This document shows, one piece after another, positions 1 to 39,821 of a stretch of DNA of 39,821 nt. The position numbers and the translations under genes are program-made. Source of the stretch: Bacillota bacterium (lineage in GTDB: Bacteria > Bacillota > DTU025 > MWDF01). The notes below the pieces were generated by a model. It saw only the letters and a program-made list of their open reading frames with translations, ran no database searches and was not told the DNA's origin. How positions within the stretch are numbered: the stretch's first letter is position 1; the number at the start of each line of letters is the position of its first letter. The stretch lies in assembly GCA_029565935.1 (NCBI GenBank), contig JAKQNF010000004.1, positions 1 through 39,821 on the forward strand. The letters are read 5' to 3'.

Positions 1-234
1 GGTTCCCTGCGGGATGTTCAGCACATCCACCATCGAGCCCTGCGGCCAGTTCTTCGCCGGTACCTTAAAGAACTCGAAAGGCGAGCTTCCGGAGTCGCAC
101 GTGTGGGTTACCGATGAGAAGCCCTCAACGGTGGAACCCGGTGGCAGGACTACCGAAGTGCAGGCCAGGGCCCCCGTAGAGAACAGCGCGATTACTAATG
201 CCAGCATGGCTGCAGCAATCGTGAATCTCTTCAT
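1..234 (-). CDS. Secreted C69-family dipeptidase, N-terminal part (runs off the window)
   Basis: Only the first 78 codons are present; the gene continues beyond base 1. The start at 234 has an AGGAGG at 245-250 nine bases upstream. Residues 1-24 form a signal peptide (MKRF, then a hydrophobic stretch ending in GALA), and the mature protein would begin at Cys25 (CTSVVLPPGS). In peptidase family C69 the N-terminal cysteine exposed by processing is the nucleophile, and the following motif (here SVTHTCDSG) is typical. The protein is a paralogue of the next gene upstream (482-2158), which has the same ACTS and VTHTCD motifs. Its likely role is cleavage of dipeptides outside the cytoplasm. The family call is firm; substrate preference and the missing C-terminus cannot be judged. 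Confidence 0.88.
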   Translation of the reverse strand, partial: MKRFTIAAAMLALVIALFSTGALACTSVVLPPGSTVEGFSSVTHTCDSGSSPFEFFKVPAKNWPQGSMVDVLNIPQGT

Positions 235-321
235 CGATTCATTACCTCCTACTTAGCAAGATAGACATTGTCTGCTGTTTCTTGGATTTCCCTCCCTCAA
301 CTTGGATGAGCATGACGGTCC

Positions 322-349
322 GGGTATATATATACCCTTTGTTATTATA
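322..349 (-). promoter_or_regulatory. Candidate -10 box and start-site palindrome for the downstream C69 gene
   Basis: A perfect TATAAT lies at 349-344 on the minus strand. Just downstream, where transcription would start, is a 16-base perfect palindrome, GGGTATATATATACCC (322-337). The palindrome could be an operator or a 5'-end mRNA hairpin. No convincing -35 box is present, so an activator or a weaker promoter is possible. Confidence 0.45.
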
Positions 350-407
350 CTTGGGAAACAGACACATACCTGCATGCTGGAAAAAAGAAATGCAAAAAAC
401 GTGCAAT

Positions 408-444
408 AAAAAAAGTGGAGGGACAAAAAATAAAGTCCCTCCAC
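408..444 (-). terminator. Intrinsic terminator of the C69 gene at 482-2158
   Basis: On the minus strand GTGGAGGGAC (444-435) pairs perfectly with GTCCCTCCAC (424-415) across a 10-base AT loop, followed directly by seven T (414-408). It sits 38 bases after the stop codon and separates the two tandem C69 genes into separate transcription units. Confidence 0.93.
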
Positions 445-481
445 CGGATATATATACCAATTCACATACTCTTCACATAGT

Positions 482-2158
482 CTACTTCTGAGGATAGAGG
501 ACTGCGGGATCCTTGCTTTCCACAACTTTACGCAGCCATGCCTCTGGGTAGGCGACACCTGTCTTCCTTCCTGTCTTGGTGTCGAATACGAAACCGGCGT
601 CGTACTTCCACATCAAGTTGTCCAGCAGCTGCCACCAAGTTGTAGTGACCTTCTCCACGTTGGAGTTGGCGTACTCGGTTATCGCCTTTATCGCCGCTGC
701 CTTGTCCTTCGCGAGCAGGGCGGTCACGTCTTTCTCGAAGCTGGCCTGATTCTCGAGGGCGCCGCCTTCGAACTTGTCGATGACGGCCATGACGTCCTTG
801 CTCATGTACGACCACTTGAGGTCAGCGTAGGTGCCAACCGACGATATCGCCCACCTGAAGGATTCGCGAGTGAATATGCTGTGGGCTCCCGCGCCGGGGC
901 CGCTGATCGAAGACGACAGCTTCGTCATCGAAGGATAAAGAGGCACATAGCAGGTCAGGTCGGGGTTCGCAGGACCGTACCAGAAGCAGCCAAGCTCATC
1001 GGGGACGGACTTCCTGCTCTGGGTTACGATAGAGTATTCGGTCTGCACTTGTGATATGCCCCTCTGCCAGGAATATGTCACGCCGTCTACCTTGAAAGAC
1101 ATGCCGCGGTATCTCCTGGGATCGTTCCAGGGCCCGGCGCTCAAACCTATAGTCATATCAAATTCAGTGCCTTCATAATGGTCCCTGTTTAGGTTCATGA
1201 CGTCGCGGATGCCCAGCTTCGACGCCACGGGTACGGAGAAGGGCAGGTTAGTCTCGTCCAGCGTAGGACCTATAGCTGGATTGACCAGGCTGAATATCCT
1301 CTTGATCCTCCTGCCGGAGTATTCGGCCCTCTGCGAGTTCGTGAAATGTACGCGCCAACTGAAAGGTATGCCAGAAGCAGGATCGTACCACCCGTTCTCT
1401 ACGGCGAACTCAACTATCCCAGGGGAGCACATGAAACCGGACGTGTTGTCCGTTTCGAGCGCGCCTATGGTGGATGCGTTGCATGTCGCCGATATCTGGC
1501 CGTCAGGGACTCGCTTTGCCACCCAGTAGGCGCCCGGTTCTGCGTCACCTTGCTCCCATAGCGCTCCTGGACCTACTATCTCGAAAGTCCAGGCTTCGTT
1601 CGCATCGCCCACGGCCAGCATCTCGCCGCCCTCGGTGTATCCGTACTTCTGTGCCAGCGTACCCATGATCATGATTGCCTCGCGAGCGCTGGAAGCCCTT
1701 TGCATGGCCAGAAGTGAAAGGTTCTGGATGTTCAACCAGGCGTTCTTGTTCTGCAATTCCCTCCTGCCGCTGAAGGTAGACTCACCTATGGCGACCTGTT
1801 TGTCGTTCATGATGCCGAAGCTTCCGCTCATTATGTATGCATTGGTCTTCTCAACCTGGGGGATGAGGTGCCCGGAGCCCTGCCCCTGACCGCTCTTAGG
1901 ATCGCTCATCTGCACACAAGTAAGCGCTTGAACCAGCACGGGGATGTCATAGAGGGCTCCTTTCTCGAAGGTCTTGGCCTCCACCTTGTACAGCTCCCAT
2001 GGAGCGCCTCCCGCATCGCACGTGTGCGTTACGGACGTGCTTCCTGTCACCGAGCTCGATGCCGGCAGCAGGATGGAAGTGCACGCCGATGACACTGAAG
2101 ACAGCGCAAGCACGGTCAGGATGATTACGATTGACGCTATCGTGTTCCTTCTTCTCAT
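482..2158 (-). CDS. Secreted C69-family dipeptidase
   Basis: The protein has 558 residues. The start at 2158 was chosen over the longer open frame to 2245 because AGGAGGAGG lies just upstream and because a signal peptide follows (MRRRNT, a hydrophobic core, cleavage after SSA). The mature N-terminus is Cys26 (CTSILLPASS), the expected Ntn-type nucleophile of C69, followed by SVTHTCDAGG. The length fits the long, signal-peptide-bearing branch of the family. It should hydrolyse dipeptides outside the cytoplasm. Its transcript is unusual: a promoter (2456-2484), a translated-looking leader ORF rich in aromatic codons (2259-2426) and a terminator (2193-2225) lie ahead of it, suggesting attenuation. 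A strong terminator follows at 408-444. The family assignment is confident; the exact specificity is unknown. Confidence 0.93.
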   Translation of the reverse strand: MRRRNTIASIVIILTVLALSSVSSACTSILLPASSSVTGSTSVTHTCDAGGAPWELYKVEAKTFEKGALYDIPVLVQALTCVQMSDPKSGQGQGSGHLIPQVEKTNAYIMSGSFGIMNDKQVAIGESTFSGRRELQNKNAWLNIQNLSLLAMQRASSAREAIMIMGTLAQKYGYTEGGEMLAVGDANEAWTFEIVGPGALWEQGDAEPGAYWVAKRVPDGQISATCNASTIGALETDNTSGFMCSPGIVEFAVENGWYDPASGIPFSWRVHFTNSQRAEYSGRRIKRIFSLVNPAIGPTLDETNLPFSVPVASKLGIRDVMNLNRDHYEGTEFDMTIGLSAGPWNDPRRYRGMSFKVDGVTYSWQRGISQVQTEYSIVTQSRKSVPDELGCFWYGPANPDLTCYVPLYPSMTKLSSSISGPGAGAHSIFTRESFRWAISSVGTYADLKWSYMSKDVMAVIDKFEGGALENQASFEKDVTALLAKDKAAAIKAITEYANSNVEKVTTTWWQLLDNLMWKYDAGFVFDTKTGRKTGVAYPEAWLRKVVESKDPAVLYPQK

Positions 2159-2192
2159 TCCAGTTCCTCCTCCTTCGTTCATATCGGGATAT

Positions 2193-2225
2193 AAAAAATG
2201 AAGCCCGGCCATCTTCGCCGGGTTC
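2193..2225 (-). terminator. Terminator-like hairpin in the leader of the C69 gene (candidate attenuator)
   Basis: On the minus strand GAACCCGGC (2225-2217) pairs with GCCGGGCTTC (2209-2200, one bulged C), followed by A and six T (2198-2193). It lies after the leader ORF stop (2259) and before the SD of the C69 gene. Unless conditional, it would shut off the gene it precedes. A second hairpin, CCTGCCT (2254-2248) with AGGTAGG (2231-2225), abuts it. Confidence 0.75.
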
Positions 2226-2258
2226 CTACCTATATCTGGCCTCACACAGGCAGGTTAT

Positions 2259-2426
2259 TCAATTGTTCAAACGCCAGTAATAAAAGTAGCTGAAGCTGCT
2301 AAAGCTGAAGCCATATACGAAGGACGAAAAAGAAGGGCCATGGAAAACCATGGCCCTTGATGTCCTGACTCCGGAGGATGCGGGATTGGACGAACTGCCA
2401 GTATTATCGGTAGTATTTAGTCTCAT
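2259..2426 (-). CDS. Leader peptide with aromatic codon cluster (55 aa)
   Basis: This short ORF starts at ATG 2426 with a very strong SD (GAGGAGGTG) at ideal spacing, 22 bases downstream of the predicted transcription start. The first half is rich in Ser, Thr and Asn; the last third carries many aromatic residues (GFSFSSFSYFYYW), and the protein ends RLNN. The stop lies just before the two hairpins at 2193-2254 that precede the C69 dipeptidase gene. The layout matches amino-acid-sensing attenuators, where ribosomes slow at codons for the sensed amino acid. I do not recognise the peptide from any known leader. The internal hairpin at 2333-2358 lies inside this ORF, so translation would melt it. 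Translation is likely from the SD; the regulatory role is inferred. Confidence 0.6.
   Translation of the reverse strand: MRLNTTDNTGSSSNPASSGVRTSRAMVFHGPSFSSFVYGFSFSSFSYFYYWRLNN
2326..2358 (-). terminator. Terminator-like hairpin inside the leader ORF
   Basis: AAGGGCCATGG (2358-2348) pairs perfectly with CCATGGCCCTT (2343-2333) over a TTTT loop, followed by CTTTTTC on the minus strand. It could end read-through from the operon upstream, or act as an early checkpoint that a translating ribosome on the leader ORF disrupts. Confidence 0.7.
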
Positions 2427-2455
2427 ACCGCACCTCCTCGTCAACTTTGCCTACT

Positions 2456-2484
2456 AGATTACATAATCGCCGAAGGAAAAGCAA
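2456..2484 (-). promoter_or_regulatory. Promoter of the C69 leader transcript
   Basis: TTGCTT (2484-2479), a 17-base spacer and TAATCT (2461-2456) fit a sigma70-type promoter. Predicted start is near 2449. It lies just after the stop of the hydrolase gene at 2492, so leader and C69 gene can be transcribed independently. Confidence 0.6.
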
Positions 2485-2491
2485 TAATTAT

Positions 2492-3649
2492 TTACATCTC
2501 TTCAATCTGTGCGCCTTCGGCTGCAGGATCCAAGAAGTACTCTTTCAGGCCGTTAGCCATGATCTCCTCGAATGTAGGAGCCGAGAAGAGTATCTGCTTA
2601 TCCTCATAAGTATACGACCATTCCTCGATTATCAACGTAGCCGTAGTAAAATGACGTCCTACCCTCAAGTCGATGGATTTTCCCTCTTCGGGGTCGTAAG
2701 GGCAGAACAGCAAGCCGAGATCTCCCAGCTTACCTAGGAACTCATCCTTGCCGTCAAGCAGGAGCTTCTCTGTCTTGGGGCCTGTCGGTTGGTCGAGGAA
2801 GGGCTCCGGCGCTTCGAACAAGAAGGGATACGCATCGGGGTCGCCCGTCGCAGGATCGCCTATCTCCCTATGAGAGAAGCCCCTCGCAAGCTGCGGGGAA
2901 CGGAAGGTGACTATCTCGAAAGGCGCTGAAAGCAGCGCGAACGAAGCAATGTTCATGCTCTTGTCGGGAGCTACGATGCAGTTCGTGACTGGGTAGAACA
3001 GCTCGGCTTCATGCATGTCGATTACTATGTCGAGCTCTTCCTTCTCTACCAGCTGCATGACCGCATAAGTTGCTTTCTCGGTTAGGTTGCCATTCGGATT
3101 GCCAGGGAAGCAGCGGTTAATGTTCCTTGCTTCCACATAGGACTGAGACTGTCCGGTGGGGTAGTGGAACTGGATCTCCGGGTCAGGCCACTGGTCGACC
3201 GCGGAGGTGTTCCTGTCTCCCATCCTGAATTTCCTAAGACCGTAGTTTGTCTCTATGTTGTAGTAGAGCGGGAAGCCGCCCGAAGCCTGGGTAGTAGTGG
3301 ACGCACTCCTGTTGATATGGGGTATGACGACCACTTTTCCCTTGGTTACTTCCATACTCTCGATCGCCACTACGGCGGCGACTATGCCGGAAGGTTCGCA
3401 AGCGTGGGCCCCTCCGAACATCAGGACTCCGCCCCCGGGCTCCTGACCTTCCAGGATGAAGACCTTAGTATCCGCAGCGGTGCCTTTTATGCCGTCGAAG
3501 TACTCAGATAACATGGTCACACGGGTCACACCAGGTCCGAGCACTACGGTTTCCTTGTAGTTCCTCTGGGCATATAGGCTTCCGCCACCTACGGCAATAA
3601 CCGCGATGGCCACAAGGGCCAATATCATCTTTACCGTGCTGTTTTTCAT
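2492..3649 (-). CDS. Exported succinylglutamate desuccinylase/aspartoacylase-like zinc hydrolase
   Basis: The protein has 385 residues from the start at 3649, which has GGAGGG upstream; an in-frame ATG at 3664 lacks an SD. Residues 1-27 form a signal peptide or anchor (hydrophobic ILALVAIAVIAV, ending SLYAQ). The zinc site of the AstE/AspA (M14-like) family is visible: GGAHACEPSG with His82 and Glu85, NRCFPGNPNG near 178-187, and DMHEAE with His213 as third ligand; a late IIEEWS may supply the catalytic Glu. Family members remove acyl groups from N-acyl amino acids, usually in the cytoplasm, so an exported copy is notable. It is the last gene of an operon with a DUF6305 protein, a permease and a small membrane protein, which suggests that it acts on the transported compound. 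The substrate is unknown. Confidence 0.85.
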   Translation of the reverse strand: MKNSTVKMILALVAIAVIAVGGGSLYAQRNYKETVVLGPGVTRVTMLSEYFDGIKGTAADTKVFILEGQEPGGGVLMFGGAHACEPSGIVAAVVAIESMEVTKGKVVVIPHINRSASTTTQASGGFPLYYNIETNYGLRKFRMGDRNTSAVDQWPDPEIQFHYPTGQSQSYVEARNINRCFPGNPNGNLTEKATYAVMQLVEKEELDIVIDMHEAELFYPVTNCIVAPDKSMNIASFALLSAPFEIVTFRSPQLARGFSHREIGDPATGDPDAYPFLFEAPEPFLDQPTGPKTEKLLLDGKDEFLGKLGDLGLLFCPYDPEEGKSIDLRVGRHFTTATLIIEEWSYTYEDKQILFSAPTFEEIMANGLKEYFLDPAAEGAQIEEM

Positions 3650-3670
3650 GGATTTGCCCTCCATTTCAGC

Positions 3671-3826
3671 CTATTTGAACCTCAATATCCTATCGATCAG
3701 CGGAATCATTATTACTACGTACATGGCAGCATCCTGCATTTTCTTGGTCTTCAGGAAATTGTTGATTATCAACAAGACGATTGCAGCTGCCATTATGTGG
3801 TATATGGCATTAATTACGGTTGCCAT
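3671..3826 (-). CDS. Small membrane protein (51 aa) in the DUF6305/permease operon
   Basis: ATG at 3826 is preceded by AGGAGGTCC at good spacing, 24 bases after the stop of the permease half, and the gene ends 21 bases before the hydrolase start. The peptide has two hydrophobic segments (about residues 5-22 and 35-47) separated by a charged LKTKKMQD turn, so it looks like a two-helix membrane protein with both ends basic. I recognise no family. The position next to a DctM-like permease suggests an accessory subunit, comparable in place though not in sequence to the small DctQ partner of TRAP transporters. Being an intact short frame with a strong SD inside an operon makes it likely to be real. 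Confidence 0.7.
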   Translation of the reverse strand: MATVINAIYHIMAAAIVLLIINNFLKTKKMQDAAMYVVIMIPLIDRILRFK

Positions 3827-3850
3827 TCTCAGGACCTCCTATCCTTAAGA

Positions 3851-4714
3851 TCACCAAATCGGCCAGTTGACTATCTTGCCGCCGAAGTAGACCAGAACGA
3901 AAGCGATCGCGGTGATGAACACCCACGGAACGGCGGCTCTCTTCAGGAATTGGCCGTAAGTGCCCTTATAGTCGGTGGTCTGCCTTGTCATCCTGTAGAT
4001 TATCGCAGTGGGAGGCAGCGCGTCGCCTAGCGCCCACAGCAGGGAAAGGCCAGATATCACCAACGGCAGGGCCTGGTTGAAACCGCGAGAAGACATGGTC
4101 CAGATAAGCGGGATACCGATGACAGCCGCTCCGCCGAAGCCGAGCACTCCTTCTGTTATTGGGTTCACAACGAGCAGGCTGATAAGCATCACCTGTATCG
4201 GTAGAGCGATTATCGCGAACGATACGAGGCCTCTCACGCCGGTGACCGAGAGTATCTGGATGAATATCCCGACGACGATCATCGTCGTCATAAGGGGCAG
4301 CAGCTGTGTAAGCGTGTTCTCGGCCAGCTTGAGGACGTTTATCTTGGCGCTCTTAGGAGCGCAGATGAGTGCGAATACCGCGCTGATTAGGAATACCAAA
4401 GGCAGTCCTAGAGTAGGTATGACGAACTTTACCACCCTGGGGGCCATGAACAGGATTACCAATACCAAGAAAGGTATCAGTAGCCTTATCGCGTTCATCC
4501 CTGCAGGAATTTCGGGTAGCTTCTCCGTCTCATCAATGGCGGCGGTCTTCTTGATGCCTAGCCAGAAGATAACGAAAAGGCCGCAGATGAGGACGGGCCA
4601 CAATAGCGGAAGCTCAAACCCGACATAAGGTACTCCGGTACCTCCGCATATGAGCATGGCCCAGATGGATACGGGAGGTGCAACCGCGGCGAGGCCTGCC
4701 AGGAAGAATATCAT
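3851..4714 (-). CDS. TRAP/DctM-like permease, C-terminal part (downstream of apparent frameshift)
   Basis: This 287-residue frame begins at ATG 4714, overlapping the TGA of the preceding frame in an ATGA. Continuing the frame upstream gives a sensible permease sequence (VSKDRAAAM directly before the ATG), which implies that both frames belong to one protein of about 440 residues. Motifs such as APPVSIWAMLICGG and PYVGF recall the large permease of TRAP-type and related ion-coupled transporters; about eight hydrophobic helices are visible. No good SD lies before 4714 (GGACAGGG is 14 bases away), as expected for a broken gene, although translational coupling through ATGA is possible. The substrate is unknown; operon partners point to a small organic acid or acylated amino acid. 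Confidence 0.75.
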   Translation of the reverse strand: MIFFLAGLAAVAPPVSIWAMLICGGTGVPYVGFELPLLWPVLICGLFVIFWLGIKKTAAIDETEKLPEIPAGMNAIRLLIPFLVLVILFMAPRVVKFVIPTLGLPLVFLISAVFALICAPKSAKINVLKLAENTLTQLLPLMTTMIVVGIFIQILSVTGVRGLVSFAIIALPIQVMLISLLVVNPITEGVLGFGGAAVIGIPLIWTMSSRGFNQALPLVISGLSLLWALGDALPPTAIIYRMTRQTTDYKGTYGQFLKRAAVPWVFITAIAFVLVYFGGKIVNWPIW

Positions 4715-5172
4715 CGCTGCGGCCCTGTCCTTGGATACTCTATCCTCGATAGGACCAAAGCGGCAGTAGAGCCTGCCACAAGCACCGAAACGCTGCCGGC
4801 GCCCGTTATGGCACCGGGGACGAGCATCAGAATCATCACCAGAAGCAATGCCAACGGCCTTATGTTAGATACGCTCAATATGGCCTTCGCCATGAGGGTA
4901 AGGCCGCCGGATTCTTTGATGATGTTCATGAAGAATGTCGCGAAGAAGAAAATCAGGATCAAGTCAAGGTAGGTAGCTGCGCCTTCAGCTATGTGCCTTA
5001 GAGGCAACAACAGTTCGAGGCGGTTTACGTCGGGAAGGATTATTCCTCCGACTATTGAAGCCGCTATAGCGGTCACGAACATGCTCAGTTCGACGCTCAG
5101 CTTCAACTTCGTACTGGCCAGTACGTAAACTACCACCATGACCGCAAGGACTATCAAAGTCAATGTATACAT
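4711..5172 (-). CDS. TRAP/DctM-like permease, N-terminal part (frameshifted)
   Basis: The 153-residue frame starts at ATG 5172 (AAAGGGG upstream). It carries about four or five hydrophobic helices, the last ending in GSVSVLVAGSTAALVLSRI, then an out-of-place hydrophilic tail EYPRTGPQR and a TGA. Adding one G in the GAG codon at 4738-4740 would read RIGVSKDRAAAM and run without a break into the next frame. The simplest reading is therefore a single permease gene (3851-5172) broken by a one-base deletion or sequencing error. The two-polypeptide alternative, coupled by the ATGA overlap, cannot be excluded. It follows the DUF6305 gene after a 102-base gap that contains a large hairpin. Confidence 0.75.
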   Translation of the reverse strand: MYTLTLIVLAVMVVVYVLASTKLKLSVELSMFVTAIAASIVGGIILPDVNRLELLLPLRHIAEGAATYLDLILIFFFATFFMNIIKESGGLTLMAKAILSVSNIRPLALLLVMILMLVPGAITGAGSVSVLVAGSTAALVLSRIEYPRTGPQR

Positions 5173-5211
5173 GCAAAATACCCCTTTCGCGGTCAGTTTC
5201 CTGACTAAATG

Positions 5212-5260
5212 GATATAGCCCGGAGGTGTATCGGTTGCGGGGAACGCTCCGGGCTATATC
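5212..5260 (-). repeat. 14-bp inverted repeat between DUF6305 and permease genes
   Basis: GATATAGCCCGGAG (5212-5225) is a perfect inverted copy of CTCCGGGCTATATC (5247-5260), with a 21-base loop. It starts 15 bases after the DUF6305 stop. No T-run follows on the minus strand, so it is more likely a 3'-end protecting or partial-termination hairpin that raises the soluble protein over the permease, as seen after binding-protein genes in other transport operons. Confidence 0.7.
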
Positions 5261-5274
5261 TGTTGTATGCCCGG

Positions 5275-5955
5275 TTACTTAACGCCGAAGATCTCTTTGA
5301 GTAGGTTGATCTTATCGTTCGTAGCCTTGGGCAGTGTTATTAGAGGTATATTGGCCTTCTTGGCAATGTCTGTGAACTTCCCGTCCTGGTTGGAGCTCTC
5401 CTCGACTATCAGGCAGTTCATCTTGGGCGCTACGGCGTCGATTATCTGCTCGAATTCAGAACCCGGCTTGCCTCTCATGGGAAGGCCCTCGATATGCATG
5501 CCGATCATCTTCAGCTTGTTCTTCACGCAGTAGTCGATGATGCCGTTTATCCTCTTGAGCTCATCTGCCATAGTCAGGCCTGACGCTCCCATGCCCTTAA
5601 GGCTGTAGCCTATGACGAAGACCACCGTCTTGTAAGGTGTGCCCTTCGGCGCGGTCGAGTTCAGCCTTACGTAGGCATCGCCGGTTCCGCCCTCTTCCTT
5701 GCTCTTCATGGTGGGCAGGCCAACGCCTGCGGCCACATCCTTGGCATCGGGTATGTCGGACCAGTCAAAAGGTATCTTGCCTCTGTTCATCAAAGCCTCT
5801 ACGGTGAAGATACCGCCGCTCTGCCCTGCACAATGCATCAGGACGGGTAGCTCTGCCGTGAACGGTACGGCAGCGGATGCGGCGTAGGGCATCAGCATAG
5901 CTGCTGCCATCGCCACGATTGCCAGGACTAGTACTACGCGCTTCATTCTGGACAT
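5275..5955 (-). CDS. Exported DUF6305-family protein
   Basis: The protein has 226 residues. The start at 5955 was chosen because AGGAGG lies seven bases upstream; the ATG at 5946 is too far from it. Residues 1-28 are a signal peptide ending YAASAA. The mature part has the pattern I associate with DUF6305: HCAGQSGG near the start, TVVFVIGYSLKGMGASG in the middle, then MIGMHIEGLPMRGKPGSEFE and a late EESSNQDGKFTDIA. It lacks an obvious enzyme active site. As the first gene of an operon with a permease, and as an exported protein, it could be a substrate-capturing subunit. The family call is from memory of sequence pattern; the function is inferred. Confidence 0.72.
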   Translation of the reverse strand: MSRMKRVVLVLAIVAMAAAMLMPYAASAAVPFTAELPVLMHCAGQSGGIFTVEALMNRGKIPFDWSDIPDAKDVAAGVGLPTMKSKEEGGTGDAYVRLNSTAPKGTPYKTVVFVIGYSLKGMGASGLTMADELKRINGIIDYCVKNKLKMIGMHIEGLPMRGKPGSEFEQIIDAVAPKMNCLIVEESSNQDGKFTDIAKKANIPLITLPKATNDKINLLKEIFGVK

Positions 5956-6022
5956 CTTCCTTCCTCCTTATGTGAATTCGTATGCACGTCATCGTCATCC
6001 GCGGGCATTCGTCCGATTCGTT

Positions 6023-6050
6023 TCTATACCTTCAAGGCATCAATAGTCAA
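6023..6050 (-). promoter_or_regulatory. Promoter of the DUF6305/permease/hydrolase operon
   Basis: TTGACT (6050-6045), 16 bases and TATAGA (6028-6023) on the minus strand give a good sigma70-type promoter. The predicted start is near 6016, leaving a leader of about 60 bases before the DUF6305 start. Confidence 0.65.
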
Positions 6051-6141
6051 CGAATTTTGGCATTTTGATGCATTTATATACGAGATGCCCGGTTAGGCGG
6101 TTCTGCAATTATGACGTTCCACGACAGCACATTGTTCGTGC

Positions 6142-7221
6142 CTAGGGCGTTGTGCTCGTAATCGAGGGCATCATCAGCTTCCTTATCATCAGGTCCAGCT
6201 GATCGGCCTCTGCATTCATTTCCAGCTGCAATGTAAATTCCTCGATCCTCTCAAGTAGGGCCATGTTGGTCTTGTCCGCTGCCGCGATGGATTTGCGTAT
6301 CTCCTCGGCCGCCTCGTCGTTTTGGCCCTTCTCGATTAGTAGCTTTGCGAATGCCATATGTACGAAGGTGTTGTTGGGATCCTTCTTGACGGCACTTTCG
6401 AAGAACTTCCTGAACTGCGCATCATCGCCTAAAGCAGAGTAGGCTTTCGCTATCGTCACGTCAATGTAGGCATCCTTCGGCTCAGCCTTCCTTGCCTTCG
6501 AATAATAGCTGATGGCCGCCTTATAGTCTTCCGCGGCGAAGGCCTTCCTGCCAAGCACCCTCTTGTCTAGGATCTTTATCTTCGAGCTTTCCTCAAGGGC
6601 CTTGTACCAGGCTTGGGAAGTCTGGAGCTCAAGGTCGATCTCCATGGTCGTCTTGATGAAGTCCTTCGTCTCCTCATATACGAGGTTGGGGCTGGTTTCC
6701 TTCCTCTTCAGGTACTCCGCGTACAGCATCTCCTCGGTGACTTCAGGGATGTTCCACTGGGTTTCCGGGTACTTGTCCACGGTGTACATCTCTATCATGT
6801 ACTGCTTGAAAGAAGCTTCAGTGAATCCCCATGAAGACAAGAAAGCCTCCCATTCGGCCTGCGACTGGGTCTGGCCTTTTTGGTCCGTTATGGACTTATC
6901 AATCTCTTCAATGTTCGCTACGTAACCCTTCTTAGCCGCGTCAAGAAGGACGACTTTCTGTTCGACGAGCATATCCATGACCGCTACTCTGAGATCGTCG
7001 ATATTATCGTCAGTGATCCTTTGCGTCCCTCCTATCTGGTCGTAATAGTTCTTTACCTCGCGCTCCAGCTCATAGAGGTAGATCGGTTTCCCGTTGACCG
7101 TCGCGACCTCGGTCATGCTCCTGTCATGCTGACGGTCGAGGACTATAAAGGCTATGAATCCCAGCAGTATCAGCACCAGAGCCGACCAACGTATCAGAGT
7201 GCCCTTCGATTTTTTCGCCAC
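6142..7221 (-). CDS. Membrane-anchored SurA-N-like chaperone with C-terminal TPR repeats
   Basis: The protein has 359 residues from a GTG start at 7221 with GGAGGT well placed upstream. A short basic N-terminus is followed by one transmembrane helix (about 11-28). Residues 38-185 resemble the SurA N-terminal/trigger-factor-like peptide-binding domain: VATVNGKPIYLYELEREV, a long helical region, and a NIPEVTEEMLYAEYLK stretch. The usual parvulin PPIase domain is absent. Instead residues about 225-335 form roughly three TPR repeats (AAISYYSKARKAEPKDAYI, then KFFESAVKKDPNNT). This fits a periplasm-facing chaperone or assembly factor rather than an isomerase. It lies upstream of the DUF6305 operon but that operon has its own promoter. 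Domain calls are by pattern only. Confidence 0.75.
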   Translation of the reverse strand: MAKKSKGTLIRWSALVLILLGFIAFIVLDRQHDRSMTEVATVNGKPIYLYELEREVKNYYDQIGGTQRITDDNIDDLRVAVMDMLVEQKVVLLDAAKKGYVANIEEIDKSITDQKGQTQSQAEWEAFLSSWGFTEASFKQYMIEMYTVDKYPETQWNIPEVTEEMLYAEYLKRKETSPNLVYEETKDFIKTTMEIDLELQTSQAWYKALEESSKIKILDKRVLGRKAFAAEDYKAAISYYSKARKAEPKDAYIDVTIAKAYSALGDDAQFRKFFESAVKKDPNNTFVHMAFAKLLIEKGQNDEAAEEIRKSIAAADKTNMALLERIEEFTLQLEMNAEADQLDLMIRKLMMPSITSTTP

Positions 7222-7547
7222 GTCTTACCTCCACAACAGAATACAACCCTGGATGACAGGGCTGCAGATTAGCATGTCCGAGCGCGGCATAGCGTTTATG
7301 GCGGCCTAGACATGGTTCATAGTATAATAATACCATCAATAGAAGCTTTGCGACGAAGTATATGGATATTGGGTAAGAAAATGTTATATGGCATCCGTAG
7401 TCCGCAGATAGCATGATGAATCCATTTTATGGGCCACATGAGCTGCGGTCAAGGTGCTAGCCTCGAATATGCATCATTTGCATAGACAGCCGTGGAACGC
7501 CAGGTGGACCCAAAACGTTCCCGGAATATGATGTCAGGGGGATGACT
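7222..7547. other. Divergent intergenic region, no gene seen
   Basis: The 326 bases between the minus-strand chaperone gene and the plus-strand propeller gene contain no ORF with an SD. An AT-rich stretch near 7320-7400 includes TATAAT at 7323-7328 (plus), but no matching -35 box in either direction. Promoters for both genes are expected here and I cannot place them. Confidence 0.5.
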
Positions 7548-8003
7548 ATGAGACGTTGTTGGCCGATCGTGCTTCTCTTGTTTCTGATCATCAGTCCCGT
7601 GAACGCTAAAGGAGGTCCTAGTCAGGCATGGAGGCTGGAGCTTGACGGAATTGGCCCATCCGCGGCCTCTCCTTCCGTGGGACTCGCCGTATCGTCGGGC
7701 AGCAGGGTGGTCCTGGTATCGAAGGAAGGGAACGTCAAGTGGGACTGGACGGCGGGGGACGGCGTCACCCATATGGCCTTCGATGCAGGAGGTAATCTGT
7801 ACGTAACCTACTCTGACAAGCTTGCCAAGTTGGACGCCTCGGGCACCTTGCGGTGGACAAGGGATACTTACAGCCGCGCATACTCGCTCGGAGTGCTTCC
7901 CGACGGCAGGCCCGTCCTGGGGTATGATAAGGGCGTTTTGTGCTTCGACGAAGACGGCAAGAAGGCATGGGAGCATTATGCACAGGAGGAATGCGACACC
8001 TGA
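7548..8003 (+). CDS. Exported beta-propeller-like protein, N-terminal part ending at an in-frame TGA
   Basis: The start at 7548 has AGGGGG six bases upstream; the ATG at 7542 directly abuts that SD and is unlikely. Residues 1-20 form a signal peptide (PIVLLLFLIISPVNA). The rest shows repeated short strands typical of PQQ- or WD-like propeller blades, for example VVLVSKEGNVKWDW, LAKLDASGTLRWTRD and VLCFDEDGKKAWEHY. The frame stops at TGA 8001-8003 and continues open without shift to 8624 with more of the same pattern, so the intact protein would have about 358 residues. A nonsense mutation, sequencing error or recoding are possible. The gene precedes another exported unknown. Confidence 0.7.
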   Translation: MRRCWPIVLLLFLIISPVNAKGGPSQAWRLELDGIGPSAASPSVGLAVSSGSRVVLVSKEGNVKWDWTAGDGVTHMAFDAGGNLYVTYSDKLAKLDASGTLRWTRDTYSRAYSLGVLPDGRPVLGYDKGVLCFDEDGKKAWEHYAQEECDT

Positions 8004-8624
8004 GTGCCCAAGGCGCCGGGGCCGGTCAGGTCCCTCTTATTCCTTGATACGTACAGACTTCTAATACTAGGAGAGGTGTTCGACGTATCGGACCAGGAAA
8101 GAGCGTACGGGTACGACTACATCAACATAGTCGACACCAGGGACGGCTACACCGATAGACAGTTCGAGGCGATAAAACCGAACGATATAGTGCAAATAGT
8201 AAAGCTAGGTACCGGATCGGTGATAGTATCGGCTGAACCGGCGGGGGTGGTGGGATGGAACACCGTCGATGTAAACGCTCTTGACTGGGTCAGCAAGGGG
8301 ATCGCCCCGCTGTACATGGCAGCAGGGCCGGAAGGGACGGCTTTGTTGGTGGGTGAGGACGGCCTGTCGCTCACGCTGCTCGATACCAAAGATGGTACGC
8401 GCATCATGTCAGGACGCCTGGCGCAAATAGCGGTAGGGGATCCTATATTCTTTGAAGGTATGTTCATCGTACCAACACAGGGCGGTATCGAGATACTCGG
8501 ACCGGATATCGTTAAGGTAGGGTCCGTTGTTATAGAAGGCTATGGTGACAAGGCAGGCATCCTTGGAGTAACTGACGGTTTCTATTTCGTGGGCGAAGAT
8601 TTGGTGGCGAAATTCGGATTCTAA
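8004..8624 (+). CDS. Beta-propeller-like protein, C-terminal part after the in-frame TGA
   Basis: This 206-residue frame follows the TGA directly and in the same frame. It could start at GTG 8004, with AGGAGG at 7984-7989 about 14 bases away, but that spacing is poor and the product would lack a signal peptide. Blade-like repeats continue (YDYINIVDTRDGYTDRQF, LSLTLLDTKDGTRIMSGR, GIEILGPDIVKVGS). I read 7548-8624 as one gene with a premature stop. It ends 18 bases before the next gene and is probably cotranscribed with it. Confidence 0.65.
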   Translation: MPKAPGPVRSLLFLDTYRLLILGEVFDVSDQERAYGYDYINIVDTRDGYTDRQFEAIKPNDIVQIVKLGTGSVIVSAEPAGVVGWNTVDVNALDWVSKGIAPLYMAAGPEGTALLVGEDGLSLTLLDTKDGTRIMSGRLAQIAVGDPIFFEGMFIVPTQGGIEILGPDIVKVGSVVIEGYGDKAGILGVTDGFYFVGEDLVAKFGF

Positions 8625-8642
8625 TCAGATGGGAGCGTTCAC

Positions 8643-9704
8643 ATGTTTGGAACAGACAAAAGGAAGTCCGCATTCGTAGCTCTGTTGTCGATGATCCTGC
8701 TGCTGATACCCGGTTCACTTGCCATCATGGCCGCAGAGCCGGCCTACAAGGTGATCAGGGACATAGAGGCGGTGCCTGTAATCGAAGGGGCTTACAGGGA
8801 TGACGTACTCGCTGAAAACACCCTTAAATCGATGGACCTGGAACATGACGTGGTGGGGACCCTAAGAAAGGAAGAGGTCAGGATATTCTTCGTGGACCAG
8901 TACGTAGACGATGTGGCCCTGTGGTATGAGAAGGCGCTGGGATATCCAAGCCTTACGATCGAAGACCTAGGCGTCACGGAGAAGGTGGAGCCGGGAGGGG
9001 AGAGCCCTGTCTACTTTTTATACGAGTACTACAACTTCCCGGATTACGATGGCTATGACCAGCTTGGCAACCTTGTCTGGCCGGGGGTCTTCATAACCAG
9101 GGAGCTTGCCCTTACGAGGCGTACTTGGATGAGGGGAGCGATACTCCAGACGGCAAGCTACGGCTGGTTTTTCAAAGACGCGGATAATTCGGTGACAGAC
9201 GTGATGGTATACGTCACGGACGCCGGCTTCGATTTCCAGAAGATGACATATGCCAAGCGGACCGCGGTGATAGTATCCTGGGAGGTCTACGAACCTTACA
9301 ACAACGAGGCCATGACGGCCGTAGAGAACGACCCTGAACTGGAACTTTGGATGAAGGACGTCGAAGACTACGCGCAGATGCTCATAGACGATCCGCCGAC
9401 CCCCGAGATGCTCGACGTGCCCATCCATAAGGATATGCTGTTCGACCCGTTCACGACCGCGATGTACATGATGGAGGGCGAACCCATGTACACGTTCTTC
9501 TGGGATGTGGAACCGGCCGAGGCCATGCGCATGTATTCGGAGGAGCTCATGTTGAAGCCCTTAGAATATGAAGGAGGGTGGGTCTTCCTGTTCTCAGGAA
9601 GGCTGCCGTACCCGATGCATGCGCTCTACGTATATCCGAACGAGTTTGAGGGGGTCCCCTTTAAGACGGTGGTATTCGTCAGGAAGGAAGTCGTGACGAA
9701 ATAG
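8643..9704 (+). CDS. Exported protein of unknown function
   Basis: The protein has 353 residues; GGGAG lies eight bases before ATG 8643. Residues 8-31 look like a signal peptide (ALLSMILLLIPGSLAIMAAE). The mature protein is acidic, rich in Tyr, Asp and Glu, with no cysteine-rich, repeat or membrane regions. Stretches such as VRIFFVDQYVDDVALWYEKALG and a final PFKTVVFVRKE suggest a mixed alpha/beta fold. I recognise no family. It follows the propeller-like gene at 18 bases and the two may work together at the cell envelope. Confidence 0.85.
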   Translation: MFGTDKRKSAFVALLSMILLLIPGSLAIMAAEPAYKVIRDIEAVPVIEGAYRDDVLAENTLKSMDLEHDVVGTLRKEEVRIFFVDQYVDDVALWYEKALGYPSLTIEDLGVTEKVEPGGESPVYFLYEYYNFPDYDGYDQLGNLVWPGVFITRELALTRRTWMRGAILQTASYGWFFKDADNSVTDVMVYVTDAGFDFQKMTYAKRTAVIVSWEVYEPYNNEAMTAVENDPELELWMKDVEDYAQMLIDDPPTPEMLDVPIHKDMLFDPFTTAMYMMEGEPMYTFFWDVEPAEAMRMYSEELMLKPLEYEGGWVFLFSGRLPYPMHALYVYPNEFEGVPFKTVVFVRKEVVTK

Positions 9705-9973
9705 GGTCTGCAGAAAGGAAATCATCGAGTTATCATGCTCTCGTGGGTAAAGCTGGTTTGCTCTCCTGACGGGAGCATTTTGACTAGATGACAAGCAGCT
9801 TCCTTGAGCGTAAGGATCTCCAGGCTGACTATCACGATCTTGATTGAAGATAAGATCATTAAAACGGGAAGGGACCTCATAAAAGCCGTCACCGACATAG
9901 ACTCCGCTGGGGAAGACGGTATCATTTGCCCTGTGCTTATAGGAATCGCGCGTCCGGCACGGGCCGATATGCA
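9705..9973. other. Intergenic region with a possible gene remnant
   Basis: No convincing gene is present. One plus-strand frame from ATG 9735 reads 18 codons to a TGA at 9789, then stays open for 61 codons to 9977 with a protein-like sequence (ITILIEDKIIKTGRDLIKAV). It has no good SD and overlaps the -35 box of the rplM promoter, so it is probably chance or a decayed gene. A weak terminator lies at 9760-9782. Confidence 0.35.
9760..9782 (+). terminator. Weak terminator after the unknown exported gene
   Basis: GCTCTC (9760-9765) pairs with GGGAGC (9771-9776), including one G-T pair, followed by ATTTT. It is 56 bases after the stop at 9704 and may end the 7548-9704 transcript. Confidence 0.4.
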
Positions 9974-10002
9974 TTGACAAGCGAATAGCCACAGATTAAA
10001 AT
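9974..10002 (+). promoter_or_regulatory. Promoter of rplM-rpsI
   Basis: TTGACA (9974-9979), a 17-base spacer and TAAAAT (9997-10002) make a near-consensus sigma70 promoter. Start is predicted near 10009, giving a leader of about 100 bases. Confidence 0.85.
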
Positions 10003-10009
10003 TATTAAG

Positions 10010-10110
10010 CGAGTCACTTAGCCGGCTCGAGTTTTCATTTGGGTCGAGGCGCGGAGTTTCCCGGACACCTCGCTTTGACTTAATAGTCAAGACAACTGGG
10101 AGGGACGAGA
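10010..10110 (+). promoter_or_regulatory. Structured rplM leader, possible ribosomal-protein autoregulation site
   Basis: The 5' UTR can fold into CGAGG (10044-10048) with CCTCG (10067-10071) enclosing a smaller CGG/CCG pair, and a hairpin TTGACT/AGTCAA (10075-10090) just before the SD (GGGAGGG). L13 leaders that bind the product are known in other bacteria; I do not recognise this as a described one. Confidence 0.4.
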
Positions 10111-10548
10111 ATGTACCGCTCTTTCATGGCTAAGCCGGAAGAGATAGAACGCAAGTGGTATGTAGTCGACGCAGAGGGCAAGACCCTGGGTCGTCTGGCA
10201 AGCCAGGTCGCGGCTATACTCAGGGGCAAGCATAAGCCTACCTTCACGCCGCACGTCGACTGCGGGGACCACGTCATCATAATCAACGCTGAGAAGGTAG
10301 TCCTTACCGGCAACAAGCTTAAGAACAAGATCTATTACAGGCATACGATGTACCCCGGAGGGTTAAGGGCCGTACCGTACGGCAAGTTCCTCGAGACACA
10401 GCCCGAGAAGGCGGTCGAGAGGGCGATAAAGGGAATGATACCGCATACGAGGCTGGGCAAGAGGATCGGCATGAAACTGAAGGTTTACAAAGGACCGGAA
10501 CATCCGCATGCCGCACAGATGCCTGAACCTCTGGATATCAAGGCTTAG
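10111..10548 (+). CDS. rplM: 50S ribosomal protein L13
   Basis: The 145-residue protein begins [20 protein letters not shown] and continues with the family hallmarks [35 protein letters not shown] and the [20 protein letters not shown] region near the C-terminus. L13 binds 23S rRNA early in assembly of the large subunit. GGGAGGGACGAG precedes the ATG. It is followed 26 bases later by rpsI, the usual bacterial pairing, under the promoter at 9974. Nothing is unusual about length or key regions. Confidence 0.98.
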
Positions 10549-10574
10549 GCCGGGTAGGAAAGGAGATCGAACCT

Positions 10575-10967
10575 ATGGCGGTTTTACAGTACAGCGGAAC
10601 AGGCAGGAGAAAGTGCTCCGTAGCCAGGGTCAGACTCGTACCCGGCTCGGGCAACGTCACGATAAACGGCAGGCAGATGGCCGACTATCTAGGACGCCGG
10701 GTACTTGAGCTGGTCGTGATGGCGCCGCTCAAGCTGACGAACAACGAGGGCAAGTACGACATTCTGGTGAACGTAAGGGGCGGCGGAACGACAGGGCAGG
10801 CCGGTGCCGTAAGGCATGGCATCGCAAGGGCTCTTGTGCAGTCCGACGCAGAGCTAAGGGCTTCATTGAAGAAGGCAGGGTTCCTCACAAGGGACGACAG
10901 GATGAAGGAGCGCCGCAAGTACGGCCTCAAGAAGGCCAGGAAGGCGCCTCAGTTCTCCAAGAGGTAA
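10575..10967 (+). CDS. rpsI: 30S ribosomal protein S9
   Basis: The 130-residue protein has the expected [16 protein letters not shown] opening, the [21 protein letters not shown] core and the basic tail [16 protein letters not shown]; the final Lys-Arg reaches the P-site tRNA in the ribosome. AAAGGAG lies upstream of ATG 10575. A strong terminator follows at 11000-11030, closing the rplM-rpsI operon. Confidence 0.98.
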
Positions 10968-10999
10968 TCCACATAATCGTATAACCTCGCTTAAAGGAG

Positions 11000-11030
11000 A
11001 AGGCCCGCAGCAAGAGCTGCGGGCCTTTTC
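11000..11030 (+). terminator. Terminator of rplM-rpsI
   Basis: AAGGCCCGCAGC (11000-11011) pairs perfectly with GCTGCGGGCCTT (11016-11027) over an AAGA loop, followed by TTC. The convergent thiamine operon ends at 11046, and the same stem with a weaker T-rich tail may also stop that transcript. Confidence 0.93.
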
Positions 11031-11045
11031 TCATGTGAATTCATC

Positions 11046-11780
11046 CTAATCGTCGGCACCTAATGCCTTGGCTACTAGCTCATATGCCTTGTCCCTGCCG
11101 GCCTTTTCGGGCTCGATGCGGGCTACTACCCTGGCCGGCCTCGAAGACAGGACGTAGACTACATCGGACAGGAAACACGCCTCATATATGTCGTGCGTGC
11201 TCATAAGGACCGTAAGCCCAAGCTCCGTCTTTACCTCAAGCAGCCATCTTTGCATCTGCCTCCTGGTAAGCGCGTCGAGGGCCCCCAAAGGCTCGTCCAG
11301 TATCAAGAAGCGCCTTTTCTGCATGACCGTCCTGAGCAAGGCGACTCTTTGCCTCATGCCGCCTGATAGGTCGCTGGGAAGGTACTCCTCGAAACCCGAC
11401 AGGCCGAACACCGGTATGAGCCTCATGGCATCCAGCCTGGCCGAGGCGACATCCCCGCCGCTGAGGTCGGTACCCAAAACGGCGTTTCCGATCGTGCTCC
11501 TCCAGGGTAAAAGCAGGTCCTTCTGCGGCATGTACGAGCACATCTCCGGCATATGGACAGTGCTTCCAGGACTTTTCGGCAGCTTCCCTGACAGGATGGA
11601 GAAGAAAGTGCTCTTGCCGCAGCCGGACGGCCCCAGCAAGCTTACGAACTCGCCCCTCCTCACCTCGAGGTCGATGCCGTCTAGGACCTGGACGTGTCCG
11701 TGCTTCAGGCTTTTGTAGGAGAAGCTCAGGCCGTCAACCTTCAGCATGAGGCCCTTAAGCCCTACTTCGGCATCCGTCAT
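11046..11780 (-). CDS. thiZ: ABC transporter ATPase for thiamine precursor uptake (ThiZ-like)
   Basis: The protein has 244 residues from ATG 11780, which overlaps the stop of the binding-protein gene in an ATGA; a longer frame to 11930 would run far into that gene. Motifs in order are Walker A GPSGCGKST, Q-loop MPQKDLLLPW, signature LSGGMRQR, Walker B FLILDEP and the switch histidine in STHD. This is the nitrate/sulfonate/HMP type of ABC ATPase that powers import through a ThiX-like permease. It is the last gene of a TPP-riboswitch operon, which is why a thiamine-precursor role is favoured. A start at 11747 is an alternative. Confidence 0.88.
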   Translation of the reverse strand: MTDAEVGLKGLMLKVDGLSFSYKSLKHGHVQVLDGIDLEVRRGEFVSLLGPSGCGKSTFFSILSGKLPKSPGSTVHMPEMCSYMPQKDLLLPWRSTIGNAVLGTDLSGGDVASARLDAMRLIPVFGLSGFEEYLPSDLSGGMRQRVALLRTVMQKRRFLILDEPLGALDALTRRQMQRWLLEVKTELGLTVLMSTHDIYEACFLSDVVYVLSSRPARVVARIEPEKAGRDKAYELVAKALGADD

Positions 11781-12745
11781 GGCAGCAGCTCGTTTGTGAA
11801 GAACTTGTCGGGATCCTGGCCCGTCTTCGCCAGATCGTGCCCGCACATCCATTCGTAGAGCGACCTCCACGTCGACTGTTTCTGTATACCCCACTTGGAG
11901 GCGTCTTCGATGTACCTCGGAGAAAGCCACGCTTGGCTTTCCATCGCAAGCTTCTGGTTAATCTCGGGTGAGCGCTTGATCAGGATGTTCGCCGATTCGA
12001 CGGGGTTGGCGGCCGCGTAGGTGTATCCTCTCGAAGTCGCGTTTATGAAAGCCCTCGCCGTCGCCTTGTTTGTCTCCAGGTATTTCCTCGAAGTGATGAT
12101 GATGGGGGTGTAGTAGTCCGGGATGCCCGGTACGTCCCTAAGCATGACGGTGGAAAGCTCGATACCCCTTTGTTTGGCCTCGATGCCCTGCCAGCCCATG
12201 TAGATCCAGGCTATGTCGACGTCGCGGCCGAGCATGGCAAGCAGGTCGGCAGTGCCGATGACAAGCTCCTTTAGCTTGGAGGGATCTCCGCCGTCGGATC
12301 TGACCACGTCGGATATCATGGCCTTCTCCAGGGGAAGTCCCCAGCTGGCGAACGTCTTGCCTTGGAAGTCTTTGGGGCTTTTGATGCCGGACTTCTTAAG
12401 GAAAGCATAGGCGGAAGTATTATGCTGGATCACGGCCGCCACAGATACTATAGGTAGGCCCTCCGCCATCGCCGCCGTGGCCCATTCTTGGAAACTAATC
12501 CCGAAATCCACTTTACCGGACGCGACCAGCTGCTCTATCGAAAGGGCCTGGCTCTGCTCCATTATCTCCACGTCGAGCCCAGAGTCCTTGTAATAGCCTT
12601 TGTCCAGCGCCACGAAAAGCCCTGTATGGTTTGTATTCGGCACCCAGTCCAGCATTATCGCGACTTTCGTCGCCGATTCCGCAGCGGGGGCCGCGATAGA
12701 AAGTAAGATCAGCGCCAGCGCCGACAGAATCCAAATCCTTCTCAT
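11777..12745 (-). CDS. thiY: Substrate-binding protein for a thiamine precursor (ThiY/NMT1-like)
   Basis: The protein has 322 residues. ATG 12745 has GGGAGG upstream and overlaps the permease stop (ATGA). Residues 1-24 form a signal peptide. The mature protein opens with LDWVPNTNHTGLFVALDKGYY, the diagnostic start of the NMT1/THI5-like periplasmic binding proteins, and continues with the LVASGKVDFGISFQEW region. Proteins of this type bind formyl-aminopyrimidine or HMP, or other nitrogen heterocycles. The TPP riboswitch upstream makes a pyrimidine precursor of thiamine the likely ligand. The position between permease and ATPase genes completes a standard importer. Confidence 0.9.
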   Translation of the reverse strand: MRRIWILSALALILLSIAAPAAESATKVAIMLDWVPNTNHTGLFVALDKGYYKDSGLDVEIMEQSQALSIEQLVASGKVDFGISFQEWATAAMAEGLPIVSVAAVIQHNTSAYAFLKKSGIKSPKDFQGKTFASWGLPLEKAMISDVVRSDGGDPSKLKELVIGTADLLAMLGRDVDIAWIYMGWQGIEAKQRGIELSTVMLRDVPGIPDYYTPIIITSRKYLETNKATARAFINATSRGYTYAAANPVESANILIKRSPEINQKLAMESQAWLSPRYIEDASKWGIQKQSTWRSLYEWMCGHDLAKTGQDPDKFFTNELLP

Positions 12746-13521
12746 TTCTCTACCTCCCAAATATCCGTCTCTACGCGGTAGTACCATGGGGCGGCCTTCC
12801 TCGCCAGGAAGTTGACCCCGGAGAATATCGCCATACTAAGTCCCGCTATCACGAAAAGCACTGCGAAGACCCTGTCGGTCAGGAAGGAATGCGATGATCT
12901 TGTAAGGTAGACTCCCAAACCTTTTTGGGAACCCATCCACTCTGATACAACGGTCGCGATTATCGCATAGGTCGCGGACACCCTGATGCCGGTGAAGATG
13001 GAGGGCAATGAAGCGGGCCACCTGACCTTCCAGAACAAGCGCCAGCTCTTCGCCCCCATGCTCTTCGCAAGGTCGATGAGCTCCGGATCCGCGGACGACA
13101 GCCCGTCGACGACGCCAACGCAGATGGGGAAGAAGCATGCCAGCACCACAAGGAGCACCTTAGGCAGCATCCCGAAGCCGAACCACAGCACCAACAGCGG
13201 CGCTACGACGATCGTCGGCAGGCTCTGTGACGCTACCAGCAAAGGATACAGGGTCGATCTGAGGAACCTGGACGTGAAGACCGTTATCCCGAGAATCATC
13301 CCTGCCAGCGTAGACGCCGCCATGCCTATGAGCGCGGCCCATAGCGTCGCGAGCGTATGGCCGGCGAGCAGGGGAAGCGTCTCCCAGAATGCGGAGAACA
13401 CGGCCGTAGGGGACGGGAAGAGCCACTTGGGCACGTCGAACGTCCTCGTAATGCCCTCGATGATCGCCAGCACGAAAGCGGCGAGCAAGATGGGCCTTAG
13501 AACCCTCATCCACCTACGCAC
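12742..13521 (-). CDS. thiX: ABC transporter permease for thiamine precursor uptake (ThiX-like)
   Basis: The protein has 259 residues. The start is probably GTG 13521, which overlaps the upstream stop (GTGCGTAG); ATG 13509 is an alternative but has its SD too close. About six transmembrane helices are visible. The EAA loop, which docks the ATPase, is the ELIDLAKSMGAKSWRLFWKV region, followed by PASLPSIFTGIRVS. This is the BPD_transp_1 type used by nitrate, sulfonate and HMP importers. The gene is translationally coupled at both ends to its operon neighbours. Confidence 0.92.
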   Translation of the reverse strand: MRRWMRVLRPILLAAFVLAIIEGITRTFDVPKWLFPSPTAVFSAFWETLPLLAGHTLATLWAALIGMAASTLAGMILGITVFTSRFLRSTLYPLLVASQSLPTIVVAPLLVLWFGFGMLPKVLLVVLACFFPICVGVVDGLSSADPELIDLAKSMGAKSWRLFWKVRWPASLPSIFTGIRVSATYAIIATVVSEWMGSQKGLGVYLTRSSHSFLTDRVFAVLFVIAGLSMAIFSGVNFLARKAAPWYYRVETDIWEVEK

Positions 13522-13810
13522 GGTGTTTCGCCACCTTCTCCTCGATCGAGGAAGGATCGTCCGACTCCGACATCTTTACGTAGGTCATCACCGAGACGAT
13601 CCCGGAATCCTTCACCGCGCGGTGCGCCCTGTAAGCTATGTCCCAAAGCTTGTCCAGATCCCCTTCCATCGTGGTCTCGAAAGGTCCTACCTCATACCGT
13701 ACACCCGATCCTTTGATAACCTCGATCGCAAGGTCAACCGCACGGTAAAGCTCCTGCTTGGATCCCATCTCCATGGGAAGGACCTGTATAGCCAGACTCC
13801 CTTTAGCCAT
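13514..13810 (-). CDS. MTH1187/YkoF-type thiamine-binding protein
   Basis: The protein has 98 residues from ATG 13810 (GGAGGTGCG upstream); an ATG-started longer frame lacks support and would include the riboswitch terminator. The sequence has the ferredoxin-like pattern of the MTH1187 family: LAIQVLPME, then a helix, SGVRYEVGPFETTMEGD in the centre, and SVMTYVKMSES near the end. Members bind thiamine or related molecules and occur as lone domains or pairs. As the first gene after a TPP riboswitch and before an HMP-type importer, it probably buffers or senses thiamine compounds in the cytoplasm. Confidence 0.85.
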   Translation of the reverse strand: MAKGSLAIQVLPMEMGSKQELYRAVDLAIEVIKGSGVRYEVGPFETTMEGDLDKLWDIAYRAHRAVKDSGIVSVMTYVKMSESDDPSSIEEKVAKHRA

Positions 13811-13820
13811 TTCGCACCTC

Positions 13821-13853
13821 CAAAACAATGCGCAGGCCCTAAAGAGCCTGCGC
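13821..13853 (-). terminator. Expression-platform terminator of the TPP riboswitch
   Basis: On the minus strand GCGCAGGC (13853-13846) pairs perfectly with GCCTGCGC (13837-13830), followed by ATTGTTTTG. It lies between the aptamer and the SD of the first gene, as expected for ligand-induced termination. Confidence 0.8.
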
Positions 13854-13864
13854 AAACATCCATC

Positions 13865-13953
13865 ACTGGCACTACCTACGCCGGTATTAACCGGATCAGG
13901 TGATGACGGGTCGGCGGCATGAAGCCGCCCTCTCAGCTTGCGCTCCCCGGGCC
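13865..13953 (-). ncRNA. TPP riboswitch (THI element)
   Basis: The minus strand carries all the conserved parts in order: GGGGAGC, the core GCTGAGAGGG, a variable GGCGGC/GCCGCC stem, GACCC, then ACCTGATCCGGTTAATACC and GGCGTAGG. The pyrimidine-sensing GCTGAGA and the diphosphate-side CCTGATCCGG elements are intact. It sits between a strong promoter (13968-13996) and a terminator (13821-13853), so high TPP should stop transcription of the uptake operon. Confidence 0.97.
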
Positions 13954-13967
13954 TTATATTTTTCTAC

Positions 13968-13996
13968 ATTATACAACCATACTTTAAGGCTAGCAA
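13968..13996 (-). promoter_or_regulatory. Promoter of the thiamine-precursor uptake operon
   Basis: TTGCTA (13996-13991), a 17-base spacer and a perfect TATAAT (13973-13968) on the minus strand. The start is predicted near 13961, eight bases before the aptamer. Confidence 0.85.
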
Positions 13997-14002
13997 TGAA
14001 GC

Positions 14003-16654
14003 CTACGGCACCGATACATAGTAGACGCCGTCGATCCTCGAGCAGAGCGCGCCCAAGGCCCCGTACTCTATCACCGAGACGTCCTTGTATCCCATGAACA
14101 TAGCCCTTGCCGCCAGCGCACTAAGCAGGTTCCTCTCGTTGCCATCCTTGATCCTGGCAAGCGGCTCCGCCCCTTGGACCACAGAGCCGTCGAGCCCCCC
14201 GACGCTTATGATCAAGGAACCGGACCTGCCCTGGTAGTTACATGCTTCGATGAGCCTTTGCAGCTGTTGTATGCCGTTCTTGTAGACGGAGCCCCCCGTA
14301 GCCCCGAGCGTGATCAAAAGGGCGTCCCCGGGGACTGCCAGCAGCCCGAACTGCTCCAACATCGACGGATCGATCGGCAGCGGCTTACCTTCGCAAGGTC
14401 CGTACACCGGCATTGCTCCAACGTTGAACGTGGACCCTAACGGGGATGCTTCTTGCCCTGCTTCATCGGTCACTGCGACGAGCCCGTCCAGAAGGACGGT
14501 ACCGGTGCTTCTTATGTCGTCCTTGAATTCGACCAGGTATACCTGCTCAAGGGTGTATCTGCCGCCTCCGGCGGGCAGAGCCGCCTGGTACTCTTTCCAT
14601 CCTAGTCCTGAGAGCCTGCCGAAATCCAGGAACTGCCTTTCGTTGTTCTCGTCCCGGATGTTCGCCCTTAGCCAATGACCGGCCGCAAGGTCGGCATTCG
14701 CCATTATGCGAAGCTCCGTGGATCCTTCGGGTATCATGATGCGATCAATGGGTTTTATATACACCGCCCTTATTCCCGGCCCGCTGAAATCGTACGAGAT
14801 CCCTATCGCATCCCTGCCGTCGGAAGATACGCCCGACATGCCTACGAGCGCTCCTTCTGGCGCCGAGGCCGGCACCCATCCTGACGCATCGTCCATGCCG
14901 CTTATGAGCGTAATGCCCGTCATGTAGGCCCTTCCCAGCCCGATAGGGCTAATCTCCTCGCGGGATATGAGCCTGTCGCCGAAATAGAAAGAGATGCCCT
15001 TCAGATCCCCGATGCCCTTTAGGGCGTCGGCCAAAAACAACCCCGTGGTCGTCTCAGCCCTGCCTAGATCGCCTTCCGCGACCGCCTTAAGCCCGGCCGC
15101 CGGCATGCTCAGAGGCCTTCCAGCCCCGTCAGATATCGCGGCTGAGAAGCTCAGCCCGTCTGCGGTCAGCATCATCGACATTATGGAAGCACCGGCCGGC
15201 TCCGATGCGGCCAGCATCCTGTAAGTCAGCCTGCGGGTGCCGGCATCAACTAAGATCTCCACTGGACCTGCACCGACAATGGTGAAAGTACCGTCTCCTC
15301 GGTCCAGGGCAGGACCGCTGATGGTCAGCGCCTGTACTGCCGCCGGATCAGCCCTCAAGGACAGCGAAGTGCCGGAGATTACGACTGGCAGATCTTGGAT
15401 GATCCCGCCGTAAGCTTTACCGGGAGCGGAGAGCTTCTCTTGCGGCGGAATCTCGAAGCTGTCCCCGTACGGCGGTGAGGCTATAAGGGAAGGAAGGCCT
15501 TCCATAACGATTAACCCTTCGTTCTTAACCCCGACCGAATAGCTTACTTTCCGGTCGGTCCCGTTTGAGCCGACCAACCTGACCGGTCCGTCGCCGCCGT
15601 CCGCGACGAGCTGCGTCGAGCCTCCGCCGTCTAAATTTAGCGCATCCCTTGCGCCGAGCCTTACCATCAAGTCGGCGGCTTCGTCCAATGTCATCCCGAT
15701 GGAATCATCGCTCCTTCCCTCAACCGCGACGAGGAGGAGCTTGCTGCCCCAGGTGACGCCCGCGATGGTCCTGGGGGCCCTCTGGTTTCCGGAGATGCTC
15801 GTGAAGGATCTCAGCCCCTGGGCCTTTACTCCTGTCTCTAGCAGCACCGGCTTGCCGGAGAACGCGCTGTCCATCGGATAGGGAGGGAAGAGGTCGAATT
15901 CGAACCTAACTGTTTCTCCCTGCAGAAGTCCGAGCACGAAGGCCGCCTTGGCGCCCGTAGCCACCAGCTCGAACTCGAAGGTCGCATCCAGGAAACCAGG
16001 GCTCGTCGCCGACCCTGATGAGTCGGTGCTCGACACGGCCGTGACAACGTTCGCGGAGAACAACGCCACGGCAGCGTTAGGCGGATATCTCCGCACTGAC
16101 CTCATATCGTTGTAAAGGACCGCGTCCGAGCTTCCGACGGAGAACTCGTTAAGGGCGGATATGCCAAGCGAGGAACCGTCCGATCTCACCAGCTTTGAAG
16201 CCCACGTAAAGCGGCCTATGTACCCCTCGCCGCCCGCGGGTAAGCAAAGTGTCGCGAAATCCTGGTCCCTCCTCGGAGAACGAACCATCGTCCCGTCAGA
16301 GACTGCCATCGAGAGGGGAAATCCTGTCGGTACGTCGAAGAAGTCCCCGTTGACCGCGGCCAGAAGCCCGTTCTGGCGCACCGTGTCCATGACGCTCGCC
16401 GGCACGTCCATCCATTGCCCCGCAATGAACGGCCCTACTTTGAGCCCGGATGATGTCGTATCGACCGATATGACAGCGTACCTGAGCCACCCGTCCCTGC
16501 TCAATTCGGTTACGGTCCTGATTTCAACGCCGGGCGCGAGCAAATACGACCTGGACGCTTCTATGCCCGTGGCGGCAGAGCAGGCGATCGGCAGACAAAG
16601 CATGAGGAAGACGGCCAGGAACAATTTACCGGGATGTCTTGGAGGTATGGACAT
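14003..16654 (-). CDS. Large exported phosphodiester glycosidase (NAGPA/DUF2233-like) protein
   Basis: The protein has 883 residues. ATG 16654 was chosen because AAGGAG precedes it and a signal peptide follows directly (LFLAVFLMLCLPIACSA). Residues about 60-360 match the phosphodiester glycosidase domain, with AAVNGDFFDVPTG (residues 99-111) and the signature LNLDGGGSTQLV (339-350). That domain removes N-acetylglucosamine or similar groups from phosphodiesters, and in bacteria is found in wall or polysaccharide turnover proteins. The remaining 500 residues are unassigned: they contain a beta-rich region with a jelly-roll look near 690-770 (WLRANIRDENNERQF) and a C-terminal alpha/beta region ending YYVSVP. 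It is divergent from the amidohydrolase gene, with only 61 bases between starts. Confidence 0.82.
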   Translation of the reverse strand: MSIPPRHPGKLFLAVFLMLCLPIACSAATGIEASRSYLLAPGVEIRTVTELSRDGWLRYAVISVDTTSSGLKVGPFIAGQWMDVPASVMDTVRQNGLLAAVNGDFFDVPTGFPLSMAVSDGTMVRSPRRDQDFATLCLPAGGEGYIGRFTWASKLVRSDGSSLGISALNEFSVGSSDAVLYNDMRSVRRYPPNAAVALFSANVVTAVSSTDSSGSATSPGFLDATFEFELVATGAKAAFVLGLLQGETVRFEFDLFPPYPMDSAFSGKPVLLETGVKAQGLRSFTSISGNQRAPRTIAGVTWGSKLLLVAVEGRSDDSIGMTLDEAADLMVRLGARDALNLDGGGSTQLVADGGDGPVRLVGSNGTDRKVSYSVGVKNEGLIVMEGLPSLIASPPYGDSFEIPPQEKLSAPGKAYGGIIQDLPVVISGTSLSLRADPAAVQALTISGPALDRGDGTFTIVGAGPVEILVDAGTRRLTYRMLAASEPAGASIMSMMLTADGLSFSAAISDGAGRPLSMPAAGLKAVAEGDLGRAETTTGLFLADALKGIGDLKGISFYFGDRLISREEISPIGLGRAYMTGITLISGMDDASGWVPASAPEGALVGMSGVSSDGRDAIGISYDFSGPGIRAVYIKPIDRIMIPEGSTELRIMANADLAAGHWLRANIRDENNERQFLDFGRLSGLGWKEYQAALPAGGGRYTLEQVYLVEFKDDIRSTGTVLLDGLVAVTDEAGQEASPLGSTFNVGAMPVYGPCEGKPLPIDPSMLEQFGLLAVPGDALLITLGATGGSVYKNGIQQLQRLIEACNYQGRSGSLIISVGGLDGSVVQGAEPLARIKDGNERNLLSALAARAMFMGYKDVSVIEYGALGALCSRIDGVYYVSVP

Positions 16655-16715
16655 AGGACGCTCCTTTTCCATGTTGTAATATGTATTTAGTTTAGCACGC
16701 GTCGGAGGTGTAGGA

Positions 16716-18290
16716 ATGGCAAGGCTGTTATTGAAGAACGGGAGGATTTTCGTGGGCAGGCCCGGCACCGGTTTCGCCGAGGCCGCGGCTATAGCGGGCA
16801 GGAGGATAGTCGCGGTTGGCAGCCTGGAGGAGGTCGAGAACGTGGCGGGCGGTTTCGAGGTGGTCGACCTTGCTGGCGGTGTAGCCGTACCTGCCTTCTG
16901 CGACAGCCACATCCACCTGCTTACTTACGGCCAGAACCTTTCAGGCGTGCAGCTCTTCGGGGCAAAAAGCCCTGAGGAGGCCGCGACGAGGGTCGCCCTA
17001 AGGGCGCAGATCGCAAGGCCGGGATCCTGGATAACCGGCATAGGGTGGTCGAAGGAGGAGTTTAGCGACAGACGCTTCCCGACGAAGAAGCCCCTCGACA
17101 ACATATCGCCGCACAACCCGGTGGCCCTGTACAGCCGGGATTACCATACCCTGTGGCTTAACAGCGCGGCTTTGAGGATACTCGGCATAGGGAAGGACCA
17201 GGCGCTAAGGAGCGATGGTGACATACTCATCGGTGAGGACAGAGAACCGGAAGGAGTGCTCCTGGAACACGCCGCCAAGGAGGCTTTCGCAAGGATACCC
17301 CAGCAGTCCGACGTGGGCAAGATGGCTGCGCTCGACGCGGCCTTCGGCAGGCTTTACTCCCTTGGGGTGCTCTCGGCCCACAACATGGACTCCGACGGTG
17401 ACATGGACCTCTTCTCGAGGATGGACGAAGAGGGAAGGCTAGGAATAAGAGTAGTCGCCTACATAGGCTCCAAAGCCCTCGACGATGCCATGGCCGTGGG
17501 ATTGCACACAGGAGGGCCAGGAGGGCTAAGGCTCAGGTTCGGCGGACTGAAGCTGATAAAGGACGGCACCCTAGGCTCCCAGACGGCGATGATGATAGAT
17601 CCCTACGAGGCCAGCACGGCCAAGGGCATGGACTTGATGCCAGAAGCGCAGCTTAACGAGCTCATCAAGAGGGCGAACGATAGGGGCATAGGAGTCGCGG
17701 TCCATGCGATAGGCGATGCCGCCAACAGGGAAGTGCTAGATGCGTTCTCCAAGTCCGGCAGGCAGGAGAAATGGCTGGTCAACAGGATGGAGCACGTACA
17801 ACTGCTCAGCGAGGAGGATCTGCCGCGACCGGCGGCGCTTGGACTTGCGTCCTCTATGCAGCCGGTTCATATGGAAGGGGACATCGGGCCGGCTGAGATG
17901 GTGTGGGGTGGAAGGTGCCGCTTCGCCTACGCGATGAAGAGCCTTCAGCGCAGCGGCTCGCCTTTGCTCTTCGGATCGGATGCGCCGGTAGCGGACCCGA
18001 ACCCGCTGCTAGGCATATATCACGCGGTAACCAGGAAATGCTCGGATGGAAAACCTGAGAGGGGCTGGTATCCAGAGGAAAGGCTGACAGTAGAGGAGGC
18101 CGTCAGGGCCTATACGTGGAATCCCTCCGAGCTGTACAAAGAGCATGGCGAAAGGGGAAGCATCGAACCAGGTAAGCTGGCCGACATCGCGGTATTGGAC
18201 GAGGACATCTTCTCGTGCCACAAGGACAGGATAAGGAAGGCCAAGGTCACAGTTACGATGATGGAGGGCGACATAGTATACAGGGTTTGA
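16716..18290 (+). CDS. YtcJ-like metal-dependent amidohydrolase (amidohydrolase_3)
   Basis: The protein has 524 residues with GGAGGTG before ATG 16716. The amidohydrolase-superfamily TIM barrel is shown by FCDSHIHLL (metal-binding His65 and His67), the region around VAVHAIGDAANREVLDAF with another metal ligand, and LLFGSDAPVADPNPLLGIYH, which carries the catalytic aspartate and is typical of the YtcJ group. The N-terminal LLLKNGRIFVG and the C-terminal EPGKLADIAVLDEDIF strands form the small beta sandwich. Most YtcJ-type enzymes have unknown substrates, probably N-acyl or amide compounds; the protein should be cytoplasmic. It is likely to start its own transcription unit. Confidence 0.9.
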   Translation: MARLLLKNGRIFVGRPGTGFAEAAAIAGRRIVAVGSLEEVENVAGGFEVVDLAGGVAVPAFCDSHIHLLTYGQNLSGVQLFGAKSPEEAATRVALRAQIARPGSWITGIGWSKEEFSDRRFPTKKPLDNISPHNPVALYSRDYHTLWLNSAALRILGIGKDQALRSDGDILIGEDREPEGVLLEHAAKEAFARIPQQSDVGKMAALDAAFGRLYSLGVLSAHNMDSDGDMDLFSRMDEEGRLGIRVVAYIGSKALDDAMAVGLHTGGPGGLRLRFGGLKLIKDGTLGSQTAMMIDPYEASTAKGMDLMPEAQLNELIKRANDRGIGVAVHAIGDAANREVLDAFSKSGRQEKWLVNRMEHVQLLSEEDLPRPAALGLASSMQPVHMEGDIGPAEMVWGGRCRFAYAMKSLQRSGSPLLFGSDAPVADPNPLLGIYHAVTRKCSDGKPERGWYPEERLTVEEAVRAYTWNPSELYKEHGERGSIEPGKLADIAVLDEDIFSCHKDRIRKAKVTVTMMEGDIVYRV

Positions 18291-18297
18291 CGCATCC

Positions 18298-18338
18298 TTG
18301 CCATGACGGGCTGGCCGGGTTAGAATACGGATATTCTA
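18298..18338 (+). promoter_or_regulatory. Promoter with overlapping palindrome ahead of the ABC-F gene
   Basis: TTGCCA (18298-18303), a 17-base spacer and TAGAAT (18321-18326) form a good promoter. The -10 box is part of an inverted repeat TAGAATA-CGGA-TATTCTA (18321-18338), a possible operator across the transcription start near 18333. Confidence 0.6.
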
Positions 18339-18464
18339 GGATTCTGGAGGATCTCATACCGGTGCGCAAGTAACCACTTCATAAAAGATTGGAAATTCCC
18401 GTCGGACCCGACGGGAACCGTTCTATGGCCCGGGGCACCTGATACCCCGGGGGAGGTGGTAATA
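18339..18464 (+). promoter_or_regulatory. Structured leader of the ABC-F gene (possible attenuator)
   Basis: The leader contains a perfect 9- to 10-base stem TTCCCGTCGG/CCGACGGGAA (18396-18417) and a second stem CCCGGGG (18429-18435) with CCCCGGG (18445-18451) whose right arm touches the SD (GGGAGG). Upstream, GGAGG at 18346-18350 precedes a possible three-codon ORF, GTG CGC AAG TAA (18361-18372), at rather long spacing. Antibiotic-resistance ABC-F genes often have such leaders; here the role is a guess. Confidence 0.4.
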
Positions 18465-20027
18465 GTGCTTGCATTCAAAATTACGGGAATCGACTTTTCA
18501 TATGGGGCGAGGAAGCTCTTGAAGATAGGGTCTTTGTCCGCCTACTTCGATGAGAGGATAGGGCTGGTCGGCCCCAACGGATCCGGCAAGAGTACGCTGC
18601 TTGACATCATAGCCGGCCTTGCTGACGGTCATCCCGGAAAGGTCGAGGCGTACTTGCCCATATCATATTTCCGCCAGTCCGGAAGGCCGGCTATGAAGCC
18701 TTCGGGGCGGATGCTGTCATACTTCGAGGCCAGTGAAGGACTGGCAAACCCCAGCGGGGGAGAGGAGACGAGGCTCAAGCTTGCTTCGGCCTTCACGCCC
18801 GGGGAGGGTGTGCTGCTACTTGACGAGCCTACCTCAGACCTTGACCTTGACGGAATCATGCTGCTGAGGGAGGCGATCTCAAGATGGAGGGGCACCGTGG
18901 TCCTCGTGACGCATGACGCGGCGCTGATGTCAGAAACGTGCGACAGGGTAATCAGCATCCAGGACGCATCCCTGTCCGACTTCCGCGGGGGTTATGAGGA
19001 ATGGACAGCATATGAGCGATCGGTCAAAGAGAGCGCCGCAAGGCGCTACGAGGAGTACCTTGCCGAAAGGAGGAGGCTGCTGGAAGCTTCGAGGCAGATG
19101 ATGGCCCGCGCGCATTCAGTCAAGGAAACGCCCTCTAGGATGGGCCGCTCGGAAGCAAGGCTGCACAGAAGGAGCGCGGGCAAGATATCCGAGAAGCTCG
19201 CAAGGGGCGCCAAGGCGGTAATATCACGGCTCGAAAGGTTGGAGCGCGTACCGCGTCCGATGCCGGACAGGGAGCTTGCGATGGCATTTCGCAGACCTTC
19301 CGTGGACCTTCCCAGGTTCATCGTGTCTGTCAACGACCTTAATCTCGAAGTGCCTGGCAAGCCTCTGTTGGACGGTGCCTCGTTCGACCTGCCCACGGGA
19401 ACGAAGACGTGCCTTCTCGGACCCAACGGCTGCGGGAAGACGACTTTGGTGAAACTGCTGGTGGATAGGGAGAGAGGGCCGGTCGGCAAGGGGATTAAAC
19501 TAGGGACGATGAGTCAGGACCTCACCGAGTTAGATGGCGAATCATCCGCTCTTGCAAATTGCGTGGCGGGAGGCTCATTAAGCGACCAGTCTGCGCGTAC
19601 CGTGCTGGCGAGGCTTGGCATAAGGGGTGATATGGCGTTCACGCCAGTTGGCATGATGTCCGGGGGTGAGAGGATGAAAGTAGCGCTTGCAAGGCTCATG
19701 CTCTCGGATGTCGATATGCTCCTGCTGGACGAGCCAACCAACCATATGGACATAGAATCTGCTTGCGCCCTTTCGGAAGTGCTTTCGGCGTGGCCCGGCA
19801 CGCTGCTTATGGTGAGCCACGACAGGGCTCTCATCGACGCAGTGTCGGACAGGATCCTAATATGGGAAGGAACGTCGCTCAGGTGCTACGAGGGGAACTG
19901 GTCGGACTATGAGCAATCCAAGCTCATGTCTGATGAGACGGTGATGAGGCTGGCTTCCGATCTAGCGAGGGCGGAAGAGGCGTATAAAGCGACCGAAAAA
20001 GGGGATGGCATCACTTCCATCCCCTAG
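18465..20027 (+). CDS. ABC-F ATPase, possibly ribosome-protection type
   Basis: The protein has 520 residues from GTG 18465, which has GGGAGGT at ideal spacing; an upstream GTG at 18456 lies inside that SD. Two nucleotide-binding domains are present without membrane segments: Walker A GPNGSGKST (36-44), signature PSGGEETRL and LLLDEPTSDLDLD in the first; GPNGCGKTT, SGGERMKVALARL and LLLDEPTNHMD in the second. The inter-domain linker (PSRMGRSEARLHRRSAGK, then AKAVISRLERLE) resembles that of the Vga/Lsa/VmlR group, which displaces antibiotics from the ribosome. The structured leader fits inducible resistance. A general translation-factor role is equally possible without experimental data. Confidence 0.85.
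   Translation: MLAFKITGIDFSYGARKLLKIGSLSAYFDERIGLVGPNGSGKSTLLDIIAGLADGHPGKVEAYLPISYFRQSGRPAMKPSGRMLSYFEASEGLANPSGGEETRLKLASAFTPGEGVLLLDEPTSDLDLDGIMLLREAISRWRGTVVLVTHDAALMSETCDRVISIQDASLSDFRGGYEEWTAYERSVKESAARRYEEYLAERRRLLEASRQMMARAHSVKETPSRMGRSEARLHRRSAGKISEKLARGAKAVISRLERLERVPRPMPDRELAMAFRRPSVDLPRFIVSVNDLNLEVPGKPLLDGASFDLPTGTKTCLLGPNGCGKTTLVKLLVDRERGPVGKGIKLGTMSQDLTELDGESSALANCVAGGSLSDQSARTVLARLGIRGDMAFTPVGMMSGGERMKVALARLMLSDVDMLLLDEPTNHMDIESACALSEVLSAWPGTLLMVSHDRALIDAVSDRILIWEGTSLRCYEGNWSDYEQSKLMSDETVMRLASDLARAEEAYKATEKGDGITSIP
19996..20024 (-). terminator. Terminator of the AlaX-like gene, inside the 3' end of the ABC-F gene
   Basis: On the minus strand GGGGATGG (20024-20017) pairs with CCATCCCC (20008-20001), followed by five T (20000-19996). 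It is 26 bases after the AlaX-like stop. The convergent ABC-F gene encodes its last residues through this stem. Confidence 0.85.
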
Positions 20028-20049
20028 AACCCGGGGTACGTTCTTAAGA

Positions 20050-21270
20050 TCAGCCTATCTGCTCAAGCAGCGCCATCTTTGCTTCTTCAAGGGCGGCGGC
20101 AAGGCCTCCTAGCTTGGCGCCGCCGCCTTGTGCCATCGCCTTGTTCCCGCCACCCTTGCCTTCGAGCGACGTTATGGCGGCTTTGAAGACGGCGCTCGCA
20201 TCCAGTCCCAGGTCCTGCGAACGCGCCACGACGAGGTATGCGGTATCCGGGCCGCTTGCTCCTATGGCCGCCGCAGTGGACGGATTGGAGACCAGCTTCA
20301 GGGCGAACTGCTTGGCGAAGTCCATGCCGCCCTGGCCCGCATCGTATACGATGACCTTCACGCCCGATACTCGCTCGGCCTCATCCCATATCCTGGCCGA
20401 ATCATATTCCATTAGCCTGGTCGAGGCCTCCTGCAGGGACTTCTTCGATTCCTTGAGCTGGCTAAGGATCCGACCGACCTGCGATTCGAGTTCCATCGGA
20501 TGGATCGAAAGGGACGTGGCCGCGCTCGCCAGCTGCTTGTTCTTCCTCCTGTAGTCCGCAAGGGCCCTCCCACCGCAAAGAACCTCTATCCTCACCTTGC
20601 CCTTGGCCCTGTCTATGCGGGTGATCTTGACCAGCCCTATCTCACCGGTCCTTGAGACGTGTGTGCCGCCGCAAGGGCAGTTGTCGAAGCCTTCGACCGA
20701 TACTATGCGGATGTCGGAATCTACCTTGGGTACTTTCCTGAGCTCGTACGAGGCGAGCTTCGCATCATCTACGAACTCCGCTCTCACCGGCACGTCTAAG
20801 AACACTATGGAGTTGGCAAGGTCCTCGGCCTGGTCGGCCTGCGACTCGTCCAGCCTGTCGACGTCGAGGTCGACCGTGCAGTACTCCTCGCTCAAGTGGA
20901 AACCTATCGTCTCGTACCCGAAGAGCCTCTCCATGGCCGCCGAGAGTATGTGCTGGCCCGTGTGCTGCTGCATGAGGTCGAACCTGCGGGCGGAGTCTAT
21001 GAGGCAGGACACCTTTCCGGCGACCTCCTGGCCCAGGATGACCACGACCTCGCCTTGCTCATCCTCGATTACGTCGATGACGTCCACGTCGTCCACCTTG
21101 CCCCTGTCGGACGGCTGACCTCCAGATTCTGGGTAGAAGGCGTTCGGGGACAGCTTGACCTTCCAGAAGCCTGCGCCGTCCTCCTTTTCGAAGGGCCCTT
21201 CGCACGAGATGACATCGGCTTCGAATTCGCACAGCTTAGAATCATGATAGTAGAGCCTGTCCTTGGCCAA
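20050..21270 (-). CDS. AlaX-type alanyl-tRNA editing protein with DHHA1 domain
   Basis: The protein has 406 residues from a TTG start at 21270 (GGGAGGAT upstream). It matches the editing and C-terminal parts of alanyl-tRNA synthetase without the aminoacylation domain: FYPESGGQPSDRG, the zinc-binding HTGQHIL (His103, His107), then CPCGGTHVSRTGEIG with the remaining Cys/His ligands, followed by a coiled-coil region and a DHHA1 domain with the glycine-rich GGGNKAMAQGGGAK. Such proteins remove wrongly attached Ser (or Gly) from tRNA-Ala in trans. It is divergent from the YigZ gene and has its own terminator. Confidence 0.92.
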   Translation of the reverse strand: MAKDRLYYHDSKLCEFEADVISCEGPFEKEDGAGFWKVKLSPNAFYPESGGQPSDRGKVDDVDVIDVIEDEQGEVVVILGQEVAGKVSCLIDSARRFDLMQQHTGQHILSAAMERLFGYETIGFHLSEEYCTVDLDVDRLDESQADQAEDLANSIVFLDVPVRAEFVDDAKLASYELRKVPKVDSDIRIVSVEGFDNCPCGGTHVSRTGEIGLVKITRIDRAKGKVRIEVLCGGRALADYRRKNKQLASAATSLSIHPMELESQVGRILSQLKESKKSLQEASTRLMEYDSARIWDEAERVSGVKVIVYDAGQGGMDFAKQFALKLVSNPSTAAAIGASGPDTAYLVVARSQDLGLDASAVFKAAITSLEGKGGGNKAMAQGGGAKLGGLAAALEEAKMALLEQIG

Positions 21271-21334
21271 TTGTAAATCCTCCCATCCGAGTCCTGTATA
21301 ATAGTTATGATAGCTTAAAAGAAACGAGGATTAA

Positions 21335-21970
21335 ATGGACGCAAGGGAATACTTCACCCTCATGGGGCACGGCAGCTCCCTCGTCGAGGACAGGAAGAGC
21401 CGTTTCATAGGACGGGCGAAGCATGTATCGGACGAGCAGGACGCATACGAGTTCCTCGATTCCGTGAAGAAGTCCGAAAGAGGAGCGGCCCACAATGTCT
21501 ATGCCTTCTGCATAGGCAAGGACGCCGAGATAATGCGCTCCAGCGACGACGGGGAACCTTCCGGTACCTCCGGAAGGCCATGCCTGGAGGCGATAAGGGG
21601 CAGGGGGCTGACCGACTGCATGGTGGTGGTCACGAGGTATTTCGGCGGCACGCTGCTCGGTACCGGAGGGCTGGTGAGGGCCTATGGCAGCGCCGCTCGC
21701 GATGCGATCGAGGACGCCGGGGTAGGGAAGATGACGCGCTACTTACGGTATTCGCTGAACATGGGTTATGCCGAATGGAACAGACTGTCCGGCCTCCAGG
21801 ACAGGTGGGACCTCAAGGATCTCAACGTCGAGTACGGCGAGATCGTCGAGCTGTCCTTCATGGTGAGGGCGGATAGATCCGAAGGATGCATGAAGGAAAT
21901 CACCGACACGCTCTCAGGCAGAGCGGACGCCAAAGAAGACGGTGAGCACTTTTTGCTGGAGAAAGTCTGA
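21335..21970 (+). CDS. YigZ/IMPACT family protein
   Basis: The protein has 211 residues; ACGAGGA precedes ATG 21335. It shows the UPF0029/IMPACT pattern: SRFIGRAKHVSDEQDA, then AHNVYAFCIG, SDDGEPSGTSGRPCLEAI and VVVTRYFGGTLLGTGGLVRAYG, followed by a ferredoxin-like C-terminal domain. In yeast and mammals the homologue affects the GCN2 pathway; in bacteria the role is unclear. A TATAAT at 21297-21302 may be its -10 box, without a clear -35. A hairpin terminator follows at 21991. Confidence 0.9.
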   Translation: MDAREYFTLMGHGSSLVEDRKSRFIGRAKHVSDEQDAYEFLDSVKKSERGAAHNVYAFCIGKDAEIMRSSDDGEPSGTSGRPCLEAIRGRGLTDCMVVVTRYFGGTLLGTGGLVRAYGSAARDAIEDAGVGKMTRYLRYSLNMGYAEWNRLSGLQDRWDLKDLNVEYGEIVELSFMVRADRSEGCMKEITDTLSGRADAKEDGEHFLLEKV

Positions 21971-21990
21971 CGAGGTACGGACAATAAACA

Positions 21991-22012
21991 AGGGGAGGCC
22001 GATGCCTCCCCT
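21991..22012. terminator. Shared terminator of convergent genes
   Basis: AGGGGAGGC (21991-21999) pairs perfectly with GCCTCCCCT (22004-22012). It lies between the YigZ stop (21970) and the TPM-gene stop (22030). The tail is T-rich on the minus strand (TTGTTTATT) and modest on the plus strand (CGTACTTT). Confidence 0.8.
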
Positions 22013-22029
22013 CGTACTTTCTATATGGC

Positions 22030-22824
22030 TTACCAGCCTCGGCTGGCGCCTCCGCCGCCTGATCGGCCTCCACCGAAGCCACCAAAGCCTCCGCCACCCG
22101 ATCGGCCTCCGCCGAAACCGCCGAAGCCGCCGGATCGTCCGCCTCCGCCGAAACCACCGAAGCCTCGGAATCCACCGAACCCGGTGAAAGGCGGCTTGGT
22201 CCCCGAAGATGGCGGGAACTTCGAGAAAGCCTTGATCAGCCCTATTGCGATTATCAGTACGAACGCCGCTACCACGATCAGGACGATCTTGATGTAGAGC
22301 GGTATCTCCTCCTCTGCCAGAGGCTCGCCCGTTATCTCGGCCCTTATCGCCCTTACCGTGTCCGATATCGCTGCTTCGACGTTTCCGTTTTGCATAGAGG
22401 GCGTGAAATAGGTATCTAGGATGCGACCGGCCTTGGAGTCGTTGATCTCCCCCTCAAGGCCGTATCCTACCTCTATCTTTACTTTGCGCTCTTCGTTGGC
22501 GATGAGAAGCAGCACCCCATCGTCCTCGTTCTGCCTCCCGATGCCCCATGCTTCGAACAGCTCGACGGCATAGTGCTCTATATAGTCCCCATCCATCGAA
22601 GGAACGGTGACCACGGCGACTTGCGCGCTGGTCTGTTCTTGGATATCCAGGAGCTGCTGTTCTATCCTCTCCCCCGCGTCGGTATCCAGAAGCTTTGCGA
22701 AGTCGTTGAACAGCCTCGGGGGGACGGGAGGGTTCGGTACGGCGGCATAGGCATGGGCACATACGGCGAACAGGAGCGCCGCGACTAATACTAGCCCTGC
22801 TAGCCTGCCTGCTCTACGGATCAT
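22030..22824 (-). CDS. TPM-domain membrane protein with glycine-rich tail (YgcG-like)
   Basis: The protein has 264 residues; its ATG overlaps the LemA stop by one base (TAATG), indicating translational coupling. A signal peptide (residues 1-27) leads to a TPM domain: PPRLFNDFAKLLD, QTSAQVAVVTVPSMDGD, WGIGRQNEDDGVLLLIANEER and EVGYGLEG. One transmembrane helix follows at about 177-196. The tail is about 55 residues of GFGGFGGGRSGG-type repeats. The pair LemA plus TPM protein is common in bacteria and is linked to the envelope, but its function is not settled; a phosphatase activity has been reported for some TPM domains. Confidence 0.92.
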   Translation of the reverse strand: MIRRAGRLAGLVLVAALLFAVCAHAYAAVPNPPVPPRLFNDFAKLLDTDAGERIEQQLLDIQEQTSAQVAVVTVPSMDGDYIEHYAVELFEAWGIGRQNEDDGVLLLIANEERKVKIEVGYGLEGEINDSKAGRILDTYFTPSMQNGNVEAAISDTVRAIRAEITGEPLAEEEIPLYIKIVLIVVAAFVLIIAIGLIKAFSKFPPSSGTKPPFTGFGGFRGFGGFGGGGRSGGFGGFGGGRSGGGGFGGFGGGRSGGGGASRGW

Positions 22825-23390
22825 TAGAACTCCACCTTAGGTGCGACTTCCGAACCTTCGGCCGCCTCGAACAGCTTCTTTGCGGTAAAGCCCCTCATGT
22901 TGGCGACTATACTGGTAGGGAACGTCCTTATCCTGGTGTTGAACGTGCGCACTTCGTCGTTGTACCTGCCGCGCGCCACCGCGATCCTGTTCTCGGTCCC
23001 GGACAGCTCGTCCATAAGCGCCGTGAACTGGGTGTCGGCTTTTAGCTCAGGATAGTTCTCGACTACCACGAGCAACCTGGAAAGTGCCCCCTCCAGCCCG
23101 TTCGCGGCATCGATCTTCTCGTCGATGGTCTTTGCCCCGCCGAGCTTAGCCCTGGCTTCAGTCACTGAGTCGATTATAGCCTGCTCATGGGACGTGAAGC
23201 CCTTGACGGTGGCTACGAGGTTGGGGATGAGGTCATACCTCCTTTGGAACTGGTTCTCAACTTCCGACCATGCGGTATTGACCTTCTCTTCCATCCCGAC
23301 CAGCTGGTTCCCTATGCTGATGTAGGCGACCACGGCCACCACCACTATGCCCAGAAGGACCCACAGGATACTGAACTTGCCTTTAGCCAT
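22824..23390 (-). CDS. lemA: LemA family protein
   Basis: The protein has 188 residues with AGGAGG before ATG 23390. An N-terminal transmembrane helix (about residues 7-24) is followed by the helical LemA domain: NTAWSEVENQFQRRYDLIPN, LVATVKGFTSHEQ, ENYPELKADTQF and VARGRYNDEVRTFNTRIRTFP, all characteristic. The bulk is probably outside the cytoplasm. It is transcribed from its own promoter (23444-23471) and coupled to the TPM gene. The molecular role is unknown in most bacteria. Confidence 0.95.
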   Translation of the reverse strand: MAKGKFSILWVLLGIVVVAVVAYISIGNQLVGMEEKVNTAWSEVENQFQRRYDLIPNLVATVKGFTSHEQAIIDSVTEARAKLGGAKTIDEKIDAANGLEGALSRLLVVVENYPELKADTQFTALMDELSGTENRIAVARGRYNDEVRTFNTRIRTFPTSIVANMRGFTAKKLFEAAEGSEVAPKVEF

Positions 23391-23443
23391 AGAAATACCT
23401 CCTCAGCTGTAATTGTCCTCGATTCTTTCATCTACCGGGAATC

Positions 23444-23471
23444 AATATACTACAAAGCTGGGAAATGTAAA
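23444..23471 (-). promoter_or_regulatory. Promoter of the lemA-TPM operon
   Basis: TTTACA (23471-23466), a 16-base spacer and TATATT (23449-23444) on the minus strand; transcription start near 23437. Confidence 0.65.
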
Positions 23472-23534
23472 CACATCCGGAGAAAAACTTCACAATCCAT
23501 ACAATCGAATTATATCAGACATGATGTACTTTCC

Positions 23535-23563
23535 TTGAACCGTTTGCGAAGTTCTGATGTAAT
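23535..23563 (+). promoter_or_regulatory. Promoter upstream of the mobA-like gene
   Basis: TTGAAC (23535-23540), a 17-base spacer and TGTAAT (23558-23563); start near 23570, about 20 bases before the start codon at 23592. It probably serves the mobA-like, folE2 and uup-like genes as one unit. Confidence 0.6.
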
Positions 23564-23591
23564 AGACCTGACGGTGAGGAGGTCTTGACCG

Positions 23592-24236
23592 ATGACCGGA
23601 AAGGTACGCGACGCGGCGCTGCTCGCCGGAGGGCAGGGGAACCGTCTCAGGTACCGTGGCCCGGGCGACGGCCTTAACAAGCTTGATAGGGACCTGTGCG
23701 GGAAGCCCCTGGGCCTTAGGGCCTACTTGCGCCTGAAGGATGTATTCGAAGATCCGCTCGTGGTCGCGTCTTGCGGCAGCTTCCCGGCGTCCCTTGAAGG
23801 ATGCCGTACGGTGGAGGACAGCCATCCGGGGTTGGGCCCGGCCGCGGGAATTGCCGCAGCGCTGGGAACGGTGGACGACTGGTGCTTCGTTGCCGCCGCG
23901 GACATGCCGTTCCTTGACCGCGCCCTTATAGAGGAGCTGGCAGCCATGGTCGAGTATCTTCCCGGGGACTGCACATGCGCGGTGCCGTCATGGAGAAAGG
24001 GGCTCGAACCGCTCCACGCCTTCTACAGGAAAGGGGCCCTGGATCGGATAGAGAAGTTCCTGGCGGACAGGAGAAGCCTTACCGAGCTGGCCCGCTTCCT
24101 TGATGCCAGGGTCTTGGACGCAGAGGCTGCTTCCAGGAGGTGCGGCGCGGACCTCGAGTTGGCCTTCTTCAATGTTAACACCGGGGAGGATTTGGAAATG
24201 GCGCGCGTAATAATATATAAGTTGGGCGATTTCTAG
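23592..24236 (+). CDS. mobA: MobA-like nucleotidyltransferase (molybdenum cofactor guanylyltransferase)
   Basis: The protein has 214 residues with GAGGAGG upstream of ATG 23592. It has the MobA-type fold signature: AALLAGGQGNRL at the nucleotide-binding loop, NKLDRDLCGKPL in place of the usual K-x-L-x-GKP, LGPAAGIAAAL and the metal-binding AAADMPFLD. MobA adds GMP to molybdopterin; related enzymes make other nucleotide-linked compounds. The insertion RYRGPGDGLNK after the loop is longer than in typical MobA, so a different sugar-phosphate or cofactor is possible. It is followed 20 bases later by folE2, a pterin-pathway gene, which supports a pterin-related role. Confidence 0.75.
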   Translation: MTGKVRDAALLAGGQGNRLRYRGPGDGLNKLDRDLCGKPLGLRAYLRLKDVFEDPLVVASCGSFPASLEGCRTVEDSHPGLGPAAGIAAALGTVDDWCFVAAADMPFLDRALIEELAAMVEYLPGDCTCAVPSWRKGLEPLHAFYRKGALDRIEKFLADRRSLTELARFLDARVLDAEAASRRCGADLELAFFNVNTGEDLEMARVIIYKLGDF

Positions 24237-24256
24237 ACCGAGAAGGGGGACCTTAG

Positions 24257-25048
24257 TTGAAAGATGTTCAAGGGCAGATCGATAACAGAGGCATAGACAT
24301 ACACAACGTCGGCGTCAAGGACTTCCATCTACCGTTGCTGATACAGACCCGCGAGGGGGGCTTCCAGCCGGTGATGGCGAACGTGTCGCTGTCCGTCAGC
24401 CTGCCGATGCACTTCAAGGGGACGCATATGAGCCGGTTCGTGGAGGCGCTGCTGCCTTGGAGCAGCAAACCCATATCGAATACGGAGCTTAAGTCGCTGC
24501 TGATAGACACTTGCGAAAGGCTGGAGGCGGATTCTGCCGAAGTGACGATGGCCTTCAAATATTTTATAGAGAAGACGGCACCCGTGTCCTTGAAGGCTTC
24601 CTTCATGGACTATGACTGCATATTCAAGGCCAGGCGCGAGAAGGAGAGGCACTCATTTATACTAGGCGTGGAGGTGCCGGTGACTTCGTGCTGCCCATGC
24701 AGCAAGGAGATATCGGATTACGGGGCCCACAACCAAAGGACGCTCATCAAGGTGAAGGTGAGGTTCCACGGCGGGTTCCTGTGGATCGAGGACCTTGTCG
24801 ACAGGATCGAGAAACAGGGCAGCTGCCAGCTGTACCCTCTGCTCAAGAGGGAGGATGAGAAATTCGTCACCGAGAGGGCCTATGAGAATCCCAAGTTCGT
24901 GGAGGACATACTCAGAGACACCGTAATCGCGCTGAGGAAGGAGCCCCTGATCAGCTGGTTCGACATAGAGTGCGAGAGCATAGAATCGATACACAACCAC
25001 AGCGCCTTCGCCCGGCATACGGAGACGAAGGAGCAGATGACCTACTAG
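24257..25048 (+). CDS. folE2: GTP cyclohydrolase I, FolE2/MptA type
   Basis: The protein has 263 residues from a TTG start at 24257, preceded by AGGGGG. Family marks are the start DIHNVGVKDFHLP, KGTHMSRFVEAL, VTSCCPCSKEISDYGAHNQR with the metal-binding cysteine, and the C-terminal IESIHNHSAFA. FolE2 turns GTP into dihydroneopterin triphosphate, the first step to folate and queuosine, and works without zinc (Mn or Fe). It shares an operon with a mobA-like gene, so both may feed pterin cofactors. It ends 12 bases before the next gene. Confidence 0.95.
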   Translation: MKDVQGQIDNRGIDIHNVGVKDFHLPLLIQTREGGFQPVMANVSLSVSLPMHFKGTHMSRFVEALLPWSSKPISNTELKSLLIDTCERLEADSAEVTMAFKYFIEKTAPVSLKASFMDYDCIFKARREKERHSFILGVEVPVTSCCPCSKEISDYGAHNQRTLIKVKVRFHGGFLWIEDLVDRIEKQGSCQLYPLLKREDEKFVTERAYENPKFVEDILRDTVIALRKEPLISWFDIECESIESIHNHSAFARHTETKEQMTY

Positions 25049-25060
25049 GAGAACTGATAG

Positions 25061-26992
25061 ATGCCCGTGATAGATGTCAGAGGACTCAATAAATCGTTCG
25101 GCTCGACCCCCATACTATCCGGGGTGTGCTGTGCCGTGCACGAGTACGACAAGATAGGCCTCGTCGGCAGGAACGGTACAGGCAAGACGACGCTCATCAG
25201 GATACTCGCGGGGCTGGAGGATTACGATTCCGGCACGATATCCATGCCGTCGGGCACGAAGCTCTCATATCTTTCGCAGAATCCCGATATAGACGCTACG
25301 CGCAGCCTGATGGAATATGCTCTAGAGGCATTCGCTGACCTCAACGCGGTCGAAGAGCAGATGCGGGAAGTGGAACGGAGCATGGCCGAGCTGCCGCCGG
25401 ATTCGACCGAGCTGAAGGAAGCGATAAGGAAGTACGACAGGCTGATGGGGCACATGAGCGCCAGGGAAGGCTACGACAGGGAGTATAGGACCAAGGCGGC
25501 CCTTTTCGGGCTGGGCTTCGCCGAGGACGATCTGGACAGGCGGCTCGGCACGTTCAGCGGCGGGCAGGTGATGAGGGCCTCGCTTGCGAGGCTGCTGCTG
25601 TCGGAGCCGGACCTGATGCTGTTGGACGAGCCGACCAACCATCTGGACCTGTCATCAATGGAGTGGCTCGAATCCTATCTGAAGTCGTACAAGGGCAGCA
25701 TGGTGCTGGTGTCCCATGACAGGTACTTCCTGGAAGCCGTGATAGACCATGTATGGGAGCTGGAGGAGCTCGGGCTCACGGCTTACGAGGGATCATACGA
25801 GGACTTCCTGGCGCAGAAGGAGTTCAACCTCCAGAACAGGCTTGATCAGTACGAAAGGCAGCAGGAGTACATGGAGAAGCTCGCCGACTATATTAGAAGG
25901 TACAAGGCGGGCAACAGGACCACGATGGCCCAGTCCAGGGAGAAGATGCTCGGGCGCTTGAAGGCGAGGGCGGTCACGAGGCCCAGGGCCGAAGCCGAGC
26001 TGAAGATAAGATTCTCCGACGTACAAAGGACGGGGAAGTATGCGATCATGGCGAAGGGCCTGGCGAAGGCCTTTGGGGACAACCGGCTCTTCAACGGGCT
26101 GGACCTCAACGTTGAAAGAGGCGAAAGGCTCGGCATAGTCGGCCCGAACGGCTCCGGCAAGACCACGTTGATAAGGATACTGGCAGGAGACCTCATACCT
26201 GACGAAGGTGAGGTAAAACCGGGCGTCAACATGAAGAAGGCGGTGTTCTACCAGGACATAAGAGGACTCGAGGACGACAAGACCGTTCTGGATCACATAT
26301 ACCTCAGGAAACCCTGGACGCAGGGCCAGGCGAGGGATTACCTTGCAAGGTTCCTGTTCAGGGGGGACGATGTGCTTAAGAGGGCAGGGGACCTTTCGGG
26401 AGGAGAGAGGAACAGGCTGATGCTCGGAATGATGCTCTTGGGCGATCCTAACCTGCTGATATTGGACGAGCCGACGAACCACCTCGACATAGCCTCGAGG
26501 CATGCCCTTGAGGAGGCCCTCTCTGATTTCGAAGGGACGGTCATAGCTGCGAGTCACGACAGGTATTTCCTGGACAGGACGGCGACGAGGATATTGCTGG
26601 TGGAAGACGGCAGGGCGCGCTTGTTCGACGGCAACTATACGTATTACAAGCAGGAAAGGGCCAAGGAAGCAGGACAGTCACGCCAGTCAAGCCCGGCGCC
26701 GAAGAAGATCGAGGCGCAGTCGGACAGGAACAAGTCCAGGCAGGAGAGGAGACAGAAAGAACGCCTGTGCGCGCTGCTCTCGGAGGCAGAATCGGAGATC
26801 GCAAGGCTCGAGGAGGAGAAGGCGAGGTCTGAGGCTGAACTGATGGACCCGGACACCTACAAGGATGCCGAAAGCTCCGAGCGGGCCGCGAAGAACCATG
26901 ACATGTTACAAAGCAAGCTTGACGAGGCTTACGAGCGCTGGCACGAATTGCAGCAGATGGCCGAGGAAGACCCAGTGATTGGACTTCAATAA
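25061..26992 (+). CDS. uup: ABC-F ATPase of the Uup type
   Basis: The protein has 643 residues; AGGAG lies eight bases before ATG 25061. Two ATP-binding domains carry GRNGTGKTT, FSGGQVMRASLARLLL, LLLDEPTNHLDLS and GPNGSGKTT, LSGGERNRLMLG, LILDEPTNHLDIA. A linker helix pair (residues about 245-310) and a C-terminal charged coiled coil (about 560-640, AESEIARLEEEKARSEAEL) resemble the DNA- or RNA-binding tail of Uup. Such proteins act on ribosomes or on branched DNA intermediates. It is distinct from the smaller ABC-F at 18465, which lacks the tail. No strong terminator follows. Confidence 0.88.
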   Translation: MPVIDVRGLNKSFGSTPILSGVCCAVHEYDKIGLVGRNGTGKTTLIRILAGLEDYDSGTISMPSGTKLSYLSQNPDIDATRSLMEYALEAFADLNAVEEQMREVERSMAELPPDSTELKEAIRKYDRLMGHMSAREGYDREYRTKAALFGLGFAEDDLDRRLGTFSGGQVMRASLARLLLSEPDLMLLDEPTNHLDLSSMEWLESYLKSYKGSMVLVSHDRYFLEAVIDHVWELEELGLTAYEGSYEDFLAQKEFNLQNRLDQYERQQEYMEKLADYIRRYKAGNRTTMAQSREKMLGRLKARAVTRPRAEAELKIRFSDVQRTGKYAIMAKGLAKAFGDNRLFNGLDLNVERGERLGIVGPNGSGKTTLIRILAGDLIPDEGEVKPGVNMKKAVFYQDIRGLEDDKTVLDHIYLRKPWTQGQARDYLARFLFRGDDVLKRAGDLSGGERNRLMLGMMLLGDPNLLILDEPTNHLDIASRHALEEALSDFEGTVIAASHDRYFLDRTATRILLVEDGRARLFDGNYTYYKQERAKEAGQSRQSSPAPKKIEAQSDRNKSRQERRQKERLCALLSEAESEIARLEEEKARSEAELMDPDTYKDAESSERAAKNHDMLQSKLDEAYERWHELQQMAEEDPVIGLQ

Positions 26993-27071
26993 ATACCGTG
27001 CCCCAAAGGGACGGGAAGTATAATTGAAATAGGATACTGTATACATGAGTCTTTTTGCGGGAGGTATTGAT

Positions 27072-28262
27072 ATGAATCTTTCGAAAAGGGCGAAGAACAT
27101 AACGCCTTCACCGACTCTGGCATTGGATGCCAAGACGAAGGAGCTGCAAGCTTCTGGCGTCGACATCGTCTCCTTCGGTGTAGGAGAGCCTGACTTCGAT
27201 ACGCCGCTTCACATCCAAGTGGCCGGGATAGACGCCATAAGGGGCGGTCATACCAGGTATACCGCAGGACCGGGGACGCTCGAGCTGAGGAACGCGATAA
27301 TAGGCAAGTACAAGGCCGAGTGCAGCCTGACCTATGCGCCTAACCAGGTGATAGTGTCAAACGGGGCGAAACACAGCCTCTATAACGCCTTCCTTGCGAT
27401 CTGCGACGATGGCGACGAAGTGGTTGTGCCGGCGCCTTACTGGGTGAGCTATCCAGACATGGTGAAACTCGCAGGCGGAGTTCCGGTGATCATGGACACG
27501 ACGACCACCGACTTCAAAGTAACGCCTGCCGCGCTCGAGAGCCTGATAACGCCGAGGACGAAGGCGCTCATACTCAACAGCCCCTCGAATCCGAGCGGCG
27601 CCGTCTATACTGAGAAGGAGCTGAGGGCTATCGCAGATGTCATAGTGAAGCATGACATCATCTTGGTATCGGACGACATATACGAGGCGCTGATCTACGA
27701 CGGAACGAAGTACATCTGCGTCGCCTCCTTCGGCGATGATATCTATAAGCGTACGATAGTGGTGAACGGCGTATCGAAGTCCTATGCCATGACCGGCTGG
27801 AGGATAGGTTACGCATTGGGGCCCAGGGAAGTCATAAAGGCGATGAGCGACATCCAGAGCCACACCACGTCCTGCCCCAGCTCCATTAGCCAGAAGGCTT
27901 CGGTAGCTGCGTTGAAGGGCGACCATGGACCGGTGAGGGCGATGGTCGAGCAGTTCAAGGCGAGGTGCGAATACATGTCGGCAAGGCTGCAGGCCATGCC
28001 TGGCATAGAATGTCCCAAGCCTCGCGGCGCGTTCTATTGCTTCCCCAAAGTCTCCAGCTACTACGGGAAGAGCGTCGACGGCCTGGAGATCAACAACTCC
28101 GTGGACTTCTCGACGGCGATGCTGGAGAAGGCACATATCGCGCTTGTGGCGGGGAGCGCTTTCGGTTCTGACGATTATGTGAGGCTGTCCTATGCGACCT
28201 CCATGGAGAAGATAAAGGAAGGCCTCGACCGCATGGAGAAGCTTCTGCTCCAGATGAAGTAA
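27072..28262 (+). CDS. aspC: Aspartate aminotransferase-like PLP enzyme
   Basis: The protein has 396 residues from ATG 27072, with GGGAGG upstream; a longer frame to 27045 has no SD. The class I aminotransferase features are present: GEPDFDTP near residue 38, YTAGPGTLELR, NSPSNPSGAVY (Asn173), DDIYEALIYDG and the PLP lysine in VNGVSKSYAMTGWRIGY (Lys236). This is the AspB-type subgroup acting on aspartate, and often on other amino acids. It stands directly before the MTA/MTI phosphorylase and deaminase genes, so transamination of the methionine keto acid in methylthioadenosine recycling is a reasonable but unproven extra role. Confidence 0.9.
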   Translation: MNLSKRAKNITPSPTLALDAKTKELQASGVDIVSFGVGEPDFDTPLHIQVAGIDAIRGGHTRYTAGPGTLELRNAIIGKYKAECSLTYAPNQVIVSNGAKHSLYNAFLAICDDGDEVVVPAPYWVSYPDMVKLAGGVPVIMDTTTTDFKVTPAALESLITPRTKALILNSPSNPSGAVYTEKELRAIADVIVKHDIILVSDDIYEALIYDGTKYICVASFGDDIYKRTIVVNGVSKSYAMTGWRIGYALGPREVIKAMSDIQSHTTSCPSSISQKASVAALKGDHGPVRAMVEQFKARCEYMSARLQAMPGIECPKPRGAFYCFPKVSSYYGKSVDGLEINNSVDFSTAMLEKAHIALVAGSAFGSDDYVRLSYATSMEKIKEGLDRMEKLLLQMK

Positions 28263-28292
28263 CTACCAAGTACCTCTTTCGGGGGTAGTGAT

Positions 28293-29108
28293 ATGAAGAT
28301 AGCGATAATCGGAGGCAGCGGGGTCTATGACCCCGCCATGCTTTCAAATGTAGTAAAAACCGCCGTGAACACGATATTCGGCGAAGTCACGGTAAGCGAG
28401 GGGCAACTTGACGGCAGGGATGTCGTCTTCCTTGCGCGGCACGGCTCGGGCCATACCGTAGCTCCCCACAGGATCAACTACAGAGCGAACATAGCGGCCC
28501 TTAAGGTGCTCGGGGTAGAACGGATAATAGCGACGGCGGCGGTAGGTTCCCTCAACGGCTCCATGCCGCCGGGTTCTTTCGTGGTGCCGGACCAGTTCAT
28601 CGACAACACCTGGGGAAGGCCGGTGCAGTTCTTCGACGACGGCGAATGGGCCGTGACGCATCTAGACATGTCCGCGCCGTACTGCACGGAGATGAGGGAG
28701 TTCCTCATCGCGAGCTGCGATAAGGCGGCGGTAAGTTGCAGCAGGACCGGAACTTACGTGTGTTTCCAGGGCCCGAGGTATGAGACACCCGCGGAGATAA
28801 GGATGTATAGCATGCTCGGGGGCGACATCGCTGGCATGACCCACGTGCCGGAGATAGTGCTGGCGCGCGAGGCGGAGATCTGCTATTCGGGCATATGCGT
28901 CGTAACCAACTGGGGCGCGGGAATATCCGGGCAGAACCTAAAGCATTCGGAAGTGTCTGAGATGATGTCCGAGGTGAACGAATCTTTGAAGGGGATAATC
29001 AGATCTACGATTAAGATGCTTCCTGATGCGAGGTCCTGCGGATGCGGCAAGGCGCTGGACGAGATGGTCGCATGGGGCCGTAGAAGGCCAGATTTCAGGG
29101 CGAGGTAG
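28293..29108 (+). CDS. mtnP: Methylthioadenosine/methylthioinosine phosphorylase family
   Basis: The protein has 271 residues with GGGGGTAG before ATG 28293. It belongs to the trimeric purine-nucleoside phosphorylase group: IIGGSGVYDP with the phosphate-binding loop, FLARHGSGHTVAPHRINYRAN, GSFVVPDQFIDNTW, GTYVCFQGPRYETPAE and MTHVPEIVLAREAEI. These enzymes split MTA or methylthioinosine with phosphate, giving methylthioribose-1-phosphate. The deaminase gene that follows four bases later converts MTA to methylthioinosine, so the inosine form is a plausible substrate here. The exact base preference cannot be read from sequence by eye. Confidence 0.88.
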   Translation: MKIAIIGGSGVYDPAMLSNVVKTAVNTIFGEVTVSEGQLDGRDVVFLARHGSGHTVAPHRINYRANIAALKVLGVERIIATAAVGSLNGSMPPGSFVVPDQFIDNTWGRPVQFFDDGEWAVTHLDMSAPYCTEMREFLIASCDKAAVSCSRTGTYVCFQGPRYETPAEIRMYSMLGGDIAGMTHVPEIVLAREAEICYSGICVVTNWGAGISGQNLKHSEVSEMMSEVNESLKGIIRSTIKMLPDARSCGCGKALDEMVAWGRRRPDFRAR

Positions 29109-29111
29109 GCG

Positions 29112-30434
29112 ATGTTGATGAAAGTCGACTACAGCATAAGGTGCAGGGCGATGGTCCCCATGGCAGAAGGCGCACCGGATGTCGTGAGGGACGCGCTGAT
29201 CCTGATAAGGGGCAACAAGGTGGAATGGGCCGGCGCCGCCAAGGACGCTCCTGTTGATGTGAGCGCCGCCAACGTCGTCAACATGCCGCATGCATATGCG
29301 ATCCCCGGCTTCGTGAATACGCACACACACGCTGCGATGGTCCTTATGAGAGGATTCGGTGACGACCTGGCCTTGCAGGAATGGCTTACGACGAAGATCT
29401 TCCCGACCGAAGAGGGGCTTACGGGTGATGATGTCTATTGGGGCACGCTGCTTGCTTCCATAGAGATGATCAAATCCGGCTGTACTTCGTTCGCCGATAT
29501 GTACTTCTTCATGGAAGGCGCTGCGCAGGCCGTAGCCGACAGCGGTATTAGGGCGACGTTGGCCAGGAGCGTTTCGAGCATCTCGGATCCGAACGCGGAG
29601 AAGCTGAAGGAGAGCCTGGAGTTCTGCCTGCGATGGAACGGCGTCGCCGACGGAAGGATAACTACCATGATGTCCCCGCATTCACTATATACGTGCTCTC
29701 CGTATTACGTGAGAAGGCTGGTTAACCTGGCTAAGGAAAACGGCTTGGGGATCCATACGCACCTCGCAGAGACGAAACGCGAGGAGCAGTACGCCATGGA
29801 GAACTTCGGCATGAGCACCGCAAGGAAGATGGACGAACTGGGGCTTTTCGACGTGAAGGCGCTTGTAGCCCACTGTGTGTGGCTTAGCGATGAGGACATG
29901 GGCATCATGGCGGAGAAAGGAGTGTGCGTCGCGCACAATCCTGGATCCAACATGAAGATCGCATCCGGCATCGCCCGGGTCACGGATATGAGGAAGAAGG
30001 GCCTTACCGTCGGCATTGGCACAGACGGCGCAGCTTCGAACAACAACCTTGATATGCTGGAGGAGATGCGGCTGGCAACGTTGCTCGCGAAGGTATCTAC
30101 GCTGGACCCTACTGCGCTTCCGGCAAGAGAAACCCTGAAGATGGCGACCCTGGACGGTGCGAAGTGCCTTCCAGGAGGTGATACGATCGGTGCCATCGCT
30201 CATGGCATGAAGGCCGACATCGCATTCATAGATACCAGGGCCGAGCATATGTGCCCAGAGCACGACGTCATCTCAAATATCGTGTATGCGGCCTCGGCGG
30301 CTGACGTAGATACCGTATTCGTGGATGGGAAGCCCGTCATGCAGGGCAGGAGGATGTTATACGTAGACGAACAGGAAGTGAAGCGCCAATGCGCTGAGAG
30401 GGCTGCGCGTTTGGTAGGTCGGAGCAAAGTTTGA
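29112..30434 (+). CDS. mtaD: 5-methylthioadenosine/S-adenosylhomocysteine deaminase
   Basis: The protein has 440 residues; the SD (GAGG) overlaps the preceding stop codon region and favours ATG 29112 over ATG 29118. Amidohydrolase metal ligands are seen in VNTHTHAAM (His71, His73), THLAETKRE, VAHCVW and GTDGAASNNNLDM. This pattern is that of MtaD/SAH deaminase, which makes methylthioinosine from MTA and can also deaminate SAH. It forms a unit with the phosphorylase and the aminotransferase. No terminator is visible before the tRNA genes that follow at 30488. Confidence 0.92.
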   Translation: MLMKVDYSIRCRAMVPMAEGAPDVVRDALILIRGNKVEWAGAAKDAPVDVSAANVVNMPHAYAIPGFVNTHTHAAMVLMRGFGDDLALQEWLTTKIFPTEEGLTGDDVYWGTLLASIEMIKSGCTSFADMYFFMEGAAQAVADSGIRATLARSVSSISDPNAEKLKESLEFCLRWNGVADGRITTMMSPHSLYTCSPYYVRRLVNLAKENGLGIHTHLAETKREEQYAMENFGMSTARKMDELGLFDVKALVAHCVWLSDEDMGIMAEKGVCVAHNPGSNMKIASGIARVTDMRKKGLTVGIGTDGAASNNNLDMLEEMRLATLLAKVSTLDPTALPARETLKMATLDGAKCLPGGDTIGAIAHGMKADIAFIDTRAEHMCPEHDVISNIVYAASAADVDTVFVDGKPVMQGRRMLYVDEQEVKRQCAERAARLVGRSKV

Positions 30435-30436
30435 TA

Positions 30437-30466
30437 TTGCCAAGCGACGGCCATATTTGTTATATT
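30437..30466 (+). promoter_or_regulatory. Promoter of the tRNA-Gln/tRNA-Glu pair
   Basis: TTGCCA (30437-30442), an 18-base spacer and TATATT (30461-30466); the start near 30473 is 15 bases before the first tRNA. Confidence 0.6.
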
Positions 30467-30487
30467 AATTTTTGCGTAATCGAGCAT

Positions 30488-30561
30488 TGGGGAGTCGTCT
30501 AATGGTAGGACGTCAGACTCTGGATTTGATTATGAGGGTTCGAATCCTTCCTCCCCAGCCA
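30488..30561 (+). tRNA. tRNA-Gln (CTG)
   Basis: A complete cloverleaf: acceptor TGGGGAG/CTCCCCA, D arm GTC-GAC, anticodon stem TCAGA/TTTGA with loop CTCTGGA giving anticodon CTG, T arm GAGGG-TTCGAAT-CCTTC, discriminator G and encoded CCA (30559-30561). Confidence 0.95.
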
Positions 30562-30564
30562 AAT

Positions 30565-30640
30565 GGCCCCGTGGTCTAGCGGTCTAGGACATCGCCCTCT
30601 CAAGGCGGGGACACGGGTTCGAACCCCGTCGGGGCTACCA
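30565..30640 (+). tRNA. tRNA-Glu (CTC)
   Basis: Acceptor GGCCCCG/CGGGGCT (first pair G-U), anticodon stem CGCC/GGCG with loop CTCTCAA giving anticodon CTC, T arm CGGG-TTCGAAC-CCCG, discriminator A and encoded CCA. It is three bases after tRNA-Gln and cotranscribed with it. Confidence 0.95.
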
Positions 30641-30643
30641 ATT

Positions 30644-30694
30644 GAGAATCGGAGCCGGGCTTTATGGCCCGGCTTTTGATTCTCATCTTTTTTT
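30644..30694 (+). terminator. Terminator after the tRNA pair
   Basis: Nested stems GAGAATC/GATTCTC (30644-30650, 30678-30684) and AGCCGGGC/GCCCGGCT (30653-30660, 30667-30674), followed by ATC and seven T. This is one of the strongest terminators in the window. Confidence 0.95.
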
Positions 30695-30764
30695 ACATCC
30701 ATTAGGTCGAAGAGACGCCCCGTTTCATGAAAGTACAATCTTCGTAAAGAAGGGGGGCGCAGAT

Positions 30765-31799
30765 ATGAAGAAGAGCTTTCTAAAGCTGGTTCTGCCTGCG
30801 ATACTGATCATGATCGTAATGGGTGGCTGCAGGTTGTTCGGAACCGGATCCATGGCGGTGGAAGTCCGTATGGCCGAGTCGTGCGCTTTGTCAGCAGGTG
30901 TTGATTACGTAGTGGTTACGGCGAGGAACGGAGGTCTAGTGGAGGAATCAGGTGAGATCCCGTTTTCGTCCGGGGGGACGCTATGCGCGTTCAATGAAAT
31001 ACCCGTGGGCATCTGGAAACTGGAAGTCGTAGGTTATGACTCTAGCAGGAGGGCGATATATTCAGGCAATTCAACTGTGTCCGTGATCAAGGACCTATCC
31101 TCATCGGCCGCGGTAACCCTCGAACCCATGAACGGCGAGTTCGAGATAGATTTCAAGAAGGCTGAGTATGAAGGACTTAAGGCCGAGAAGATCGATATCT
31201 GGGTGTACCCTCTTGGTGAATCACGCTCTGTCGCCCATGGTGAGTTCACCGATCTATCCGAAAGTTCCTTGTTGGTCACTGCCGCGAACGTGAAGCCGAG
31301 GACGTACGAATACCAGATAAGGGCTTCGAAGCTTGACGTCGAGAAAGCGAAGCTCGTGGAATTCTATAAAAGCCCGTGGTACGTCTTTAGCGTCCTTCCG
31401 GGCTTGAAGACGATAGTGAACGCAGAGCTGGGGAAATCCGAGTTCAGCGTGAACATGGATATTAATGCCATACCAGTGAAACCGACCATTGACTCGTTCT
31501 TCGTCGAGATCATTTCCAACGGGTCCGTGCAGACTTCAGCCTCAATCGTGGTCGATAATCCTGATGAGCTGAGCCTAGTCACGGTATATACGAGGTTCCA
31601 GGAGACCGACAGGTATTCGGAAACCACGACATATGAGCCGGTTCCGTCACAGGCGCGCTGGGAATACTCTCTAAGGGTCGACGACCCGAATTTCGGACCT
31701 GAGGTCAATGCTTGGCTCGTCGCCGTCTCAACCGGCAAGAACGGCCTTAACAGCATAGCCTCGGATCAAGCCAGTGCGCACGCTTCCGTCATGAAATGA
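30765..31799 (+). CDS. Putative lipoprotein of unknown function
   Basis: The protein has 344 residues from ATG 30765 (AAGGGGGG upstream); the longer frame reads into the tRNA terminator. It starts MKKSFLKLVLP with a hydrophobic core and a lipobox-like MGGC, so Cys22 is the likely lipidated residue. The rest is mainly beta-strand-forming, with Ig- or jelly-roll-like segments (VEVRMAESCALSAGVDYVVV, GIWKLEVVGYDSSRRAIYSG, TIDSFFVEIISNGSVQTSAS), suggesting two or three beta domains. I recognise no family. It stands alone between a strong terminator and a convergent mgtE operon. Confidence 0.85.
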   Translation: MKKSFLKLVLPAILIMIVMGGCRLFGTGSMAVEVRMAESCALSAGVDYVVVTARNGGLVEESGEIPFSSGGTLCAFNEIPVGIWKLEVVGYDSSRRAIYSGNSTVSVIKDLSSSAAVTLEPMNGEFEIDFKKAEYEGLKAEKIDIWVYPLGESRSVAHGEFTDLSESSLLVTAANVKPRTYEYQIRASKLDVEKAKLVEFYKSPWYVFSVLPGLKTIVNAELGKSEFSVNMDINAIPVKPTIDSFFVEIISNGSVQTSASIVVDNPDELSLVTVYTRFQETDRYSETTTYEPVPSQARWEYSLRVDDPNFGPEVNAWLVAVSTGKNGLNSIASDQASAHASVMK

Positions 31800-31822
31800 A
31801 TCACAAGCTCGCTCACTAACGG

Positions 31823-31878
31823 ATGCTCTCCCCGAAGTAGGCGGTGGATGATAGAACTGTCCACTTCGGGGAGAGCAT
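31823..31878. repeat. 16-bp perfect inverted repeat between convergent genes
   Basis: ATGCTCTCCCCGAAGT (31823-31838) is inverted exactly at 31863-31878, with a 24-base loop. It lies between the lipoprotein stop (31799) and the mgtE stop (31910). No T-run follows on either strand, so it may act as a bidirectional transcript end formed by RNA processing, or as a protein site. Confidence 0.75.
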
Positions 31879-31909
31879 ATCAAAAAGAAGCTTCACTACA
31901 TCCTCAGGT

Positions 31910-33286
31910 TCACAATCCGATTATCATCCTCGCTGTCGAGAAATAGATAATCAGGCCCAGCGCGTCCACTATCGTCGTGATCAGCGGCCCGGCTATTACC
32001 GCCGGATCAAGGTTAAGGTGCATTGCGATTATGGGCAGGCCTGCACCCGCGACCGAACCGATCATCACTGTAAACAGCATGGAGATGCCGATCGTAATGC
32101 CCATATGCAGCCAATTGACGCCGGCGTGCGGGATCAGGAAGGACAACACAATCCCCGCCAGACCGGTAACCAGACCCAGAAGGAGCCCTATGCGCGTCTC
32201 TTTCCAAATCACCTTAAGGCCGTCCTTGAGATGTACTTCCTTGAGCGCCAGGGACCTGATCATTATCGCCGACGATTGCGACCCCGCATTGCCTCCGCAG
32301 CCTATAAGAAGAGGGATGAAGAATGTCAGGGAGACCACGGCCTCCAGGGATTCTTCGAAACCTTTCATTATGAAACCGCTGGATAGATCAGCCAAAAACA
32401 GGATCGCCAGCCATATGACCCTGTTGAACCAGTGTTTAGTCGTCCTGGTGGACATATATGTCTCGTCCGAGGACAGGGTGCCTGCCATTTTCTGTATGTC
32501 CTCGGTGGCTTCCTCGTCAACTACGTGAAGGATATCGTCGGCAGTGATTATGCCCGTAAGCTTGTCGTGTTCATCCACGACGGGAAGGGCCGAGAAACCG
32601 TACTTCTTGAAGAGCTGTGCCGCCTCTTCCTGGTCGCTGCCAACTCCTACTTTTACTACCTTCCTGTGCATTATCTCGCTGACTTTCAGCATCGGATTCG
32701 CGACGACGATATCCCTCAGCGAGAGCACGCCCACGAGCCTTTCATCCGCATCCACCACGTAGATATCATTCAAGGTCTGGGCTTCCCTTCCGGTGCGCCT
32801 GATGAAATCGAGCGCGTAGTCCACCTTCATGTTCGGGGTAAGGGCCACGTACTCGGTCCCCATTATGCCGCCGGAGCTGTCGTCCTCATAGCTGAGCAGT
32901 TCCTTAAACTCCTGTGCTTCTTCCCTGCCCATTTTCTTGAGGATGTCCTCTGTCTGCTCCTCATCCAGCTCCGAAAGCAAGTCCGTGGCATCGTCCGATT
33001 CCATCGCGCCTATGATGCCTGAAGCTTTCGCCGTGCCTATCTCCGTGACCAGTTCGGTCTGGTCCTCGGTGTCCAGCTCCTCCACAATATCTGCAGCAAG
33101 TTCGCTGGGCAGAAGGCGTATGAGGGACCTTTTATCTTCATCGGAAAGGAGTGAATATGCCTCTGCTAGGTCGGCAGGGTGCTGCTGACCGGCATAGTCC
33201 GCAAGTCCCGCAGAGTCGCCCGCCGACAGGAGGGCCTTGATGTCATCTAGCATCTTCTCTAGTCTCACCCTGGTCTCTTCGTCCAT
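31910..33286 (-). CDS. mgtE: MgtE magnesium transporter (downstream copy)
   Basis: The protein has 458 residues from ATG 33286 with AAAGGAGGG upstream. Parts in order: an N-terminal helical domain with repeats (ELAADIVEELDTEDQTELV, DDATDLLSELDEEQ), a CBS pair (about 140-265, VVDADERLVGVLSLRDIV and VVDEHDKLTGIITADDIL), a plug helix, and a C-terminal membrane domain of about five helices with GCGGNAGSQSSAIMIRSLAL and the ion-pathway TTIVDALG. MgtE is a Mg2+ channel closed by Mg2+ bound to its cytoplasmic domains. It lies 14 bases after its paralogue and shares its leader-controlled transcript. Confidence 0.95.
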   Translation of the reverse strand: MDEETRVRLEKMLDDIKALLSAGDSAGLADYAGQQHPADLAEAYSLLSDEDKRSLIRLLPSELAADIVEELDTEDQTELVTEIGTAKASGIIGAMESDDATDLLSELDEEQTEDILKKMGREEAQEFKELLSYEDDSSGGIMGTEYVALTPNMKVDYALDFIRRTGREAQTLNDIYVVDADERLVGVLSLRDIVVANPMLKVSEIMHRKVVKVGVGSDQEEAAQLFKKYGFSALPVVDEHDKLTGIITADDILHVVDEEATEDIQKMAGTLSSDETYMSTRTTKHWFNRVIWLAILFLADLSSGFIMKGFEESLEAVVSLTFFIPLLIGCGGNAGSQSSAIMIRSLALKEVHLKDGLKVIWKETRIGLLLGLVTGLAGIVLSFLIPHAGVNWLHMGITIGISMLFTVMIGSVAGAGLPIIAMHLNLDPAVIAGPLITTIVDALGLIIYFSTARMIIGL

Positions 33287-33300
33287 GACAAACCCTCCTT

Positions 33301-34680
33301 TCAGATACCTAGCACCGACTTGGCTATGTAGAAATAGATCAAGAGCCCGGCAGAGTCGACTATCGTGGTGACTACCGGCCCGGAAAGCACTGCGGGGTCG
33401 AACCCTACCAAGTGGGCCGCTAGTGGAAGCAAAGAACCTATTACCGATCCGAACAGCACCACGAGCAGCGTGGAAAGGCCCACTATGGTACCGGACTGAG
33501 ACCATAAGAGCTGCTCGGAAGGCATGATCGAAGCTGCTGCGAAACCCATCAACCCGATGCTTATGCCAAGCATCAAGCTAACCTTGGTCTCCTTCCAGAT
33601 GACCTTCAGATAATCCGAGAGGTCGAACTCCCTCAACGCGAGCGCCCTGATGATTATCGCAGATGCCTGGGAACCCGCATTGCCTCCTTCGTCTATTAGC
33701 ATCGGTACGAAGAATATCAGAGTGACGAACTGCCCCAGGATCGCCTCGTTGCTGCGCATTATGCTGCTGGTGAAAGCACCAGTGATGAACAGGGCCAAAA
33801 GCCATACGACTCGTTTCGACCACAGTTCCACTATACCGGAGGCAAGGTATGTGTCCTCGAGAGGCAGCGTCGCAGACATCTTGTGTATGTCCTCAGTAGT
33901 CTCATCCTCAAGGACGTGGATTATATCGTTGGAGGAGATTATGCCGGTCAGCCTGTTTTCATCGTCAACGACGGGAAGGGACAGGAAACCATACTTTTTG
34001 AATATGTACGCCGCCTCTTCCTGGTCGCTGTCCACTTTCACGGACATAACGTTACTGCTCATGATGTCCGCGATCTTGTCGGTCGTGTTAGCCATAACCA
34101 GGTCTCTTAATGAAAGGACGCCTTTTAGGTGCCGCTCATCGTCCACTACGTATACGTAGTAGGCCTTGTCGGAATCGGGGCAGATGACCCTCAGCTCATC
34201 GAATGCACGAGTGACGTCCCAGTTCTCGTTCAGGGCGACGTATTCGGAGGCCATGATGCCGCCAGAGGAATCCTCCTCGTACTTCAACAGGTCCTTGACC
34301 GCTTCGGCATCTTCTTCCATGTTGGAAAGTATGCTCTCGGCTTCGTCCTTATTCAGCTCGAGAAGGAGGTCGGCCGCGTCGTCGGAGTCCATCTCCGAGA
34401 CGATGTCGGCCGTCTTCTCTATACCGAGAACACCGAAAAGCTCGACCTGCAAAGGTATGTCGAGCTCTTGGAATATGTCAGCGGTCAGCTCGCTTGGCAA
34501 CAGTGTAAGGAGCCTTCTGCATTCCTCTTCCGACAACGACTTCAAGGCCTCGGCGATATCAGCTGGCAAAGCCCCCGAGGCCAGTTCCTTGTACGCGCGA
34601 TATGAAGGGTTGTCCAGGAAATTCCTTACAAGCGATAGAGCATCCCCGTTCCTTGGCAGGTTCCTCTGCTCTAACGGCAT
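33301..34680 (-). CDS. mgtE: MgtE magnesium transporter (upstream copy)
   Basis: The protein has 459 residues; AAGGGGGT precedes ATG 34680. It has the same architecture as the following gene: N-domain with ELTADIFQELDIPLQ, CBS pair (VVDDERHLKGVLSLRDLV, VVDDENRLTGIISSNDII), and a membrane domain with DEGGNAGSQASAIIIRALAL and TTIVDSAG. The two proteins are clearly paralogues but differ throughout, so this is an old duplication; they might form mixed dimers. A 150-base leader with a candidate leader peptide and switching helices precedes the gene. Confidence 0.95.
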   Translation of the reverse strand: MPLEQRNLPRNGDALSLVRNFLDNPSYRAYKELASGALPADIAEALKSLSEEECRRLLTLLPSELTADIFQELDIPLQVELFGVLGIEKTADIVSEMDSDDAADLLLELNKDEAESILSNMEEDAEAVKDLLKYEEDSSGGIMASEYVALNENWDVTRAFDELRVICPDSDKAYYVYVVDDERHLKGVLSLRDLVMANTTDKIADIMSSNVMSVKVDSDQEEAAYIFKKYGFLSLPVVDDENRLTGIISSNDIIHVLEDETTEDIHKMSATLPLEDTYLASGIVELWSKRVVWLLALFITGAFTSSIMRSNEAILGQFVTLIFFVPMLIDEGGNAGSQASAIIIRALALREFDLSDYLKVIWKETKVSLMLGISIGLMGFAAASIMPSEQLLWSQSGTIVGLSTLLVVLFGSVIGSLLPLAAHLVGFDPAVLSGPVVTTIVDSAGLLIYFYIAKSVLGI

Positions 34681-34830
34681 GGGCGCACCCCCTTACCAGG
34701 GCGCATCAGGAGGCGTGAAGCAAAGAGCCTGGATGAGCGCCCTTAAGATATTGATAACCCGTAGAAAAATCGTCGTTACCTCGACTTCCAGGGTCCGATT
34801 CCAAGACGCTCACCTCCTCATTTTAAAAGC
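34681..34830 (-). promoter_or_regulatory. mgtE leader with mutually exclusive stems
   Basis: One GGGCGC (34742-34737) can pair with either of two GCGCCC copies: 34704-34699, before the SD, or 34686-34681, between the SD (34694-34687) and the ATG. The second pairing would hide the ribosome site. The first copy lies where a ribosome ending the leader ORF (stop 34706) would sit. It does not match the M-box riboswitch consensus that I know. Confidence 0.5.
34706..34804 (-). CDS. Candidate leader peptide of the mgtE operon (32 aa, MgtL-like start)
   Basis: A TTG start at 34804 has AGGAGG exactly eight bases upstream, and the frame is open for 32 codons to a TGA 25 bases before mgtE. The peptide begins MESDPGSRGNDDF and ends GSLLHAS. 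The enterobacterial Mg2+-sensing leader MgtL, as I recall, starts MEPDP, where acidic and proline residues make ribosomes fall off at low Mg2+. The similarity is short and could be chance, but the position before Mg2+ transporter genes is the same. Translation is supported by the SD; function is inferred. Confidence 0.5.
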   Translation of the reverse strand: MESDPGSRGNDDFSTGYQYLKGAHPGSLLHAS

Positions 34831-34836
34831 AGTCAT

Positions 34837-34865
34837 ATTATACACCAGTCTTGGCGTTATGCGAA
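34837..34865 (-). promoter_or_regulatory. Promoter of the mgtE operon
   Basis: TTCGCA (34865-34860), a 17-base spacer and a perfect TATAAT (34842-34837) on the minus strand; start near 34830. Confidence 0.65.
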
Positions 34866-34903
34866 CCTTAAATGGCCAAAACAGCACGTTTATGCCCGGC
34901 TGC

Positions 34904-34932
34904 TTCAAGAGGGCCCTCCAAAAGGTTATAAT
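34904..34932 (+). promoter_or_regulatory. Candidate promoter of the aminopeptidase-dnaE unit
   Basis: A perfect TATAAT (34927-34932) is preceded at 17 bases by a weak TTCAAG (34904-34909). The start would be near 34939, about 26 bases before the aminopeptidase ATG. Confidence 0.5.
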
Positions 34933-34964
34933 TCTACTTGATGACTATGCATGGAGGTGCTTCG

Positions 34965-35918
34965 ATGGACCAGTTGGCAAGGTCGGCGATGATAGCGGTG
35001 AGGGATTGCATGGGCGCCAAGGCAGGCGAGAGTGTGCTTGTGATCACGGATGATGCGAAGAAGGACATCGGTGAGGCCATCTACGAGGCGGCCAGGCAGA
35101 TGGGATGCGATCCGATGCTTCTTGTCATGCCACCGAGGCTAAGGAACGGCCAGGAGCCGCCGAAAGCCGTTGCGGAGGCGATGAAGGGCGCCGATGTGGT
35201 GCTGTGCCCTACATCCAGGTCCCTTTCGCATACGGACGCAAGGCATGAGGCCTGCAAGAACGGCGCGAGGATCGCCACGCTGCCGGGCATAACAGCGGAA
35301 TGCATGGCAAGGACTTTAGGGGCAGACTATTCGCTGATCAAATCGAGGACGGAGAAGCTCGTCGAGGCGTTCAAGGGCGTAAAGAGTGTCAGGATCACGA
35401 CGGCCGCCGGTACCGACATAACGATGTCGGTGGAAGGAAGGACATTCGGCCCGGACACTGGCATACTGACTTCGAAGGGGGATTTCGGCAATCTGCCTGC
35501 GGGAGAAGCCTATGTGGCCCCGATCGAGGGAACGTCCAGCGGTGTAGTGGTCGTAGACGGCGCCATGGCGGGTTACGGTGTGGCGTCCGTACCGATCGTC
35601 ATGGAAGTAAAGGACGGTTTTGCGGTGAAACTCTCCGGTCCTGAGGACATAGATAGGCTAAACAAGCTTATTGATCCTCTGGGTATGCCGGCGAGGAACA
35701 TCGCGGAGCTCGGTATAGGTACCAACGACAAGGCGATCATAACGGGGCTTGTGCTGGAAGACGAGAAGGTGATGGGGACGATCCACGTCGCCATAGGGGA
35801 TAATTCCCACTTCGGCGGGAATGTCGCGGTACCCAGCCACCTTGATGGCATAGTAAAGTCACCTACGATATGGGCTGACGGCCGCCAGATTATGAAGGAC
35901 GGGAAGCTGTTGATATAG
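34965..35918 (+). CDS. M29-like aminopeptidase family protein
   Basis: The protein has 317 residues from ATG 34965 (GGAGGTG upstream). The N-terminal half looks like a Rossmann-type domain (ESVLVITDDAKKDIGEAIYE); the C-terminal half carries the probable metal ligands of the M29/leucyl aminopeptidase-like group: APIEGTSSGVVVVDG, ELGIGTNDKA, GTIHVAIGDNSHFGG and SHLDGIV. Related proteins include metal-dependent aminopeptidases and the ring-cleaving NicX group, so peptidase activity is likely but not certain. It is shorter than classical M29 enzymes (about 400 residues). It would be cytoplasmic and is 33 bases before dnaE. Confidence 0.8.
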   Translation: MDQLARSAMIAVRDCMGAKAGESVLVITDDAKKDIGEAIYEAARQMGCDPMLLVMPPRLRNGQEPPKAVAEAMKGADVVLCPTSRSLSHTDARHEACKNGARIATLPGITAECMARTLGADYSLIKSRTEKLVEAFKGVKSVRITTAAGTDITMSVEGRTFGPDTGILTSKGDFGNLPAGEAYVAPIEGTSSGVVVVDGAMAGYGVASVPIVMEVKDGFAVKLSGPEDIDRLNKLIDPLGMPARNIAELGIGTNDKAIITGLVLEDEKVMGTIHVAIGDNSHFGGNVAVPSHLDGIVKSPTIWADGRQIMKDGKLLI

Positions 35919-35951
35919 TCAATGAGAAACCGGGCGGAGGAGGTGCGGCCG

Positions 35952-38900
35952 ATGGACAAATTCGTCCACTTACATCTCCATACGGAATACTCTCTTCTCG
36001 ATGGCGCATGCTCGATAAAGAAGCTAATGCCCAGGCTCAAGGAGCTCGGGATGGATTCCTGCGCCATAACCGACCACGGGGCCCTGTTCGGCGCCGTTGA
36101 GTTCTACAATGAGGCGTTGAAGAACGATATCAAGCCTATCATAGGATGCGAGGCCTACATCGCCCCGAATGGCAGGCAGAGCAAGGTCGCGGGGGAGGAC
36201 GACGAGCCTTTCCACCTGGTCCTTCTGGCGACGGACAAGAGAGGATACAAGAACCTGGCCAAGCTGGCCAGCATAGGCTACACGGAGGGCTTCTACTATA
36301 AGCCCAGGGTGGACTTGGAAATGATATCCGCCCATTCGGACGGGCTCATTGCCATGTCAGCATGCCTTGCTGGCGAGATCCCAAGGAGGCTGCTGAATAG
36401 GGATATGTCCGGTGCCGAGAAGGCGGCGGCGAAGTACGCCGACATATTCGGGCACGAGAACTTTTTCCTTGAACTGCAGTCCAACGACATTCCTGAGCAG
36501 ACCATGGTGAACCGCGGCCTGGTCCAAATAGCCTCAAGGACGGGATCCCCGCTGGTCGCGACCAACGACGCCCACTACATAAGGCGGGAGGACGCGAGGT
36601 TCCACGAGGTCCTCCTTTGCATACAGACCGCCACCAACATGCAGAATCCCAACAGGATGAGATTTCCCGGCGACAGCTTCTATGTAAAATCCCCGGAGGA
36701 GATGTACAAGGCGTTCCAGGAAGTGCCTGAAGCGCTAAGGGCCACAGTCGACATCGCCGAGAGGTGCAATTTCTCGTTCGAGCTGGGAAAGCCGAGCATT
36801 CCACGTTTCGACGTACCGCAAGGGCACACGGAACCTAGTTACCTAAGGGAGCTCGTCCATAAAGGGCTGGCTGAGAGGTACCCGGATGCCGGGCAGGATA
36901 TTACGCAGAGGCTCGAGTATGAGCTGGGATGCATAGAGCAGATGGGATACTGCGGATACTTCCTCGTGGTCCAGGACTACGTAAGGTTCGCCAAGGAGAA
37001 CGGCATCCACGTAGGGCCGGGCAGAGGTTCTGCTGCAGGTTCGCTCGTCGCTTACTGCCTGGGAATAACGAACATAGATCCGATAAGGTACGGCCTTCTT
37101 TTTGAAAGATTCCTAAATCCAGAACGCGTATCGATGCCCGATATCGACATAGACTTCTGTTACGTAAGGCGCTCTGAAGTTATGGACTATCTAGCGAGGA
37201 AGTACGGCAGCGACCACTACGCACAGATAATAACGTTCGGGACGATGGCCGCAAGGGCAGCGATAAGGGATGTCGGCAGGGCTCTCGGACTACCTTATGC
37301 CGATGTCGATAAGATAGCGAAGCTAGTGCCGATGGAAAAGGACATAGACATCGGTAAGTCGATCCAGAACGTTCCGGAGCTGGCACAGCTCGTAAACTCC
37401 GATCCCAAGCTCAAAGAGCTCATGGAACTCGCCCAGAGCATAGAAGGGATGCCGAGGCACGCGTCGGTCCACGCCGCAGGCGTCGTGATAACCAAGGATC
37501 CGCTGACCGATACGGTGCCCCTGTACAAATCCAGCGACGGCACGATCACGACGCAGTTCGAGATGGGCGCCCTCGAGCAGCTTGGGCTGCTCAAGATGGA
37601 CATACTCGGGCTAAAGACCCTTACCATAATAGGCGATACGCTGGATATGGTGGAGAAGAAGAGGGGCGTAAGAATAGACATGGACAAGATACCCCTCGAT
37701 GAGCCGGAGATATTCGAGATGCTGTCCAGAGGGGATTCAGAGGCGGTCTTCCAGGTTGAATCCGCCATGTTTAAAAGGCTCCTGGCCGACGTTAGGCCTA
37801 CATGCGTTGAGGACATAATGGCATTGGTCGCGCTAGGCAGGCCCGGGCCAATAACCATGGCGCCCGATTTCGCCTCCGGCAAGAAGAAACCCGAGGGCAT
37901 AAAGTACCTGCACCCTTGCATGGAGGAGATATTGGAGGACACATACGGTGTCATGCTCTACCAAGAGCAGGTCATGAGGGTGGCGAGTGCGTTCGCGGGC
38001 TTCTCGCTGGGCGAAGCGGATATCCTAAGGAGGGCCATGGGCAAGAAGAAGCCCGAAGAGATGGAGGCCATGCACAGGAGGTTCATTGAGGGGGCTACAG
38101 GGCGAGGGAGCGACGAAAGGCTTGCCGAGCAGGTATATAGGTTGATCGAACGGTTCGCGGGATACGGCTTCAATGCGTCTCACTCCGCCGCATACGGCCT
38201 GATAACCTACCATACGGCATATCTCAAGTATCATTACTTCCCTGAGTTCATGGCAGCCACACTGACGTCGACGGTCGAGAACAGCGACAAGGTGGCAGCC
38301 TACATGGACTATTGCAGGAACAAGGGCACGAGGATATTACCACCAGACGTTAACAAATCGGAAAGATATTTCACGGCGGACGAGGCCGCGATATCCATAG
38401 GACTGGCTGCGGTGAAGAACGTCGGTTTGAATGCCGCCGATGCGATAGTAGAAGAAAGAAAGGCCAGAGGGCCGTTCAAATCCCTCGCGGACTTCTGCGA
38501 CAGGATAGACACGGGCATGATCAACAGAAAGGCCATAGAGAGCCTTATCCAAGCCGGGGCCTTCGATGGTTTCGGCACTCGTAAGGCGCATCTATCCGTA
38601 CTTGGCAGCATCATGGCCACGAACGTTTCCAGGAACAGGGGAAGAGGGGACGGCCAAGGTTCCTTCTTCGACCTCTTCGAAGAGCCGGAGGAATTCGGCG
38701 CAAGGTATGACGGACTTCCAGACGTAGGGGAGTTCTCTCGCAAGGAGATGCTTGACATGGAGAAGGAGATGCTGAACATGTACGTTACAGGGCATCCTCT
38801 TGAAGCGGTCTGGGACCAGCTGTCGGGCATGGTAAAGGACAGGATATTGGACTTCCAGGACATGAAGGACGAGGATGCGGTATATTTCGCCGGCATGGTG

Positions 38901-39119
38901 GTAGGGGTGCGCAGGACGATGACGAGGTCCGGCAAGCCCATGGGATATATTAGAATTGAGGATATGGCCGGTTCGGTTGAAACAGTCGTATTCCCGAATC
39001 TATGGGAGCAAGCCGGCGGAATATCAAATGGTGACGTTCTTATAGTTGACGGAAGGCTCGACTATAAGGAAGATGTAATCAAGGTGATAGCTAATAGGAT
39101 GCGAAGGGTCAAATTCTAG
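35952..39119 (+). CDS. dnaE: DNA polymerase III alpha subunit
   Basis: The protein has 1055 residues from ATG 35952, with GGAGGAGG upstream; ten more in-frame codons exist but lack an SD. The N-terminal PHP domain opens FVHLHLHTEYSLLDGA and has the TDHGALFG motif. The polymerase core shows GPGRGSAAGSLVAY, the catalytic aspartates in PDIDIDF (about 396-402) and LGRPGP with QEQVMRVA. The C-terminal part has the helix-hairpin-helix/clamp region and an OB-fold (VYFAGMVVGVRRTMTRSGKP). It is slightly shorter than the E. coli protein and typical of DnaE-type enzymes in many phyla. It is the main replicative polymerase. Confidence 0.98.
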   Translation: MDKFVHLHLHTEYSLLDGACSIKKLMPRLKELGMDSCAITDHGALFGAVEFYNEALKNDIKPIIGCEAYIAPNGRQSKVAGEDDEPFHLVLLATDKRGYKNLAKLASIGYTEGFYYKPRVDLEMISAHSDGLIAMSACLAGEIPRRLLNRDMSGAEKAAAKYADIFGHENFFLELQSNDIPEQTMVNRGLVQIASRTGSPLVATNDAHYIRREDARFHEVLLCIQTATNMQNPNRMRFPGDSFYVKSPEEMYKAFQEVPEALRATVDIAERCNFSFELGKPSIPRFDVPQGHTEPSYLRELVHKGLAERYPDAGQDITQRLEYELGCIEQMGYCGYFLVVQDYVRFAKENGIHVGPGRGSAAGSLVAYCLGITNIDPIRYGLLFERFLNPERVSMPDIDIDFCYVRRSEVMDYLARKYGSDHYAQIITFGTMAARAAIRDVGRALGLPYADVDKIAKLVPMEKDIDIGKSIQNVPELAQLVNSDPKLKELMELAQSIEGMPRHASVHAAGVVITKDPLTDTVPLYKSSDGTITTQFEMGALEQLGLLKMDILGLKTLTIIGDTLDMVEKKRGVRIDMDKIPLDEPEIFEMLSRGDSEAVFQVESAMFKRLLADVRPTCVEDIMALVALGRPGPITMAPDFASGKKKPEGIKYLHPCMEEILEDTYGVMLYQEQVMRVASAFAGFSLGEADILRRAMGKKKPEEMEAMHRRFIEGATGRGSDERLAEQVYRLIERFAGYGFNASHSAAYGLITYHTAYLKYHYFPEFMAATLTSTVENSDKVAAYMDYCRNKGTRILPPDVNKSERYFTADEAAISIGLAAVKNVGLNAADAIVEERKARGPFKSLADFCDRIDTGMINRKAIESLIQAGAFDGFGTRKAHLSVLGSIMATNVSRNRGRGDGQGSFFDLFEEPEEFGARYDGLPDVGEFSRKEMLDMEKEMLNMYVTGHPLEAVWDQLSGMVKDRILDFQDMKDEDAVYFAGMVVGVRRTMTRSGKPMGYIRIEDMAGSVETVVFPNLWEQAGGISNGDVLIVDGRLDYKEDVIKVIANRMRRVKF

Positions 39120-39136
39120 GTCCAGGGGTGAGAACC

Positions 39137-39340
39137 ATGTGGGTAGTGATTCATCTGGCTCCGAATAAGATGGAAGCCGAGATCCTTAAATCAGTCCTGG
39201 AGGCGGAGAACATCCTTGTGAGGTTGAGGCCGGCGTCCATCCCGCATCTTGGGGACCTTGGCCCTTTTGACGTGATGGTACTTGAAAGCGAACTTGAGTA
39301 CGCAAGAGAAGTGCTCGAGGGCAAGGAAGACATAATATAG
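39137..39340 (+). CDS. DUF2007-type putative signal-transducing protein
   Basis: The protein has 67 residues; AGGGGTGAG precedes ATG 39137, while the GTG at 39128 overlaps that SD. The short sequence WVVIHLAPNKMEAEILKSVL, then ENILVRLR and DVMVLESELEYAREVLEG, is the beta-alpha-beta-beta-alpha pattern of DUF2007, which resembles a GlnB-like half fold. Function is unknown. It follows dnaE after 17 bases and is probably cotranscribed with it. Confidence 0.8.
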   Translation: MWVVIHLAPNKMEAEILKSVLEAENILVRLRPASIPHLGDLGPFDVMVLESELEYAREVLEGKEDII

Positions 39341-39369
39341 CGCCTACATGTACATGGACAACATCGGCC

Positions 39370-39398
39370 TTGACTGAAGGGCATTATAAAGCTAATAT
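39370..39398 (+). promoter_or_regulatory. Promoter of tRNA-Leu
   Basis: TTGACT (39370-39375), a 17-base spacer and TAATAT (39393-39398); the start near 39405 is just before the tRNA. Confidence 0.75.
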
Positions 39399-39407
39399 TC
39401 TTCCTAG

Positions 39408-39493
39408 GCCGAAGTGGCGGAACGGCAGACGCAGTTGACTCAAAATCAACCGAGTGAAAGCTCATGCGGGTTCAAGTCCCGCCTTCGGCACCA
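39408..39493 (+). tRNA. tRNA-Leu (CAA)
   Basis: Acceptor GCCGAAG/CTTCGGC, anticodon stem GTTGA/TCAAC with loop CTCAAAA giving anticodon CAA, a long class II variable arm (CGAGTGAAAGCTC region), T arm GCGGG-TTCAAGT-CCCGC, discriminator A and encoded CCA. Confidence 0.96.
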
Positions 39494-39503
39494 ATAGGGT
39501 TTA

Positions 39504-39534
39504 AACCGTCAGTTAGCTGGCGGTTAATTTTTTT
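39504..39534 (+). terminator. Terminator after tRNA-Leu
   Basis: AACCGTCAG (39504-39512) pairs with CTGGCGGTT (39517-39525), one G-T pair, followed by AA and seven T. Confidence 0.93.
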
Positions 39535-39695
39535 ATTTCCATATCGGTCCAACAATGGTCCAACACCCCAAATAGATGATGTGAAAATCATATAAGCAAA
39601 GAAGATTGGACACACATTACAACATTCTTAACATATGGACACAATCTAATATGTATGATATGTTGTAATATTTATCATCTAGTAGCATAATATTG
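39535..39695. other. AT-rich region beyond tRNA-Leu with small repeats
   Basis: Composition falls to strongly AT-rich, unlike the rest of the window. It holds a close direct repeat GGTCCAAC (39547 and 39557), GGACACA twice (39608 and 39637) and a 9-base inverted repeat TTACAACAT/ATGTTGTAA (39617-39625, 39660-39668). No gene is seen. It may be the end of an element integrated at the tRNA. Confidence 0.45.
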
Positions 39696-39821
39696 GTGGA
39701 TACCCCTGATGCTGTAACTCTATTAGTCAACGCAGTAGCACAGGAAAGGACGGCGGCATGGGAGACCTGGTATAGAACGATCTATCGCCACTATACCTAT
39801 CCGGCAGCGTGGAAAGGAGGT
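39696..39821 (+). CDS. Partial ORF at the window end
   Basis: Reading from GTG 39696 the frame is open for 42 codons to the window edge (DAVTLLVNAVAQERTAAWET, then WYRTIYRHYTY). The composition looks protein-like, but there is no SD before the GTG and no family is recognised. The window ends in AAAGGAGGT, which could be the SD of a next gene, so this ORF may end soon after. Confidence 0.35.
   Translation, partial: MDTPDAVTLLVNAVAQERTAAWETWYRTIYRHYTYPAAWKGG

Follow-up and report, generated by a model that had tools for sequence, protein, structure and literature searches.

Attenuators that read a run of codons are known mainly from Proteobacteria and Actinobacteria, for genes of amino acid biosynthesis, and their work is usually done by T-boxes in Firmicutes. 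The leader ORF of E. coli pyrBI continues across a single terminator, the only one before the genes, and read-through in coupled attenuators of this type is set by pausing of the polymerase that depends on nucleotides. Leader-peptide control is rare in Firmicutes, where it has been proposed for the histidine leader peptides found before hisS and hisZ in bacilli (PMC2965389). Within the openly accessible literature, searches turned up no description of a peptidase gene controlled by a leader-peptide attenuator.

The leader described here occupies positions 2484–2193 of a 39,821-nucleotide stretch of DNA from a Bacillota bacterium, analysed as a whole and referred to below as the window. It is located between an M14-like gene (upstream) and the gene of an exported C69 dipeptidase (downstream), and all of its features lie on the minus strand. 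In the 5'-to-3' order they comprise a promoter-like block, a Shine-Dalgarno sequence, an ORF with hairpin H1 inside it, a run of aromatic codons, the stop codon, hairpin P1, and terminator T, followed by the C69 gene:

2492–3664, minus strand: M14-like gene of the succinylglutamate desuccinylase/aspartoacylase family, upstream of the leader (PF24827, E 1.3e-6)
2456–2484, minus strand: promoter-like sequence TTGCTT-17-TAATCT, directly after the M14-like stop codon; position and -10 block kept in three species
2433–2439, minus strand: Shine-Dalgarno sequence GAGGAGG of the leader ORF, conserved in three species
2377–2434, minus strand: P0, a possible stem of GGTGCGG (2434–2428) with CCGCATC (2383–2377); seven pairs possible in three species
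2259–2426, minus strand: leader ORF, MRLNTTDNTGSSSNPASSGVRTSRAMVFHGPSFSSFVYGFSFSSFSYFYYWRLNN, exactly 55 codons in three species
2333–2358, minus strand: H1, an 11-bp hairpin within the ORF that resembles a terminator and has a U-rich tail; recurs in relatives
2277–2285, minus strand: invariant Phe-Tyr-Tyr codons, 25 nt upstream of P1 in all three leaders
2225–2254, minus strand: P1, an 11-bp hairpin, CCTGCCTGTGT/ATATAGGTAGG, with the loop GAGGCCAG; begins 4 nt past the stop codon
2193–2222, minus strand: T, an intrinsic terminator, CCCGGC/GCCGGG, with the tail CTTCATTTTTT; hairpin conserved in three species
482–2158, minus strand: gene of a secreted C69 (Ntn-hydrolase) dipeptidase behind the leader (PF03577, E 1.3e-48)

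Like pheL-pheA, trpL-trpE, and hisL-hisG of E. coli, this locus consists of a Shine-Dalgarno sequence and a short ORF, with a codon run near the end of the latter and a terminator before the gene, and the stop codon follows a few codons after a run for one class of amino acids. Unlike those leaders, it has no antiterminator at the regulatory codons and contains an extra hairpin inside the ORF, which is 55 codons long rather than 14–16, and the gene that follows encodes an exported peptidase instead of a biosynthetic enzyme. The leaders of hisS and hisZ in bacilli differ from it in both the amino acid and the target gene, and no common sequence family is claimed. The terminator-like hairpin within the leader ORF (H1) is a feature shared with pyrBI, whereas a second terminator, T, located ~36 nt past the stop codon and beyond the 27 nt range of suppression (PMC4824070), sets the two apart.

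With T-box riboswitches (RF00230) the leader would share the sensing of aminoacyl-tRNA in Firmicutes, using a translated ORF instead. The RF00230 covariance model has no match in the window, including the leader. Nine T-boxes are present elsewhere in the same genome, one of them before pheS, two before genes of ABC substrate-binding proteins (PF04392), and others, judged by sequence, before several other aminoacyl-tRNA synthetase genes. The two PF04392 T-boxes (G000:C36:64773-65028 and G000:C8:91920-92172; L169 and L170) precede genes that possibly encode tryptophan/tyrosine transporters of the TrpX kind.

Layout and conservation of the leader

Each of the three species available for the genus carries this locus; they are represented by this genome, by G001 (a match to Firmicutes bacterium ADurb.Bin153, L022), and by G002 (L004, L105). 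The comparison is made among these three species only, all of them apparently represented by metagenome assemblies, two of which are incomplete. An earlier note on this DNA had suggested comparing the leaders of related genomes; within the genus, the ORF and its aromatic codons are found in all three species, leaving the proposal standing.

The stop codon of the M14-like gene is positioned just before the promoter-like block TATGTAATCTA, which is conserved in the three species. The promoter marked there by the earlier note is thus upheld in its position and its -10 block; however, it does not rise above chance in a consensus promoter scan, which returned as many sites as in shuffled sequences and did not list this one, and the assignment is only plausible. 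The Shine-Dalgarno sequence and the 55-codon ORF, also reported before, are borne out, as the start (ATG at 2426), frame, length, and stop (2261–2259) are kept in the three species together with the Shine-Dalgarno sequence, and the sequence of the 55-residue peptides (MRLNTTDNTGSSSNPASSGVRTSRAMVFHGPSFSSFVYGFSFSSFSYFYYWRLNN, MRPNTEYSTGSPVNTASFDVKTSGAMVFHGPSFSSFVSDFDFSGFGRFYYRYAPS, and MKAMRMRANDRPVNSALNCVGCLKAALLRGLHHFSFIFWGAPLYFGFFYYPCAES) drifts freely. The gamma-glutamyltransferase-like gene of the same genomes has a start region nearly identical to that of the leader ORF. When second copies of the leader were sought in the genome, the DNA matches were only to such gamma-glutamyltransferase-like start regions, and no second copy is accepted.

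The dense run of Phe, Tyr, and Trp codons extends over codons 33–51 of the ORF. These residues account for 11 of the last 25 codons in this genome, and for 9 and 10 of 25 in the two relatives. Shuffles of the same 75 nt reach 11 aromatic codons in 0.05% of stop-free cases for this genome, the corresponding fraction being 0.12% for each of the relatives. Over the same stretch, the two alternative frames contain only three and five aromatic codons, so that the run is specific to the frame. The aromatic cluster near the end of the ORF, which had been pointed out from the letters of this DNA, therefore holds up. The in-frame enrichment is retained even in the species whose ORF is only ~42% identical. 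Of 671 short ORFs, taken from the window and from further stretches of this genome, the leader ORF is alone in having at least nine aromatic residues in the last 25 codons. The six Phe codons of the tail are all matched by Phe codons in the sister species, with a Fisher p of 0.017 for this comparison, which was chosen once the data had been seen.

The substitutions are spread evenly over the codon positions (14/15/16 between the closest pair of species), which indicates a leader peptide free of selection at the protein level, and a small functional protein was rejected as an interpretation on the ground that the ORF has no such constraint. Judged from the three sequences, the pattern of conservation is that of a cis-acting leader and not of a protein gene. 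The leader is real, conserved, and specific to the genus, and we infer that its ORF is translated; it is probably regulatory and probably reads Phe and Tyr codons.

Outside the genus, G003 carries the C69 gene beside the same end of the M14-like gene (assigned by eye), and the 115-nt gap before C69 contains no such leader in this single case. More distant orthologues in the order (L023–L025) follow another C69 gene after short gaps, with no leader. The genome described here has about ten C69 genes in 1.8 Mb, an unusual number, and among the upstream regions of the other C69 genes that were read, none includes an aromatic run or a leader.

The C69 gene starts at 2158, only ~45 nt after T, which itself lies between the ORF and the gene, and this short interval has no obvious promoter. 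The protein begins with a signal sequence followed by Cys, judged by eye. Elsewhere in the window, two adjoining membrane proteins (3851–5172, minus strand), which have no Pfam or NCBIfam match, resemble halves of one transporter and are adjoined by a DUF6305 protein (5275–5955). A TPP riboswitch (13855–13959, minus strand) is located just upstream of an ABC transporter (11046–13521) with an NMT1/THI5-like binding protein, and these two features together make it probable that the latter transports a thiamin precursor.

Hairpins of the leader and what they might do

The earlier note had placed two hairpins after the ORF, the second of them a terminator, and both P1 and T are indeed found and kept in the three species. 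The base that it assigned to both hairpins, 2225, was an error, as P1 spans 2254–2225 and the hairpin of T spans 2222–2204 (followed by the tail to 2193), with no overlap. No other part of the locus is as well conserved as P1, which is 100% identical in the closer relative and 87% identical in the farther one; the ORF reaches 67–70% (closer relative) and 42–43% (farther relative), and the last part of the M14-like gene 82% and 80%. Searched for in 398 genomes of the phylum, the P1 motif is present as a single copy in each of the three from this genus and absent from the other 395. The gap between the stop codon and P1 is 4 nt in all three leaders.

P1 might itself be the element through which regulation occurs, bound by a protein, a ligand, or a trans-acting RNA, with an ORF that is incidental or only keeps the RNA open. 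The high conservation of P1 and of its loop is what recognition of a specific sequence would lead one to expect, and in the rimP leader conservation with no visible antiterminator was taken as a sign of a protein (PMC2965389). We consider this explanation unlikely, since it accounts neither for the frame-specific aromatic run nor for the fixed spacings of Phe-Tyr-Tyr and of the stop codon, and no Rfam family reaches its gathering threshold at the leader (the best, ncS54, scores 31 bits here, with a threshold of 43, and 25.6 bits in a relative). An Rfam identity of the leader was rejected, the matches being below threshold and inconsistent between species.

The terminator-like hairpin that the earlier note saw inside the ORF corresponds to H1 (2358–2333, followed by CTTCTTTTTC). 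Six of its 11 pairs change across the three species with the pairing kept, and its U-rich tail is good in two species and poor in the third. The P0 stem, in which two of the seven pairs vary, could possibly cover the start and ribosome-binding region of the ORF. These two elements lend themselves to a coupling of the pyrBI type, in which H1 would terminate transcription unless a ribosome follows closely, so that translation of the leader controls the outcome and the aromatic tail is of little importance. The P0 stem, which could form in each of the three species, might gate that translation; H1 is a strong hairpin with co-varying pairs and, in two species, a U-rich tail; and terminators within the reach of a ribosome are suppressed (PMC4824070). 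Such coupling nevertheless appears rather improbable, given the poor U-tract of H1 in the third species and the conserved aromatic codons, which come after H1 and so could not act on it.

The U-tract of T is interrupted, and is weak in one species. Dinucleotide shuffles of the 4-kb region yield ~3.7 terminator-like sites, compared with 7 found, and for this reason single matches mean little; both H1 and T, however, recur in the relatives despite such frequent chance matches. An absence of any regulation would make H1 and T the ordinary terminators of two transcripts, with the ORF arising by chance or weakly translated and C69 expressed by read-through. The frequency of chance terminators and a peptide under no protein-level selection are compatible with it, but an in-frame aromatic run in three species, a P1 better conserved than coding sequence, and fixed spacings make it quite improbable.

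For E. coli, suppression of a terminator by a ribosome positioned at a stop codon extended over 27 nt (PMC4824070). T begins ~36 nt after the stop codon of the leader, and a direct block of T by a ribosome positioned there is unlikely.

A classical antiterminator was sought in the three leaders by placing the A site of a ribosome at each codon in the second half of the ORF and folding the RNA that lies downstream, with trpL, pheL, and hisL of E. coli K-12 serving as controls. Pre-emption was expressed as the energy with which the upstream RNA holds the 5' arm of T before its 3' arm emerges. In the controls it reaches its maximum at the regulatory codons (9.3, 15.8, and 6.0 kcal/mol for trpL, pheL, and hisL, respectively) and falls to 0 to 1.5 at the stop codon, whereas the three leaders at Phe-Tyr-Tyr reach 0.0, 0.8–2.8, and 4.2–4.9 kcal/mol. 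This ribosome-masked, nested folding revealed no antiterminator common to the three leaders at the Phe/Tyr codons, and the probability that T forms stays near 1 for nearly all ribosome positions tested. The classical antiterminator was accordingly rejected, as the positive controls had worked, and the weak point conceded by the earlier note, that a clear antiterminator was not evident, proved to be well founded. A trp/phe-type attenuator, in which a ribosome stalled at the aromatic codons lets an antiterminator prevent T, is therefore very unlikely even though the ORF, the codon run, and the terminator are suitably ordered and spaced, as the pre-emption energies lie below those of the controls and no homologous structure is present. 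The layout of an aromatic operon attenuator, as originally proposed, survives in its conserved ORF, codon run, and terminator, but not in an antiterminator of the kind present in trpL, pheL, and hisL. Since the folding gave no common antiterminator, control by the supply of aminoacyl-tRNA is something that we infer, and an aromatic ORF plus a terminator is by itself no proof of a textbook switch.

A proposed action of the leader through P1

To the reading that the locus is a genus-specific, cis-acting leader with Phe/Tyr codons, steering transcription into the peptidase gene through P1, we give about even chances, and it is the best of those considered. Transcription would start after the M14-like gene, and a ribosome loaded on the 55-codon ORF would trail RNA polymerase past H1. 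The invariant spacings (25 nt from Phe-Tyr-Tyr to P1 and 4 nt from the stop codon to P1) suggest that a ribosome waiting on the Phe/Tyr codons would leave P1 whole and free to fold, whereas one terminating at the stop codon would cover its 5' arm. The charging of tRNA-Phe and tRNA-Tyr would then decide, via the position of the ribosome, whether P1 exists when the polymerase reaches T, and P1, as the presumed switch, would alter the share of transcripts that pass T into the C69 gene. Expression upon starvation is the likelier direction.

According to the folding model, P1 would have to act on T by means other than ordinary competing base pairs. Candidates for this action are a bound protein, coupling, and a kissing interaction in which the loop of P1 (GGCCA) pairs with the segment UGGCC in T. 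In all three species, the loop is complementary to this segment of the 3' arm of T, and the complementarity extends to 7 bp in the farthest species through changes on both sides. The energies (-9.7, -9.7, and -13.5 kcal/mol for the duplex of the loop with T, compared to -12.1, -16.7, and -17.6 kcal/mol for T in the three species) still favour T, and for that reason the kissing antiterminator is only a candidate.

Aromatic supply and peptide feeding

Neither DAHP synthase nor prephenate dehydratase was found in this 98%-complete genome, and chorismate synthase was found in none of the three genomes of the genus; positive controls in the same searches worked. The three species are, on these grounds, probably auxotrophs for aromatic amino acids, although they may have routes that bypass shikimate. 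About ten C69 genes fit a peptide feeder, and scavenging of aromatic residues from peptides makes sense for genomes that appear to have no shikimate pathway. On the substrate side, the leader precedes not a biosynthetic gene but an exported peptidase in a probable aromatic auxotroph. The leader may thus tie the digestion of peptides to the aromatic supply, an idea supported by the gene content and the codon run.

The absence of the leader before C69 in G003, which has chorismate synthase, was counted in favour of a Phe/Tyr-codon leader acting through P1; other members of the order are without chorismate synthase and without the leader alike. Against the same reading, the lineage has a T-box before pheS, and a second sensing device is therefore not required. 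We can only tentatively suggest the complete chain of events, by our estimate a doubtful one, in which a leader peptide senses tRNA-Phe and tRNA-Tyr, P1 works through its loop or a bound factor, and the exported peptidase allows an auxotroph to feed on peptides.

Should control of T be achieved with no competing antiterminator, ribosomes would have a further means of controlling intrinsic terminators. If the reading is true, attenuation would extend from making an amino acid to scavenging it, by way of an extracellular peptidase in a probable auxotroph.

Follow-up and report, generated by a model that had tools for sequence, protein, structure and literature searches.

The window analysed here is the whole stretch of 39,821 nucleotides, which makes up contig C33 of a 1.8-Mb genome (98% complete). 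Its minus strand carries two mgtE genes in tandem, likely forming one operon, and ahead of them a sigma-70-type promoter and a short leader open reading frame (ORF) (Table 1). The promoter, the strong Shine-Dalgarno (SD) sequence and the TTG-started ORF of 32 codons were each located where a sequence-only reading of this DNA had described them. In relatives, TATAAT likewise lies upstream of the leader ORF, the majority have a TGACA-like -35 element, and the leader SD is AGGAGG or AGGGGGG at an equivalent position.

Table 1. Features of the mgtE leader and operon, with window coordinates
Feature	Position	Strand	Remarks
Promoter, TTCGCA - 17 nt - TATAAT	34837..34865	-	sigma-70-type; 10/12 consensus matches
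-35 element, TTCGCA	34865-34860	-	17-nt spacer to the -10 element
-10 element, TATAAT	34842-34837	-	
Leader SD, AGGAGG	34813..34818	-	eight bases before the TTG at 34804
Segment A, GGTGAGCGTCTT	34803..34814	-	leader ribosome-binding site and start; pairs with B
Leader ORF, MESDPGSRGNDDFSTGYQYLKGAHPGSLLHAS	34706..34804	-	TTG start, 32 aa, TGA stop; orthologues in 9 other genomes
Segment B, AGGGCGCTCATC	34732..34743	-	late in the ORF; includes GGGCGC (34742-34737); pairs with A or C
Segment C, TGCGCCCT	34698..34705	-	anti-SD just past the leader stop; ON when paired with B, OFF when paired with D
First GCGCCC	34704-34699	-	
Segment D, AAGGGGGTGCG	34684..34694	-	mgtE SD; pairs with C
Second GCGCCC	34686-34681	-	abuts the mgtE ATG at 34680
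mgtE1	33301..34680	-	459 aa; MgtE_N, CBS and MgtE domains (Pfam); ATG at 34680
mgtE2	31910..33286	-	49% identical to mgtE1; probable ATG at 33286, 14 nt past the mgtE1 stop, placed from the N-terminal domain

Two further features of the neighbourhood were recorded. A divergent gene for an M29-type peptidase (34938-35918) adjoins the mgtE leader, and in the upstream flanks of loci L028 and L029, that of L028 seems by eye to encode the same M29-type peptidase, which suggests conserved synteny. Elsewhere in the window, a TPP riboswitch (13855-13959, minus strand; 54.8 bits against a cut-off of 54.3) precedes a gene (12742-13521) for an ABC transporter permease.

The leader peptide and its conservation

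The leader ORF of the window opens with MESDPGSRGNDD and ends at the stop codon 34708-34706. In a class sample of 12 genomes, mgtE is present in nine (that of the window and eight others), and a leader ORF precedes mgtE in all eight of the order's other genomes whose locus is complete; a ninth additional orthologue comes from a locus cut at a contig end. The relatives' leaders begin GTG GAC GGN GAC YCN GGN, giving the consensus start MDGD[PS]G[SN] (MDGDPGS, MDGDSGS or MDGDSGN), where the window has MESDPGS. Because the relatives' GTG falls opposite the window's TTG in the alignment, the start codon chosen in the sequence-only reading is right, and a GTG three codons upstream that overlaps the SD is not needed. 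That reading had also singled out the early acidic residues and the proline. The acidic residues at positions 2 and 4 are retained (E2 and D4 in the window, Asp at both positions in every relative of the order), but proline at position 5 interchanges with serine or glycine. Codon 2 appears as GAC, GAT, GAA and GAG, the length of the leader ranges from 29 to 42 aa, and the sequence past the N-terminus varies. Over codons 2-7 in the order, synonymous differences amount to 0.53 per site and non-synonymous differences to 0.09, a dN/dS-like ratio of 0.17 (0.09 within family f51). By this measure, strong purifying selection is acting on these codons, and sequence comparison supports the leader as a real, translated-looking and conserved peptide ORF with early acidic residues before mgtE.

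No mgtE was detectable in two genomes of the window's genus (89% and 77% complete); thus, the closest relatives fall outside the leader comparison. Within the class, CorA is limited to the window's genus (G000, G001 and G002), and two sister species, both with incomplete genomes, have CorA and no detectable MgtE. A DNA search in the window's genus or family returned no match, and a strict regular expression found no MDxDP-like leader in relatives L006-L021. When one mismatch was allowed, a DNA pattern of the leader matched 218 of 398 genomes and was too noisy to use, and exact pattern matches in G337 and G287 were rejected as leaders because they lie within longer open frames.

Alternative pairings and ribosome position

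The free minimum-energy folds of the leaders generally combine two helices, A:B and C:D. The sequences that make up A:B vary among genomes, with pairing retained: GGTGAGCGTCTT/AGGGCGCTCATC in the window, TCGGTGGACGG/CCGTCCGCCGG in G011, ATCAGTGGACGGTG/CGCCGTCCGCTGGT in G004 and ACACTGGTGGA/TCCGCCAGTGT in G008. Similarly, C:D is ACCTCCT/AGGAGGT in G011 and of the GCGCCCC/GGGGTGT type in the others, both sides changing in concert. The competing helix B:C is of the GGGCGC/GCGCCC type in all genomes but G011, where the longest match is 5 bp (AGGGG/CTCCT). In all nine genomes, segment C lies at, or no more than 18 nt from, the leader stop.

The effect of translation was modelled by placing the P-site of a ribosome at a chosen codon, deleting the RNA that this ribosome would cover and folding the remainder, a thermodynamic treatment that ignores co-transcriptional kinetics. 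The opening energy of the SD alone was dropped as a read-out in favour of the pairing of C, because GGGGG finds other partners. Without a ribosome, C:D pairing is at least 0.86 in seven of the nine genomes (1.00 in the window) and is not firmly held in G005 and G010. With an early ribosome (codons 1-9), C:D in the window drops to 0.01-0.28. Averaged over ribosomes on codons 3-9, the prediction is upstream pairing of C, with B as its main partner; this is clear for six of the nine genomes (G005 and G009, 0.98; window, 0.87; G010, 0.86; G003, 0.77; G004, 0.67) and weak for three (G011, 0.25; G008, 0.20; G007, 0.16). Once the ribosome is past about codon 20, B is covered and C:D mostly returns (0.5-1.0 in the window). 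The behaviour expected of an ermC-type attenuator, with an SD masked in the absence of a ribosome and freed by an early one, is therefore predicted for nine genomes, clearly for the window's and five others and weakly for the remaining three.

These values were compared with 200 controls in which the leader codons were permuted from codon 9 on, keeping the peptide composition, the start region, C and D. The nine-genome switch index was 0.53, against 0.01 after permutation (sd 0.085, maximum 0.37), and none of the 200 permutations reached it (z 6.1). C-upstream pairing was 0.64 against 0.13 (z 6.3), with a narrower margin (shuffled maximum 0.63), and A:B pairing was 0.73 against 0.36 in codon permutations. 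For the window alone, the switch index of 0.92 was matched by five of 200 permutations, and its A:B pairing is not exceptional, being reached by 47 of 200; the single sequence is therefore suggestive, and the nine-genome set carries the case. Folding thus predicts mutually exclusive pairings that overlap the leader ORF at levels above the codon-permuted controls, with an ON state when a ribosome is on the first codons and an OFF state when there is no ribosome or when one lies over B.

Acidic leaders elsewhere in the phylum

The comparison was extended to 101 mgtE upstream regions from elsewhere in the phylum, outside the order. Acidic leaders, taken as SD-preceded short ORFs starting M[DE].?[DE], occur in 37 of the 101 regions on the sense strand vs none of the 101 on the antisense strand. 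Counted per ORF, the figures are 38/271 and 0/84, although the antisense control is rough, being a smaller set with unmatched SD content. Whole families have their own versions of the leader, such as MDADPGSS (f51), MDADSSNGT (f23), MESDGYP (f58) and MDGDG (f21). In f58 (L073, L074, L085 and L103), the MESDGYP.. leader is followed by an intrinsic-terminator hairpin; upon folding with an early ribosome, the terminator gives way to upstream pairing in two of the four regions (L074 and L085), L103 has no closed state in the absence of a ribosome, being paired upstream already, and L073 stays terminated. In f51 (L114, L127, L128 and L148), a conserved terminator hairpin follows the MDADPGS.. leader, and equilibrium folding showed no switching of this terminator with ribosome position. 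These arrangements suggest a transcription-attenuation version of the leader in both families. A 6S RNA gene adjoins mgtE in several of the phylum's genomes (L082, L101, L102, L104, L113 and L119).

A gene-blind scan of 398 genomes for SD-N10-TGGAYGNNGAYCCNNG matched 16, made up of 11 mgtE leaders, three corA-type leaders, G184, where the match lies inside a long open frame, and G075; the reversed pattern gave three matches. As the pattern was drawn from known mgtE leaders, the link to mgtE is partly built in, and the corA matches are independent. At the G075 locus (L232), an SD and a 63-codon ORF starting MDADPGPQ.. have no recognised Mg2+ transporter nearby, and by eye the downstream frame resembles an ABC-type permease.

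The corA genes had been chosen as a negative control, yet in other families they too are preceded by acidic leaders (upstream regions L196, L201, L197, L222-L224, L203, L214 and L218). Examples are MDGDPSKQ (G115), MDGDPGSS (G041), MDGDPRPD (f25: G076, G335 and G375) and MDDP (G025, G045, G070 and G108). Pfam identified the protein as CorA in G076, G041, G115 and the MDDP genomes, and G335 and G375 were assigned through their near-identical sequences. The corA of the window itself lacks an acidic leader. Eight corA leaders, picked for having an acidic ORF, were folded, G070 lying outside the evaluation. The early-ON profile was seen in G045, G040 and G108, partly in G115, and was absent in G041, G025 and G039; the G045 leader shows all four pairing segments.

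Probable magnesium sensing and other readings

The leader probably works as a translational attenuator that gates mgtE, with its acidic peptide serving as the Mg2+ sensor. The computations yield a conserved coding ORF, alternative pairings that depend on ribosome position, and a recurring link to Mg2+ transporter genes. The role of Mg2+ as the signal is inferred from these target genes and from precedents for mgtQ, MgtL and early acidic residues; for example, early acidic repeats stall or eject Escherichia coli ribosomes (PMC11282234). By analogy with enterobacterial MgtL and MgtQ, the Met-Asp/Glu-x-Asp start probably makes ribosomes falter at low Mg2+, the acidic residues slowing or ejecting the ribosome and Mg2+ setting how often. 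In the proposed sequence of events, an untranslated leader would adopt the A:B plus C:D fold, masking the mgtE SD and keeping mgtE off. Ribosomes that start the leader would then encounter Asp or Glu as the second and fourth residues. When Mg2+ is low, pausing or drop-off at E2-D4, together with newly arriving ribosomes, would keep A occupied and B free, so that B could pair with C, release D and permit translation of mgtE. With sufficient Mg2+, the ribosome would proceed over B, C would be freed to pair with D, and mgtE would be off again. The Mg2+ logic of the sequence-only reading is rated plausible.

A real attenuator of the ermC or trp kind might respond to another signal, such as the supply of amino acids or tRNA, an antibiotic, the status of EF-P/ABC-F or translation stress in general, given that the 1-2-3-4 architecture is generic and that the conserved leader N-terminus includes Gly, Pro and Ser too. 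This seems unlikely, because the downstream genes are repeatedly Mg2+ transporters from two unrelated families (mgtE and corA), because it is positions 2 and 4 that are acidic while residue 5 varies, and because the leader lacks the single-codon run typical of amino-acid attenuators. Translational coupling, in which ribosomes ending the leader open C:D or reinitiate and leader translation turns mgtE on, would suit the spacing of 3-28 nt between leader stop and mgtE SD in each of the nine genomes. It looks distinctly improbable in that it has no need of the A:B and B:C alternatives, which nevertheless exceed their codon-permuted controls, and in that several other families of the phylum have 100-250 nt between the leader stop and mgtE.

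The sequence-only reading had proposed a different switch, in which the ON state joins GGGCGC to the first GCGCCC and the OFF state joins it to the second, the first copy then being covered by a ribosome at the stop codon. Its idea of mutually exclusive pairings survives, as does the pairing of GGGCGC with the first copy (B:C), and it overlooked segment A, whose pairing with B makes this a four-segment attenuator. The window does contain both copies; however, the second is missing in all eight relatives, C:D already stands at 1.00 in the no-ribosome ensemble of the window, and B itself is covered by ribosomes that have passed about codon 20. The exact switch thus has very little chance of being correct, and the predicted OFF state is the C:D hairpin that masks the mgtE SD.

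The M-box (RF00380) is an RNA aptamer that binds Mg2+ directly and controls mgtE in Bacillota, and it was found by the same scan before 13 of the 101 other mgtE genes of the phylum; even so, direct control here by a metal-binding riboswitch, the M-box or a relative, is scarcely credible, since the window leader gave no Rfam match, M-box included, at gathering thresholds and up to E 10 only a 14-nt Glutamine-II fragment, its conservation follows a coding pattern, and its relatives have pairing segments of different sequence. The sequence-only reading had likewise held that this is not an M-box. Among the 13 M-box regions, at least two (L084 and L150) also have an acidic ORF between the M-box and mgtE (MDADPDD.. 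at about position 1359 of L084; MESEEGD.. in L150), and at these loci a pair of Mg2+ sensors may work in series. PMC11109978 describes an "mgtE motif"; this riboswitch candidate, confined to Thioalkalivibrio, was set aside as different.

Taken as Mg2+-sensing attenuation, the reading favoured above, the system probably belongs with Salmonella mgtQ and MgtL in type, with no recognisable homology to mgtQ and, by eye, none to MgtL past the first residues. Like these, it combines a short, conserved putative ORF before a Mg2+ transporter gene, early acidic residues and predicted exclusive structures. In ermC-type attenuators, a ribosome held early makes segment 2 available to segment 3 and thereby uncovers the SD of segment 4; an early ribosome is predicted to free a downstream SD here as well, although the ermC signal is a stalling drug acting through a different arrest motif. 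Mg2+-linked control of mgtE is shared with the M-box, which differs in being a direct ion-binding aptamer and is absent at the window. The nearest described device is Salmonella mgtQ, an 8-aa leader in the mgtC-mgtB intergenic region, before the P-type ATPase gene mgtB, that requires Asp2 and Glu5, switches between 1:2/3:4 and 2:3 layouts and raises mgtB translation, loss of its start codon lowering translation of the transporter (PMC8092293). The two have in common a short ORF with a strong SD, Asp2 (E2 in the window) with a second early acidic residue, and 1:2 plus 3:4 vs 2:3 pairings, predicted in the present case, in which 3:4 masks the ribosome-binding site of a Mg2+ transporter. In contrast, the present leader is 29-42 aa long, stands at the start of an operon before the channel gene mgtE in a distant phylum and has no recognisable homology to mgtQ, and other families of the phylum have a terminator instead of a masked SD, or corA downstream.

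For MgtL of mgtA, ribosome destabilisation at early acidic and Pro residues allows expression of the transporter at low Mg2+ (Chadani 2017 and Gall 2016, as summarised in PMC11282234 and PMC11552253). As far as those summaries go, the likeness lies in the N-terminal MExDP-type motif and the proposed destabilisation early in the leader, and the difference in the output, Rho-dependent transcription termination for MgtL and SD masking here. By eye, the longer peptide of the window resembles MgtL in its first residues only, and the common M-E-x-D-P start is too short to decide homology; the label "MgtL-like" therefore holds for the way of working and not for descent detectable beyond those residues. 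CorL, in which translation of a uORF upstream of enterobacterial corA is Mg2+-responsive and inverse to corA expression (PMC11552253), is Rho-dependent with few acidic or Pro residues, whereas the corA leaders found here start MDxD. No leader peptide linked to mgtE regulation was found in the open-access papers searched.

The original finding holds up and extends further than first claimed. On balance, the data favour a phylum-wide class of Mg2+ sensor in Bacillota-type bacteria in which M[DE]x[DE] nascent chains gate MgtE or CorA through translational or terminator-based attenuation, a class that would largely replace the M-box and have a separate origin from, or be much older than, enterobacterial MgtL, MgtQ and CorL. 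Mg2+ control of mgtE in Firmicutes is the textbook province of the M-box RNA. If the class is real, a peptide sensor known only from enterobacteria would recur in another phylum before two unrelated importers, and its signatures (an SD with an MDxD ORF, and four pairing segments) would help to annotate orphan leaders. Whether the ribosome acts as a general Mg2+ sensor would become testable in several bacteria by simple reporters, and the stability of ribosomes on acidic N-termini would be a general bacterial magnesium gauge.
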